Assembly: GCA_029834535.1 (NCBI GenBank)
Contig: JAQMWT010000334.1
Span: 310,001 to 374,000 of the forward strand
Length of the DNA: 64,000 nt
From: Chrysophaeum taylorii
Lineage: Eukaryota; Sar; Pelagophyceae; Pelagomonadales; Pelagomonadaceae
Direction of reading: 5' to 3'
Under the pieces are notes generated by a model that saw only the letters and a list, made by a program, of their open reading frames with translations, made no database searches and was not told the DNA's origin. Both the position numbers and the translations under genes were made by a program. Below are positions 1 to 64,000 of this stretch, piece by piece (position 1 is the first letter of the stretch; every line of letters starts with the position of its first letter).

Positions 1-1
1 T

Positions 2-2034
2 GTCGCCGGCGCAGCAAAGCTCTTCGAAGAAGCAATGCTCGAGTTGGGCTTCTCCGAAAAGCATGCGCAGTGGATAGCCGGAGCGTTTTTGAGATGCAAG
101 AAGTCGGTCGCTAGCGACGCGGCCGAGTGGGTTATCTTTGGTCGCGACGACAGCTTCAACTATTCAATCCCGCGGGCCTTGAGTCCACAGCAACAGCGCA
201 AATTACAAGATCGAATGCTGCTGCAGGGGTGCGTCGCGATTTTGACCGCGACGAGATCGGGGAAGAAGGGGAACACTAAGGTGTCAGTAATCGCTTGCAC
301 CGAGAGACTATCGAGCCAATCGTTGTTCGAGGATGTCGAAATAATCTTAAGTGGCTGCCTCGGCGGCAACGACGTCGTCGCCCCGTCGATGAAAACAAAT
401 GTGACCGAAAACGGCGACGATCATCAGTCCGCGTCGAATGATGATGTCGCCGACGTCAACGCCTCAGAGAAGCGTGACGCGAACGTACCAAACAGCGACG
501 ATCAGCAGACGAGCAGCGACGCAGCCGGCAGCGTCGCGACCGATGATGGACGCAATGGTCAGCCCGCAACCAATGAGAAGAAGGCGGCTGCCAAGATCGC
601 CGCCGCAAAAAAGAAAAAAAAGGCTCGGCTCCTGAAACGTCGAAAAGCGGTCAAGCTCGCTGAAAAAAAGACCGCACCCGACGACGACGACAGAGGCGAC
701 GAGGAGGAGGAACCTACGCGAGAAGAGAGAAAACTGGCCTATGCTGCAGAGCCGGTGATCGTAGATGAAACCAGAACCGCGCCCTCGACGGGGTCGATCA
801 GCGAGGCGAACCAAGTGTCATCAGTTTCGAATTGTGACGACGCGTTGGGCGGCGACGACGACGCGCAACGAGAGGCCGTCATCCAAGACGAACAACTGCA
901 GAAAAAAGAAGCCGCGCTCGTCCACGATGATTCGCCGCAAGAGACTGGCGTACGACGGCACCGACAAAAAGCCGCGCTTGCGGCTGCCGAGGCGGCGACT
1001 GCCGCGTGGGTCGCGCAGGACGCGCTCGACGACGCGGCTATCGCGACGCTATCCAAGAAGAGTTCTATCGTTGGCCACAAACTGCGGATGAACTTGCAAA
1101 AGCTCGAGCATTCTGTCTGGTTGTATATCGAGGAGTCGATTGGCGAAGAAGAAGACGTCGATGCGATCGACAGGGTATCTTCAGTCTTGGATGCGTTCGT
1201 CCCTGCGTTCGAGGATGTCGCCGAGGCCTCTCGGGATGCTTGCGTCCGCGCAATAATCACTGGAGCGCAGCGCATTGAATCAGCCGCAAGCCTGCAGAGT
1301 ATCTTGGCTCTCGTTCGCTCGATCGTCCTTGCTGTGGTCGACGTCGACGACGCCCCTTCCGGTCCGGAGGGGAGGTGGGCGCTCCTCGCGTCGCGTGCTC
1401 TAGCTGCGAGCGAGCACGGTTCCAAGGATAGTGCCGTGGTCTTTGCGTCCGTGTTATTGCATTGGAGGGCACGCACTCTAGCCCAAGAAGCACTCGCGAT
1501 CACCATTCTCAAGTCGGCCACCCTCGTCGATTTTGGTCCCGGCGAACTGCGACGGGCGTATCACGATTTTGACGCGGACCTGATCGCCGTCTGCAGATGG
1601 CTCGCGGCAGGCGTCACGAGCGACGTCCGAGACCGCCCGCGACCTCGGCAGGCTGACGGTTCCCCAATCAAAAGCAAGGCCGAAGATGTACGTGACGATG
1701 CCGAGCGCGAGCGGCGCGAAGAGCGTCGGCAGCGAAGGCTCCTCCTCGAGAGATTCGCGCGACGGCCGAGCACGGCTGGCTGGAAGGCATCTATTAATGC
1801 CAAGAACGTCGTCTACGGAGGCGTCGAGAATGCAAAGATCAGATACCTTGACGGCAAGGTGTGTTCGAATGTGAAGATTATGAAGTATTTTTTGCGCAGA
1901 TCGTGACGACGACCGGACAGAAAGAAGTCGTAATCCGCGACGGGCCCGCCGAAGGCGAAGGCTACAACCGCTTTAAGAAAACGAGTGCGGGCACGCTGCG
2001 TTGCGCCGCTGCTGGCAGCAAAACCATAGGTTAG
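2..2034 (+). CDS. Unknown protein, 3' part, two exons
   Basis: The frame is open from the first bases of the window, so the 5' end is missing; the first ATG is at 35. The plain ORF stops at 1906, but a 41-bp GT-AG intron (1859-1899) fits better: removing it joins ...YLDGK in phase to IVTTTGQKEVVIRDG and the frame continues to a TAG at 2032-2034. The protein has a globular-looking start, a long low-complexity middle rich in Asp, Glu, Lys and Ala (including a Lys run), a helical stretch, and a compact, Gly-rich C-terminus. I do not recognise the family. The tail looks like a folded domain, which supports the splice. It sits just upstream of retroelement debris, so an origin in a mobile element cannot be excluded. 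Confidence 0.6.
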
Positions 2035-2094
2035 GTCTTGTTTGTTTTTCTCTACTCCTCATACTTTTTTTATTCTACAACCCCGCCGTCCGTC

Positions 2095-2400
2095 CTGAAG
2101 CTCGAGTGTGGCATGCCACGCCCTCGCCAAAAACATGCGCGGAGCGCATTGCTGCGCGAACCTACCTGGGTGGTGGAAAGTGGCTGTGCCAACTTCACAG
2201 TGGCCAAGGCGGCCCAAAAAAAACTCGCCGCATCTTCCACGAGTGGGGGAATCGCCAACGCATTGGGCAGGGCTGTGCCCTCATCGCCCTCCGCCATGTC
2301 GCCGCCTCGGGCAGCCCCACCCAGACCGAAAGCATCCACCCACACGCGCCGTCCTCGCTCTTAGCATTCGGCCTTTAAAAATCCTGCCATCCTACTACGC
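2095..2400 (+). mobile_element. 3'-end fragment of retroelement family A
   Basis: This stretch is clearly homologous to the end of the longer element at 4145-5525: both contain a GCCACGCCCTCG...ACATGCGC block, a GTGCCAACTTCACA / GCGCCAACTTCACA block, CATGTCGCCGCCTCGGG, and the terminal TTAGCA-TCG-CCTTTAAA motif (near 2360 here). The reading frame is broken, so it is a dead 5'-truncated copy, as expected from target-primed insertion. Nothing genic is seen between it and 2750. Confidence 0.7.
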
Positions 2401-2754
2401 GAGATTTCGGCATATTATTGTAATCAAGTTTTAAGGCGATGAGCCACTGTTCCGTTGTTCCTCAAATGCCGCCCCCTGCGCAATCTCAACATTTATCATC
2501 CGGCGGGTCTGGGAACGGGTTGTGAGCTACGCGTTCTTGGCGCCGACCTCGGGGTTATATGAGGAGAGGGCAAAAAAGACATTACGATTTTATCCTAGAA
2601 GCCACGAAGGAGCGCCGGGTCTATAGAGTCCTTAATCAGCTGCTCATATCCTCCCGAACGCCGAGGTGAATGACTTTCTAACAATGCTCGGCAAGTTCCG
2701 ATCCCTGATCTCCCTCGGATTGCTGTATGGTGCGCAAAATTGAGTTTCGGTCTG

Positions 2755-3980
2755 TCAAACTTGACGTTGTCCCCGAGAGACGTGCGGCGGACTTTTGTTG
2801 TGTTGGTTCCAGCACGACGCGTTAGTGCCCAGCAATGTTTGTTCCAATAGGTCGCCAGCATTTAGCTCCTCAATGTCGAATTCGAGCTTGCATTCCACCG
2901 CCTTGAGCGCCTCGCGCGCGCGATCAATGTGTGAGCGTGCCCATAGAACGAGACCCGTCTCGTTTCTTGGTGATGAAAGTGGACATGTGGCAACGAACCG
3001 CTCGTACATCGACGTGTGACCAAACCAGTAGCCGGGCCTGTGGCCCTTGACACTGGCGAGCCAATTTTGGAGGGGTCTGGTGTTCAGCAAAAAGCAGGCC
3101 GTTGGGAGAGCCTTGACAAGGGTGTAAAGGAAGTCGACCTGTGGAAACGCGCAGCCTGTCATGGACACGAAGTCAAGCTGCGTAAAACCGTCCGCGTCGC
3201 CGCACAGCTCGCGATAGAGCGCGGACTGGTCGGCAAGGTTGCGACCGTTATTCATGAAGCTCATGACCATCACGCGACTCACAAAATCCATCGTGCACTG
3301 CGCGCACGAGTACTTTGGAGGTCTCAAAGTGAGGAACGCGTTACGACGACGAGTTTGATCTCCGTGCTGTTTTCGGACCTGCCGTGTTTCGTGCCGTTTC
3401 TTTCCCGGTCCTCCGGTAGGATGCCCATCTCGCAGTTGCGCCCGTCGCGGATGCGAGGCCGGTGGATGCGTCTCTCGTAGATGCGCCCCGGGCGGATGCA
3501 CCAGGGTATCCCCAGCATTATAATGATTGAGCTCTCGCTCTCCGCACCATTGGTGACTCGCCTGCGTGTTTGAGTTACGTGCCATGTCGTGGTGTTCCAC
3601 GTGTCACAAGCCCGCACACAGTTAACCGGGTTTAACCATGAGAAAGAAAATCAGCAAGTCTCATTTTGACAACAGTAGATACGACACAGCACACCTATGA
3701 TAGGTACAGTATCATCGCGTGAAATCACGAAACACTGCGCGTCGCGCCGTCCAATGGTTGCAGCGCAGGTACTCGTAGATGCTCGTTGTACCTGCGCGCG
3801 CGGTCGTTTCAACTCATCGAAGAGGTTCACGATTGTTCTCGGGCCTGAAACGCGCGTTTGATTTCGACGCTGCTGTTTGCCCGTCTTAGGCAGTCCCAAG
3901 ACGATGACCAGCGGATTTCGAGCCGCGACCGTAGCCAGCGACACGACGAGACACCGAAGCATCCAGCGAGCGGTGAACAA
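2755..3980 (-). pseudogene. Decayed P-loop/sulfotransferase-like gene, copy 1
   Basis: Read on the minus strand from 3980, the protein starts with a hydrophobic signal-like segment, then LVIVLGLPKTGK, a phosphate-binding loop like that of algal sulfotransferase-type P-loop proteins. Further down (ORF 3600-2755) are LLNTRPLQNWLASVKGH and a region ending FDIEELNAGDLLEQ, both typical of that fold. The frame is broken: right after GLPKTGK the expected continuation (NSSVEI...) lies in another frame, consistent with a one-base deletion in an A-run, and the middle is in separate ORFs. Copy 2 at 9310-10440 shares all these pieces. I infer a duplicated, inactivated gene for a secreted or Golgi enzyme; the substrate is unknown. 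Confidence 0.55.
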
Positions 3981-4144
3981 TGGACGCCGATCAGCTTACT
4001 GTCCTGCGCTCTAACGCCGAGCACAAGGTAGGTTTTCTGCCCCACTCGTCGAACTCATCATCACTTATAATGGGATCCCATGGTTCCCCAAATGACGGAC
4101 TCCAAGTTCAAGAAGAAGAAGTATCAATGAATCGACATTCTGAC

Positions 4145-5525
4145 GGGCTGATCTCCGTACCGCGCTGGCTTCCCACGGCGGCGCTGGTTCCGGCGACCCC
4201 GCCAACGTTCATCTCGTCGACGGTCCTCTCTCCCACGAATTCGTCTCCATGGGCGTCCTCGTCGACCCCACCATCTCGACACCCGTGCTCATACCCCAAC
4301 TCCAGCGTGCTCTAACCTCCCAGCGCGAGACAGCTCGGGCCACTGCACCCCAGCGCCTTGCGGCCACCCTTCCCATCACCGATGCACTTCGAGTAGCGGC
4401 GTCCTCATGGGATCGCTTCTCGACCACGCTCATCAGCTCGTGGCCCAGCTCCTCCCTTCAAATCCCCAACCGCTGCTGGGCTGAGATGTGTGCCCAGTAC
4501 AGTTCGGGCCTCGTGGGCACTCGCATTCTGGGCACTGACGTCGTTCTCGACGCTCTCGGCAAGGTGCTTCTCACGCAGGCCAACCTTGTCAATCGCGGAG
4601 GCGGAGGAGCGCGGACCGCCTGGCATGACGGCCTGCTCGAGTGCGCCCTCTGCATCGTCAAAGAGGCCGGCATCTCAGCCCTGTCCGAGGTTTTCGGCAT
4701 CTTTTCTGACGTTGTCGCCCCTACCATTCGCACGCGCCTCTACGGCCGGTACCGAGGCAATCTCGCCCGACGCCAAGTCGTCCAAGACATCCTCACCACG
4801 CTCGACAACAAGGAGCAACTCTACGACCTCAAAACTCTCGCTTGGGGTTCGATATACACCGCCCACGCCCTTCATCCCTCCCACCCGTCGCCTGTCGATC
4901 GGCGCGCAGCGCAAGTCCACTCCGAATACCTCGCTCACGCCCGCGGCATCGACGCCATCATCCCCCAGCCGGGTACAGCACCACCGCCTGGCTTCTTGGG
5001 CCCCGTCGAACAGCGGCTACGTAGCTTCGGCACTGTCGCCGGCCTCGTCTTTGGTGCCTTCGGTGAGGCCAGCGCGGCGTGCCACGCCCTCGTCCAAACA
5101 TGCGCAGAGCGCATCGCTGCGCGAACCTGGGTGGCAAGCGGCTGCGCCAACTTCACAAAGGCAAAGGCGGCCCAAATTCGCCGCATCTACTGTGAGTGGG
5201 GGATCGCGAACGCATTAGGCCGGGCTCGCTATCCCTCACCGCCCTCGCCCATGTCGCCGCCTCGGGGAGCCCCACCCAGGCCGCCCGATCCCAGCAGGCC
5301 GTCACCCTTCGTCGCACATACATCCGGCGGCAGCATGCGTACGACCTACGGGCGGGGCCCGTCCTATCTTCGCCTGCCCCAAGACTCGGCGATGACCCCG
5401 ACTAGGTCCCGCATACTTATCTACGCCCGTCAGGCACATCCCTCCTGCCCCACAAAGCCACCCACATCATTCATGCACCACACACACACCCCCCTCTTAG
5501 CAGTCGACCTTTAAAGACATTCCGA
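4145..5525 (+). mobile_element. Retroelement family A, truncated ORF C-terminus
   Basis: A continuous reading frame runs from just after a stop at 4142 to 5514, so the internal ATG at 4249 is probably not a real start. The protein contains a YDLKTLAWG motif, then ...DRRAAQVHSEYLAHAR, then GPVEQRLRSFGTVAGLVFGAFGEAS. I recognise this order as the C-terminal module of polyproteins repeated in many algal and dinoflagellate genomes, annotated as reverse-transcriptase-containing elements; the D-x-K core hints at a restriction-endonuclease-like fold. The 3' end is marked by CTTAGCAGTCGACCTTTAAA (5495-5515), shared with other copies here. No reverse transcriptase motif is visible in this copy, so it is 5'-truncated and presumably dead. 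Confidence 0.65.
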
Positions 5526-5529
5526 CGAC

Positions 5530-5850
5530 GGATACTCAAAGGCTTTAGAAGTAAGTAATTTCAAAGGCTAAAAGGGCGTGATAAAATCAGCTTAGATTGG
5601 CGGGAGTCCGAGCGTCGAGCAGAAAGAAAAACTGGGGCGAATAGAAAGAAGGACGTTGACGCAATCCGATTGTAGGGGACTCAAAGGTTTAGGAGTTCGA
5701 AAGGAGTAAACTCAAAAAGGGCGGAGCGTGCGCTGATAAAAGCATCTTAAATTGGCGGGGGTCCGAGCGTCGAGCGGAAAGGAGAACAGGGGTGAGTGGA
5801 AGCAAGGACGTTGACGCAAGCCGATTGTAGGGGACGGACAGGCGCGAGCC
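5530..5850 (+). repeat. Tandem ~150-165 bp duplication of a dispersed block
   Basis: Two adjacent copies share CAGCTTAGATTGGCGG / CATCTTAAATTGGCGG, then GTCCGAGCGTCGAGC, an AAGGACGTTGACGCAA segment and CCGATTGTAGGGGAC. Each is a diverged version of a block found downstream of the Helitron-derived units (for example near 24100, 26700, 27730, 49390 and 59840) and alone near 10975-11060. It is non-coding. Confidence 0.7.
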
Positions 5851-6004
5851 TAACCGTCCGGGCGCCGCCAGGGACCCCGCGGCCGGGAGACGTAGGGGCC
5901 GTTGGCGTTTCTTTAAGCGTCTTGGCGATCTCGCCGTGATCGAGAGACGGCGGTAGAGACGCGCTGCGTGTGACGGTTTACGTGATGCTAAATCACGCGT
6001 ATGC

Positions 6005-6052
6005 GCACCCTCACACAGACACACACACACACACACACTCACACACACATTA
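6005..6052. repeat. (CA)n microsatellite
   Basis: An almost pure CA/TG dinucleotide run with one CACTCA interruption. It sits at the end of the tandem repeat region; no gene is seen immediately around it. Confidence 0.85.
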
Positions 6053-7050
6053 AGCACCCTCCACGATTGGGTCGTTCCTTTTGATGTTCTTTTTTTCTTC
6101 GTGTTTTCTAGGATTCCGTGTTTTACGCCTCGTCGTGTTCTCCGACGATCTCATATACGCCACTCCCCAATCAATCGAAGGGACGCCACTCCTCACTTGA
6201 AGGGACTAAAGTACTTTCAAAATAGACTGCGGCAGGCGGTCTGCGCCGACCGCGGGCGCAGTTCATGGCAGCATTTTGTGATGCCTTTTGTGATGTGCTC
6301 CGTGTTTACCTTTTCCCCCAATCGACGTTGGATGCAGAGCAGCGCCGATTTGGCCCGTTATTCCCCGTGCTGCGCTGCGCTGCGCTGCATTGCGATGCGA
6401 TGCAGTCCGTGGTTTCATAGCGAGGACGTGCGTTGCGCAAAGTTCTTCTTTGCCTACGAACACTACAGGCGTCTTCCAGCGCGTGCGTTCAGTGGTTTGC
6501 GAGCATGGGGATTCGCGGGTCCCGGAAGAAGAGCGCGCGCCCACTAGACGAGGCCTACGACGCGACCTTGGGGAAGCTCGAGCATGACGACGCCAATGGT
6601 ATGCGTGGGTTCGAGAGCCTTCCGGAGTTCGACCACGCGTTCTTCTTGTACGGCGCCGATCCTGTCGAATTAGCAACCAACGAGAGGCCAGCGCAATGTG
6701 CATGGGGCGTAGGCTAATCCAAGCGCCGTAGCACGACCAAGATAAAAAAGGAGACGCAACAGACGATGCAGCCGAAACGTCTAAAGGCCAAATTGCGATT
6801 TGGAAGACCGCTACACGCGTCCCACCAGCGACCGCGACGCAAGAGACGCCGACGATCGAGATTCGCGACACGTCGGACTACTAGACGATCGCGCCTGTGC
6901 CGGCGTCGTCCCAAGAAGATAAGACGGCGACATGCAATGGGCCAATAATATATATGGAAGAGCGTTGCAACAGGGCCGGCAACAGGAAGACGACTAAAGC
7001 CGGCTCGCCACGTCGGGGTGATAATCGGGGACTTGGCAAGTTTAGAACGC
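6053..7050. other. No convincing gene; includes LINE family B 3'-end scrap
   Basis: Only short, codon-poor ORFs are present. Around 6695-6730 the sequence TGCATGGGGCGTAGGCTAAT matches, as the reverse complement of a 3' end, the LINE family B terminus also seen at 45240 and 50665. A short ORF (6433-6717) runs into this scrap and is probably the remnant of something interrupted; I cannot name it. Confidence 0.5.
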
Positions 7051-7057
7051 AAAAAAA

Positions 7058-8117
7058 TCACATTGATCGCAGGTGGCTCCTCTGCGGCGATGTCAAAGAA
7101 TAAATTGAAAACTTCCTGCAGCTCAACGACGACGGTCCCCAAGGGGACGTGGGTCGGCCGTCATCGAGCGCGAGCATCGTGGCTGTCGGCACGCGGCCAA
7201 GTTGTCTAAATTCGACATTTGGGGCACGAGGAATCATAGGCACTGATTTGAGTTGTTGATTGAACCTCGCACGACGACCGCGACGGGTGAGCCTTGGAAA
7301 CCGCGAGATTTTTTCGAGGGGAGTAACGGCAGCAGCAGCGAAGACAAAGGATAGTGGGACTGCGGATCTTGTTCGAAGATGGTGGCAATCGACATCACGA
7401 GGATGTTCAGAGGGAGTCGTCCTATGCCAGTCATAAGTTTTGATCGAGACGCTGGAGCAAACCCGAAATAATTTCCCCGATGTTAGAAGTGCGATTGAGC
7501 TTGCCAATGCGCGACAGCACGATCGACCAGCTGCCTCGTAATCCAAGTTCGCCTTATGGTCGTCGCGATTCGGACTGTGGGATACAACAATCATCACAGA
7601 GGCGAGCGTCATGACGCCGAGACAGTTGAGGAGCATAGTCTCGATGAAGGCTGCGAGCGAAACGGTCGCGCTCGCACGGCATCGTCTAAAGACAACAGAG
7701 AGCGAGAGAGAAGAAGATCACAACAGTGACGTCGGCGAGGCTCGTTGGAGCCTGGAGCTCTCGATCTATAGCTGCACTAAGCAGGCTTGATGTTGTGGTC
7801 CCGGAATTCTGAATGTCGAATGTCACAAGATGATCCGAGGGACCGAGTATCTGCCGAGATTGTCGACAGAGCGAACTTTTGCATCGATGAGTGAGCACCG
7901 TGATGTCGATGAAGACTGCAGATGTGTGAAACGTGTATTCGCTGTCCGCGGCGCCGCAGGTGTCGATTGCCATTCGCCTAGCGTCCCGTGCTTCATGTGA
8001 CGAGCGAGCGCGCAGGCACGCATTGAAGAAATGCCCTCTCGCGAACACCGCAATAGTCAACAATGCTGCGGCGATCGCACGACTCACTAAACCAAGCCAA
8101 TCGATTTTTTTTGTCAA
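7058..8117 (-). other. Possible small minus-strand gene, unrecognised
   Basis: Two minus-strand ORFs lie end to end. The upstream one (8117-7686) starts with Met and an N-terminal hydrophobic segment (SRAIAAALLTIAVFA) like a signal anchor. A candidate short intron (GT...TTTAG, about 7680-7718) would join it to a downstream frame, but that joined frame stops soon after. The second ORF (7636-7058) has its own Met and no recognisable domain. I see no motif that identifies either piece. A decayed secreted-protein gene is one reading; chance ORFs in repeat-rich DNA are the other. Confidence 0.25.
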
Positions 8118-8484
8118 AGTACCACGCGTGATGCTCGCCGACTTTTGCCAAGGATCTCAGCGTCGTGAGCTTCTCAGAGCCGAGCCGCAGGTCGATTCTT
8201 CAACCACTCTCTTCAAAGTGCCGTCTTCAACGCGCGGACCTTCATTGTCAGAATAGAAAATAGACGCGATGTCGTCTCTCGTCGTCGCGCTGATCAGCGC
8301 AACGCATGCTACACCAGTTCTCGAGTTCTATGATACCATGCCGCTCTTATTCTGCCTCGCACTTCGCCATTGCGCAAGCCGCCGCACTTTGGGGAGTCCT
8401 ATGCTTTTGACCCATTTGGTCCTGCGTTTGTCGTCTCGCGTGGATGACAGTCATGGCGAACGCACGTGCGACATGGACGAACGC

Positions 8485-8515
8485 CCTTCCCAAAAATAGC
8501 AGTCGACTATTAAAA
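8485..8515 (+). mobile_element. Terminal tail of retroelement family A
   Basis: TAGCAGTCGACTATTAAA at about 8498 matches the TAGCAGTCGACCTTTAAA end of the family A copy at 5497. The preceding sequence is too diverged to align by eye. From here to about 9300 I see no supportable gene. Confidence 0.45.
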
Positions 8516-9309
8516 ACAGACCGAACAAAGTATTGTCCCGCCTCCTTCTTCGCCGATCTCTGTAGCTATTTTACTTTCTTTCTCTTCATCTGCGATCCTG
8601 CACGCTTGCTCTTCGAGCCTAGTAGCTTCTTGCCAATAATGATTACATGAAGCTCTTACAGAGATTGTCAATTTAATGACGTAGGTCGGGCGTGGGTTCT
8701 CGGTAGCCGAGACGATGGATGAGAGGCTATTGTGGATGTCTCACAGTCGCTCGAGTGTCAGCAGTGTCGAGATGCCTCTATGGTAACAATCCAATAAGGG
8801 ACGCAAACAACTAACTCTCCGCATTTTGCGAGTGCTCTTTTCTTACTCGGCCGACAAATTCAGCGCTTAAAAATCGTCTGCAGCTGCGCACCGTGTCAAA
8901 GAGCTTGGAGGGGGAAATTGTGACTTGCGGCACCATCGCCGTGCGATGACCCTTGTGCACGCTTGTTAACACAACGCGCTCGAGACTTCGAGGTGCAAGA
9001 TCTCGCCAAGACGGCGGCGTTGGCCTTTGCGAGGACAGGTACCGAGGATCCTAATCTCTTCGGCGCTAGTCGCCAACCAGCTTCGTCATAACCGGGCTTA
9101 TGTGCACAAGGCAAAGTGGAGGCGGCGGTATTCAGAACTAGGAACACAAGCTAGCTAGTTGTTAGTGTTTTGATAAGCAATAGTTCGTTAGAAAAGACCA
9201 CGCGCAAGTGGCAAGTGAAAAGATTATGACACTGGCGCAACCCTCATGCATATACAAGAGAAACGTCGGACGTGCTTGTCCTACACATTGTAGCTACCGA
9301 AAGAACAAG

Positions 9310-10440
9310 GCAATTAAAACTATGCCTGTCGCAGCGGGGATTTGTTGTGTTTCGCCCAGCAAGATGCGTTCGTGCCTGAGAGTATTCGCGCCAGCCGAGC
9401 GCCCGTTTTGGGGCTCTCGATGAGGAATTGCATCTCGCTTTCTGGAGGATATCGCGCACGTTGTTGATTTGGTCGAGGGCCCATGCGATAAGACCCGTCT
9501 AGTTTCTCGGCGAGATTTGACATTGCTCGACAAGCCGCTCGTACATTGTCTTTCCGCCAAATGTGACTTTGTGCGAACAGCCCTTGACGCTGGCGAGCCA
9601 TTTGTCGAGGGGTCTCGTGTTGAGTATGAAGCAGGCTCTAGGAAGCCCACTGGTTTAGGTGACCAGAGGAAAGATGCATCCTGTCATTGACGTGAAAGCG
9701 AGCTTTGTAACCCCGTCTACGTCCATGCACATGTTGCGGAAGAGTTGCGTCTGATCTGGAAAGTCGCTCCCGTCGATTGATATGCCCTTCGCAGTGACAC
9801 GACTAACAAACTCAAGTACGCACGAGGCACTTATCTCGTGCCATTCATAGCTCTGCGGTGCTTCGCATCACTAACGAGTCGCCTACGCCGCGTTGACAGG
9901 CGTACACCAATTACGCCAGAGCCAAGATGCTCTCGTCTTGGGTCCACTCCAAGCGCCCACCGGGGGCTCCGCAGATGACGTACGGGAGGACGCTCGCCAA
10001 GGCACTCCGGAAATGCGACATCCCCTTCAACTCGTGGCACGACCTCGCACAAGACCGCGCGCAGTGGCGGTCCGCCATCAACGCCTTTTCATCCCTCGCC
10101 TCTACCCCAACTGTGTGATTTTGCTCTGTGATCCTGGACCGGCTCCTGCCGGCCCAGCCTGGTTCCCATGCCCGAGAGAGGTCCGAAGTTAGTTTAGTCA
10201 ACCGTCCAGTTGCTACACTGCAAAGATACTCGTCGTGCCTGCGCCAGTCTTCGTTCATAACAAGTCGACGCTGCTGTTCTTGCCCATCTTCGGCAGACTT
10301 TCAACGCAAGAAATTACGCGCCTCAAGGGCTGCTTACCGAGCACCAAGACCAGAGGATGTTGGCTCGCGATCGCGACAGTCGAGAAAATTGAGATCAACC
10401 GCAATGGCGTCCTTGATACCGTCATTTGTGCGACGCAACG
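9310..10440 (-). pseudogene. Decayed P-loop/sulfotransferase-like gene, copy 2
   Basis: This is a diverged duplicate of the pseudogene at 2755-3980. On the minus strand the 5' end reads QHPLVLVLG, then a likely 40-bp GT-AG intron (about 10343-10382), then LPKMGKNSSVD, reconstituting a P-loop. The 3' part (9650-9320) retains LLNTRPLDKWLASVKG-like and ISSRKRDAIP-like pieces and LLGTNASCWAKHNKSP, nearly the same as copy 1. The middle is interrupted by a retroelement fragment at 9890-10125 and stop codons. It is inactive as it stands. Confidence 0.5.
9890..10125 (+). mobile_element. LINE ORF2 C-terminal fragment
   Basis: The short plus-strand ORF 9927-10118 contains RPPGAPQMTYGRTLAKALRK, then SWHDLAQDRAQWRSAI. 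The pattern of Arg-Pro-x-Gly-x-Pro followed by a Trp and ALAQDRAxWR is the standard C-terminal end of many LINE ORF2 proteins. A related tail occurs on the minus strand at 50650-50920. The fragment sits inside the copy 2 pseudogene, so it inserted after or during that gene's decay. Confidence 0.6.
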
Positions 10441-10639
10441 CAAAAACGTTTGGGTAGCGGGAATGCAACGGGCAGGACTCCAGGAGCAGGACGGACGCGT
10501 AACGGGGGCAGGTCAGAGCGGTGAGATCGAGGTGAGCAATGGGGTGTGCGAGGAGGAAAGCAAGATGGCAGAGACGCAGGTCATTCGTACAGGACGCCAG
10601 AGGCAGCAGCCTAGATGTCATAGAACCGTTCGCAGAGGA

Positions 10640-11110
10640 CGGGGAAGCGCGAGCCTAGCCGTCAGAGTGCAGTGTAGTGGTCAAAATGGGTTGGCCTCTC
10701 CTGATCTGCCTGATTGCTCGCCATTTTATGGCTTACTGTCCCATTCATCCCCTGTTTTGAAGGGTAGCGCCGCCCTCGGTGTTGTGTTCTCTATGTGAAG
10801 GTTTATATTCTGATGCCAGAGGTAGATTCGAAAACAGCGGGCGCCTGTGACTGCAAAAGTCATCAAGTAGCGGAAACGAAATAGGCAATCGGGGAGATCC
10901 GGAAAAGCCGACCCAATTTCATCGCTACATGCCCCCGGGAAGGGAACACGGCGGCTGGAAGACATTAGGGTTGAGGAGTAAACTCGAAGGTGAGCGAACG
11001 TGCGCTGATCAAAGCGGCTTAGATTAGCGAGGGTGAGAGCGTCGAGCTGAAAGGACGGTGGGGTTATTAGTAAGAGACATCGGCTGCTAGGGGACACAGG
11101 TGTCAAGAGA
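10640..11110 (-). mobile_element. LINE family B remnant plus dispersed repeat block
   Basis: On the minus strand, FPDLPDCLFRFRYL resembles SPDLPECLYNFRYV in the LINE family B remnant at 51200. The adjoining 10975-11060 block (GAGTAAACTCGAAGG...GATCAAAGCGGCTTAGATT) is the same dispersed repeat that follows the Helitron-derived units. No intact frame remains. Confidence 0.45.
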
Positions 11111-11800
11111 CAGCGGAGCAAGCTCGCCCGGAGCTTGCCGCAACAACGACCGGCGACGACGGTGCCCAGAGTAGGCGCTGGCCGGGGGGGGGGTGGGAGA
11201 GTGGCGCAAGAACCCTAGTGGCAATGGTGAGGGTGAGGTGATAGCCGATTGGGTACTCGGTGGTGAGCGTCAGAGCTCGTGACCACCGTTATGGAAAGGA
11301 ACACATACAGCGCAAGAAGGTGATGGAAAAGGATATCGACCCGTCCGCGGTCAAAATTAAATTTCTAACCAAACTAAGGTAGCTAATCAACTTGAGATGC
11401 GCGGCGAAAGGGCAAATTTGACAATGGATGATGGCGAAGGAAGACGGTGGCGCATAAATAACGCGCGTCACTATCCATGTGGGCCAGTAATCGTCTTCGA
11501 TGTGGCCGAAAGAAACCTCGCCAGGCTGCAACCCCAGAAGCTGCTGGGACGTTGGAGAAAGTAGGCCGCCGTTCAACACACATGCGTGCTGCGGCCGCAA
11601 TCCGGGACATCATCATCATCATCATCATCCAGGGCGGCTGGCCCAAATGCTTCTTTGCTGCTGCTGCGATTCACCTCTCTCTCCACAAAAAAAAACATGG
11701 TATTATTATTATTATTATTATTAAAGTTCATCACAAAAAGATGTATCTCTTCCTTCACGACGTCGGGCACCACCTCCCTCGAAGGGACCACCACCCATAG
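11111..11800. other. Non-coding, simple repeats
   Basis: A G-run near 11186, an (ATC)n run near 11608-11630 and an (ATT)n run near 11700-11723 are the only structure seen. No gene is supported. Confidence 0.5.
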
Positions 11801-12016
11801 CTACTGCGGGTTGATGAGTCGTTCGTTTCTTGCGAGTACGATGAGGTTCTCAGCGAGGTGTTCTTGGAGGAGGTCGGCTCGGGCTTCCAACTTCTTTTTA
11901 TTTTTGTCGTCCGCTTGGTCGGCCTCCTCTCTGAGCCTAATGATCTTGACGATGATCTCCGAGTTGCAGTCGAGGAGGTGGAGCGCCGCATCGTTCGAGA
12001 GATAATTGGGATCCAT
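11801..12016 (-). CDS. SS18/GIF-type (SNH domain) small protein
   Basis: A 71-residue protein with the spacing of the SSXT/SNH domain: ALHLLDCNSEIIVKII, then a short spacer, then ARADLLQEHLAENLIVLARN, matching the ...LLDEN..LI..I......G...EC......LH.NLVYLA pattern of human SS18 and plant GIF/AN3. In those families the domain contacts BRM/BRG1-type remodellers and GRF factors, so a nuclear transcriptional co-activator role is likely. The Gln-rich tail of animal and plant members is absent, although a further 3' exon cannot be ruled out because GTAGCT lies at the stop codon. It is divergent with the LUC7 gene, the starts being 81 bp apart. Confidence 0.65.
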   Translation of the reverse strand: MDPNYLSNDAALHLLDCNSEIIVKIIRLREEADQADDKNKKKLEARADLLQEHLAENLIVLARNERLINPQ

Positions 12017-12097
12017 GATGCTAACCCTTTGAAACCCAGCTGTGTTGTTCTCTCCCTATTGCGACGAAAACCCTCATCATAAGTTGTCTGTCTCGAG

Positions 12098-13099
12098 ATG
12101 GGCGGGAACTCAGCGTCGGCGTTGCTGGACGAGTTGATGGGCCAGGAGCGGAACGTGGATCCGGGGGAAAAGAGAAAGTTCTGGGACCCCGACGTGTGCA
12201 AGTTTTACCTCTGCGGCCTGTCGCCGTACCACGTACTCCGGAATACGAAGGGGTTCGCCCTGACGGGGATCGAGGGGTGGGTGCGGCATGCGTATTCTAC
12301 AAGTCTCAAGGTGGAGACCCCCGAGACCATCGATGTGTCGAAGCTGGTGTGCGATGTCCATTTGAAGGCCGAGTACGAGGCGCTGGAAGCGGAGGAGAAG
12401 GCAAGATTTGGGTACGAGCGGCTGCTGTACGACTGCCTGAGCTCTCTGGTACGCCAGTGCGACAAGCGCGTGGCGAGCAACCAGGAGAAGTCCAAGACCG
12501 AGGTGCCGGAGGACGTGACGCGGCAACTTATCGAGCTAGACGCGACCTACAAGGAGAAGATCGACGCGTCTGAACGTTTGGGCGAGGTTGGCGAGATCGA
12601 CGCGTCGATGAGACTCGTCGCCGAGGCCGAGGTCATCAAGGCGCAGAAGGCAATGGTCGAAAGTACCAAGACCCTCCGATTTTTGGTATGCCAGACGACG
12701 GGGGACTTGATCGAGAGCGCGGCGGCCGCCGACGACGACTGGATGGCCTCGCATTTCGAGAGCGACGACTACCAAGGCTGGAAGACTCTCCGGGCCTGGC
12801 ACGCGAGGCTGGGGGGCATGAGGGATGGGAGAGGCCCCCCGCGCGGTATCCCTGGTTACCGCGGGTCATCATCTTCTCCCCGGAGGGACTCGACGACGAC
12901 CTACCGCTACTACCGCGGCGACTACCTCCGAAGACGCCGCCGCGACGACGACGAAAGGGAGAGGAGGCACGACTTCCCACGGCGCGACGACGGCGACCCT
13001 CCCTATCGCCGGCGCCACCGCTCCCGGTCGCCGCGCGACCGCGGGGGCAACAAGCGGTGGCGCGGCCAGAGCCCCGGGGAAGCGGCTGAACCTTACTAG
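12098..13099 (+). CDS. LUC7: LUC7-like U1 snRNP protein
   Basis: A 333-residue LUC7 family protein. The N-terminus ALLDELMGQERN and DPDVCKFYLCGLSPYHVL match the conserved start of LUC7, which acts in U1 snRNP 5' splice-site selection. A central coiled coil (about 85-200) and an RS/Arg-Asp-rich tail (about 240-333) are also typical. Both zinc-finger regions look altered: the CPH of finger 1 reads SPY with about 20 extra residues before a later Cys/His, and in finger 2 the first Cys of the usual CxxC is missing while the final His (ASHF) is kept. The 440-bp mobile element at 13119 starts about 20 bp after the stop, so the 3' UTR is largely transposon-derived. Confidence 0.85.
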   Translation: MGGNSASALLDELMGQERNVDPGEKRKFWDPDVCKFYLCGLSPYHVLRNTKGFALTGIEGWVRHAYSTSLKVETPETIDVSKLVCDVHLKAEYEALEAEEKARFGYERLLYDCLSSLVRQCDKRVASNQEKSKTEVPEDVTRQLIELDATYKEKIDASERLGEVGEIDASMRLVAEAEVIKAQKAMVESTKTLRFLVCQTTGDLIESAAAADDDWMASHFESDDYQGWKTLRAWHARLGGMRDGRGPPRGIPGYRGSSSSPRRDSTTTYRYYRGDYLRRRRRDDDERERRHDFPRRDDGDPPYRRRHRSRSPRDRGGNKRWRGQSPGEAAEPY

Positions 13100-13118
13100 A
13101 AGAAGAAGAAGGGAAAAA

Positions 13119-13558
13119 CACAGGGGTATATATAGCCCCGGGCACTCGCACACACCAGGACCGGCATTCCTACCCTCACCTTTTGGTTATGGGCCCTTTA
13201 AGCGCTCGAGGTGGATCGCGCGTTCGAATCCGCCCCACCGCTGCGCCGCAAGGAGTGTGTGAGTGCCTTCGAAGCAGCTGCCATCGCCAACTGCTGGAGC
13301 CCCGTCGTCTAGCACACACACTAGACCCCCCTCATCTGGGCGCTTTCACTTACCAGGACCGGGTGTTCATCTCCGACGCAGATGTGATGTTCATCTTAAG
13401 CAGATGGCGTCGTCGTCTGCTGGGGGGTCCCCACCGTCTCGCATACATGCTTGACTCGCCCCAGATGTTCACGTTTCACTATGATGGGGAAGCACAGGGG
13501 TATATATAGCCCCGGGCACTCGCACACACCAGGACCGGCATTCCTACCCTCACCTTTT
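13119..13558. mobile_element. 440-bp element with 66-bp terminal direct repeats, copy 1
   Basis: The two ends (13119-13184 and 13493-13558) are the same 66 bases, starting CACAGGGGTATATATAG and ending CCTCACCTTTT. They are flanked by a 6-bp direct duplication, GAAAAA, at 13113-13118 and 13559-13564, which marks insertion. The interior has no convincing ORF. The second copy (25756-25984) has the same ends, a shortened interior and its own 6-bp duplication. The architecture resembles a miniature LTR element, but the ends are not TG...CA. A weak B-box-like GTTCGAATCC near 13212 does not fold into a tRNA arm. Confidence 0.8.
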
Positions 13559-13666
13559 GAAAAAACCTTCTTATTTTTGGAAGGGGAATGGAACGCGCGA
13601 CATGTAAATAAATATTACGCACGAAACCAAGTCGTCGGGAAACTTTATTCTTTTCAAGAGAGCAAC

Positions 13667-14449
13667 ATGAGGGTGTTCTGGGGTCCCGCGTTCATGGTTG
13701 TCGCTGTCGCCGCGCACGGGAGCCACAGGAGCGCGGAGTGCTGCGACGACGTCCTCCACAACGAAACCCATCGCGCTCTCCACGAGGTTGTGGGTGTAGA
13801 AGAACACCCCGTGGTCAAGCGGAGCGGATGGCATAACACTCCCAGCGGAAAGCGACGTCAGCAGGAGCAGTGTGAATGCACGTCGACGCGGGGCGGCTCG
13901 ACAATCGTCGACCGCGCCGTAACGGTCCTGGTGTGCGTTTTCATCGTCGCCTTCTTGAGTTTGCTCATCGGCCGAACGTGCGCGAGACGGCGGCGCTCGC
14001 GCGAGCTGACGCCGTCGCAGCTCGCAACGCTAAAGTCGCAGCTCGAGGCCAAGATCGAGCGGGCCAAGACCGCTCTGGTCCCCCTCGACAAGGCCGCCCT
14101 CGACCGCACGATAGCCTCCGAGGCCTCGTGCCCCGTATGTTTGGAACCTTTTGGGCCTTCCGATTCGACCGTCCGCCCGCCCAACTGCGGCCACGTCTTT
14201 CACCACGAATGCCTCTCCCAGTGGCTCGAGACGGCCATCGCGGAGGCCACCAAGGCCCACGACTCGACCACAACGCTCCGCGCCCTCACCTGTCCCACGT
14301 GCGCGCGCCCTCTCGTCGAAGAAGAGCGAGGTGCGACGCTCGTGGTGCGGTCGGACCCTGAAGACCCACCGGCTGGTGCTACTGCTGACGACGACGAAGA
14401 GCCCAGTCAAGAACAAGAACTCGTCACGATTACCACATCTATTCACTGA
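13667..14449 (+). CDS. Membrane-anchored RING-H2 E3 ubiquitin ligase
   Basis: The ATG at 13667 was chosen because it gives a signal peptide (VFWGPAFMVVAVAAHG); the longer upstream frame reads through the mobile element. The roughly 260-residue product has a short lumenal part, one transmembrane segment (VLVCVFIVAFLSLLIG), a basic stretch, and a RING-H2 finger: CPVCL, then CGHVFHHECLSQWL, then CPTC. That is the pattern of ATL/RNF-type single-pass E3 ligases that bind an E2 and ubiquitinate membrane or secretory substrates. There is an extended spacer between the WL and the last CxxC, a modest departure from the usual spacing. The C-terminal tail is acidic. Confidence 0.85.
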   Translation: MRVFWGPAFMVVAVAAHGSHRSAECCDDVLHNETHRALHEVVGVEEHPVVKRSGWHNTPSGKRRQQEQCECTSTRGGSTIVDRAVTVLVCVFIVAFLSLLIGRTCARRRRSRELTPSQLATLKSQLEAKIERAKTALVPLDKAALDRTIASEASCPVCLEPFGPSDSTVRPPNCGHVFHHECLSQWLETAIAEATKAHDSTTTLRALTCPTCARPLVEEERGATLVVRSDPEDPPAGATADDDEEPSQEQELVTITTSIH

Positions 14450-14679
14450 TTCTGTGCATAAAAAGAAACCTCTACGACCGGCCGCCCGCCCGCCTCGACC
14501 GATTCCCCCGTTTTTCGACCGCGCGCGGCGACGGCAACACGCCCCCCTCCGCGCCCGACACACCGGATCGATTCTTCGTTTTGTGCCGCAGACCCCGGTC
14601 GCGTCTGCTCACCCACCTACCTACTGGACTACAATGCAGTGAGAGCACAATGAACCGACACCCCCCTCCTCTCTCGAGA

Positions 14680-14711
<32 letters not shown>

Positions 14712-15029
14712 GACATACTCCACGACATCGGGCCGCTGCCATAGTTTGATGTTGTTAAGGTACGACGCCTCAAAAATAAAACTAAGCGTCGGCCTTTCGA
14801 ACGAAGTGCAATGTATCTATCGGCACTGGGCCCATCTTCGCAAAAACTCGTGGGGGCGCACGTCCCTCCGTCGGCCAGGCGGGCTCTCACTGACGGCGGA
14901 ATTCGCTTGATTTTGTCGCCTTCGCGGGGGGCATTTGACCACCACAGCGAGAACCGAAGGGCACCGACCAGGCTTTTTGAATAATTTGCGTAGAAGGTCA
15001 CAGTCGCTTGTCTGAAAAAAAGCGCACCG
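14450..15029. other. Intergenic, (CTG)n run
   Basis: A (GCT)n run at about 14683-14710 is the only notable structure. ORFs over it encode homopolymers and are not supported. The 3' end of the decayed GDPD gene lies at the right edge. Confidence 0.5.
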
Positions 15030-16201
15030 CGAAAACGGAAGCAGCAGCACCCTGCGAGGCGCACCAGTCGGAGAAGATGCCTTGAGTGCGCACGTCCATC
15101 GCGAGCACGTTTCAGGAGCTCGAGCATGTCGCCATCGTTGTCGGTGAAATTAACTGAAGTCTCGTAGAATCATCCAAGCCGCGGTCGAGCTGCCCCGAAC
15201 GCCGGATGGTCCACGTGATGATGATCTTGAGGTCGGCCGCTTTTGCGGCGACGGCGAGATCCGAGGGCGCGCGTGTGTTGTTTTCGACCTCGACGAGCAT
15301 CTGCAGAGGCAGCGCGTAGTAGTTGATACCCGACGCCTTCCAGGCGGTGAAATTTAATTTGCGAGAAGTCGTCGGTGGCGCCGTACCAGTAGGCTTCGTC
15401 GAGGAAGACGGCCTGCGCCCCAAACGTTGCGGGGTAGTTTGCGATCCAGAACGCGATGTCGGGGCTGTTAAAAGACTGAAGCCAGACGTCGGCCGGATCA
15501 ATGCCGGCGTCAATGTACTCCGTGATGACGAGCTTTTCTCGTCGTCGTAGGTGAGCCCCGCGGAGCCCTGCTCGTACGTTTTGAGCTCGGGGGTGAACTT
15601 GCGGTGAAACGCGTCGATGATGACTCGGCGAGCGAGACAACGGTACCGCAGGTCGCGTACAAATCGGTGCGCCAGTCGGCCGTTCCACCGAGAAATTCCT
15701 CGGGGGTCATAGCGGTCGAAACCGAGGCGTCCATCTCGCCGCGCAGTGATTTGAACTCGGCGAACGTCACGTCTGACGCGCAGCACGACGCACTCGCCTC
15801 GGCGCCTGTCATCTCGTTGTACGGCGTGAACGGCATTGTGCACTTGGCGGCGAGGTCGGTCACGAGTATGTTGGTCGTCGTGCGCGAGTCGCGTCGCGAG
15901 CGGCGGCACGCGAGCTCGCCGTGACGGCGACGGCGCACTCGACGATGCCCGCGCCTTTGTAGATCGCCGCATCGTAAGACTCCTGCGTGTGCTCGGGAAA
16001 CTGCAGGCATGCGCCTCGATGGCCGACGATCGCAAAGTCGTTGGAAGCCGGCTGCACTTTCTCGTCGGCCAAGCACGCCTCGAGCTCAGTCTTCAGGATG
16101 CTGTCCTCCGTGTTGTCAACCAGGTAGGAAATGCGCGAGCCCCACTCGACGCGGACGAAGTGTGCACCCGCCACGACTTTCGCAAATGCAACCAACTCCA
16201 T
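15030..16201 (-). pseudogene. Glycerophosphodiester phosphodiesterase, multiply frameshifted
   Basis: Starting at 16201, the minus strand reads a GDPD domain in pieces: [20 protein letters not shown] (catalytic HRG with the Glu), [72 protein letters not shown] and GIFSDW. Intact relatives hydrolyse glycerophosphodiesters to glycerol-3-phosphate and an alcohol. The pieces lie in different frames, with switches near 15921, 15618, 15537, 15355, 15168 and 15108; no GT-AG introns explain them. It follows the enolase-like gene on the same strand. Either it is a fairly recent pseudogene, since residue similarity is high, or this patch has assembly indels; the intact neighbours favour the former. Confidence 0.75.
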
Positions 16202-16430
16202 CGTTCTCGCGAAGGTGCTGCTCGCGCGTTTGTGACACCGAAAGATGGTGGAAGGAAAGTACCGACGAATCCCGAGGAGTTCAAACCACGCGATTACAAA
16301 GTCCTACTGACTGCCTGCAAGAAAACTGTAAAAACTTGTCCTCCCGCAAAGTCGGCGGTCGACGCGCCGAACCGGAAAGCCATTGATTGATTGATTGATT
16401 GAGAGACGACCAAAATTTTAAAGATATTGC

Positions 16431-17967
16431 TCACATAGCGCTCGCCCGGAAGTCGACGCCGAGCCATGGCGGTGGGGTGTCCTCGCTGGCTATTCTCAAG
16501 AGTTCGCTGTATTTCGAAAGTTGCTCGAAGCTGCGGCGGAAAGAGAATAAGAAGAGGAGCTAGGAAGAAATACCTCAACAAGCCGCCGGCCTTGAACTGT
16601 CCAGCTCTGACCCCGACGGCAAAGTGCGCCACGAAGGTGTCGTCGGTCTCTGGATGTACCGTGTCGGCGGCAACGAGGATGCCCCAGCCGAGATCCCGCG
16701 CTTTCTTGGCGAGGTCGATGCAGCCCGAGACGGTCTTGCCCTTGGAGAGGGTCAGCGTGAGCGTGTTGATGGTTTTTTGGTCGTCGTACTTGTCCAGGTC
16801 TTGGGGCGTCTGGCACGCGGCGTCGCCAGCGACCTGGAGCGTGCAGTTGTCGTCCCCGCCGACGGGTTTTAGATCGAGGGGGATTTCGTCGGGAGGTGGG
16901 TCGTCGAGGTCCCCCGCCGCGCGCAACGCCTCGAGGTCGAGCTTCTCCTTGAGTCCGAGAAAGGCGGTTACGTCCTCGTCCCAATAGGGGTCTTCGAGCG
17001 TTGCGATCGGGAAGGTGGCCAGGAGATCCACGTAGAGCTTGAGCAGGTCCTTGGCGGTTTGATCGTTCGCGTAAACGACGACGACGTCTGGTTTTTGTTC
17101 GTCTCGGTGGTCGTCGTCGTCGTCTCGGTCGGTTTTTGTTTTGTCTGGGACGATCTTTTCAGCAGCAGCAGCAGCAGCGAAGTCGCGCGCCCCGACGTCG
17201 ATCGCGAAGGAAATTTTGTCGGAGATTTGGGCTCGCGCGACCGCGTCCCTCAGGATCGTCATGACTTCAATCGGGGTTCCGTGGATCTCGTAGGCGCCGC
17301 GCGCTCCTACGCGAGGCGTCACGACGTTTGCGGCCTCCATTGCCGCCGGGATGTGTTCGTAGACGGCGGCAGCCATGTCCATCGCCTCGCGGAGGCTCGC
17401 GGCGCCAACCGGGACGATCATGACCTCTTCGAATCGGAAGACCTCGGTCCTGGTGGCGACCGCCACGCAGGGCACGGGCAGCGCGGGATCGGAGACGCGG
17501 GCCAAGGCTGCGACGTGCTCGAACGGAGGCACGCCTGCGTGCGCCGCGCCCGCCTTGCAGCAGGCGACCGAACAGGCCAAAACGACGTTGGCGGGAATAT
17601 CGTCGTCGTCGTCGTCGAGAAGGAGAGCGGCGTCGATCGCTTCCTGGTTGGTGACGTCGAGGTCGACGAGTCGGTCGTTGAGCTTGTCGCAGGCCGCGAG
17701 GTCCCCCGGTGCCGAGGCGCGGAAAATGCCCTTGTGCGTATGGACCTCGATCTCGAGGCAGGGTTTGGCGCGGCCGTCGAAGAGTTCGCGGCCGCGGACC
17801 CCCAGCACGGCGTTGGCCGACGTCGACGACCGCAGGAGTTTATTCGAAAGCTCGAGAAAGGGGTCGTTGGGCCGGTCCTTGACGATGTCGTTGACGACCT
17901 CGTTGAGCGTCGACTCGAGGTCGTGCTCCTCGAGGTACGCCTCGACAATTCGGCGGTCGTTGTTCAT
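16431..17967 (-). CDS. Divergent enolase-like protein (ENO4-like), one intron
   Basis: The product is 497 residues after removal of a 43-bp intron (16531-16573); without it the frame reads into unrelated sequence, with it the end becomes FEQLSKYSELLRIASED, which matches the enolase C-terminus. Other enolase landmarks are GRELFDGRAKP, ATLEDPYWDED, LQVAGD and GQFKAG (the conserved Lys near the end is kept). The position of the catalytic Lys in LLLKVNQIG reads LTLTLSKGK, and the catalytic His of VSHRSGE reads VAADTVHPE, so 2-phosphoglycerate dehydratase activity is doubtful. An acidic, poly-Asp insert is present. Animal ENO4, with a similarly changed active site, works in sperm flagella, which would fit the cilium genes nearby. 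Its start is 28 bp from CEP131. Confidence 0.85.
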
Positions 17968-17995
17968 TTCGTAACGGCCGGGCGCTAATTAATTA
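17968..17995. promoter_or_regulatory. 28-bp bidirectional promoter region
   Basis: Only 28 bases separate the divergent ATGs of the enolase-like gene and the CEP131-like gene. The interval contains GTAACGGCC and TAATTAATTAA. The GTAACGGCC word recurs, inverted, in the equally short interval at 36106-36140. Much of each promoter must overlap the opposite gene's coding region. Confidence 0.5.
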
Positions 17996-19711
17996 ATGAC
18001 AGCAACAGCAGCAGCAGCAGGAGCAGCAGGGTATTGCTGGGACGAGGAGGAGGAGGATGATGATGCCGGACCACCGCCACCAGCAGCAAGAGCGGTGCCC
18101 GACGTCGAGGGGATCCAGAGCAAGGTGCGGGGGATGGTGGAGGAGCTGGGTCGGCGGCGGGAGTGCGTGCGGCAGCGGCGGATCGAGCTGCGTCGCGTCC
18201 GAGAGGAGGCCGCGGGCGCCGCGCGGCAGCGACGGTTCGAGTGGCAGCAGCGGCTCGAGGCGTGCGAGGCGCAGCACGCGACGCGCGTCGCGAAGCACGA
18301 GGGGATGGCGTCCGCTCTGCGCGATGAGGTCGCGCAGCTGCGGAAGCGCGCGGACGAATTGGCCGAGCAGGAGGCTCGGTCGGAGGAGGTCTCGAGCGGT
18401 AAACTCCAGGCCCAAAAATCGGAGCTCGCGTCGCAGCTCTCCAAGCTCAAGGAGCAGTGGGCCGCGCGCGAAGCCCGGGAGATCGCGGGCGAGATCGAGA
18501 AGCGCAAGCAGGCGATCAAGCAGAAGGTGGTGAAGGCGCTCGAGCCCGAGGTGCAGCGGCTGGTGAAGAAGAACCGGGAGGAAATTCACGAAAAAAGGGC
18601 GGCGATGGAGCGCGAGATCGAAGCCCTCCGAGCGCGGCTCGAGACGGAGAACGAGGCGCGGTTGGTCGCCGTCGAGGGAGTCCTGGACCGCGAGGAGGAA
18701 GCGGGAATCGCGACCGCGCGGAACGAGAGCCGCGCCGAGGTCGCGGCTTGCCGCGAGCAAGGCCAAGCCGAGCTAGCGGAGGTCTGGGAGGCGCAGAAGC
18801 GGAGTCTCGACGATGAGCGGCGGCGGTACGAGAAGGACCGCGGGGCCCTCGAGGCCGAGCACCGCGCGGCGTTGGGCGAGGTCGAGTCGCGCGAAAGGCG
18901 TCGCGCCGAAGAGCTCGCGCGCGACCACGAGCGGCGTCTCGCCGACGACCGCGACAACGCGCGCCGCGTTGCCGAGAGGGCGCCGCCGCCGCCGCCGCCG
19001 CCGCCTCTGGCGCACATCCCCACCGAAGAGGAGATCGAGGGCGCGGTGGCGCCCGCGCGGAAGAAGTACGAAGCCGATTTGAGGATGGTGATGGATCGGC
19101 TGGAAGACGACGCGGTTCGCGATCGCGAGGCGCTCGCGCGCGAGCTCGAGGCGCAGAGGCGCTTGTTGAGCGATCAGAACGCCGAGGCGGTCGCGAAGCT
19201 CAAGGCCCAGGAAGTCGCGGCGATGGAGCTCTACATGCAGACGGCCGACGAGCAGACGAGCTTGGCGAGCGGCGTTCGCGAGTTGGAGGCGCGCGTCGCG
19301 GCGAACGACGACGCCATCATCGAGCTCCGGGCTGAAATCGAGAACCAGGGCGCGGCGCGGGAGGCAAGGGACCTGAGCGCACGGGGCGCGCGGGACCGCC
19401 TGGCGAAGGAGCACGCGGACCGGGAAACGGTGCTGCGAGGCTCCGCGCTGGCCGCGACGACGAGGTTCGACGAGCTGCGGAGCCGAGGCGAGGCCGAGAC
19501 GGCGCAGTTTATCCAAGCCAAGACCGAGCGCGAAGCCGCGCACGCGAGCGAGCGGTCCGCGATAGAGGCGAAGATCCGGGTTGTGGTGGCGCGCAAGACG
19601 GCGCGAAGGGACGGCCTACTCGCCAACCTCGACGCCGCGCGCAAGACTATCGCCGATCTCGAAACCCAGCTCAACCAAAGACGACTCGAGCACCACCTCG
19701 CGGCGAAATAG
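17996..19711 (+). CDS. CEP131: CEP131/AZI1-like centriolar coiled-coil protein
   Basis: A 571-residue protein that is almost entirely coiled coil from about residue 40. Three places match CEP131: ALEPEVQRLVKKNREEI (CEP131 has LEPEIQRLIAKHKQEV), a DRLEDDAVRDREA segment, and the C-terminal VVVARKTARRDGLL...LETQL (CEP131 has TALARKEEAVSSLR). CEP131 localises to centriolar satellites and basal bodies and is needed for cilium formation in many species, so the organism very likely builds flagella. A Pro run sits near residue 328. It is shorter than animal CEP131, corresponding to the C-terminal half. The start is fixed by the tight divergent promoter. Confidence 0.75.
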   Translation: MTATAAAAGAAGYCWDEEEEDDDAGPPPPAARAVPDVEGIQSKVRGMVEELGRRRECVRQRRIELRRVREEAAGAARQRRFEWQQRLEACEAQHATRVAKHEGMASALRDEVAQLRKRADELAEQEARSEEVSSGKLQAQKSELASQLSKLKEQWAAREAREIAGEIEKRKQAIKQKVVKALEPEVQRLVKKNREEIHEKRAAMEREIEALRARLETENEARLVAVEGVLDREEEAGIATARNESRAEVAACREQGQAELAEVWEAQKRSLDDERRRYEKDRGALEAEHRAALGEVESRERRRAEELARDHERRLADDRDNARRVAERAPPPPPPPPLAHIPTEEEIEGAVAPARKKYEADLRMVMDRLEDDAVRDREALARELEAQRRLLSDQNAEAVAKLKAQEVAAMELYMQTADEQTSLASGVRELEARVAANDDAIIELRAEIENQGAAREARDLSARGARDRLAKEHADRETVLRGSALAATTRFDELRSRGEAETAQFIQAKTEREAAHASERSAIEAKIRVVVARKTARRDGLLANLDAARKTIADLETQLNQRRLEHHLAAK

Positions 19712-19720
19712 TAAGTAACA

Positions 19721-20473
19721 CTAGAAATCGAGGGGGGGCATCCAGACGTGGTATTTGTACCATCGGACGACGAGCTGGCTTAGGAAGACGAGAAAACTGA
19801 GGACGACGGCGACGTAGGCCGCCTCGAAGGTCTCGGGCTGCTGCTTGTATTTTCGCTTGAGGAATTCCATCACAACCCCCTCGTTCTCGGGGCTATCGGG
19901 GTCGAACCACTGCAAATCGATCATGGAATGAGCCCGGCCCCTCCAAAAAGCGTCGCCGTAGTCGAAACACAGCTCGTCGCCCTCCGGTATCTCGGCGTCG
20001 GCGAAGAAGTCTACCACCGGCGGCCTCCGGGAGCTGCAGTACCTGACAACGTTGGCCGCGGTGGCGTGGTTCATGAGCGCGGGCGTGAACGACGACTTCC
20101 GGCGCGCCGCGCGACCGTCGAGGAAGCAGTTAGCGTCGACGCGAATCACGTACTCGGGGTCCGAGGTTGCGTAGCGGTCGAGGAGGTCCGAAGACCCCAG
20201 GATGTCGCCCTCGTAGCTCCCGAGGAAGGTTCCTTTTGGGATCGCCTGCGTTGCGAAGGCGCCGCGACCCCTGCCATCGCCCGTCGCGCGGACCTCGATT
20301 GACGCCGGCTCCAGCGACGGCGCCGTCTCGCGGAAATACCGCACGTCCCATTGGACGGCGACGCGGCCCTCGTACACGTCGACGCGCACCCTTCTGTTGT
20401 TGAAGAATGGCGAAAACTGGAGGCCAATCGCCACATCGATGATGATGATGATGATGATGCTGGGCCAAATCAT
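19721..20473 (-). CDS. SET-domain protein with C-terminal membrane segment
   Basis: About 250 residues. The SET core is recognisable: GRGAFATQAIPKGTFLGSYEG (SAM-binding GxG), YVIRVDANCFLDG, FTPALMNHATAANV (the NH knot motif) and GDELCFDYGD (ELxYDY equivalent). SET proteins methylate lysine on histones or other proteins; no pre-SET Cys cluster is seen. The C-terminus has a hydrophobic helix (YVAVVLSFLVFLSQLVV), and the N-terminus begins with an Ile run encoded by a (GAT)n microsatellite, so the protein may be membrane-associated rather than chromatin-bound. I chose the ATG at 20473 because the longer upstream frame is the antisense of EBP2. Confidence 0.8.
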   Translation of the reverse strand: MIWPSIIIIIIIDVAIGLQFSPFFNNRRVRVDVYEGRVAVQWDVRYFRETAPSLEPASIEVRATGDGRGRGAFATQAIPKGTFLGSYEGDILGSSDLLDRYATSDPEYVIRVDANCFLDGRAARRKSSFTPALMNHATAANVVRYCSSRRPPVVDFFADAEIPEGDELCFDYGDAFWRGRAHSMIDLQWFDPDSPENEGVVMEFLKRKYKQQPETFEAAYVAVVLSFLVFLSQLVVRWYKYHVWMPPLDF

Positions 20474-20510
20474 CACTACTACTTGTAGCTTACCCCACCT
20501 ATCGCGCGAG

Positions 20511-21188
20511 ATGAAGCGAGTACGAGATGAGGACGACGACGACGATTCGGAGGGGTCGGCGGAGGAGGCCGCGTTGGCGGAGAATACGAAGAAGAAGGGA
20601 AAGGCGCGTCGCGACGAGGCCGGCCTCGAGCGCGCCGCCGCCTCCCTCGACACGGGGCTCCCGTGGCTCGAAACCCTCGTCCTCGAATCTCGGTTCACAA
20701 CAAACGTCCAAGACGATCTTGAGCGCGAAGTCGCTATATATAACGCGACCCTCGGCCTCGTGAAAGAAGGAAAGCACAAGCTCTCCGAGCTCGGGGAGCC
20801 GGTCGAGCGTCCTCCAGACTTTTTCTGCGAAATGCTCAAGTCGGACGCGCACATGGCGCGCGTCAAAGACGAGCTCATATTCCAGCAGAAGAAGATGGAA
20901 GCCTTCGAGCAGCGCAAGGCACGCCAACACCAGCTCAAGTTCGCCAAGGCTGTCCAAGCCTCGAAAAAGGCCGAAAAGGTCGCAAAGAAAAAGGAAGCAT
21001 TACGACAAGTCTCGGAGTTTCGCAAGCAACAATCTAAGAAGAAGACGAACCAGTCCCTCAAGGACCGCAAGTGGGGCTTCGGGGGGCAAAAAAAGGGCCG
21101 CAAGAAGAACGACGCCAAATCCATCAACGACCTTTCTTCCTTCGATCCCCGCAAGGGGAAGAAGAAGCACCCTTCCAAGCAGCGCTAA
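20511..21188 (+). CDS. EBP2: rRNA-processing protein EBP2
   Basis: A 225-residue EBP2 (EBNA1BP2) family protein: PWLETLVLES, DDLEREVAIYNATL, RPPDFFCEMLKSDAHMARVK and a basic coiled-coil tail ending in Lys/Arg-rich sequence are diagnostic. EBP2 is a nucleolar factor of 60S subunit assembly. The N-terminus is acidic. The ATG at 20511 is 37 bp from the divergent SET gene. The 3' end is convergent with the CLF1 gene, the stops being 55 bp apart with a (GACC)n run between them. Confidence 0.9.
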   Translation: MKRVRDEDDDDDSEGSAEEAALAENTKKKGKARRDEAGLERAAASLDTGLPWLETLVLESRFTTNVQDDLEREVAIYNATLGLVKEGKHKLSELGEPVERPPDFFCEMLKSDAHMARVKDELIFQQKKMEAFEQRKARQHQLKFAKAVQASKKAEKVAKKKEALRQVSEFRKQQSKKKTNQSLKDRKWGFGGQKKGRKKNDAKSINDLSSFDPRKGKKKHPSKQR

Positions 21189-21243
21189 ACGACCGACCGA
21201 CCGACCGACCGACCGACCATTCGGACAAGAACTAAGTATAAGA

Positions 21244-23208
21244 CTACGACACCCGCTGTTTCTTTTGCTGCTGTTGTTCTTGCTTCCACTTTTTGGCCAT
21301 CTCGAGAATCTTGAGGTTGAGGGGAGCCTTCTTGTCGTCGGGGAAGACGTAGTCATAGACTTCCTCCCAACTCCCGTCTTGGGCTTGACGGCGTTTTTTG
21401 ACCTTGCGCGGGATGAGGGCACGGACCTTGGCGAGGTTATCCTCGTCGCCAAACCTGAGCTCCATATCTTGCCACGCGTCTAGCAACAAGACTCGTTCGT
21501 CCTTCAAGTCTTCGAGTTTTAGGTGTTCGTCGGCGCGTTCCATAATCGCCCTCGCCGCCGCGGGATCCTTCTCCTGGTACTTGGCGTAGGATAACCAGAC
21601 TTTGACGTGCTTGGTCCTTTCCAAGAGCCGTTCGTACAAATCAGCCGCTTTACGAGGAGACGACGACGACGCTTCTTCCTCCGCGTCCACCTCGCCTCGT
21701 TCGACCCGAATCTCGAGATCGATGTAGGCTTTCCATACGAGCTCTGGGAGGTCCAAGGACGGTTGGTCGACGGCCAAATCGAAGATGGCGCGAGCTCGGT
21801 CGACTTCGCCAATCGCCGCCTCGAACTCGGAAAACCGAATCCAAGAAGCCGCGCTCGACGGCGAAAATTCAACGAACTTGGCCGAAATGGTCCGGCATCG
21901 CTCGACTTCGCCGAGCATCCGCTCTAATCGCAAATACCCCTTGAAGAGTTTTGGTTTGGGACACTTGCCGATCGCTTCTCCCAGAAGCTTGCGGGCGGCT
22001 CGGAGGTCCTTTCGCCTAATTTCAAACTCTGCCGCTTGGAGCCACACCTTCCCAAAGGTGAATTTTTTGTGCGGGATGATTCCGAGCGCAGTGCGGTACA
22101 CGGCGCGCGCGCGTTCCATGTCGTCACGAAACTCCTCGTAGACGGCGTACTCGAGCCAAACGTAGACGTATCGCCGCCAGTAGCGCTTTTCGGCCGGCGG
22201 CACGACGGCCACCGCTCGCTCGAAAGTCTCCCTGACGTCGTCCGGGGTCGAGAGTTCCTCGACGAGATGAATCAAGTCGAACCAGGCGTCGTAGTCTTCC
22301 GGCGCCTCGTCTAGCCGCTTTTCGTACTCCTCGCGACGCTTCTCCAAGAGTTCGGCTTGTATGCTCGATTTTCCGCCGTGCTTCTTCTCAAACTCCAGGA
22401 GCGAGAGGCCCGCAAACTTCAAGATCGCCCGCGCGCGCTCGTACTCCTTCTGGGACTCCTCAAACTTGGCGAACGCGACGTACAGCTTCTCGTCCTGCTC
22501 CCACTCGGCCAGCTCGGTCAACGCGCGCTCGTAGATCTGCCTCGCGCGCGGCGCCTGTCGCTCCCATCGCGCGTACTTCAAGTACGTTTGGACCGTCGGG
22601 TGACACGCAATCAGCCGTTCCAACACCCCTCTTGCTCGCTCCATATCGCCTCGTCGCTCTTCGAATTTGACGTACGCAAACCAAGCTTGTTCCTCCGGCT
22701 CCCACCGCATCCATCTCTCGAAGATAGACCGCGCGACGGCAAAATTCTCCAGCATCTCCTCCATGTAGGTGTACTTGTACCACAGCTGGGACCGCGGCAG
22801 CAGTGTCACCGCGCGGTCCCAGACGTTGCGGGCGTGGTTGACGAACTTGTTCCGCATCTCCATCTCCGCGTATTTCAGCCAGAGGCTCGTAGAACGGTGG
22901 TCGATGTCGATGGCTCGTTCGAACACCGAGCGGGCCCGTTCGAACTCCTCTTGCTGTTCCTCCCACTTGGCGTACTTTACGTAGTTCCCGATGTGGACCC
23001 TGTTCATGCGAATCGCGTCCTCGAAATCCTTGCGTTTTATCATGCGGTACTCGCGCAGCTCCTCGGGGTCCGTTATCTGCGACCGCGGGACGTGCTTTTT
23101 CACCGAGCCCCCGCGGTCGTGGGCCTCGCGGAGCAGCTGCTCGGCCGTGATCTGGATCGCGGCGGGCGACCGGTTCTTCACGCGCATCTTCGACGGTAAC
23201 TGCGCCAT
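21244..23208 (-). CDS. CLF1: Crooked-neck/CLF1 splicing factor (HAT repeats)
   Basis: A 654-residue protein made of tandem HAT repeats across its length, for example YVKYAKWEEQQEEFERARSVFERA and WLKYAEMEMRNKFVNHARNVWDRA. The start ITAEQLLREAH and VPRSQITDPEEL are typical of CRNKL1/Clf1, a Prp19-associated scaffold of the spliceosome that is needed for tri-snRNP joining and activation. The start at MAQLPSK (23208) is preferred to the upstream in-frame codon at 23253, which is encoded by a (GATC)-rich repeat. The length matches the family. No intron is seen. Confidence 0.95.
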   Translation of the reverse strand: MAQLPSKMRVKNRSPAAIQITAEQLLREAHDRGGSVKKHVPRSQITDPEELREYRMIKRKDFEDAIRMNRVHIGNYVKYAKWEEQQEEFERARSVFERAIDIDHRSTSLWLKYAEMEMRNKFVNHARNVWDRAVTLLPRSQLWYKYTYMEEMLENFAVARSIFERWMRWEPEEQAWFAYVKFEERRGDMERARGVLERLIACHPTVQTYLKYARWERQAPRARQIYERALTELAEWEQDEKLYVAFAKFEESQKEYERARAILKFAGLSLLEFEKKHGGKSSIQAELLEKRREEYEKRLDEAPEDYDAWFDLIHLVEELSTPDDVRETFERAVAVVPPAEKRYWRRYVYVWLEYAVYEEFRDDMERARAVYRTALGIIPHKKFTFGKVWLQAAEFEIRRKDLRAARKLLGEAIGKCPKPKLFKGYLRLERMLGEVERCRTISAKFVEFSPSSAASWIRFSEFEAAIGEVDRARAIFDLAVDQPSLDLPELVWKAYIDLEIRVERGEVDAEEEASSSSPRKAADLYERLLERTKHVKVWLSYAKYQEKDPAAARAIMERADEHLKLEDLKDERVLLLDAWQDMELRFGDEDNLAKVRALIPRKVKKRRQAQDGSWEEVYDYVFPDDKKAPLNLKILEMAKKWKQEQQQQKKQRVS

Positions 23209-23291
23209 CTCGATCGATCGATCGGTCGGTCGATCAATCAATCGGGAAACCAAGGGTTTTGATATTTACTGATCAGCTACAATAATAATCT

Positions 23292-26200
23292 TCCTAACTA
23301 CTAATCGACAGATGTTTGTCTGTCTGTTTGTCTGTTTGTCTGTTTGTCCCTCGATTTAGGGTAAGGATCAGGTAGGCGCGAGAGTAAGGATCAGGTAGGC
23401 GCGAAAGCCAGACAGTGATCCTCCAAGCCGTCTACGGCGACCTCGCAGACTATTTCCACGACCCGCGGCGGCTCTTTCAGCGCGCCATTCTCACGCCCCG
23501 TCGAAACGATGTTGTCGATGCTGACAACGCGCGCATGACCGCGGCCTTTTTTTCCCGGAGACGAGGCGTCGGAGTTCTTTTCGACCGACTAGGTTGGGTC
23601 GGAAGACGACGCCTCGCTCTCAAGAGTCGAGTTTTGAACTCCCTGACAACCAACGGCATGCTGACTTTGATCGCGAGCTTAAAGTCTTCGCAACCTCGAC
23701 CCGTCGCACGGCCACTGCAACGGTACCAGATACATGATCGATCGTGTCGTTGTCACCGAGGCTCCTCCAACCTGTATCCCGTAAGGCCCGCCGACGCCAA
23801 ACGATCACCAAGAGCCAGGGCCAGACGCCCCGCGAGGTCGGCGTCCTCTTGGCGAAGCCCGTCTTCTGCCACGTCCAGCTCTACGTGGCTCTCTGTCGAT
23901 CGGCAACCCCGAGGATATCCTCTTCTGAGTCGACGACTCCACCCTACCCCACACGTGCTGCGCAATACCGATAAGCCCCCTCCCGTAGGTGAACTTACTG
24001 GGACCAGGTGAACTTACTGGGGTTTGAGATTGGGACTAGGTGAACTTAGTGACCAGGTGAACTTACTGGGACCAAGTGAACTTACTGGGGTTTTTAGAGT
24101 GAACGCAAAGGCTAGCGGCGTGTACGGATCAAAGCAGCTTAGATTGGCGGAGGTGAGAGCGACGAGCTCGAAGGAGAGTGGGGTGAGTGGATGTGAGCAC
24201 GAGTGGGCTTACGCCGAACTTACTGGGGTTAGAGATTGGGACTAGGTGAACTTACTGGGACCAGGTGAACTTACTGGGGTTAGAGATTGGGACCAGGTGA
24301 ACTTACTGGCGAACTTACTGGCCTGCACTTGTCCTAACTACTAATCGACAGATGTTTGTCTGTCTGTCTGTTTGTCCCTCGATTTAGGGTAAGGATCAGA
24401 TAGGCGCGAGAGTAAGGATCAGGTAGGCGCGAGAGCCAGACAGTGATCCTCCAAGCCGTCTACGGCGACCTCGCAGACTATTTCCATGACCCGCGGCGGC
24501 GCTTTCAGCCAGCGCGCCATTCTCACGCGCCGTCGAAACGATGTTGTCGATGCTGACAACGCGCGCATGACCGCGGCCTTTTTTTCCCGGAGACGAGGCG
24601 TCGGAGTTCTTTTCGGCCGACTAGGTTGGGTCGGAAGACGACGCCTCGCTCTTTACAGTCGAGTTTTCGACTCCCTGACAACCAACGGCATGCTGGCTTT
24701 GAGCGCGAGCTTAAGGTCTTCGCAATCTCGACCCGTCGCACGGCCACTGCAACGGTACTAGATACATGATCGATCGTGTCGTGTCACCGAGGCTCCTCCA
24801 ACCTGTATCCCTTAAGGCCCGCCGACGCCAAACGATCACCAAGAGCCAGGGCCAGACGCCCCGCGAGGTCGGCGTCCTCTCGCCCAAGCCCGTCTTCTGT
24901 CACGTCCAGCTCTACGTGGCTCTCTGTCGATCGGCAACCCCGGGGATATGCTCTTCTGAGTCGACGACTCCACCCTACCCCACACGTGCTACGCAATACC
25001 TATAAGCCCCCTCCCGGCGTCTACACGCGCACTATAGGTGAGCTTACTGGGACCACGTGAACTTACTGGAACCAGGTGAACTTACGGAGGTTAGAGATTG
25101 GGATTAGGTGAACAAGTGCAGGCCAGTAAGTTCGCCAGTAAGTTCACCTGGTTCCAATCTCTAACCCCAGTAAGTTCACCTGGCCCCGGCGTGAGAATGG
25201 CGCGCTGAAAGAGCCGCCGCGGGTCGTGGAAATAGTCTGCGAGGTCGCCGTAGACGGCTTGGAGGATCACTGTCTGGCTCTCGCGCCTACCTGATCCTTA
25301 CTCTCGCGCCTATCTGATCCTTACCCTAAATCGAGGGACAAACAAACAGACAGACAGACAGACAGACAAACATCTGTCGATTAGTAGTTAGGACTTAGTG
25401 ACCAGGTGAACTTACTGAGACCAAGTGCAAACTTACTGAGGCTTTTAGAATAAACTCAAAGCTTAGCGGCGTGTGCGGGTCAAAGCAGCTTATTGGCGGG
25501 GGTGACGGCGACGAGCTCGAAGGAAAGTGGATGTGAGCACGAGTGGGTTTACGCCGAATTTACTGGGGTTAGAGATTGGGACTAGGTGAACTTACTGGCG
25601 AACTTACTGGCCTGCACTTGTCCTAACTACTAATCGACAGATGTTTGTCTGTCTGTCTGTTTGTTTGTTTGTCTGTTTGTCCCTCGATTTAGGGTAAGGA
25701 TCAGGTAGACACGCGAGTAAGGATCAGCTAGGCGCGAGAGCCAGATAGTGATCCACACAGGGGTATATATAGCCCCGGGCACTCACACACACCAGGACCG
25801 GCATTCCTACCCTCCCTTTTGCAGATGGCGTCGTCGTCGTCTGCTGGGTCCCCACCGTCTCGCATACACATACATGCTTGACTCGCCCCAGATGTTCACG
25901 TTTCACTATGATGGGGAAGCACAGGGGTATATATAGCCCCGGGCACTCACACACACCAGGACCGGCATTCCTACCCTCCCTTTTGATCCAAGCCGTCTAC
26001 GGCGACCTCGCAGACTATTTCCACGACCCGCGGCGGCTCTTTCAGCACGCCATTCTCACGCCCCGTCGAAACGATGTTGTCGATGCTGACAACGCGCGCA
26101 TGACCGCGGCCTTTTTTTCCGGAGACGAGGCGTCGGAGTTCTTTTCGGCTGACTAGGCTGGGTCGGAAGACGACGCCTCGCTCTTTACAGTAGAGTTTTC

Positions 26201-27917
26201 AACTCCCTGACAACCAACGGCATGCTGACTTTGATCGCGAGCTTAATGTCTTCGCAACCTCGACCCGTCGCACGGCCACTGCAACGGTACCAGATACATG
26301 ATCGATCGTGTCGTTGTCACCGAGGCTCCTCCAACCTGTATCGCTTAAGGCCCGCCTACGCCAAACGATCAACAAGAGCCAGGGCCAGACGCCCCGCGAG
26401 GTCGGCGTCCTCTTTCCCAAGCCCGTCTTCTGCCACGTCCAGCTCTACGTGGCTCTCTGTCGATCGGCAACCCCGAGGATATACTCATCTGGGTCGACGA
26501 CTCCACCCTACCCCACACGTGCTGCGCAATACCGATAAGCCCCCTCCCGGCGTCTACACGCGCACTATAAGTGAACTTACTGGGACCACGTGAACTTACT
26601 GGGGTTTGAGATTGGGACTAGGTGAACTGAGTGACCAGGTGAAACTGGGACCAGGTGAACATACTGGGGTTTTTAGAGTAAAGGGTTTTTAGAGTAAACT
26701 CAAAGGTTGGCGGCGCGTGCGGATCAAAGCAGCTTAGATTGGCGGAGGCGAGAGCGACGAGCTCAAAGGAGTTGGTGTGAGCTAGGTGAACTTACTGACC
26801 AGGTGAACTTATATGAAACTTACTGGGACCAGGTGAACTTACTGGGGTTAGAGATTGGGACTAGGTGAACTTACTGGCCTGCACTTGTAACTACTAATCG
26901 ACAGATGTTTGTCTGTTTGTTTGTCTGTCTGTTTGTTTGCCCCTCGATTTAGGGTAAGGATCAGGTTAGGCGCGAGAGTAAGGATCAGGTAGGCGCGAGA
27001 GCCAGACAGTGATCCTCCGAGCCGTCTACGGCGACCTCGCAGACTATTTCCACGACCCGCGGCGGCTCTTTCAGCGCGCCATTCTCACGCCCCGTCGAAA
27101 CGATGTTGTCGATGCTGACAACGCGCGCATGACCGCGGCCTTTTTTTCCCGGAGACGAGGCGTCGGAGTTCTTTTCGGCTGACTAGGCTGGGTCGGAAGA
27201 CGACGCCTCGCTCTTTACAGTAGAGTTTTCAACTCCCTGACAACCAACGGCATGCTGACTTTGATCGCGAGCTTAAAGTCTTCGCAACCTCGACCCGTCG
27301 CACGGCCCCTGCAACGGTACCAGATACATGATCGATCGTGTCGTGTCACCGAGGCTCCTCCAACCTGTATCCCTCAAGCCCCACCGACGCCAAACGATCA
27401 ACAAGAGCCAGAGCCAGACGCCCCGCGAGGTCGGCGTCCTCTTGCCCAAGCCCGTCTTCTGCCACGTCCAGCTCTACGTGGCTCTCTGTCGATCGGCAAC
27501 CCCGAGGATATACTCATCTGGGTCGACGACTCCACCCTACCCCACACGTGCTGCGCAATACCGATAAGCCCCCTCCCGGCGTCTACACGCGCACTATAGG
27601 TGAACTTACTGGGACCAGGTGAACTTACTGGGTTTGGAGATTGGGACTAGGTGAGCTGAGTGACCAGGTGAAACTGGGACCAGGTGAACATACTGGGGTT
27701 TTTAGAGCAAAGGGTTTTTTGAGTAAACTCAAAGGTTGGCGGCGCGTGCGGATCAAAGCAGCTTAGATTGGCGGAGGCGAGAGCGACGAGCTCAAAGGAG
27801 TTGGTGTGAGCTAGGTGAACTTACTGACGAGGTGAACTTATATGAAACTTACTGGGACCAGGTGAACTCACTGGGGTTAGAGATTGGGACTAGGTGAACT
27901 TACTGGGCTGCACTTGT
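23292..27917 (+). repeat. Array of Helitron-helicase-derived units
   Basis: Four direct units start at 23292, 24332, 25621 and about 26884, and one truncated inverted unit spans 25112-25394. A full unit has a left end TCCTAACTACTAATCGACAG, a (TCTG/TTTG)n run, a twice-repeated GTAAGGATCAGGTAGGCGCGAGAG, about 600 bp of helicase-like sequence, the minisatellite AGGTGAACTTACTGG..., a conserved block with CAAAGCAGCTTAGATTGGCGG, and a right end CCTGCACTTGT that abuts the next left end. The helicase part reads AILTPRRNDVVDADNARMTAAFF.GDEASEFFSAD and ITKSQGQTPREVGVL...QLYVALCRS, the C-terminal motifs of Pif1/Helitron helicases. All copies are broken by frameshifts, mostly at a T7-T8 run and before the KSQGQT motif. 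They are non-autonomous relics. Confidence 0.8.
25756..25984. mobile_element. Terminal-direct-repeat element, copy 2 (229 bp), nested
   Basis: The ends (25756-25820 and 25920-25984) are 65-base near-copies of the ends of the element at 13119. The insertion is flanked by a 6-bp duplication GATCCA (25750-25755 and 25985-25990). It lies in the middle of a Helitron-derived unit, between CCAGATAGT and AGCCGTCTACGG, so it is younger than that unit. The 99-bp interior matches the right part of the copy 1 interior (GATGGCGTCGTCG...ATGATGGGGAAG), so copy 2 is an internal-deletion derivative. Confidence 0.85.
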
Positions 27918-28365
27918 AAATTTTAATAAAATAATAACTTGAGGCCAAGCATGATGGGGGGGGTAGGCGAGCGAATCCCACGATGTGGGATCACGGGTGC
28001 GCAGTGCAGGCGAGGGGCGCCGCAAAGGGAGTCGGCGGAAGAGAGTGATATCATCAGGCTGGTGGTCGCCATGCGGATTCCGCGCTGTGACCGACCGACC
28101 GACCGACCGACCGACCGACAACCAACTCGTCGTTACCTTTTTTTTCCTTCTGTGATACCCCGCCCCACGTCCCGGCTACCTACGGGGATGCGAACAGGTG
28201 CTGCCACCAAGCTTAGCCGGGAGGGGGGCCCTCGCTAGGCGCAGGTTTCTTAATAGGATAATAATGCTCAAGATAGATAATCAACAAAATCATTCGGCAG
28301 CGCCTCACCAAAGACGAGGACTAAGGTCGTAAGAGGGAGATGCTGCTTCGACGACCTGCCGCTCT
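27918..28365. other. Intergenic; (GACC)n run
   Basis: This holds AT-rich sequence, a G-run and a (GACC)7-like tetranucleotide run near 28087-28120, then the 3' flank of the SPATA4-like gene. No gene is seen. Confidence 0.5.
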
Positions 28366-30351
28366 TTACACGTCGCCACCACCAGGGGTATTATCCAGGA
28401 GTCTCACAATCGCGGCTTGCGTTGTGGTGCCTTGGGCGAAGGTCGCAAGGATGTCCAAGAGGACGCGGGGCGGGATGAGTTCCTGGAGAGGTTGCGATGG
28501 GACGTCGTCGTCGTCGAAGTTGCTAATCACGTCGCCTACGAGGGGGTTGTCCGCACCCGCGAAGAATAGGGAATCGCGTTCTTGGTCTTGAAGCGAGGAC
28601 AGGACATCGACGTAGGCCTTTTGGAGGGCGGGATCTTGGGCTTGGAGGATGGGGGCGAGCACTTTCAAACCTACCAGCCGGACGGGCGAGGGCGCGTTCG
28701 CGCGGAAGCACTCGGTCAGCGCCGTCAGGAAGGTCGCCCGGATCTCGGGCAAGTACGGCGTGTCTGGCGAGAGCGCTGCGGCGGCGAGGAGGACGATCTG
28801 CGCCTGCGTCTCCCAGGCTTTGTCTTGGCGTGCCAAGAGCGCGATCGTCGGGACGTAGGGCGCGAGAACTCGCGGACGAGTGGTCGCGGCCGCGGTTAGA
28901 GCGGCGACGGCGGCTGCCCGGAGCCGAGGGGAGTCGTGTTGGGCGAGAGCCTGGGATATATAATAGAGGTGAAAGTCGACGTGCGGACGACCGGCCTTAA
29001 AGTCCAATCGGACGAGCGTCGCGACGCAGGACAAGAAGACGTTCGTCTCGGGTAGAACGAGGCGTTTGAGGTCTTCCACGAGCTCGACGCGCCGCTCGCT
29101 GTCTTGGTCGACGAAGTCGCAGAGCACCCCAAGCACGGCGCGTCGTTTGGTATCAAGACGGAGCAGCGGGAGGAGCGGAGGAAGGGACTTTTCGACGAAG
29201 AGGCTCGTCGACGCCCGCGGGTCGCGCCGCCGCATCTCGCGGCCCAAGGCGGCCCAGGAGGCCGCCACCGCAGCGTCGAATACGTCCGTCTTCAAGAGAA
29301 GCGCGGCCGCGTAGACCTCCGAGACGCGGGAGTAGTGTTCGGGCATCGCGAGGCTCGCGACGGCGAGCGTCGCCGCGCGGTCCGCGAGGCGGCCGTACAC
29401 CGCGACGGCCGTCGCCTCCGGCACGCCGTCGGATTCGCCGATAGATGCCGCAAATGCCCGCGCGACATCGGCCGAACTAGCATCCGAGGGCGCTTCGCAC
29501 CCGCCGTCCAAGACGCACTCTCGCAGCACGTCGTCGACGTCGCGCGCCTTTTCTTCTTCGCGAAGCGGCACGTCGTCGGCCGCCGCGTAGTCGAGCACAA
29601 CAGGTGGTGATCTCAGTTGCGCGAGCGATCGATCGACTTGGCGGACCTCGATCTCCTTGACAGTGACTTGAGCGACGGGCGGCGCGCGCGCTCCCACCGT
29701 TCTCGATGGACCCCGAGCGTTCCTCGTCGTCGTCGTTGAGCCTCGGAAGCGGTCGTGAGATTTTTCCTCTTGGAGCGAGCGCTCGTGGACGCGCGCCTCG
29801 AGTTCCATTTGCCTCGAGAGCTCGTCGGAGGTCTCGGCAAGTATGGCGCTTCGCATCGAGTTCCGCATCACTGCCGAGCCCGTGTCCCGCGCGAAGGGCG
29901 GAGCCTTGTCCAAGAGCGGTCTCCTCGCTACCTTCTGGACGGTGCGCTGGGTGAGGGTCTCGTACATGCGATTCACGAACCCGACGACGGCGCCGTCCTC
30001 GCAATAGATTATCGCGTTCACCTCTTGCTGCGAAATGAGGTCCTCGAGACCGACCTTCTTAAAGAACTTGAGCAGTTGGCTCCAGTTGTCCTTCTTGATT
30101 CTCAAAGCAATCCCGTTGTCGTACGAGTGCATTTCGATCTTGTCGTAGTACCTCGAGCAGATCTCGGCAACGAGAAAACCGTTCGAGAAGTCCCGCTTCA
30201 CGTTCTTCACCGAGTACGCCAAGTCCTACAAAAACATAATTATTATCATCGAGTTGTGCACTACTGAGACTCTTCTTCTTCTTCTTCTTACCAATGACTG
30301 GACCCAGCGCAGGACTTCGCGCGTGAGCGAGACCGGAGGAGGCTCGTCCAT
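28366..30351 (-). CDS. SPATA4-like CH-domain protein with ARM/HEAT-like tail
   Basis: Two exons: 30351-30292 encodes MDEPPPVSLTREVLRWVQSL, then a 66-bp GT-AG intron (30226-30291), then 30225-28366. The joined 639-residue protein begins with a CH-like (CLAMP-type) domain: WVQSLDLAYS, NVKRDFSNGFLVAEIC, YYDKIEMHSYDNG and KKDNWSQLLKFFKKVG, closely matching SPATA4. Such CH domains occur in ciliary microtubule-associated proteins. After a charged linker, residues from about 330 on form helical repeats that look like ARM/HEAT units. Human SPATA4 lacks this tail, so this is an extended family member. The start is 222 bp from CCT4 on the opposite strand. Confidence 0.8.
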
Positions 30352-30573
30352 GTTAAGTAGAAACAGACCGACCTGGTTTTTTTTTCAAGCAAGAAGCGTA
30401 TCTATATCCTGTTGGCGCGCGCGCGGCGGCGGCGTTGGATTCTTGATTTTAACGACGACGAGTAAGGGTAAGGTTTTTCCAGGGGTCATCGCTTTCGAAC
30501 GCGACGACGAAGAAGAAGCAGTGAGTTTTCGTTTTCGCCGCCGCCGCCGCCGCCGCCGCCGCCTTCTTTAAGC

Positions 30574-32187
30574 ATGGCTGCCGATGGGAACGTGGTAGTG
30601 CCGGCGAGCAGTGGGGTGCGCATGGACGGCGAGTCTCAGCGCGGGCTGAAAAAGGAGAAGGACGTGCGCATGTCGAACATCATGGCCGCCAAGGCGATCG
30701 CGGACGCGATTAGAACGTCTCTGGGACCGCGCGGCATGGACAAGATGATCCAAAAGGGGGACAACGAAGTGTTGATAACGAACGACGGAGCGACGATCAT
30801 GTCGCAGCTCGAGGTCGCGCACCCGACGGCCAAGATGCTGGTAGAGCTGAGCAAGTCGCAGGACATCGAGGCGGGCGACGGGACGACGTCGGTGTGCGTC
30901 ATCGCTGGGAGTCTCCTCGAGGCGTGCGCGCAATTGCTGAACAAGGGTGTGCACGCGACCTCGATCGCCGAAGCCTTCATGCGCGCCGCCGACAAGGCCG
31001 AGGAAATTCTCGAATCTGCGTCCAAGCCCGTCGACCTCGAGGACAAGGCGACCCTCGTCGACGCCGTGACGACGTGCCTCGCCTCCAAGGTCGTGTCCCA
31101 GAACTCGGACACCCTCGCCCCGATCGCCGTGGAGGCGGTCCTCTCAATCCTAAACGGCGAGTCCCCCGATCTGTCGCAAATAAAGATCGTCAAGCAAGTG
31201 GGCGGGACGGTCGACGACACGGAGCTCGTCGACGGGCTCGTCTTTGCGCAGGGCGCCAAAAAGGCCGCCGGCGGGCCGACGCGCATCGAAAACGCCAAAA
31301 TCGCCCTCATCCAGTTCTGCCTCTCGGCCCCAAAAACCGACATGGAGAACAACGTCGTCGTCTCCGACTACGCGGCCATGGACCGCCTTCTTCGGGAAGA
31401 AAGGAAGCACGTGCTCGGGCTCTGCAAGAAGATCAAAAAAGCTGGCGTCAACGTGCTGCTGATCCAAAAGTCGATCCTCCGCGACGCCTACAACGACCTC
31501 TCTCTCCACTTCCTCGCGAAGATGGGTATTCTTTGCGTGGCCGACGTCGAGCGCTCGGACGTCGACTTCATCTCTCGCACGCTTAATCTCCTGCCCGTCG
31601 CGCACGTCGACTCCCTCGAGACCGCAAAACTCGGGGAGGCCAAGCTCGTCCACGAAGTCTCGATGCCGGGCTCGAACCAAAAGGTGGTCAAGGTCGAAGG
31701 TGTCCCCTGCGAGCACGCCTCGACCACCATTCTCGTCCGCGGCTCGAACAAGCTCGTCCTCGAGGAAGCCGACCGCTCGCTCCACGACGCCCTCTGCGTC
31801 GTGCGTGCCCTCGTCAAGAAACGGTCCCTCATCGCCGGGGGCGGGGCCCCCGAGGCCGAGATCGCCCTCAAGCTCGCGGACTACGCCAAAACCCTCGCCG
31901 GTAAAAACGCGTTTTGCGTCCGCGCCTTTGCCGATGCCCTCGAGGTCGTTCCCTACACCCTCGCCGAGAATGCGGGCCTCAATCCCATCGCGATTGTCAC
32001 CGAGCTTCGCAAGCGACACCGCGCGGGAGAGGTCGACGCTGGCATCAACGTCAAGCAAGGTACCATCTCGCACATGTACCAAGAGCACGTCATCCAGCCC
32101 CTCCTCGTCAACACCTCGGCCATTCATCTCGCCACCGAGTGCATCTGCATGATCCTCAAAATCGACGACCTCGTCCTCGTCAGGTAA
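30574..32187 (+). CDS. CCT4: CCT4, TCP-1/CCT chaperonin subunit delta
   Basis: A 537-residue, full-length group II chaperonin subunit. [42 protein letters not shown] (the ATP-binding and hydrolysis Asp) and AGGGAPE are all intact. Details such as [30 protein letters not shown] and [22 protein letters not shown] identify the delta subunit. CCT4 is one of eight subunits of the cytosolic ring that folds actin and tubulin. No intron. The 5' flank carries a (CCG)n run just before the ATG at 30574. High confidence. Confidence 0.97.
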
Positions 32188-32891
32188 ATACCTTGCCTCT
32201 TCCGCCGATGATGATTCGTCCTTGGTCGTGGCAACCACCATCCGGCTGCTGCTGCTGCTGCTGCTGCTGTAGCTCGTCAAAAGAAGGGGATCAGATCAGA
32301 CCAGACCAGATCAGATCGGATCAGACCAGATCGGATCAGATCATATCAGATCAGATCAAACCACCCCCCCTCGGCATGCACTGACTTGACGGCAACAACA
32401 ACAACAACAACAGGGGCGAGGATGATGATGATGATGATGATGATGATGTCCAAGGTGGTGGTGGTGGTGGTGGTGGTGGAATATTTCTTTCTTCTCTTTG
32501 TCGTCGTCGTCGTCGTCGTCGTCGTCGCGCTGCAATAGTGTCTTCATTCAGGACCAAAATTTCTAGTTCTTCTCCATCCGTCCCTCCTCCCCCCCCGCCC
32601 TCCCTCCCTCGCTCGAAGGTCATTTCACCCGATGATTATTAGACGACTGCCTGACTATCAGCATAGCAATATCCTCGATGTACTACTTACAACAATGGGC
32701 GGTGGTGCGGTACCGCCGCCGCCGCCGCCGCCGCCGCCGCTGCTTAGAAGACGCCGAAAGGAAGGACGCCAGGTCCTGGGCAGCAGCGCTCATCGAGGAA
32801 AGTCACAACCGCCGGCGTCGGCTCGGAGCAGAAGAACAAAAGGCAACACAACAAAACCGGTACGTCGGTGGCGGCGGTTGATGGGGGATAA
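32188..32891. repeat. Dense microsatellite cluster
   Basis: Successive runs: (CTG)n near 32250, a GATCA/CCAGA pentamer-like tract at 32285-32360, (AAC)n near 32395, (GAT)n near 32420-32450, (GGT)n near 32455-32480, (GTC)n near 32500-32525 and (CCG)n near 32715-32740. ORFs here encode only homopolymers. No gene is supported. Confidence 0.8.
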
Positions 32892-34295
32892 TTAATTAGG
32901 ACGCGGCGGCAAGGCAACGGCAACGTCGTTCATGTCGACGAGGTCGAGTTCTGCGGCTGGTTCGTAGAGCGCCGCGCGTCGGCCGTTGACTTTGAGGATG
33001 GATCGCTTAGAGGGTTCGGGGTCGCTCATGAACTCGGGGCGGAGGGGCATCAACATGAGGGACTCGAGGCCGTCGCGGGGGGTGCTGTCGCCGCGTAGAA
33101 TCTCGGCGACGCCAAATATGATGGGGAACTTGAGGTCGAGTCGATAGCTCTTGTGGTTCCTTTTGATGAGTCTTTCGAGGGCAAACGCAGTTTCGACGCC
33201 CTCGGCGACCTCGGTCGCGGAGTTGAGGATATCTTGAAGTTTCTCGCCCCGACCCAATCGAAGACCGAGACCGCGGTTTCTCGACAAGGGTCCAAAGCAC
33301 GTCCCGAAGGTGTCGCCGACGCCCGAAAGGCCCATGATAGTCGAGGAGCGACCGCCCATAGCGAGGGCGATCCGCTGCATCTCGTAGCAGCCGCGCGTGA
33401 CGAGGGCGGTGACGGCGTTGGTGCCGAGGTCGAGACCCTCGCACATGCCGGCGGCGAGGGCGATGACGTTCTTGACGGCGCCGCCGACCTCGACGCCGAC
33501 GACGTCCTGGGACGTGAAGACGCGGAAGCTCGTGGACGAGAGGATTGCGGCGAACTCGTCGGCGAGTCTCTTGTCCTCCGACGCGACGACCACGGCCGTC
33601 GCGAGCTCCTTGGCTATTTCTCTCGCGAAAGAAGGCCCGGAGAGGAACGCGTACCCCCGATCACCGCCGAGGATCGAGGGGAGGATCTCGCACATGAGCT
33701 CGAGGGACTTCTTCTCGATCCCCTTGGAGGTGCAGAGCACAGGGATTTCGGGAGGAACGAGCTTGGCGATCTTCCGCAGGTAGCGCCGCGAGTACTGAAC
33801 CGGGACCGCGTGGATCACAAAATTCGCGTCTCTCAGCGCCTCGGCCGCATCCGTCGTCGCCACGATCGTCTCGGGGAGACGCACGTCGTTCAAATACTGG
33901 GGGTGCGTGTGGTTCTCGTTGAGGGCTTTGGCGTGCTCCTTGTTGCGCAGCAGCAACGTCGCGTCGGCGCCGCCGCGCGCTACGACGCACGCCATCGCGA
34001 GCCCGAAGGACCCTCCGCCCAGAATCGTGCACTTGAGGCCGCGACCCCGACCATTGTGATGATGATGTTCCTCGTCGTCGTCGTCGGCTTTTCGCGCGAG
34101 CACCGCTGACCTCCAATGATGCTGGCTGGTGGACTCAAAAATCCGTGCTGTTGTTGTTGTTGTCGTAGTTGCTGGTCTCGGGTGGCTGAGGGCATTCGCA
34201 CAGGCGGCGACCATCATCATCATCATCATCATCCAAGAGGTGGCGGTCCATCGACGCCTCGAAGAAGAAGTACTACTTGGAGGTCGTCGCCCCAT
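32892..34295 (-). CDS. gpsA: GpsA-type NAD(P)-dependent glycerol-3-phosphate dehydrogenase
   Basis: The mature part contains ILGGGSFGLAMA (dinucleotide-binding Gly-rich loop), FVIHAVPVQYSR, LCTSKGIEKKS, AFLSGPSFAREIA and the catalytic-Lys region GGAVKNVIALAAGMCEGLDLGTNA, all intact. The enzyme interconverts dihydroxyacetone phosphate and sn-glycerol-3-phosphate for glycerolipid synthesis. About 95 residues precede it: a Met run, then VAACANALSHP, then Thr-rich sequence, which could be a bipartite plastid presequence. The true start is uncertain, because the ORF opens at 34295 but an (ATG)n microsatellite supplies seven successive in-frame Met codons about 20 codons later, right before the hydrophobic segment. 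It is close behind the kinesin-like gene on the same strand. Confidence 0.93.
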   Translation of the reverse strand: MGRRPPSSTSSSRRRWTATSWMMMMMMMVAACANALSHPRPATTTTTTTARIFESTSQHHWRSAVLARKADDDDEEHHHHNGRGRGLKCTILGGGSFGLAMACVVARGGADATLLLRNKEHAKALNENHTHPQYLNDVRLPETIVATTDAAEALRDANFVIHAVPVQYSRRYLRKIAKLVPPEIPVLCTSKGIEKKSLELMCEILPSILGGDRGYAFLSGPSFAREIAKELATAVVVASEDKRLADEFAAILSSTSFRVFTSQDVVGVEVGGAVKNVIALAAGMCEGLDLGTNAVTALVTRGCYEMQRIALAMGGRSSTIMGLSGVGDTFGTCFGPLSRNRGLGLRLGRGEKLQDILNSATEVAEGVETAFALERLIKRNHKSYRLDLKFPIIFGVAEILRGDSTPRDGLESLMLMPLRPEFMSDPEPSKRSILKVNGRRAALYEPAAELDLVDMNDVAVALPPRPN

Positions 34296-34368
34296 CGTAA
34301 TAAGCGACTACTTCAAGTTGGCAGGCGGTGTGACGTGGGTATTTTGCGTGGCGGATCGGGGGGGCATT

Positions 34369-36105
34369 TTACTTACGACCTGCCAGAGCGAAAACCTCGA
34401 GTTCGAGGGCCGAGGTTGCTAGGTAGTCGAGGAAAGCCTCGGTCACGATCTGCCGCAGGTGGAAGCGGGCGTCGATCGCCGGGGACATCGCCACCGCGTC
34501 GAGAGGGGCGCGGGGCGTGTCGAGGAGCTGGGGGGAGAGGAACCACCTGGTCCGGACGAAGACCGAGGGTGGGAGGCCGCGGCTTTGGCGAAGAAGAATG
34601 TGGATGCGAATGTCGAGGGTCTGGCCGAGGTAGTTCCGGAGATGTAATTCATCCGTGTCGTCCAACAAGTTCTCCCCGACGCCCTCCAGGGAGGGGTGGA
34701 CGTGGACGTCGAGATTGCCGACCCTCTCACCTCTCCGAGTCGCGATCGGGACGGCGTCGCGGAGATCCACGAGGTACGTGAGGGCGTCCAGGTACAGAAA
34801 GGCGATGCCGACGAGCTGGTGGTCGGGGGCGTCGATGAACGAGAAATCGCTCCGTCGTCGTCGTCGCAAATTGCGCATCTCCGCGAGTCTCGAAACGAGC
34901 TCTCGCGGCGTCCAAGCGTCGTCGACTTCGCACTTTGGCGACCGGACGATAATGTTGCCGCTGTCGATGAACTGCACATCTTCTCCAAACTCGTCGGCGA
35001 AGGCGTTGGCCTCGGCGACCATGCGCCGGAGGAGACGCGGTTCTTCTTTGTCGACGACGACGCCGTCGAAACCGCCGCCGACGGCGAAGACCGCCGAGTA
35101 GCCAAAGCAGACGGTGTCGCCGTCGTTGAGGGCGACGTCACCGCGGACCTCCTCGCCGTTGACGAGCACCAACGCGCCCTCGTGGACGCGAAGGCCGCTC
35201 GAAGAGAGGGTCGCGTGCGACGGGCGAACGTCGAAGCGTCCGAGGAGGAGATCCGTCGTTGCCAAAGCCCCGACGGTGCGGACGTCGTCGCGGATCCGGA
35301 CCCGCCCGGTCAGCGCGGGCTCGGGCGATATGTTCACGAGTCTCCCCGCATCCATGTCGAGTCCCCGTTTGGCGAGCCACTCGCGCGGCGCCGAAGACAA
35401 CAAACAGCGATCCACCACCACCGCCGTTTCACCTCCTCTATAAAGAAGGAGGGATCGCGCGGTCGCGAGGAGCTCGAGCGTTTGAATCGCGTCGTCGCCC
35501 ACGCAGCCTATCCACGTGATGGGATGCGCAACACGCGCGACGAGGCCGGCGAGCGCTCCCTCTGGGGCAGATCCGCTTTGACCAGCAGCGGCAGCGCGGA
35601 ACCACTCGAGGGATGGGTCTGCGTAGCCGAAGGTCTCCCCGCCAACCTCGACGAAGGTCGCCTCGCCCCATCGCACGACCATGTGCGTGGAGAAGGCGTC
35701 GGTCTGGAGCGCGAAGGCCGCGCGCACGGCCAGCGCCTCGGCCAGCGCCTCTCGCGGATCTTCGACTTGCCGCCAGCCCCCGAGAAGATCGTGGACCTCT
35801 TCGGCCGCGACAAGCGAGGCCATCATCATCATCATCCCGGGCCCGCGCGCGATTCGGTGGAAGGCGCCGTCGACGCCACCGTGCTCGCCGAACAACAGGC
35901 TCGCCGCGCCGCTCCCAAAGGCGCACACTGTGGTGGTGGTGGTGGTGGTGGTGGTTTTTGTCTCGATTCGGCTCAGGACGGCCTCGCGGTCGCCGGCCGC
36001 GTCGACGGAAAACACCCGCTCTCCCACGCACACCTCGGTGGGCGAGCGGACGCGCTCAGGGTTGACGACAAACGCTAACTTTAACGACGACGAGGTCATC
36101 ATCAT
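34369..36105 (-). CDS. Kinesin-3-like protein with degenerate motor and FHA domain
   Basis: 578 residues. The C-terminal half matches kinesin-3 (KIF1/Unc-104): an FHA domain (about 245-350, with VNISPEP, TDLLLGRFDVRPSHATL and VNGEEV) and then FLYLDALTYLVDLRDAVPI and YLGQTLDIRIHILLRQSRGLP, as in the region after the FHA of kinesin-3. The N-terminal half follows the motor-domain order in shrunken form: VCAFGSGAASLLFGE where motors have FAYGQTGSGKTYTM, then VHDLLGG, FSTHMVVRW for the SSRSH strand and WIGCVGDDAIQTLELLATA for the ETLSTLRYA helix. The Walker A GKT/S is absent, so ATP hydrolysis is unlikely. A Thr run (residue ~52) is microsatellite-coded. It probably serves as a cargo adaptor or regulator. 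It is divergent with ORC3, 35 bp apart. Confidence 0.7.
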   Translation of the reverse strand: MMMTSSSLKLAFVVNPERVRSPTEVCVGERVFSVDAAGDREAVLSRIETKTTTTTTTTTVCAFGSGAASLLFGEHGGVDGAFHRIARGPGMMMMMASLVAAEEVHDLLGGWRQVEDPREALAEALAVRAAFALQTDAFSTHMVVRWGEATFVEVGGETFGYADPSLEWFRAAAAGQSGSAPEGALAGLVARVAHPITWIGCVGDDAIQTLELLATARSLLLYRGGETAVVVDRCLLSSAPREWLAKRGLDMDAGRLVNISPEPALTGRVRIRDDVRTVGALATTDLLLGRFDVRPSHATLSSSGLRVHEGALVLVNGEEVRGDVALNDGDTVCFGYSAVFAVGGGFDGVVVDKEEPRLLRRMVAEANAFADEFGEDVQFIDSGNIIVRSPKCEVDDAWTPRELVSRLAEMRNLRRRRRSDFSFIDAPDHQLVGIAFLYLDALTYLVDLRDAVPIATRRGERVGNLDVHVHPSLEGVGENLLDDTDELHLRNYLGQTLDIRIHILLRQSRGLPPSVFVRTRWFLSPQLLDTPRAPLDAVAMSPAIDARFHLRQIVTEAFLDYLATSALELEVFALAGRK

Positions 36106-36140
36106 CGGCCGTTACTTATTTATTTATTTCAAACACTGAG
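36106..36140. promoter_or_regulatory. 35-bp bidirectional promoter region
   Basis: The interval between the divergent kinesin-like and ORC3 start codons holds GGCCGTTAC followed by a (TTTA)n run. GGCCGTTAC is the exact reverse complement of GTAACGGCC in the 28-bp interval at 17968-17995. Confidence 0.45.
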
Positions 36141-37692
36141 ATGCGCGTGCTAGCGCGAATTAGCGGCAACGAGGACGACGACGAGACGGCGTCGTTCCCG
36201 GGTCTGCGGGGCGAGAAGGCGATGGGGGGTCGGCTGCGGCGCGACGCCTTCGAGCGGTCCAAGGCGCGCGTCTCGCGCGCGAGCGAGGTCGTCACGACCG
36301 CGTTGCTGCGGCGCGCCTGGGGCGAAGTCGTCGACTGGCTCGTGGAGCCCACGGAGGACCCCGAAGCCCTCGTCAGGCTAGCCGTGGTGCGGCCAGGGTT
36401 CTGCGAGGGGTGCCGCGGCGCCGCGCGCGCGCGGCTCGAGAAGTTGCTGCGAGAGCGCCGCGGGGAGGCAGAGGGCGTCGTCGTCGTCGAGGACGTCGAG
36501 CAGCTTTCGGGCCTCACCGAGCTCCTTCTGGGCGTTGTGGACAGCCGCCCCCCCGGGGTCGTGGTCCTCGCGGCGTCCCACTGGACCGTCCCGAGTAGCC
36601 TGCCCGAAGCGGTCGTCTCGCGGCTCTCGGTTCGAGTCTTCGAGATCGCGCCCTTCGACGCCTACGCCGACGCGGTCCTGGAACGCCTCCTCGCGCGCGG
36701 CGACCTCCTGATTTCCGTGGGACCGCGCGTCCTCGATGTCTGGCGCCAGACCCTCGACCTCCGGCGCGACGTTGGCGAGTTCGTAAAACACGTCCACTAC
36801 GTTCTCCTCGCGCACTTCTTCGAAAGACCGCACAGCTTCGCGGTGGTCGCCGACTCCCTCGAGGTCGCGGCGCGCGAGACGGGCCTCGACCTCGACGAAC
36901 TCCGGTCGCTCCTCCTGTGGCGAAAGCTCGCCAACCTCGCCGCGAACGCGACCGACGCGGCGCTCAGGACCGCCGCCGCCTGCGACGCCGCGACGTCGTG
37001 GAAAATCGCCGTCTCGATGCTGGGCGAAAACGCGACCCACGCCAAGGCCAAGGTGCGCCGCGCTCTTGGACTCGCCGCCTCCGTTTCGACGCTCGCGACC
37101 GTCCTCGGGTTGTGGCGCGAGGCCCTCGTCGCCGAGTTCGACCTCCGAGCCGCCGACGCGGCCGTCGTTCGCCTCCTCGCCTCGCGCCTCTTCCAGCTCG
37201 AGGCTGTCGCGAACGAAGTTAACTCCGAGCGCCGCGCGCAGCTCGAAAGAGAAATCCACGACTGGTACGCCGTCCTCGCTGACCAGGCATCCAACCTCCC
37301 CAAGCACCCCCTCGCGCGCCTCGTCTTTTTCGACGACGCCGACGTCGTCGCCAAGCCCTTCGCCGGCGGCATGTGGTCCGCCGCGGTCGCCGCCCTCAAC
37401 GCCTCCACGAAGGACCCCCGCTGTCTCGCCTTTCAGGTCGCCTCGGACGAACTCCACGTCGACCTCGCCCGCTGGTACAAGCTCCTCCAGGAGCGCACGA
37501 AATGGGCGGGCCTCGACCACCACCAAGACGACAACCGCAAACGATCATGCGACTTCGTGCGTCGTCTGCTGCATATCTCTCATTTCGTTCATCCTCGTTC
37601 CTCCACAGGTCTGCGCCGTCCGCGACCTCGCGTACACGGGCCTCGTCCGCGACCACACCAAGCGGGGCAAATACATGGTCTGTGGCACCTAA
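36141..37692 (+). CDS. ORC3: Origin recognition complex subunit 3 (ORC3)
   Basis: Exon 1 is 36141-37556, a 52-bp GT-AG intron covers 37557-37608, and exon 2 is 37609-37692, giving 499 residues. Splicing replaces a meaningless tail with VCAVRDLAYTGLVRDHTKRGKYMV, which matches the winged-helix end of ORC3 (VCAAFRELQLLGY...). Upstream, an AAA-like core with VVVVEDVEQLSGLTELL and VVVLAASHW, and RRDVGEFVKHVHYVLLAHFFERP, are ORC3 hallmarks. ORC3 is a non-ATPase subunit of the complex that marks replication origins. It is shorter than the roughly 700-residue animal form. Confidence 0.8.
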
Positions 37693-37925
37693 CTAACTAA
37701 CTCACTAACTTCAGACCTAATAATAAATAATAAAACAACCCACTTTTTTCCATTGTTGTAATAACAAGAGTTTAGTACAGTAGTTAGGTAGTACGGAGGA
37801 AGGAAGACGAAGAAGTTTATAGGAAAGAAGGGGGTAAGGGTAAAGAATTGGAACGGGATTATTTCTTACTCCGTGGATCGACACGCGATGATGATTGATG
37901 ATGATGAAATGATGCGCGAGCGTCG

Positions 37926-40900
37926 TTGTTAAAAAAAAGGACAAGCAAGCTGGCGGAGGTAACGGAAGGGCTGGAGACGGGCGCGGCGGCGCGCGAGACG
38001 TTTTGGCGGCGGCTGGAGCTGCTGCATCGCGCGTTGGTCGTTGAGAAGTCGACGCTGTGGCGCGGCGCATGCAGCGTCGTGGTCGAGATGGGGCCGCAGT
38101 CCGAGGACGCGGCGAAATTCAACCGGGCGTCGGCTTTGTACTTTCACTTGTTCGGGTACGAGGTGCTGAATAGCGTGGTGTTGCTGCGCGAGGGCGAGCT
38201 GCACGTGCTGACGCGCGGCGAAAAGGGGACCGAGCTGGATAGAGTGCTCGGTCGGGGGTCCAAGACGACGACGACCACCACCACCACCACCACCACCTCG
38301 GAGGGCGTGGTGTTAAAGGTGCACGCGTGGGAGTCGTCGGCGTCGGTGCGGCCCCTGGTGAGCGCGGCGGCCGCGGCGGGTCCGACGCTCGGGGTGCTGC
38401 GGTCGTCGAGCTCGTCGTCGGCGGCGGCGGCGGCGGCGAACGAGTACGCGTACGGAACGAACGGGTCGAGCGGAGGCAAGGGATCGTCGGGCGGAGCGCT
38501 GCTGCGCGCGTGGGACGCGGCGATCCGGAAGGAGGGGTTCATTCTGGTGGACGTGTCGCGCGCGATCGGCGCGGTATTGGCAAAGAAAGACGACGAGGCG
38601 ATCGTCAGGACGGCCGCGGCCGGAAGGGTGGCGTGCCGCGCGCTGTGCGACGGCGTGACGCGGCTCGTGGAGGCCGCGTTCGACGCCGACCGGGAGGAGC
38701 GCGCGACGCACGACGCCCTCGCCCAGCAGATCGACGCGTTGATGTGCGACGCGCTGGCGCCTCACTGCGCTCGCGCGGTCCCAAAGCTCAAGGACGTCGC
38801 CGAGCCGGTCGCCAAGCGGTGCGCGGCGGCGGCGTCGGTCGCGTGCGCGAACGCGACGGCGACGCGGTCGACGCGGCTCGTCGAGAGCTGTTACTTTCCG
38901 ATCGTGACGTCGGGGGGAGCCTGCACGACGGACGCGGGCGCGGCCTCGGACGCGGACGCGATCAACGACGACGTCGTCGTCGTCGAATTTGGCGCGAGAT
39001 TCGCGAGCTACTGCACCAACGTCGCGCGCACGTTTTTCGTCGAGCCCCTGCCGTCCCTCGAGAAGTGCTACGCGGCGCTCCGGGGGGTCCACGCCGCCTG
39101 CGTCGCCGCGATGCGGGACGGGGCTCCCTTGAGTTCGGTCGCGGCGGCCGCGCACGATTGGCTCGAGAAAAACGACGCGTCTCACCTGGCAAAGTTCCTG
39201 CCGCGGCACAACTTTGGGTTCGCGCTCGGGCTGGACTTTCGCGACGACGAGCTCGTGTTGACGCGGTCGAACACGCGGCACTTCGAGGCCCGCATGATCT
39301 TCAACGTGGCCATCGGCCTCCACGGAGTACCGCTCGACGCGGCCGAGCGTCGCAAGGCGAGGGGCGCGATCCGCGACTTGAAGAAGGTCTCGATGCTCCT
39401 CGCCGACACGGTATTGGTCCAGTCGGGGGGCGCGCCTCCCGTGGTCCTGACGGACTTCTCGCCCACGCGGCCCGCCCTCAAGGAGTGGCGCGACGTCTCG
39501 AACCTCGCGACGAGTCAGCGCGAGCGGGCGGCCGCGCTCGCCGCGCAACGCGCGGCCGCCGCCGAGGCCGAGCTCCTCGCGCAGCTCGACGCCGAGGCCG
39601 CCGCCAAGCCCAAGAAGGACGCGACCACCAAAAAGGTCAAGAACAAGAAGAAAAAGGCGGCGCCGGCCCCGGCCCCGGCGGTCGTCGAGGAGGAGGAGGA
39701 CGACGACGACGACGACGCCGCCGCCGCCGCCGCCGCCGAAAAGGTCGCGACCGCGACGACCGCGTCGTCGAGCGTTACGACCACCCCGAAGACGACGATG
39801 AGTTTGCCGCCCGCGCGCAGCGACGACGCCTCGACGTTTTCTCCGGAAAAACGTCGCGCCACCACCGCCGAGAGCGACGACGAGGAGCCGGAGGCCGAGG
39901 CCGCGCAACTTTTGGAACGCGTGCGCGCGGCCGGGCGGTCGCGATGGTGCGAGAGCTGCGAGACTGCGGTTAGAGACGCGCGCGACTTCTTGCTTTCGCA
40001 GCACCGCGAGTCGACGACGGCGGTGGCACTGGAGCGCGCGACAAAGGACCTCGCCGAGGCCCTCCCCGCGTGGCGCGGGATCGAGCTTAGCCTCGAAAGA
40101 AGCAAGACGCCCGAGGCCGTGCGCTCCGCCCTCCACAAGGCCTCGACGGCCGGCTTTCCCGCCAAGGCGACGGCCGTCAAGCGCGCGCGACGCCGCCTCA
40201 AGGAGCTCGAGGGCGGCGACCCGAAGCAGAACGTTGCGGAGTCGATCTCCTCGACGCTCCGGGCCAAGGCCGACGATTCCTTCGTCGTCGTCCAAAACAA
40301 GCAACAACCCCGCGAACACAAGGCGCCCGCCCCCAAGGTCGTCGACCAGCTCTCCAAGTTCTTCCACGGCGACGAGCACGAGATCGCGCAGCTCCGCGAC
40401 AATAAGATGGACCTCACGCGCCTCGTCGCCCTCGCCGGCCGCGGCGCGCCGCGCCTCGGGCCCTGGCGCGACACTCACCCCCCGACCCACGCCGTCTCGG
40501 TCGGCCGCGTATTAGGCCTCCTCGGCCGCCTCGCGCCCCGGGTCTTCGTCAACCTCAACGCGGCGGAGCGCGCCGGGGTTGTCGTCCGCGGCGGCCAGCC
40601 ACCGCGCGAATGGCTCGCCCTCGCAGCCCCCCCCGACGACCTGGCCTCGCTTCCCGCGGACGACCTCTTCCCCGAATCGTCGTCGTCGTCGTCGTCGACT
40701 ACTCCTACTCCTATTCCGGCGGTCGTTCCGGCGGCGGCGAGGCCCCTGCCTCTCGGTGGCGGGGGGTCGCCGCCGCTCCCGGCGCCCTCGGCCAAGCCCC
40801 CCCGCGGCTGGGCGACCAAGCCGCCGGGCGTCTTCGCCGCGAAGCCCCCCCAAGAGGGTGGCAGGATCGTCGGAGGCGTCGCGCCGCCGCCGGGCGTGCG

Positions 40901-41000
40901 CGTTTCCGACGCCGTCGGCCCGCCGCCGGGCGTCGTCGACCCGATGGCGCGCTCCCTCTCGGGAGCGGGTGGCGGGCCCCTCTTCAACAACAACAACAAT

Positions 41001-41038
<38 letters not shown>

Positions 41039-42122
41039 CGGCGCGCTACCTCCTGGCGCGGCGCGGCGCTTTCCTTCCGACGCTCCTCCTCCCTTTGGCG
41101 TCCGCCAGCAGAACCCGATCGTCGGGGCCTCGCTCGACTGGCCCCCGACGGCGGCGGCGGCGCCGCAGCGCGTCGTGGTTCGGCCCTCCTCGTCGTGGGA
41201 CGCGACCCCCGACAGCTTTGGCACGATGCGCGACGAAATCTCGGCCATGGCCGACGCCGCGTACCTCGCCGCCGTCGGCATCCCGACGGCGCGACGCGTG
41301 GGTTCGTCGTTTTCTTCTTCCGCCGTCGGCGCGGCCTTTTCGTCGTCGGGGGACGCCCCCCCGAACCGCCGAAGCCTGTCCGCTGGCCTCCTCGTCCCCA
41401 AGACGACGACCCCGCTGGCCGAGCCGACCACTCTCGAAGGACGCTCCGCCGCCGAGCGCGCGGCGCGCGTCCTCCTCGGACGCCTCCCCGCGCTCCTCGA
41501 ATTCGACGACCGCGCGGCGCGCGCGACGGCCGCGTGCTCGCGGGCCTGGTGCCAGGCGATCACCACCACGGTTCGCGTCTTCGCGACCTGCTCGACCTGC
41601 CGCAACCCGAGAACGGCGAGGTGCGCCGACTGCGCTCTAGACGATTCCGACCTCGCCGAGCCCCTGGAGTGCCGCGCCTGCAGCGGACGCTTCCGCCGCC
41701 TCCGACCCTGCGAGAACGCCGACTGCGGCCGCCTGGTCTGCGCGCGCCACGCCTTCAAGTGCGACGGCGTCAACTGCGGCTGCGGACGGACCTTCTGTTC
41801 GAAATGCGAGCCTTCCGCCGCCGGACGCGCCTGCTCGGGACCCCTCTGCGGCCGCTGCTGCCGCGACTGCTTCGAGAAATTTCCCGACGGACCCAAGCAC
41901 GGCTACGCGGGCCTCGACAACTCGGGCAGGCCCCTCTACAAATGCGGGCCGTGTCGTGCCAAGGCCGCCGGCAGCAACTTTTTCCTCGCCTCGGGACCAC
42001 CCCCGGGCGTGCCCCCCCGAGCGCCGCTCTTCCTCCGCCCGACGACCCTCGCCTCGGACCTCGACGCGACGCCCTCTCCCGCCGCCCCGAGGCGACTCTG
42101 TTCCACCACCGCCGTCGACTAG
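37926..42122 (+). CDS. SPT16 N-terminal-like fusion to Cys-rich C-terminus
   Basis: About 1,400 residues. The first 500 match FACT subunit SPT16: ETFWRRLELLHRALV...LYFHLFGYEVLNSVVLL (N-lobe), then the catalytically dead M24 aminopeptidase fold with FIL-VDVSRAIGAVLAKKDDEAIV, CYFPIVTSGGA, FASYCTNVARTFFVEP and LPRHNFGFALGLDFRDDELVL. SPT16 is a histone H2A-H2B/H3-H4 chaperone. The SPT16 dimerisation and middle PH-like domains are not recognisable. Instead there is a Lys/acidic linker (510-600), a helical region, a Pro-rich stretch (850-1000), a poly-Asn run (about 1021-1038) and a Cys-rich block (1220-1346) with many CxxC pairs that should bind several zinc ions. No in-frame ATG precedes the N-lobe and there is a stop at 37905, so the start probably lies in an unresolved 5' exon. 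Confidence 0.75.
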
Positions 42123-42602
42123 CACTCAGTACCGCTGCCTCCTCTCGGTCCGTCCGTCCGTCCGTCTGTCCGTCCTTCGAGGCATAAATCCTTGTTCGAG
42201 CGAAAAACGAAAACTCATCCAATCATCCTGCGAACAACTTGCCTGCCTTGCCTCTCTCCCGCTCGCGCGCCGCCTTTCTCTCGCTCCTGTACACTCCTCA
42301 ACAAGACGCCTCTTCTTTGCTCACGCGTCGTCTTCTGTCCCACCCTCGATCGACGTCGCGAGTCTCGGACGACGGCAAGGTCGCCGTACCGCCACCACCC
42401 GTACCGCCACCACCACGTTCGCGAACTTTCTCTCGAGTGCGGCCCGGGGCTTGAAATGGCCGCCCGTGTTGGTGGTGGCCTCGGCCCACCTTGGTTATTC
42501 ACGTACTCGTACTAACGAGAGATGCGCGTCTCGAAGAGAACAAAAGAAAAGAAAAGAGCCCCCGATCTAGATCTTCATCTTCTCTTTCCATTCCCAGGTG
42601 GT

Positions 42603-42634
<32 letters not shown>

Positions 42635-42695
42635 TTTCGATGGCGGGTGTGTGTTGTTGAGGCGAGCCGCCCCCGCGCGTGCGCGTCCCTTTCCC
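42123..42695. other. Intergenic; (TCCG)n and (GGC)n runs
   Basis: A (TCCG)n run at 42149-42175 directly follows the SPT16-like stop, and a (GGTGGC)n tract lies near 42600-42640. No ORF here has a recognisable domain. Confidence 0.55.
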
Positions 42696-44704
42696 TTAGC
42701 GGCCGGAATGGAAGAAGGCGTCCCAGGCCATGGAGACGATGGAGGCGGCGCCCGAGGCGGCGAGCGCGAGGACGGTAGAAATGAAGGCTTCGGACACTTC
42801 AAAGCCCAGAATGGTCGGATATTCGGCGCAGGACTCGACGTAGGTGATCATAGACTGGAGGAGGTCCAGACACTTCTCGTCATCTTCGGCGCCATCGCGC
42901 GGCGCGTCGCCCGCCTCGTCGAACTCGTGCTCGAGGGTCGTCCGCCCTTTGTGGGTGGACGCCGAAGACCACGAACGGAGAAGCGCGCCAACCCGCGTCG
43001 ACGGGGTGGGGTGGTCGACGATGGCGATCCCACCGAGGAGGCTGTCCTCCGAAGAAGAGTACGGATCGTGGTACCTCGTCGTCGTCCCTCGGCGACGCGA
43101 ATGTTTGAGCATCTTGAGATGGTACCACTCGGTGTGGAGAAGCTTGACGTGCTGCTCGAGGAGGCAGTAGGTCTGGCGGATGAGAGTGAGCGTGAGCGAG
43201 ATGACGACGAAAAAAATGGCAGCGTAGAGCGCGAGGATGACGGCATCCTCGGCGCCGAGTCCGACGATCATCGCGTAGACCGAAGCGAACGAGAACGCGA
43301 TGTTCGCGAGGACCACCACGAGCAAGTGCAGCTCTCGACGTTTCATGCGCATCGATCCTGACGACTGCAAGAGAAGCCCGCGCGTCCGCGCCCACGCCGT
43401 GATGTCGGGGGCCCGGCGCAAGTTGAGAAACCGCGGAAACGCCTGCAAGTTGTCCGCGAGCAGTTTCTTCGCGTCGTGCCGCATTTGATGGTACCTATCG
43501 ACGACGACGACAGAAAATCAGCGATGAGCTCAAAACAAAATTGGCGTCGGTCGCCCATCGCGAGAAGAAGAAGAGGAAGAAGAACGCTGGCAGTACGTAC
43601 GTTGCCGGGTTACTCGCGTGCGAAAAGACCTGCAGCCGGGCCGCGCGAACGGCCTCGGCGAGCAGCACGTCCGACGACAGGTAGAGGATTCGGCCGACGA
43701 GGTTGCCGGCGGTGAGCGCGGCGCCAAGACTGTAGACCCAGCGCCCGTCGAAAACCATTTTGGCCTCTTGCTGCGTCTGGATTAAGAAGAGCAGCGGCGT
43801 GATGACGGCGAGCGCGACGGCGCCGCGACAAAAGGTCCGGAGGGGCGCGCTGTAGTTCGCCTCGGCGAGCGCCGTCGCGACCGAGTCGATAGCCTCGAAG
43901 ATCTGGCCCTCGTCCGTGTTGTGGACGAAGGGCAATCGATGATGGTCGCGTTCGAGCGCCCCGAAGCCCTGCTGGTACCCCGAGATGAGCGCGACGCGGA
44001 TGTTCAAAATGGCGAAGAGAGCCGGCGGAGCGGCCCACTCGACGACGGCCGTCGCGTACGCGTCGCGGTAAAAGTAGAGAGCTGCGCAAGGCAGCCACGA
44101 CACGAGGACGTAGCAGACGTGGGGCCACATCGACATGAAGGGCACCGGCACGTAGACGCGCTGCCGCAGGCTTTCGAGCTCGAAATCGCCGCACGTGGCG
44201 ACGGCGGCAGAAACCGCGACGCCCGCCGGCGAGTACATGAGCAACGCGAGGCACGAGTTCCACGACACGAACTGCTGCGGGAGCTGACGGACCATAAAGA
44301 GTTTGAACAGCGCGCGATAAAACAAGTCGCGGCTCGCGTCGCCCGAGCTTCCGTTCTTTCTCTCGGCCGTCTTCTCCAGTATAACCTGACTCGCGAAAAA
44401 AATGAATTCGCTGAAGTCGACGTCGCCCGAGCCGTCAGAGTCCATCGCGCGCATCAGCCGATTCACGCTTTCGTCGCTCAGCTCGCGAAACAATATCGTC
44501 AGCTCGTCGACGCTTATGCTCCCGCTTTCGTCGCGATCGATCGCGTTGAAAGCTTCCTTCAGCTCAGGAACCTCCCCGGGGTGAAACACGCGCCCGATCG
44601 ACTGGAGCCGCGGGTCGCTCTCGTCGAATCCCAGCGCCTGCGTCTGGCTCTTATCACACCTTGCACCGTCTCACCTGGGCCAGTTTATGGTTGTCGCGCT
44701 CCAT
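42696..44704 (-). CDS. EF-hand multi-pass membrane protein, three exons
   Basis: The main ORF has no ATG before the EF-hands. An upstream 10-codon exon (44704-44675, MERDNHKLAQ) ending CAG|GTGAG joins in phase to the frame that contains ALGFDESDPRLQSIG, via an intron of 37 bp (to 44637) or 31 bp (to 44643). A second, 106-bp intron (43495-43600) joins ASNPAT in phase to YHQMRHDAKK. The product of about 595 residues has two canonical EF-hands, DRDESGSISVDEL and DSDGSGDVDFSEF, so it should bind calcium. These are followed by roughly seven or eight hydrophobic helices and a cytosolic-looking charged loop before the last one. I do not recognise the membrane domain. A calcium-regulated channel or transporter is one possibility. 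Confidence 0.7.
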
Positions 44705-45153
44705 TTCCAATAATAAATAATAATATCCTGAGGTCACGCTCTCGATTTCCTTTATATTTCCTACAACTTTCCTATACCACTTTTCTCGCCACTTCTTTCG
44801 CGCCATCCATAGTGTTGTCACCCGGCCGGCCGGCCGAATATGCATTCGCATTTTACGTATGCCACTGGCACAGGTCAGGGGCACAAGCCCGGCATCCAAA
44901 GGGAATCAAATGCCCACGAGGGAGCCGGAGGGGGGGAGGGAGGAAGGGAGGGATTGAGGGAGGGAGGGAGCAAGCAAGTTCCCAGGGCGACATCTCGCCC
45001 CCTTCCTTCCTTCCTTCCTTCTTTCGTTCGTTAGCTGCGACCCACCACTCTAACGACGGCGTGTTCACGTATTATGGCAAGCAGCCCAAAAAAGGCAGTG
45101 AGCATGATCGCAGAGAGAGAAAGCATGATAAGACCACGGAGGACGGCGAAGAC
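44705..45153. other. Intergenic; GGCC and GGGA simple repeats
   Basis: A (GGCC)n run near 44822-44836 and (GGGA)n / (CCTT)n tracts near 44930-45020 are the only structure. No gene is supported. Confidence 0.55.
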
Positions 45154-45159
45154 TGACTG

Positions 45160-45235
<76 letters not shown>

Positions 45236-45238
45236 GCT
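45154..45238. repeat. (CTAA)n tetranucleotide tract
   Basis: About 80 bp of almost perfect ACTA/CTAA repeats. Read on the minus strand it is (TTAG)n directly following the 3' terminus of a LINE family B copy, so it is best explained as an expanded LINE 3' tail. Confidence 0.8.
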
Positions 45239-45660
45239 AGAGACCAACCCAGTGCATGGGGCGTAGGCTACTACTCCCAGCGCCATGGCGCGTGGGACCC
45301 CGGACGGCGAAGAAAGAGATGGGAAAGAGCACGCCATGAAGAAAAGGCCTGCAGTGGGCAAATAAAGAGGCAGGAAAACAAGGGAGAGGACGAGGCGCAT
45401 ATTCAAGAAAGAGAAACGGAGACCCAAGAAGAGCACAGCGGGCAGAGAAGAGCAGGAGATGAGGCACCTCTGCGTATTTTTATTATTATGGGGTTTAGCA
45501 GAAAAAGAGTTTGTTATGGCACATGTGGCACGCAAGTCAAAAAGGTGGGTGCCACGAGGATCCAGATGTAGTAGTATGCCCCGCACACAAGCGTGAATGA
45601 GAGTCAGCATGGCTTCGAAGCTGAACGGGACGGTTTAACAGTTAGGGTGGGGGACTGCAC
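45239..45660 (-). mobile_element. LINE family B 3'-end copy
   Basis: The minus strand ends ...CACGCGCCATGGCGCTGGGAGTAGTAGCCTACGCCCCATGCACTGGGTTGGTCTCTAG followed by (TTAG)n (the motif is split here by the position of the CATGGCGC and CCCCATGCA words). The same words in the same order close the copy at 50645. Only the 3' part is recognisable. From 45660 to 46138 no gene is supported. Confidence 0.65.
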
Positions 45661-46138
45661 CACGCAGCGGCATAATGGGGCCTGTCACAACACAACTGTT
45701 CCAGGGGCACCCGCATTGGACCGAACTACTGAAAGAAAGATCTCAAGTAGCTAGGGACGGAAGCGCATTTCCCTTTCCCACGCGCTGGCACTTGCACTTG
45801 GTTACCTCGCTGCTCGAGAACGAGGTGGCCCTCGCACGTCGCTTTCTCGCGTGTTCATTGTGGATGGATCTAGAGGCGTTTGCCGTTATATGAGCTGCGC
45901 ACGTCTCTTCATCCTACGCTTGGTGGCGCGAAATTAAATGTCCTCCTTGAATAAATGGCGCACGTCGCGGTGGCTGTTACACCAACCAACCAAGCAACCA
46001 AGTTGAGTACAAAAATTTTCGGGGTGACCGCAGTGCCAGCCACAATGGTACGTCAAAACCCAAAAGGCGCCTCTATAAAAAGGCACCACCTCTATTATTA
46101 TACCTAGAGGAGAGATATGCGGCCGCGCCCCCAGTGTG

Positions 46139-48448
46139 ATGAACAACGATAGGCGACGAGGAGATAGTAGTAGGGTAAGCGTGGTAGTGGGTATGAAGGA
46201 GGAGGGGTCCCTGCCCATCTCGGGCGCCAAGGATGAGATTCTGGGTTTGCTGCGGAAGCACGAGGTTGTGGTGGTTGTCGGGGACACGGGGAGCGGGAAG
46301 ACGACGCAGCTGCCGGCGTACTTGCTCGAGGCGGACGAGGCATCGTCGTCGTCGTCAGAGAGGTTGTTATTCTGCCCCGTGGCCATCACGCAGCCGCGGC
46401 GCGTGGCCGCGACTTCTGTGTCGGCACGGGTCGCACACACGCTCGGAACAAGGGTTGGGTCCGAGATGGTGGGGTACAAAGTTCGTTTTGACGCGCGCGT
46501 CGCGGCGCGCACTCGGCTGACGTTTATGACGGACGGAGTTCTGGTTCGAGAGTGCGTTTCTGATCCGGGGCTTCGGAAGTACCGGACCATTATGCTCGAC
46601 GAGGCGCACGAACGGTCGGTCGAAACGGACGTGCTGTTTGGGCTCGTGAAGCAGGCTTTGCGGTCGCGGGGGGGCGGGCTCCGGTGCGTCGTGTCCTCGG
46701 CGACGCTCAACGCCGAACAGTTCTCGACGTATTTTTCGTGTCCCGTCGTGCGCGTTCCGGGACGCGCGTACCCCGTGGACGTGTACCATTCGAAGAAGCG
46801 CCAGACCATGACCCGATTCGGGCCGAGCTCGCGCGACTACGTCGAGGCGGCGGTCGAGGTCGCGTCGCGGATTCATTCGACGCAACCGGCCGGACACGTT
46901 CTCGTATTTTTGACAGGCCAGGACGAGATCGAGAAGGCGTGCGGTTTGCTTCGGGAACTCCAGGAACACGATTCCCTCGAGTTGAGGGTGTTGCCGTTGT
47001 ATGGGGCGCTCCCGCCGGACGACGCGAATCGCGTCTTCGAGGAAGTCGACGATTCTAGCGTTCGAAAAATAGTCGTCGCAACAAACATCGCCGAGACGTC
47101 GCTGACTGTTCCCGGGATCAAGTACGTGGTGGACTCGGGGTACGCGAAACTCAAGGGCTTCGAGCCCTCGAGGTCGGTCGCGAGCTTGACGGTGGTCCCC
47201 GTATCCAAGGTGGCGGCCGAGCAGCGCGCGGGCCGCGCCGGCCGGACGGGCCCCGGCCAGTGCTACCGGCTCTACTCCAAGGCGTGTTTCGACGACATGG
47301 CCCCCGAGACGATCCCCGAGATCAAGCGGACCTCGATGGCATCGGTGGCACTGGTATTGAAGTCCCTGCGCGTCGCGGACGTCGTCGCCTTCGACTTCCT
47401 CGACCCGCCAGATCCGGCGCAGCTCGCGTGCGCGCTGCTCGAGCTTCACGCCCTCGGCGCCCTCGACGAGGGCCCGCGCCTCACGCATCTCGGATACGCG
47501 ATGGCCAATCTCGCCCTCGAACCTAACCTTGCACGGGCGCTTCTCGAGACTCGTCTCTCCTATCCGGAGGCTCGCGACCCCGTGCTCTCGATCTGCGCGA
47601 TGCTTTCGGCCGAAGAAGTCTGGTATTTTCCCGGCCGCCGACGACGACGCCGCGACGACGAGCAACACCTCGAGATTCTAGCCGCCCACTTGAAGTTCAG
47701 ACACCCGCGCGGCGACCTGTTCTCGTTGATCCGCGTCTACGACGCCTTCGAAAAGAACTCGGCCGACGCGCCCGCGTGGGCCAGGCGTCACTGGCTGCGC
47801 TACCGCGCGCTCCACTTCGCGCGACGCGCGCGAAGGCAGCTCCGCGACGAACTCGCCGCCCTCGACATCCCCAAGTCGTCGTCGTCGTCTTCTTCTTCTT
47901 CTTCTTCTTCGAACTACCACCTCCCCGAGGACGAGCAGATCGCGCGCTCTATGTGCGCGGGCCTCTGCCTCAACGCCGCCGAGAGAGGTCTCCACCCCGA
48001 AGCCTTTGTTCTCTTGCCCTCGCCCTCCCTCGCCGCCGAAACCGATGGTCTTTCCACAGGAGTTGGGGCGCTTCCCAGCATCTCCCTCGTCCGCGTAGAC
48101 GAGGTCACCTCCGCCGCCTTCGCGAAACACCCTCCCGCCATTTGCTTCCACGAACTCAGGGTTACGCACTCTTCCCGAGGCTCCTTCGCCCACAACGTCC
48201 TCGTCGTCGACCCCCCCGACATCATCCACGACTATCGCCGCAGAATCGGGAAGGCGGACCTCGACGACCTCTGCGGCAGGCCCAGAAAGAAAATAATAGC
48301 GCGTGTTCCCGGAGTCCAAGAAGAAATGCCCGGTAAGATCCCTCCAAAAGACGACGACGACGCGCCGTCCCGCAAGTCCTCGTCCTCCTCGGACGTCGAA
48401 GCCGCCCGCGCCCGCTTCCTCGAGCGCAAGCGCCAGCGCCGCGCCTGA
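46139..48448 (+). CDS. DEAH-box RNA helicase, DHX40-like
   Basis: A full DEAH/RHA helicase of about 769 residues: VVVGDTGSGKTTQLP (Walker A), ITQPRRVAA, MLDEAHERS (Walker B, DEAH), SSATL, VFLTGQDEIE, TNIAETSLT and EQRAGRAGRTGPG, followed by the winged-helix, ratchet and OB-fold regions. The stretch VVPVSK...YSKACFDDMAPETIPEIKRTSMASVALVLKSL follows human DHX40 closely. The short N-terminus excludes the PRP2/16/22 type. The biochemical role of DHX40 is poorly defined; an RNA-unwinding ATPase is certain from the motifs. A Ser run (about residue 582) is microsatellite-coded. The ATG at 46139 is preferred to the GTG one codon earlier. No intron is seen. Confidence 0.9.
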   Translation: MNNDRRRGDSSRVSVVVGMKEEGSLPISGAKDEILGLLRKHEVVVVVGDTGSGKTTQLPAYLLEADEASSSSSERLLFCPVAITQPRRVAATSVSARVAHTLGTRVGSEMVGYKVRFDARVAARTRLTFMTDGVLVRECVSDPGLRKYRTIMLDEAHERSVETDVLFGLVKQALRSRGGGLRCVVSSATLNAEQFSTYFSCPVVRVPGRAYPVDVYHSKKRQTMTRFGPSSRDYVEAAVEVASRIHSTQPAGHVLVFLTGQDEIEKACGLLRELQEHDSLELRVLPLYGALPPDDANRVFEEVDDSSVRKIVVATNIAETSLTVPGIKYVVDSGYAKLKGFEPSRSVASLTVVPVSKVAAEQRAGRAGRTGPGQCYRLYSKACFDDMAPETIPEIKRTSMASVALVLKSLRVADVVAFDFLDPPDPAQLACALLELHALGALDEGPRLTHLGYAMANLALEPNLARALLETRLSYPEARDPVLSICAMLSAEEVWYFPGRRRRRRDDEQHLEILAAHLKFRHPRGDLFSLIRVYDAFEKNSADAPAWARRHWLRYRALHFARRARRQLRDELAALDIPKSSSSSSSSSSSSNYHLPEDEQIARSMCAGLCLNAAERGLHPEAFVLLPSPSLAAETDGLSTGVGALPSISLVRVDEVTSAAFAKHPPAICFHELRVTHSSRGSFAHNVLVVDPPDIIHDYRRRIGKADLDDLCGRPRKKIIARVPGVQEEMPGKIPPKDDDDAPSRKSSSSSDVEAARARFLERKRQRRA

Positions 48449-48527
48449 TTCATAATTTACCACAAAGAAGGAAATAATAATAGACAGTGTTTTTTGTTGT
48501 TTAAATGAAGCAACTGTCAGGAGGTGG

Positions 48528-49586
48528 TCCTAACTACTAATCGACAGATGTTTGTCTGTCTGTCTGTCTGTCTGTTTGTTTGTTTGTTTGTCCCTCGATT
48601 TAGGGTAAGGATCAGGTAGGTGCGAGAGTAAGGATCAGTTAGGCGCGAGAGCCAGACAGTGATCCTCCAAGCCGTCTACGGCGACCTCGCAGACTATTTC
48701 CACGACCCGCGGCGGCTCTTTTAGCCAGCGCGCCATTCTCACGCCCCGTCGAAACGATGTTGTCGATGCTGACAACGCGCGCATGAATGACCGCGGCCTT
48801 TTTTCCCGGAGACGAGGCGTCGGAGTTCTTTTTTTCGGCCGACTAGGTTGGGTCGGAAGCCGACGCCTCGCTCTTTACAGTCGAGTTTTCAATTCCCTGA
48901 CAACCAACGACATGCTCACTTTGATCGCGAGCTTAATGTCTTCGCAACCTCGACCCGTCGCACGGCCACTGCAACGGTACCAGATACATGATCGATCGTG
49001 TCGTTGTCACCGAGGCTCCTCCAACCTGTATCCCTTAAGGCCGGCCTACGCCAAACGATCAACAAGAGCCAGGGCCAGACGCCCCGCGAGGTCGGCGTCC
49101 TCTTTCCCAAGCCCGTCTTCTGCCACGTCCAGCTCTACGTGGCTCTCTGTCGATCGGCATCCCCGAGGATATACTCATCTGGGTCGACGACTCCACCTTA
49201 CCCCACACGTGCTGCGCAATACCGATAAGCCCCCTCCCGGCGTCTACACGCGCACTGTAGGTGAACTTACTGGGACCACGTGAACTTACAGGGGTTGGAG
49301 ACTGGGACTAGGTGAACTGAGTGACCAGGTGAAACTGGGACCAGGTGAACATACTGGGGTTTTTAGAGTAAAGGGTTTTTAGAGTAAACTCAAAGGTTGG
49401 CGGCGCGTGCGGATCAAAGCAGCTTAGATTGGCGGAGGCGAGAGCGACGAGCTCAAGGGAGTTGGTGTGAGCTAGGTGAACTTACTGACCAGGTAACTAA
49501 CTAAACTTATACGAAACTTACTGGGACCAGGTGAACTCTCTGGGGTTAGAGATTGGGACTAGGTGAACTTACTGGCCTGCACTTGT
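48528..49586 (+). repeat. Isolated Helitron-helicase-derived unit
   Basis: This is a complete unit of the family described at 23292-27917: left end TCCTAACTACTAATCGACAG, (TCTG)n, helicase remnant (about 48660-49230), AGGTGAACTTACTGG minisatellite, the CAAAGCAGCTTAGATTGG block, and right end CCTGCACTTGT. It begins 79 bp after the helicase gene's stop. Having both ends outside the array supports them as the true element boundaries. No clear target duplication is seen. Confidence 0.75.
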
Positions 49587-50644
49587 GTCCTTCCTATGCG
49601 AAACTACTGAGCGCTCGCGATGATCTCACGGAGGAGGAGGAGGAGGAGGTCCACGTGCTGTCCAAACGTTCAGGAGCGCAGCGCGTTGCCGTTAATGTAT
49701 GTATGTATGCATGCATCGGGTGGCCACCTATAGCTGCGGACGCCACTGTCTTCGCAACGCGCCTCTTCCGCATCATCACCATTCATGGCGGACCCGATCT
49801 CGCACTTTCCCACCACAATCTCGAGAGAATGACTGCTCCAGGAGGACGCTCCCGTTCAGAGAGCAAACTATGGGGGTTCTCTATGATGAATTCAGTTCAT
49901 GGGCGCTGAGTCACATAGCCCGGCCTCGGTCTGGCATCTCTAACTTGTCCAGAGAGATCACCTTGTCTGCTCAGAAACCAACTCCTCCTTTTTCTCTGCC
50001 TCTTGGACGTCGTAGACTTCCCGGCCGTCTAAATATGGGTTCTTGTGTCTGGTGAAGGTCATTTTTTCGTCGTAAGAAGTGTTCTAGGAATGGGGCGAAG
50101 GAAGCGGGATAGAAGGACACACAATGGTCCGGTCAGACGAGAGAGAACCTAGGGTTCGTTGTTCCAAGACTACGACCGTGTAGACGCAGAGTAATGATGC
50201 GGGCGCAGAGGATGGGCACAAGGAAGCATGTTGTAAAAAAATCCAGCAAAGGAGAAATCTCTCGTTTCTTCTTTTCGTTGTGTAGGTTTCTAGGAAAAAA
50301 GTGACCGAGGGTGGTGGTGAAGGGGTGAACACGAGATTTTTGTTTCTTACGCATTGTAGAAAGAAAGAACCTTGTTGGTGTATAATAATATCTTTTCTTT
50401 TTTGCCTCTCCATGCATTCTTTGGCTTTCGTGCCTTCGACGTCCTCTGCTGTCATCTGTGGTCTTTTTTGTCCTTTCTCTTCCTCCGAGCGATTATCCTT
50501 TCTGGCTCTCTGACTGAGCCCGGAAGTTGCTAAGCATGGCAATAGTAATTGTTCCCAGCGCTCATCCATTCTGGCTCTTTGAGCCTGGGAGTTGCAAACC
50601 ACAATACGCGCGAAGTTTGTGTTAATTAAAGATTCCAGCCAACT
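49587..50644. other. No supportable gene
   Basis: Several short ORFs on both strands lack recognisable domains. A (GAG)n run lies near 49630. The right edge is the TTAG-type tail of a LINE copy. Confidence 0.45.
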
Positions 50645-51480
50645 AACTAACTAGAGGCAAGCCCAATGCATGGGGCGTCGGCTAATAATCCCATTAGCGC
50701 CATGGCGCGTGGGATTAGGGTCACTGGGCGATGAGACGGGGGGGTTAGAAAGGGGGATTGGGGAAGAGTTGGTTTGTTGTCGCCAAGGTTTTGAGCGAGG
50801 GAGTACCAGGTCGTTGTGAGTATATTGAACTTGCGGAGTGCCTTGTTGAGACCACGGCCGTACGTGAACTGTGGGGACCCGCGTGGAGGAGGCACCAGGA
50901 GGTGAGCATTTCCCAAAAAAAGCGATGCTAGGGCATGCGGGCAACGTGGCCAGCCCAGCGAAGTTGTTGTCGGCGCGAGATGAAGGTTTTTGGTAGTCTC
51001 CCGGAGGAGGGTTGATATGATGTTGCCAGGTCAGGTGGCGCGTAACGCGGCGCATCGCGCGTGAAAGCATCGTAGACAATTGCAAACAACCTCGGTTAGG
51101 CACCATAATTCCGCACTTTGAAGGAGGATGGCGAGGATGAGACCGACGTAGACGTAGCGAAAATTGTATAGGCACTCGGGCAGATCCGGAGAAGCCAGCC
51201 ATATATTTTTTTTCTGCCATAGAGAGCTATAATGAGGAGGCATACGAGTTTCGCTGGAACGCCGTATTTCGATACCACTTGCCAGTGTAGTAGTTCCCGC
51301 GCGCGGGACCCTGTCGAAAGCCTTGACGAAATCAATAAATAGTAACCATGTGTCACGACTTAGCTTTTCTTCAACGCCATCTTCAGGCTGAAGGTTGCGT
51401 CGGCAGTCCCCCGTTCCGGCCGAAAGCCGCACTGCGGCTCGTGTTCGAGCTGACACCGAGACGCGGGCGAAAACGAGATT
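50645..51480 (-). pseudogene. LINE family B: reverse transcriptase and 3'-end remnant
   Basis: The minus strand retains LLFIDFVKAFDRVPR, the conserved acidic motif of a LINE reverse transcriptase finger/palm region, followed by a frame-shifted SKYGVPAKLVCLLIIALY helix (typical of ...yGip..ll..i..lY), then SPDLPECLYNFRYV, and far downstream the C-terminal RGSPQFTYGRGLNKALRK...WYSLAQN. The 3' terminus ends CCTCTAG plus a short (TTAG)n. The YxDD region is not found, so a large part is deleted, and frames switch several times. It is a dead non-LTR retrotransposon. Confidence 0.7.
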
Positions 51481-51623
51481 CCAGGATAACCGCTCAGACT
51501 TATTATATTATCAAGTAGTCAGTGTCATTGTACAAGTAATCTAAAGATCGTTGCACCTACTACTACTACCTTGGCAGGGACGTCGTGGTCGCTTGTGTCG
51601 CGACAAAAAGACGCAAAAACCCA

Positions 51624-52805
51624 ATGATTCTTATGGGCAAGCAAGCGTCTTGCAGTCGGCGGGGATGGAGTGTGATTGTGTTGGGGTTGGTGGGGAGCAG
51701 CGCGGAGGACGAGAGGGCGCAGTGCCGCGGGCACTGCCTTGGGCTGTTCGGGAGTTCGTGCGACGAGTGGGTGGGCTACTACGACTGCGAGACGTTGGAA
51801 CGCGACTTTGACTGCGACTGCCGAAACTGTAGCTGTGGTGATTTGGCGTCGAAGCGGGCTGTCGCTCAAGTATTTTCAAACGCGACGAGCGAGTGCGAAG
51901 CGACGTGCTTTGGGCACACGTGCGAGGACTGGCGCTACGAAGGCGCGAGCTGTGAGGTGCTCGTGTCTCTCGGTTGCGATTGCGATGGCTGCAGCTGCAA
52001 CAATCCTCTGCCGTTGTGGCGCGAGGGGATCACGTACTTGTCGCTGCGCGTTGGTTACGAGCTTTGGCGCGCCAACTTTTTTGCGCTTGTTCTAGACGTT
52101 CGACAGAAGCCCGACGTCGTGAATCGCATTTACGGCGACAATCTGAAGGGATTCGAGTCGGGACACATACCGGACGCTGTCAACGTACCCAACCTCGGGG
52201 ACGTCTCGGCGATCGTCGGCCCTCTCGTCGACGTCGGGTGCACGAGCGCCGACGTGTTGGTTGTCGACTACGAAGGCGTCCACGCCGAGCGCGCTGCGGA
52301 GATCCTCGTCAATCTCGGTTTTGCGAACGTCTACGCGTTTGGCGCGCCAGTGCCCGGGAGCGGGATGCGCCAGTGGCTGGTCAACGAACGTCCAATTACC
52401 GTAGAGCCTACCGACGTCGACGCTGCACTCCAACGAGCGTGTCGCACGGCCCGATCCCCCACCAGCGCGCCCACCTTCATACTCCCAGCCGTGCCCGTCG
52501 AAGTCGTGCGGTCTCGGAACAGAAAGAGGACCACGTACTGCGTCGTCGGATGCGCGCAGCCGTACGTCCAGATTATCCTTCTGGTGCTCGTCCTCCTCGC
52601 GGCCCCTTGTGTCGTCGTCGTCGTCGTCGTCGTCGTCTCCTGCTGCAGTCGTTCCCGCGTCGCGGAGGACGATGAAAACCGCCAGAAGCCACCCGTCGAC
52701 GAGGACGAGGATGAGTCCGCCGATCTCGAGACGCTAGGGGCGCGTTCGCCGCTTCGCGGCGGCTCCGGGGTCTCCTGCGGCTCGGACCTCCGGGTATCCT
52801 TTAAG

Positions 52806-52843
<38 letters not shown>

Positions 52844-52865
52844 TACGATACCCGCGATCGTTTGA
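51624..52865 (+). CDS. Secreted-type membrane protein: Cys-rich repeats plus rhodanese-like domain
   Basis: 413 residues. A signal peptide (WSVIVLGLVGSSA) precedes two Cys-rich repeats of the pattern C..C.G..CD.W....C..LE...DCDC..CSC (about 35-140). A rhodanese-like domain follows (about 160-270): FALVLDVRQK, GFESGHIPDAVNVPN, ADVLVVDYEGVHAERAAEILVNLGF. The catalytic Cys loop of sulfurtransferases is replaced by DYEGVHA, so the domain is probably a binding module. One transmembrane helix (IILLVLVLLAAPCVVVVVVVVV) leads to an acidic cytosolic tail ending in about 13 Asp codons. I associate the Cys repeat with extracellular proteins of stramenopile algae. The ATG at 51624 gives the signal peptide. 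Confidence 0.75.
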
Positions 52866-52958
52866 CACAAAAAAACACTCAGCCCCTTGCGGAAGGGAAA
52901 CAAGCGAGGCCCGAAAAGAAAAGTCCGGGAACGAAGAAGGGGGAACGTTCGTCGAAAA

Positions 52959-54227
52959 ATGGACGTGAGTCGTCGGTTGCCGATCGACGTGCTGACGGTG
53001 ATCGGGAAGTACGCGTGTCTGGGTCGCGAGATCATTTGTCTGTCGAGGGAATGCGGTCCCCGGTGGCGGGAGGTGCTGCGGCGCGTTCTGCGATTTAACT
53101 GCCGGTCCCGGCAAGCAATGAAACGGGTAGAGGCGATGGGGGAGCTCCTGGTGGTCGACGGGGCCGAGGCCGCGTTGCCATACGTGGAGGAGCGATTCGT
53201 GTTGGACCGACGACAGCACGTCAAGGCGAAGGCAGCCGAGCACTTGGCGTCGATCGCTATCTCGCTTCTCGAGCGCGGGCGGGATATCGCGGCCGTCGCC
53301 GAGGCGAGGCGCGCCCTGCGGCTGCTCGCGTCGCAGTGTTGGTCGCGGCAGATGAACGTCCGGAAGGCGGTGCTGGACGCGACGCGACGGCTCTACGAGG
53401 TTGGCCTCGAGGCGGAGGTTCGCGCGGCGTTCGGGCCGCTCGTTTCGCACCGCGCGCTCGAGCGCTGGATGCTCCCCGACTTCGAGCTGATCCAGCCGAT
53501 GGAACAGTGGAATGTCCGGCACGACTGTCCCGTGTCGCCGACGCGCCACATCACGGTCCGGAACGCCATGGCCGTCGTCTCGTTGTTCGTTTGTAACGGC
53601 TGCGACGCCGACGTGTTCGCCGTCGCTTACGTCGAGAATCGTCTGCTCGAGCCGCCGGCCCTCGTGCCGCGCGGGGCGTGCCTGCGGTGGGCCTACATGT
53701 CAAACGACGAGACGGGCGCCCAGCACGACTCGTACTACATCGCCGCGGCCACCCCGGTCGCGAGCACGCGTTATTCCTCGGACGAAAGCGGCGCGACGCC
53801 GCTTTTCGGTCGCTTCGTCGTCCGCGGCCGCGGCGCCGTCGAGGTCGAAGCGCGGAGACCCTACCGCGCCGGCTTTTTGGTCGAGCGCTGGCGCTACGAC
53901 CACGACGGACCGAAGCTGACCGTCTCCAAGACCATCCACGAATATTCGGACGAAGATTGGCCGGAAACGCGGCGAGAGAGTCCCCGCCCTTACGACGACG
54001 ACGACGAACGTCTCGCGCTCGAGCGGGAGCTCCAGGTTTGTCGGAACCGGGCGAGGAGGCTCGCGGGTCAAACGGACATCGACGCCGCGCAGTCCCTCAA
54101 AAACGCGATGGGCAAGCACCACCTTCTCGACGACCGCCGTTCGAGCCTGTCGCCCTGGCTTGACGGTCGTCGCGACGGCCAGACGCCCGCCGACGATGCC
54201 TCATCAGGGGGGATTCCGCCGCTTTGA
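52959..54227 (+). CDS. Unrecognised protein with possible F-box-like N-terminus
   Basis: A 422-residue protein starting at the first ATG after the rhodanese gene, 93 bp downstream of it on the same strand. The start LPIDVLTVIGKYACLGREIICLSRECGPRWREVL looks like an F-box-type helical hairpin (Leu-Pro-x-x-Val-Leu... then a Cys/Trp-containing helix), which would suggest an SCF adaptor, but this is weak. Residues 60-170 are helical, and 180-340 look like a beta-rich domain with no family I can name. The C-terminal 80 residues are charged and low in complexity. Codon use matches its neighbours, so it is probably a real gene. Confidence 0.6.
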   Translation: MDVSRRLPIDVLTVIGKYACLGREIICLSRECGPRWREVLRRVLRFNCRSRQAMKRVEAMGELLVVDGAEAALPYVEERFVLDRRQHVKAKAAEHLASIAISLLERGRDIAAVAEARRALRLLASQCWSRQMNVRKAVLDATRRLYEVGLEAEVRAAFGPLVSHRALERWMLPDFELIQPMEQWNVRHDCPVSPTRHITVRNAMAVVSLFVCNGCDADVFAVAYVENRLLEPPALVPRGACLRWAYMSNDETGAQHDSYYIAAATPVASTRYSSDESGATPLFGRFVVRGRGAVEVEARRPYRAGFLVERWRYDHDGPKLTVSKTIHEYSDEDWPETRRESPRPYDDDDERLALERELQVCRNRARRLAGQTDIDAAQSLKNAMGKHHLLDDRRSSLSPWLDGRRDGQTPADDASSGGIPPL

Positions 54228-54283
54228 TATATCAAGTACAGTTTCCTCCTGTCGTCTTCTTATTACCTCTAAGTCGACGATCT

Positions 54284-54913
54284 CTAGAGGCAGACCCGGT
54301 AGGTGACATAGCGGCCCGCCGTTTCCGATGGGCGAATGATTTTGACGACGTCCCCCGTCTTCAAACCAAAGTAGCGCGCGACCGGGTCGGTCCGCTGGAT
54401 GCGCGGGAGCTGGGCTTCCTTGAGCTTGTATCGCTTGAGGAGGGCCGCCTTGTCGTCGGGGGAGAGGGGCTGGTGCGTCGGGACGAGCTTGTGCTCGGTG
54501 ATATCCACCAAAAGTTCGTTGTCCCGGAAGTGCTCCATCGTGAAGGGGCTCATCTCCTGCAAGGCCGTCTTCGCAAACGGCGTGATACCCTGCTTGACCA
54601 CTAGAATCGCGTGCGTCACGTGGGCCTCCTGCATCAGATCGCAGTAGCTCTTTATGGTCTTCACCCCGACCTTGTCCTCTTCGGGCAAAAACACGAAGAT
54701 CTGGTCATCGGGGTCCGTCTCGTGCTCTGCCAGGATAGTCTGGTCGCCGCGCTTCGGCTTGTCCCCGAACTGCTCCTGGAAAGCGCTCGCGTCCATCTCC
54801 AAGGCGACGGGGTCCACGATGTACGACCGTTTCTTCAGCATCTTAAGCACGGTCCGTCGAATCCGGAACAGGTGCATGGCCTCGCTCGACAGGCTTTGTT
54901 GTTGCTGGGCCAT
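54284..54913 (-). CDS. RPB5: RNA polymerase subunit RPB5 (RPABC1)
   Basis: 209 residues, the normal length. RIRRTVLKMLKKRSYIV at the N-terminus and the C-terminal assembly domain with ELLVDITEHKLVPTHQPLS, LPRIQRTDPVARYFGLKTGDVVKIIRPSETAGRYVTYRVC are diagnostic. RPB5 is shared by RNA polymerases I, II and III; the N-terminal jaw contacts downstream DNA and the C-terminal domain (archaeal RpoH-like) binds the largest subunit. No intron. Tail-to-tail with the upstream gene, 56 bp between stops. Confidence 0.97.
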   Translation of the reverse strand: MAQQQQSLSSEAMHLFRIRRTVLKMLKKRSYIVDPVALEMDASAFQEQFGDKPKRGDQTILAEHETDPDDQIFVFLPEEDKVGVKTIKSYCDLMQEAHVTHAILVVKQGITPFAKTALQEMSPFTMEHFRDNELLVDITEHKLVPTHQPLSPDDKAALLKRYKLKEAQLPRIQRTDPVARYFGLKTGDVVKIIRPSETAGRYVTYRVCL

Positions 54914-54921
54914 CGTGCCTC

Positions 54922-54930
54922 TAGGGTTTA
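54922..54930 (-). promoter_or_regulatory. Telo-box-like motif upstream of RPB5
   Basis: TAGGGTTTA on the plus strand reads TAAACCCTA on the RPB5 strand, 9 bp before its ATG. In plants this motif (AAACCCTA) is enriched near starts of translation and ribosome-related genes. Function here is only inferred. Confidence 0.3.
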
Positions 54931-55015
54931 AGACGGAAAGCGCAGCGGGTTATTAGAGCGTCGAGCGAAAAGGAAAGCTGGGGGACTGGATTGTCGACGC
55001 ACAGGGTTAGGGCGA

Positions 55016-55762
55016 TTACGAACCGTCGGAGGAGGAGCCCTCCTCCTCCTCCCCCTCCTCAGAAGAAGAAGAAGAAGAAGAAGAAGAAGAAGAAGAATCT
55101 CCCTCCTCTTCTTCATCGCCATCATCATCGGTGCCCGGGTCCTCATCGTCGTCGTCGTCGTCGGAGGTGGGGAACTTGTGCTTGGTGAGAAGCTTTTTGG
55201 CGTGGCCCGATTTGGCCGCGGGGACCCCGATGGTGGCGAGGTCGGCTTGTGATAGTCCGTGGTCCCGAATCAAGTCGAAGTCAAAGCCCGCGTCGAGGAT
55301 CCCGGACAAGTAAGCCTCGCAGCCGATGGTCTGGAGCCATCGCCGGAGCTTGTGGTGGTTGTGGGTGCCGCCGGTGTCCAATGCAGTGGCGATCGCATCC
55401 AAGCCCTTGGCTCGAGCGATCGCGAGCGCCCTCGCGGTGTCGTCGGCGCCGTGCCCGAGGAGTTCGTTGACGGTTGCTGGGTGGCCCCCAACCACGGCAT
55501 ACAACAAGGGCGTAAAACCGTGGGAATCTCGCAGGTTGACGTCGGCGCCGGCTTCGATAACGAGAATCCGCACCACCGACACTTGGCCATAGCGCGCCGC
55601 CACGTGCAGCGCGGCGTGACAGGGCCTGCACCTCGAGGTGCTGATCGCCCCTACCCTCGCCCCCGCCGCGAGCAACCCCCTGACCGCCTCGTCGTCGCCC
55701 TCGGCCGCGGCAAGCTGCAAGGGGCGCCACTCGTCGAAGCGAAAGGGGGCGTTGACATCCAT
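55016..55762 (-). CDS. Ankyrin-repeat and SAM-domain protein
   Basis: 248 residues from the ATG at 55762. Three ankyrin repeats: WRPLQLAAAEGDDEAVRGLLAAGA, a variant ALHVAARYGQVSVVRILVIEAGAD, and GFTPLLYAVVGGHPATVNELLGHGAD. Then comes a SAM domain (about 130-195): LRRWLQTIGCEAYL, FDFDLIRDHGLSQADLATIGV, KSGHAKKLL. The tail is acidic with a Ser run coded by (GAA/TCC-type) repeats. The domain pair is typical of protein-interaction scaffolds; no enzymatic part is present. It is divergent with the PP5 gene, the starts being 68 bp apart, which may couple their expression. Confidence 0.85.
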   Translation of the reverse strand: MDVNAPFRFDEWRPLQLAAAEGDDEAVRGLLAAGARVGAISTSRCRPCHAALHVAARYGQVSVVRILVIEAGADVNLRDSHGFTPLLYAVVGGHPATVNELLGHGADDTARALAIARAKGLDAIATALDTGGTHNHHKLRRWLQTIGCEAYLSGILDAGFDFDLIRDHGLSQADLATIGVPAAKSGHAKKLLTKHKFPTSDDDDDDEDPGTDDDGDEEEEGDSSSSSSSSSSSSEEGEEEEGSSSDGS

Positions 55763-55830
55763 ATCACCGTTGGGTTCCAACGGACTTACGAGTCGTCGTC
55801 GTCGTCGAAAAAGCGACAACAACACCAAAA

Positions 55831-58437
55831 ATGGTCGAGGTGGTGGCGACGACCGAGGCGTCGTCGTCCGTCGAGAACAAGACGAACGACGAGGAGAGCA
55901 GCAACGGTCACGCGATGATGGTGGTGTCGAGTAATGCATCTTCGAGGATCGAGAGCCTCAAGTCGCGGGGGAACGCGGCCCTCGCCGCAGGGAACCCCGC
56001 GCAGGCCGCCGCCCTGTACACGTCAGCGATCGAGGTCGACGCCGCGTCACCCGTGCTTCCCGTGTTGTATTCGAATCGTGCGATGGCCCACATCAAGGCC
56101 GAATCGTACGGGTTAGCCATCGCCGACGCCGAGCAGGCGATAAAGATGGACCCGACGTACATCAAGGCTTACTACCGGCGGGGCTCGGCAAACTTTGCCC
56201 TCGGCAAGTATCGGCTCGCCCTCCGGGACTTTAAGAGCGTCTGCAAGCTTCGCCCGACGGACCGCGACGCGAGGGCCAAGTTGCGCGAGTGCGAGAAGGC
56301 GGCCAAGCAGCTCGCTTTCGCGAACGCGATTTTGTCCGGCGATTCGGAGCAGGCTCTGCGAGGGTCCGACGTCGACGCGATCGTCGTCGAGGACTCGTAC
56401 GATGGTCCGCGCCTCGAGAACCGGTTCGACGACGACGACCTCGTCCAGGCAACGATGGAGAGGTTCCGCGCGCAAAAATTGATCCATCGCAAGTACGTTC
56501 TCCAGATTCTCCTGAAGACGCGCGACGCGCTCAAGGGGGAACCCAGCCTCGTCGACCTCTCGCTTCCCGCGTCGTCCAAGCGCTACACGATATGCGGCGA
56601 CGTCCACGGCCAGTACTACGACTTGCTGAAGATTTTTGATCTCAACGGTCTCCCGACGCCCGACAACCCCTACGTCTTCAACGGCGACTTCGTGGATAGG
56701 GGGAGCTTTTCGTTCGAGGTCGTCCTCACGCTCTTCCTCTGCAAGCTTCGGCATCCCACGGGCGTCCACCTCAACCGCGGCAACCACGAAACAAAAAATA
56801 TGACCAAAATATACGGGTTCGAGGGCGAAATCAGGCACAAGTTCGACTCGACCGTCCTCGGGCTCTTCCACGAGTGCTTTCGGCTCCTGCCGCTGGCCGC
56901 GTGCCTCGAGAGCCGCGTCTTCGTCGTGCACGGCGGCCTCTCGAGCGATGACGACGTCACCCTCGACGACATCCGCGCCATCGACCGCGAATGCGAACCC
57001 CCCGACTCGGGACTCATGTGCGATCTTCTCTGGTCGGACCCGCAGCCTGCGCCCGGGCGCGCCCCTTCGAAGCGCGGCGTCGGCCTCTCGTTCGGCCCCG
57101 ACGTCACGAAGCGCTTCCTCGACCGCAACGACTTGTCCCTCGTCATCCGTTCCCACGAGGTTCGCGACAACGGCTACGAACTCGAGCACGGCGGCCAGTT
57201 GATCACCGTCTTCTCCGCGCCCAACTATTGCCTCGCGCGCGACGCCCAAATCCTCACGAACCGCGGCTTCCTTTTTCTCGACGACTTCGTGGACGCCTTT
57301 TGTCGTTTTCCCGAACGCGAAGCGCTCCTCGTCGCTGGCTACGATCCAGAGTCGGACGAGCTCGTCTGGGAAAGGCCGCTGAGCCTTATCGTCAACCGTT
57401 CGGAACCCCAAACTTTGCTCGAGTTGAACTCGGACGACCTCTCGCTCCTCGTCACGCCCGAGCACCAGATGTACGTCCAGCGCCGCTACGGGGAGGAGGA
57501 GGCGACGACGACGAGCCGGACAGAAGACGATACCAACAAGCGCATCAAGCTTGACGTCCCCTACGCCAAGTGCCGCGCCGACGAGCTGCTGTCGACCGAG
57601 TCGTCGTCGTTTAACGATCGAGACCGCCCTCGACTCCGCGCCCTCGCCCGCGCGGGCGTTCGTGCTGCCAAGTCGAACGAGCGACAGAACTTCGTGGACG
57701 AACTCGGCCTAGACACCGACGACAAGATGATCGCCTTCCTCGAGATCTACGGTTACTGTGTCGGCGGTCTCGACGACGCGTCGAAGCACCCCGTCGGTCC
57801 CGGGGGGGACGCGTACCTCGATGATCGCTTCCGCGTTGTTGGGTTCGAGGCGGAGGCCTTCGTCCGCCGCTTCCGCGAGGAATCAAAAGGCAAAAAGGCG
57901 AGATTCTTCGACTGGGTCTGGCTGCTTAACCGCGACCGAGCGCGCGCCGTTCTTCGCGGGCTCGCCGCCGCCGACGAAGCTTCCGCCGCCGCCAATACCC
58001 TTCGAGTCGACACCTCGTCCATTATCTTCCGCGACGAACTGACCCGCCTCGCTCTCTGCGCGGGCTACTCCTCGCGTTTCTTTGCCGCGTACGAAGATGG
58101 CGTCGTCAAACATTGGTGCGTGGTCTCGACGACCGTCGCGGGCGTTGCCGAGCCGATCGTCGACAACGTCAAGCCCGTCGCCTACACGGGCCGTACTTGG
58201 TGCGTCTCTATGCCGAGCACCTTTATCTGGGCTCGCCGCGCTCGCAAGCACCCGACTGAAGATGTCGTCGCCGAGGCCTCTCGCCCCGTGATCGTCGGCA
58301 ACTGCGATGCCATGGGGAATAAAGGTGCCTTTGTCCACCTCGACCAAAACCTCACACCTACCTTCACCACCTTCGACGCCGCCCCCCACCCGCCCCTCAG
58401 GCCCATGGCCTACGCCTCCTCCACCTTTGGCTTGTAA
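55831..58437 (+). CDS. PPP5: PP5-type Ser/Thr phosphatase interrupted by an intein
   Basis: The 868-codon frame encodes a precursor. Residues about 40-150 are three TPR repeats (for example YYRRGSANFALGKYRLALRDF), followed by the PP5 linker and a PPP catalytic domain with all metal-binding motifs: GDVHGQ (residue 256), GDFVDRG (285), GNHE (317). At the active-site loop the sequence reads VFSAPNY, then 358 foreign residues (467-824), then CDAMGNKGAFVHLDQ and a normal C-terminus ending RPMAYASS. Without the insert the protein is 510 residues, the usual PP5 size. TPR-PP5 phosphatases bind HSP90 through the TPR and are autoinhibited. The Tyr-Cys of SAPNYC lines the catalytic groove, so the precursor should be inactive until spliced. 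No intron is seen. See the intein entry. Confidence 0.95.
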   Translation: MVEVVATTEASSSVENKTNDEESSNGHAMMVVSSNASSRIESLKSRGNAALAAGNPAQAAALYTSAIEVDAASPVLPVLYSNRAMAHIKAESYGLAIADAEQAIKMDPTYIKAYYRRGSANFALGKYRLALRDFKSVCKLRPTDRDARAKLRECEKAAKQLAFANAILSGDSEQALRGSDVDAIVVEDSYDGPRLENRFDDDDLVQATMERFRAQKLIHRKYVLQILLKTRDALKGEPSLVDLSLPASSKRYTICGDVHGQYYDLLKIFDLNGLPTPDNPYVFNGDFVDRGSFSFEVVLTLFLCKLRHPTGVHLNRGNHETKNMTKIYGFEGEIRHKFDSTVLGLFHECFRLLPLAACLESRVFVVHGGLSSDDDVTLDDIRAIDRECEPPDSGLMCDLLWSDPQPAPGRAPSKRGVGLSFGPDVTKRFLDRNDLSLVIRSHEVRDNGYELEHGGQLITVFSAPNYCLARDAQILTNRGFLFLDDFVDAFCRFPEREALLVAGYDPESDELVWERPLSLIVNRSEPQTLLELNSDDLSLLVTPEHQMYVQRRYGEEEATTTSRTEDDTNKRIKLDVPYAKCRADELLSTESSSFNDRDRPRLRALARAGVRAAKSNERQNFVDELGLDTDDKMIAFLEIYGYCVGGLDDASKHPVGPGGDAYLDDRFRVVGFEAEAFVRRFREESKGKKARFFDWVWLLNRDRARAVLRGLAAADEASAAANTLRVDTSSIIFRDELTRLALCAGYSSRFFAAYEDGVVKHWCVVSTTVAGVAEPIVDNVKPVAYTGRTWCVSMPSTFIWARRARKHPTEDVVAEASRPVIVGNCDAMGNKGAFVHLDQNLTPTFTTFDAAPHPPLRPMAYASSTFGL
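57229..58302 (+). other. Intein (358 aa) with LAGLIDADG-like insert
   Basis: Boundaries: Cys1 at codon 57229 and last Asn at 58300-58302, with Cys+1 at 58303. Block A is CLARDAQILTNRGFLFLDD; block B is LLVTPEHQMYV (TxxH, intein residue ~76). The centre holds a LAGLIDADG-type homing-endonuclease-like domain: FLEIYGYCVGGL (about residue 170), AVLRGLAAADEA (about 241) and SSIIFRDELTRLALCAGY. The C-terminal Hint part has block F, VAYTGRTWCVSMPSTFIWARR, and block G, RPVIVGN|C. The penultimate residue is Gly rather than His, as in some DOD inteins whose end reads GN before the +1 residue. The first endonuclease motif lacks the usual acidic residue, so cleavage activity is doubtful. The insert is in frame without stops, so splicing is evidently maintained. 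Confidence 0.93.
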
Positions 58438-58872
58438 ATTGGTGCGTCGGACCGTCGCACTCTATACTGCGCTGCACTGTACTGTCCTCTCGGCCCCACC
58501 ACTACCTCATTTCTCTTCTTACGTCGCTCTACCTCCTCCCTCTTCTTACGTCGCTCTACCTCCTCCCTTCGCTCGTCACCACAATGTCGCTCGCCCCCTT
58601 TCTCTCTCTCTCTCTCTCTCTCATTGTCTTTCTTTCTCCCTTTCTTCTCTCTGGTGGACCAACACTCTCTCTTGGTGGTGTCGGCGCATTCTTGTCGTTG
58701 TTTGTTCTCCGGACCAGCACCGCCCTGACCATCTGCCGCCGCCTCGCGAGATTATTATTCTCAGTGTGCATCCTTCCCCGCCAACGCGGCATATTATTAT
58801 GTACCCACTCTGTCGTCCTCTTGTATTGTGGGGAAACAACCCTTTTTCTTTCTTTCTTTCTTTCTTTCTTCG
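58438..58872. other. Pyrimidine-rich intergenic region
   Basis: (TC)n near 58600-58622, a duplicated CTTCTTACGTCGCTCTACCTCCTCCC near 58512-58566, and (TTTC)n near 58848-58870. No gene is supported. Confidence 0.6.
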
Positions 58873-58893
58873 TCCTAACTACTAATCGACAGA

Positions 58894-58925
<32 letters not shown>

Positions 58926-59945
58926 AATCTCTTTGTCTTTAAACGTCGACTGCTAAGAGGGGGGTGTGTGTGGGGAGCATGAAGGATGTGGGTGGGTGTG
59001 TGGCGTGGGAGGGATGTGCCTGACGGGCGGAGATAAGTACGCGGGACGTAGTCGGGGTCATCGCCGAGTCGTGGGGCAGGCGAAGAGAGGACGGGCCCCG
59101 CCCTGTCTGTTTGTCCCCCGATTTAGGGTAAGGATCAGTTAGGCGCGCGAGCCAGGCAGCGTCTACGGCAACCTCGCAGACTGTTTCCACGACCCGCGGC
59201 GGCTCTTTCAGCGCGCCATTCTCACGCCCCGTCGAAATGATGTTGTCGATGCTGGCAACGCGCGCATGACCGCGGCCTTTTTTTCCCGGAGACGAGGCGT
59301 CGGAGTTCTTTTCGGCCGACAGGTTGGGTCGGAAGCCAACGCCTCGCTCTTTACAGTCGAGTTTTCAACTCCCTGACAACCAACAGCATGCTGACTTTGA
59401 TCGCGTGCTTAAAGTCTTCGCAACCTCGACCCGTCGCACGGCCACTGCAACGGTACCAGATACATGATCGATCGTGTCGTGTCACCGAGGCTCCTCCAAC
59501 CTGTATCCCTTAAGGCGCGCCGACGCCAAACGATCAACAAGAGCCAGGGCCAGACGCCCCGCGAGGTCGGCGTCCTCTTGCCCAAGCCCGTCTTCTGCCA
59601 CGTCCATCTCTACGTGGCTCTCTGTCGATCGGCAACCCCGAGGTTATCCTCTTCCGGGTCGACGACTCCACCTTACCCCACACGTGCTGCGCAATACCGA
59701 TAAGCCCCTTCCCGGCGTCTACACGCGCGCTGTAGGTGAACTTACTGGGACCAGGTGAACTTACTGGGCTTAGAGATTGGGACTAGGTGAACTGAGTGAC
59801 CAGGTGAACTTACTGAGACCAGGCGAACTTACTGAGGTTTTTAGAGTAAACGCAAAGGATGGCGGCGCGTGCGGATCAAAGCTGCTTGGATTGGCGGGGG
59901 TGAGAGCGACGAGCTCAAAGGAGAGTGGGGTGAGTGGTGTGGCGG
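58873..59945 (+). repeat. Helitron-derived unit with inserted family A tail
   Basis: The left end TCCTAACTACTAATCGACAG and (TCTG)n run (58873-58924) are followed not by the usual GATTTAGGG segment but by 58938-59105, the reverse complement of the last ~170 bp of retroelement family A (compare 5345-5510). The unit then resumes at TGTCTGTTTGTCCC, with the helicase remnant (about 59150-59720) and the minisatellite and conserved block. The family A tail therefore inserted into this unit, or recombined with it. Confidence 0.7.
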
Positions 59946-60711
59946 CAACTCCTGACCGCTAAGGCTTACCCCCCCTCTCTCCATCCTTGATACCCGTTCA
60001 ACGGGACACCTTTCCCTATCTTTTTAGTGACATCACACCTCTCTTTTGTGAGAAGCATTCTTGCTGTATTCTTGTAGTTTTCCTTGCTATCATATTCCAT
60101 CTCTCCATCTTGTTGAGAGGCTTGGTGAGCGTGAGCAAGGTGTGTGGCGAGCTTATCCGACCCCGCGTCCGTGTTTTCCTCGTTCAGTGAGGTCTAGGAC
60201 GAGTCGGTGAGTACCCCCTTTGTCACCCCGGGGTCGGGAAGGTTTTTTTTTCTGTGCCGCCATACGTCGTGGAGTACACGAGATCGTGCGATTACAATGA
60301 CAGTAGTCTACATCGGTCGCCGACGAGCGAGTGCTGCCGTACGTGCTGTATTACGAGGTCCGGATTTGTACGTGCGCCCTGATCAAGCACACGGAGTTCC
60401 ATTGGACCGGTTTGCGTTGAGAATATACGCGAACGTTGTTTGTGTTCGTACGATCCGAGTGACGACGAACACGCGTGCGAGTTGGAAATCGCAGCGCATT
60501 CTCCCGGGAATTGATTTTGGTATAGCTGAACGGTGGAAGCTGTTTAGCGAGTGGGATCGCTACCCACGGGCATTTTTGAATTGCCAGCGGATTGGAATTC
60601 CGTGAGTGCTGTTTTTACAGCGACAGATAGCGTTGTTGGAATCAAGGTGAATTACTTCGAGTGATCGGATCCGGACGTGTTTCGAGATTCTTGATCGAAA
60701 TTTGAGACAGT

Positions 60712-62298
60712 ATGGAGATAAACGCAGACGTGCGTGAGGAAGAATCTTCTCCAGTTCTTCCCGCCGCCCCTGAGATAGGCCGCGAGGAAGGTGAATTAAG
60801 AGAGGCCGAGGCAGTCGACGTTGCTGACGTGCCCCCTGATGTGCCTCCGGATGCTGCCATTTTTTCGCCGTTGAGTCCAACGACTCCGGATCGTGGCGAG
60901 CGGTTTACTATTGAGCGCGGATCTGCAGCTCGAAGTCGACTTCGTGAAGACCTCGAGCGGAGACGTCGCGAAAATGAACGATTAGCTGAGCTTTTTGCTC
61001 GTGAAAGAGCTGAAGCGAAAGAGGAAGCGGCTCGACGAGAAGTTGATATGCTCAATGATGCATTACAACAAGAGATTGAGACCTCGAAGACCCTACGCTA
61101 AGAGGTTGAACGATTTCGTCGTGAACGAGATGAATTGTTAGCCGAACGTACGCGTCGGGAGAGTAGCCGCGAACGACCCGTGAGTCGACCCGAACCGGAA
61201 ACGCCCGTGAGGCCGCCTGAACCGGAAAGGAACACTGAAACGGGGAATGAACCTCCGCCCCGAGTCGATACGGAGAATGAGGGTAGGGCGGACATTGAGA
61301 ATGAAAGTACGAAAATTTTGCGGGAATTATCGCGGGGAATATCGCAGACGGTTGCCAACGCCTTCGAAAAGGGCAACTTGAGCCGATCCCATCGACCCAC
61401 TTCCAGTTTGAAGCCTGATAACTTCAAACTCGCCATCGACGGCCGAGACCAACGGCAATTTAATTTGGATTCGGCGGCGATGATGCATACTTTAGCAGAT
61501 GACCATTACTCGGTCGAGAAATTACGTTACTTACTACCTGTGCATCTACGGGACACCGTTGCACCAATTTTTGAGGAACACTTGCAGAAATACGAGGAGC
61601 TCTGCGATGAGCTACCACACGGTCCGTCGTTTTACTTGAAATTAGATACGGACGATGAAGAGCATGGAGTCTCGGTTCGTCGTATCCGTCGTCTTAACAA
61701 GACGTATTGCGACAAGATTTTGGATTATTTTAGATCGACTTGCCGACCTCCGCGCACGCAGCAGGAGCTGCTTGACAAATTGCGGAAGGTCACCCAGGCT
61801 TCAGTTCCGAAGAAGTCTGGGGAGCGGCACGCCCAAACGTATTGTACCAGACTCCAATCTGAAGCCTTGGAGTTTTGTTCCGTGTCCAGCCGCACGATGG
61901 ATGATGTCGATATCCTCGACCAGCTTATCAGTGGATTGACGTCCAAGGAGTTGAGGACCCATGTGGGGACTATGAGGAGCGGACATCCAGATAGTTATGT
62001 GACTTTTAAGTCGATGGTGGCGCTTATTACGCGGCTCGAGAACGACGTACGAAAGTTGATGGAGGAGGAGAAGGACCAATGCCAATCTAATCCGAAATCG
62101 AATAAACCGCCGCGAGGGCGGGGAGGTCGAGCTATGGCCTCCGATCAACAAGCCAAGCAAGATGCGGATAAGCCGTCTGGGAATGCGGATCCGCTGATTT
62201 TACGAGATCCTTTTCTGTGGGGCAAGAGAACGTGCCCGCACTGTGGGTTCTTCTGGACCACCCATGATGAAGATGAAAAAAAACGGAAAATCGCGTAG
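60712..62298 (+). pseudogene. gag-like ORF with one in-frame stop
   Basis: The frame from the ATG at 60712 is interrupted once by TAA at 61099-61101 and continues in the same frame to 62298. The N-terminus is acidic and Pro-rich, then a heptad coiled coil (RRRRENERLAELFARERAEA...), then a capsid-like helical region (about 61400-62080: FRSTCRPPRTQQELLDKLRK, ILDQLISGLTSKELRTHVG, typical of gag multimerisation domains), a basic stretch, and the first half of a zinc knuckle-like motif CPHCGFFWTTH. The remaining Cys residues lie in the next frame (see the A8 tract finding). The stop suggests a defective copy, unless it is read through. Confidence 0.65.
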
Positions 62299-62333
62299 TT
62301 TGCAACCGCGATCCGGATCGTTACTACTGTGCA

Positions 62334-63149
62334 ATGTGGAAGCGAATTCGTAAGCAGAAGAAGCAGCCCATATCGCGGTCCGATTGGGCAAAGCGTGATG
62401 ATGCATCTAAGGCGAACGCCACGCACGGATCGGAGCCTTCTAATGAAATTCAAACGGCCCTCACCGATCTTGGAACCACAATGGCGACCATGGTGAGCGA
62501 GGTCAGAAGCATCAAGGATACTACGTCGTTTTCTACACGACAGCGAGACGGACGATCACCTTCTAGACGATCGTCACGCCGACATCGAAGCCAGAGCCCT
62601 AATCGAAAAGCCCATACTGCTCAAGATAGCCCGAGTCCTTGCCGTCACCGGAGCTCTAGTCGCAATTCGCGCCGGCGCCGACGTCATCGACATTACGATG
62701 ACGAGTATGACGGAGGCAGATATCAGGATAGTTCGGGACATTCGAGCGCATCTTTCGCGTTCCAATCTTCATGCGACGCGCCGCCAATGTCGGGGGTTCT
62801 CTTTTACCCGACGGCGCGCCCTGCCCGAGTCTCCAATGATGTTGCCGATGTCGCTGTGACGAGCAGCCATCGTTTGCAACAGGAGCAACATACCACCAAC
62901 GCTCGGATCGTTCGGTGGCCTTCTACATCGTATGTGGAAGCAATGTCAGATGCTACTTGGGATTCTCCGCACTATTGGGAAGACTCAGATTCGGAGACCG
63001 ACGAACCCATGCCGCAGGTTTTCCAGTGTCCCCCCATTCGTCAATGTGCTTGTCTTGCAGGGCAGTTCACGATGATGACGCTAGACCTTTCGAGTTGGCG
63101 TCGGGGACGACGTCTTCTTTTTCTACGGGCCCCCCCGAGACCGTTTTAG
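62334..63149 (+). CDS. Retrotransposon basic/RS-rich ORF
   Basis: The frame extends upstream of the listed ATG to include VVCNRDPDRYYCAMWKR, which supplies two further Cys to complete a zinc-binding motif begun in gag. It continues with a Ser/Arg-rich segment (SPSRRSSRRHRSQSPNRK) like nucleocapsid proteins, then an acidic part ending at 63149. It overlaps the protease ORF, which is in the -1 frame. Confidence 0.5.
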   Translation: MWKRIRKQKKQPISRSDWAKRDDASKANATHGSEPSNEIQTALTDLGTTMATMVSEVRSIKDTTSFSTRQRDGRSPSRRSSRRHRSQSPNRKAHTAQDSPSPCRHRSSSRNSRRRRRHRHYDDEYDGGRYQDSSGHSSASFAFQSSCDAPPMSGVLFYPTARPARVSNDVADVAVTSSHRLQQEQHTTNARIVRWPSTSYVEAMSDATWDSPHYWEDSDSETDEPMPQVFQCPPIRQCACLAGQFTMMTLDLSSWRRGRRLLFLRAPPRPF

Positions 63150-64000
63150 CCGATGTTTTAGCCGATACAGTTTTGGTCGCAGCAGAACAGACCACAGTGG
63201 CGCCGATGGAGGAGAAGTTGACGGGAATGTCCGATTTGATGGACGAGAAACGAAGATTACCAGAAGAGATAAAGGAGGAGATATATGCGCCTCCGATTGA
63301 GAAGTGTCAGAATTTGTTGTCAGCGAAACTGGGGAATGAAGAAGCAGCCGAAGCGGCGAGCGCCAATATAGATTCAGCGGCGAGATGTAGTACGCCAGAT
63401 ATAGCAGCGGTGACGATGCAGATTCCGGGCGATGGGAAACCGGAGATACGATGTCATCACACTGCACTGTCGCCGAGCGATGGGGAAAAGATCGAGCAAG
63501 ACCTCATCACCATCGGTTGCCTGGACCCTGGTACCCTTACGTTTATAGTGGGTCATATTTATAGACGACGAGACGGGCCGAAGTTTGCAACGACTTTAGG
63601 CGTGGATGGAATGGCTGATGTCTCTTATATTTGTCGTGGGATGGTTGAAAAACTGGAAAAGGATAGCATCATCTTTGACCGGGGCGATCTTCCAGTCGAG
63701 CGCACTTTGTATGGGTCAGGATTGAACAAAACGACTATCCACCAATGGGTTGCATTGCGGATTGCGCTTGCGGACGACATTGCCGTTCCAGTTGTTGCTA
63801 TTGTGGCCGATACTAATCATCTATTTTTGCTGGGAGCGCGGGATATTCCGGTGTTTGGAGCCATAGTGGATTACCCGCGGAATCGCATTGCGTTTCTACG
63901 CACACAAGTCGCTTACGGGCGCAAGAAGTTAAAGGTGCAGGATCGACGAGTAGATTCTCCGATTTTGACGTTCAGAACAATTTATGACGAGAGCAATCCC
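63044..64000 (+). CDS. Retropepsin-like protease region of pol, partial
   Basis: This frame has no stop up to the window end. A retropepsin pattern is visible: TLGVDGMADVSYICRGMVEKL at the position of the catalytic D-T/S-G-A strand and helix, and HLFLLGARDIPVFGAIVDYP at the position of the hydrophobic-hydrophobic-Gly-x-Asp motif. The catalytic triplet reads DGM rather than DTG/DSG, so activity in this copy is doubtful or the family is divergent. It is expressed, if at all, by -1 shifting from the preceding ORF. Confidence 0.5.
   Translation, partial: MCLSCRAVHDDDARPFELASGTTSSFSTGPPETVLADVLADTVLVAAEQTTVAPMEEKLTGMSDLMDEKRRLPEEIKEEIYAPPIEKCQNLLSAKLGNEEAAEAASANIDSAARCSTPDIAAVTMQIPGDGKPEIRCHHTALSPSDGEKIEQDLITIGCLDPGTLTFIVGHIYRRRDGPKFATTLGVDGMADVSYICRGMVEKLEKDSIIFDRGDLPVERTLYGSGLNKTTIHQWVALRIALADDIAVPVVAIVADTNHLFLLGARDIPVFGAIVDYPRNRIAFLRTQVAYGRKKLKVQDRRVDSPILTFRTIYDESNP

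Follow-up and report, generated by a model that had tools for sequence, protein, structure and literature searches.

Inteins with a nucleophilic cysteine in first position (Cys1) splice by a well-known route: a thioester is formed at Cys1, the +1 residue attacks it, the terminal asparagine cyclises and the exteins are joined. To our knowledge, inteins of nuclear genes are considered rare and limited to a short list of hosts. Table 1 of a 2018 survey gives as common nuclear hosts PRP8, VMA1, RNA polymerase subunits, ThrRS, GLT, CHS and eIF5B; for nuclear genomes with several inteins, passages of the same survey offer examples of two and of three (PMC5784728). Here we describe a gene for a protein phosphatase 5 (PP5) from the pelagophyte alga Chrysophaeum taylorii which is probably interrupted by an intein, and the relatives of this insert in the same genome.

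The PP5 gene and its insert

The gene is located in a window of 64,000 nucleotides, i.e., the whole stretch of DNA which was analysed. The genome contains 84 matches to light-harvesting proteins; the best PDB matches are a mixture of LHCI chains from a single entry, fucoxanthin chlorophyll a/c proteins and others, which points to a photosynthetic eukaryote. Around the PP5 gene, the window holds housekeeping genes of nuclear type, namely those for a TCP1/CCT chaperonin, an SPT16-like protein, ORC3, enolase and a HAT-repeat splicing factor. Directly upstream and divergent, an ankyrin/SAM-like frame occupies positions 55016-55957 of the minus strand and at its end runs into the beginning of the PP5 frame region. 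On the plus strand, 893 codons are open from 55756 to 58437; the Met at 55831 yields a protein of 868 aa. The following features were assigned.

55831..58437, plus strand: PP5 gene carrying the probable intein, a single unbroken frame of 868 codons plus stop
55831..57228, plus strand: N-extein, 466 aa, with TPR repeats, PPP5 linker and a catalytic domain ending in SAPNY (from Pfam and solved PP5 chains)
57229..58302, plus strand: probable intein, 358 aa (match to TIGR01445 over 1-83 of 83; 12 relatives in the same genome)
57229..57267, plus strand: block A with Cys1 (CLARDAQILTNRG); Cys1, Leu9, Thr10 and Gly13 are invariant in 14 aligned N-modules
57454..57465, plus strand: block B, TxxH (TPEH, intein residues 76-79); T76 and H79 are invariant in six aligned full inserts
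57736..57777, plus strand: eroded LAGLIDADG motif 1 (FLEIYGYCVGGLDD), compared by eye with FFYLYGIWLGDGTL of a kinesin insert
57949..57984, plus strand: eroded LAGLIDADG motif 2 (VLRGLAAADEAS), compared by eye with ILRGLQFADGSE of a kinesin insert
58183..58224, plus strand: block F, including Cys325 (YTGRTWCVSMPSTF); all 13 aligned C-modules share an invariant Trp-Cys pair
58288..58302, plus strand: block G, VIVGN, with Asn358 as last residue; the terminal Asn is found in 13 of 13 inserts, with Gly (12) or His (1) ahead of it
58303..58434, plus strand: C-extein, 44 aa, whose +1 residue is the cysteine native to PP5 (alignment to residues 434-474 of PDB 5jjt_A)

The identity of the host protein is clear. 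Pfam reports TPR repeats, the PPP5 linker (2.7e-23) and a Metallophos domain (6e-35), i.e., the TPR, linker and PPP catalytic domain which define the PP5 class are all present. Solved PP5 chains match the N-extein in a PDB search with a best E of 1.5e-155. Both results agree with the first-pass annotation, which had read a TPR-PPP phosphatase up to SAPNY in a single frame. When a query spanning the insert was compared with PDB chain 5jjt_A, the piece ending in SAPNYC aligned with chain residues 411-434 and the piece starting with CDxMGNKGAF with chain residues 434-474. The two pieces share one and the same cysteine of the chain, residue 434; thus the insert ends named earlier are correct to the residue. 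The coordinates 57229..58302 and the length of 358 residues therefore hold, with 358 stop-free codons between SAPNY and CDAMGNKG. The same is true for the CDAMGNKG start and PP5 C-terminus proposed to follow the insert, since the C-extein aligns to 434-474, and for the proposal that joining the flanks restores SAPNYCD, since 5jjt_A is continuous across the join at cysteine 434. After removal of the insert 510 residues remain, the product length which had been predicted.

SAPNYC is unbroken in ten further frames of PPP type in this genome. Of 42 metallophosphatase places 30 were retrieved, and among these the PP5 described here is the sole one with TPR repeats; an inert insert would thus leave no other PP5 seen. 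As a side observation, the PPP phosphatase frames L023 and L024 on contigs C84 and C529 have equal scores and perhaps represent duplicated assembly contigs.

For the names of blocks A, B, F and G, the intein classes and the LAGLIDADG reading of the insert we follow what we take to be accepted usage. The four blocks seen at first pass have the described anatomy and are supported by alignments of the insert family. Cys1, TxxH, the F-block Cys, the terminal Asn and the native Cys+1 are kept; hence the PP5 insert has a position-1 nucleophile, a block B TxxH, a C-terminal Asn and one of Cys, Ser or Thr at +1, as an intein should. A penultimate His is absent from the PP5 insert and is replaced by Gly. 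In known inteins this His is no strict requirement; a green-algal chloroplast ClpP intein with a penultimate Gly is not known to splice in E. coli. Assignment to class 3, in which Cys1 is missing and splicing starts from the F-block Cys, was considered and rejected: in PP5 Cys1 is present, as is the F-block Cys. The proposed LAGLIDADG-like centre exists, yet exclusively in an eroded form (FLEIYGYCVGGLDD, VLRGLAAADEAS). Where an active endonuclease has two motifs with catalytic Asp, the PP5 insert has GYCVGGLDD and GLAAADEAS, and by eye both motifs are devoid of their in-place aspartates. The endonuclease thus looks dead and the PP5 intein probably no longer homes.

A family of related inserts

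Using the PP5 insert as query, 31 stretches of its own genome were matched; after extension of the search to other members, a block A pattern and wider loci, 14 N-modules and 13 C-modules of one family were identified. A DNA pattern of block A occurs at 12 places in the genome, its backward control at 0. Altogether, PP5 included, at least 13 inteins were counted in nine nuclear genes; the count becomes 11 inteins in eight genes if contigs C111 and C183 are diverged alleles.

PP5 (C334): one copy, 358 aa
UBR1/PRT6-type E3 ligase (C40): intein interrupting the UBR box
CDC27/APC3 (C40): intein of 220 aa without recognisable endonuclease motifs
Cyclic-nucleotide/ankyrin ion channel (C24): two inteins
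Kinesins, two genes (C110, C330): inteins both at kinesin-profile position 267
Dynein heavy chain (C138): two inteins, one at the linker end, one in AAA1 after the P-loop
Dynein heavy chains (C183, C111): two inteins each, at AAA1 profile positions 67/68 and 88/89

At the dynein insertion points 67/68 and 88/89 the AAA_6 profile resumes exactly where it left off, and the join is likewise seamless at kinesin-profile position 267 in both kinesin genes. AAA_6 was found on 17 contigs; three have inteins, eight read through both sites in one frame, and in the other six the reading is interrupted by other breaks. The dynein genes on C111 and C183 (L013, L016) are similar, have inteins at the same two sites and are either diverged alleles or paralogs; both contigs are short and lower in GC (~0.50 versus ~0.60).

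All 13 inserts begin with Cys and terminate with Asn. Twelve are followed by Cys at +1 and one by Ser; the terminal Asn is preceded by Gly in 12 cases and by His in one, and the Trp-Cys pair of block F is kept throughout (13/13). Block B TxxH was located for all members, in the C330 kinesin only within the second, duplicated N-module. In our view it is these 13 inserts with identical end residues in nine conserved genes which carry the case for inteins. Endonuclease motifs are intact, as judged by eye, solely in the C110 kinesin insert.

Three side observations concern the periphery of the family. The long inteins (L017:1932-4190, L014, L012, L015 and L016) share a region of ~150 residues between the LAGLIDADG motifs, from FLRELLGE... 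to ...FDLxxAR, which has no Pfam match. A stop-bearing remnant of the end of the C330 kinesin intein, joined to kinesin, is located at C552:124000-124900 (L061) and is evidently a decayed copy. L018 (C315), with a weak match at E 1.6, is not an intein.

The match to Hint profiles asked for at first pass was obtained in part. TIGR01445, the profile of the intein N-terminal region, aligned over its full length (model 1-83 of 83) with residues 1-83 of the insert alone at E 4e-4, with a score of 21.3 bits, which is under the cut-off of 24.5. In a scan of the entire genome (70.8 Mb) this profile found three places, among which PP5 ranked second (24.4 bits, or 24.6 when neighbours are included). The intein N-terminal profile is thus recognisable in the PP5 insert, below the cut-off when searched alone; the genome-wide scan with TIGR01445 misses the other 12 family members. 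The genome's best TIGR01445 place, C398:324039-324284 in an 1842-aa frame, scores 28.9 bits, above the cut-off, and may represent an additional intein from a different family. On the negative side, Pfam gave no match inside the PP5 insert at E <= 1, PF14890 had 0 matches over the whole genome, and a profile of six full inserts matched no PDB chain at E <= 1. A phmmer search of the PDB with the PP5 insert returned two chance matches and nothing else. Among six members, NCBIfam recognised the N-terminal model TIGR01445 alone, in two of six, with the C-terminal model unmatched; Pfam matched one of six (LAGLIDADG_3 at 0.085) and reported no C-terminal splicing profile; PHROGs matched one of six, at 0.067. 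HHalign against bacterial inteins was weak, with probabilities of 20 and 9, and the N-module alignment was out of register.

A different picture emerges with an HMM of the N-module, built on 12 of the 14 modules (UBR and channel-b were left out). With this HMM, none of the 1363 decoy frames ranked as high as 15 of the 28 N-terminal segments of bacterial inteins (best E 0.0018). All 14 DnaE segments are among these 15; being close to each other they do not constitute 14 independent tests. In the reverse test, bacterial profiles failed to separate the family modules from decoys in the rows listed, which do not comprise the PP5 module. The C-terminal module was not separated from decoys in a local HMM test. 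We regard the homology of the family N-module to inteins as shown at the level of sequence; the C-terminal half of the assignment rests on motif, position and family.

In phylogenetic trees support was limited to the dynein pairs of C183 and C111, at 2 of 11 and 2 of 10 inner branches. No supported position was obtained for PP5 in the family trees, its closeness to CDC27 being flagged as a long-branch effect, and its branch is among the longest in the C-module tree. The long and mostly unsupported branches indicate that the insertions are either old or fast-evolving. Comparing C183 with C111, the dN/dS of the inserts is 0.32-0.37 over four segments of 141-514 codons, that of the exteins 0.05-0.15. 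Thus, selection keeps the dynein inserts, less tightly than their hosts. On sequence grounds, this is one old, diverged intein family which occupies no fewer than 13 sites, nearly always ahead of a conserved cysteine.

Scans of viral contigs by short exact peptide patterns, which distant relatives can escape, found no relative of the insert family. Neither did a scan of prokaryotic genome contigs with the family, again by short exact peptide patterns, nor tblastn searches of phages. A viral or prokaryotic origin of the family is unsupported by these searches. Inteins of algal giant viruses commonly terminate in Gly-Asn and have arginines at the end of the F-block; as the viral contig scans returned no relative, a link to these is not supported here.

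Proposed protein splicing and its alternatives

We are highly confident that the PP5 insert is a cis-splicing Cys1 intein, which comprises its identity and what we infer to be its likely splicing. The insert would be translated as part of PP5 and excise itself, joining SAPNY to CDAMGNKG in a PP5 of 510 residues. By analogy to other inteins, an N-S acyl shift at Cys1, aided by T76 and H79 of block B, would be followed by transesterification, with the loop cysteine of PP5 itself serving as Cys+1, then by cyclisation of Asn358 and an S-N shift. The tyrosine and the cysteine of SAPNYC presumably belong to the loop with which okadaic acid and microcystin make contact in PP1. With the substrate loop split between Tyr and Cys, the precursor phosphatase should, by this analogy, be inactive before splicing.

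A penultimate Gly might indicate an intein which does not splice, or cleaves at one end only, and leaves PP5 fragments or an inactive precursor; yet the same Gly is present in 12 of 13 family members, several of them in genes expected to be essential. The eroded endonuclease, the PP5 branch among the longest of the C-module tree and the weak profile scores point in the same direction. They have to be weighed against the retention of Cys1, TxxH, Asn358 and Cys+1, a frame without stops, the lack of another TPR-PP5 among 30 of 42 places, and purifying selection on the dynein inserts, even though the exteins are more constrained. On balance we consider an intein which has lost splicing to be improbable.

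Could the 1,074 bases leave the mRNA as an intron which happens to be open? The genome uses introns freely, as illustrated by a clear GTGAGT...AACAG in a kinesin, and its GC-rich genes yield long open frames by chance. According to a hand calculation a stop-free stretch of 358 codons has a chance of ~5e-5 in random sequence at the insert GC of 0.635; an antisense frame, 56113-57708, is open by chance over 531 codons. Openness alone thus proves little here, and the ends of the insert are more informative. Because TGC is common to both insert ends, four equivalent excisions lead to identical exteins. They would be bounded by TG-AC, GC-CT, CC-TG and CT-GC, i.e., among these four no GT-AG, GC-AG or AT-AC intron restores the PP5 join. 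Intron-type ends are likewise absent from the joins of the UBR, channel-a and dynein-linker inserts, the three other valid rows of the join test (the rows for CDC27 and the C330 kinesin were left out). Further, GC3 is 0.79 in the insert versus 0.86 in the N-extein, relative codon usage of insert and exteins correlates with r 0.92, as is typical of coding regions, and intein residues are conserved across 13 copies. Judged from the exact ends, removal of the PP5 insert as an RNA intron is disfavoured, and we assign it a very low probability.

Introns may also be present within members of the family. Several inserts shift frame or have one stop. By eye, GT...AG stretches fit the break in five cases, namely in channel-b, in the C110 kinesin and at site 1 of the dyneins C183, C111 and C138, and in the C330 kinesin GTAAGT is positioned just after the first N-module. 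This kinesin (L015:3587-6357) has two N-modules ~700 bases apart and a single C-module; a CTGCAG-type acceptor is present at the matching place of the second N-module, as if the duplicate were spliced out as RNA. Spliceosomal introns thus seem to interrupt several of the family inteins. If true, RNA splicing within the intein code must precede protein splicing in the same gene.

That the insert is no intein, but a Hint-like regulatory domain kept in a working phosphatase, could be argued because splicing as well as a Hint fold are putative here, and is nevertheless hardly credible, as the insert sits between Tyr and Cys of what we presume to be the substrate loop, and retention of the same element in P-loop ATPase, kinesin-motor and zinc-finger cores is hard to square with function.

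Taking the PP5 insert as a splicing Cys1 intein, one can speculate about regulation. The Cys-dependent splicing of the family might be a shared post-translational switch, responsive for example to redox state or metals, by which flagellar motors, APC/C, an N-degron ligase and PP5 are activated jointly. In this scenario, a single family has invaded genes of motility, cell cycle, proteolysis, ion channels and phosphatase, at sites which invariably adjoin a catalytic or structural cysteine. We consider this proposal as a whole a long shot. The mycobacterial DnaB intein splices conditionally. Conditional splicing with metals is described for the Prp8 intein in passages of a further paper (PMC6805012). 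These two examples make a shared switch worth testing. With the native loop Cys as the predicted splicing nucleophile of PP5, conditional splicing is directly testable by a phosphatase assay.

Comparison with known inteins

The proposal that a PPP phosphatase is a new intein host fits the literature searched, including the main text of the 2018 survey (PMC5784728). The hosts found here are absent from Table 1 of this survey, and phosphatase, dynein and kinesin are absent from its main text (PMC5784728). The passages considered of PMC7765530 and PMC6805012 mention neither a PP5 or dynein intein nor such an expansion. In the literature searched, the scope of which excluded subscription papers and preprints, neither an intein in PP5 or dynein nor such an expansion was found.

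What is the significance of these findings? At least 13 inteins belong to a single family; dynein heavy chains account for six, and one ATPase domain can contain as many as two. Given such a family, protein splicing is able to spread within a nuclear genome much as a transposable element does. Different stages exist side by side: a full-length intein with endonuclease motifs (C110 kinesin), the eroded PP5 intein (358 aa) and one in which such motifs are not recognisable (CDC27, 220 aa).

Compared with protein phosphatase 5 as it is known, the TPR repeats, linker, catalytic domain and SAPNYCD are the same; here the loop is split by the probable intein. The bacterial DnaE inteins are detectably homologous to the family in their N-terminal half (14 of 14 segments above 1363 decoys), yet they are split and reside in DNA polymerase, and the C-terminal half of the family is unmatched to them. 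The nuclear inteins of fungi and protists, as portrayed in the parts of the 2018 survey considered, are like those reported here in-frame inserts at conserved functional sites, often with a LAGLIDADG endonuclease (PMC5784728). The family described here differs from them by its hosts, by at least 13 copies of one family, by the penultimate Gly and by the Trp-Cys pair in the F-block. In summary, we rate this as ordinary intein chemistry in a divergent family with new hosts and an unusual copy number.
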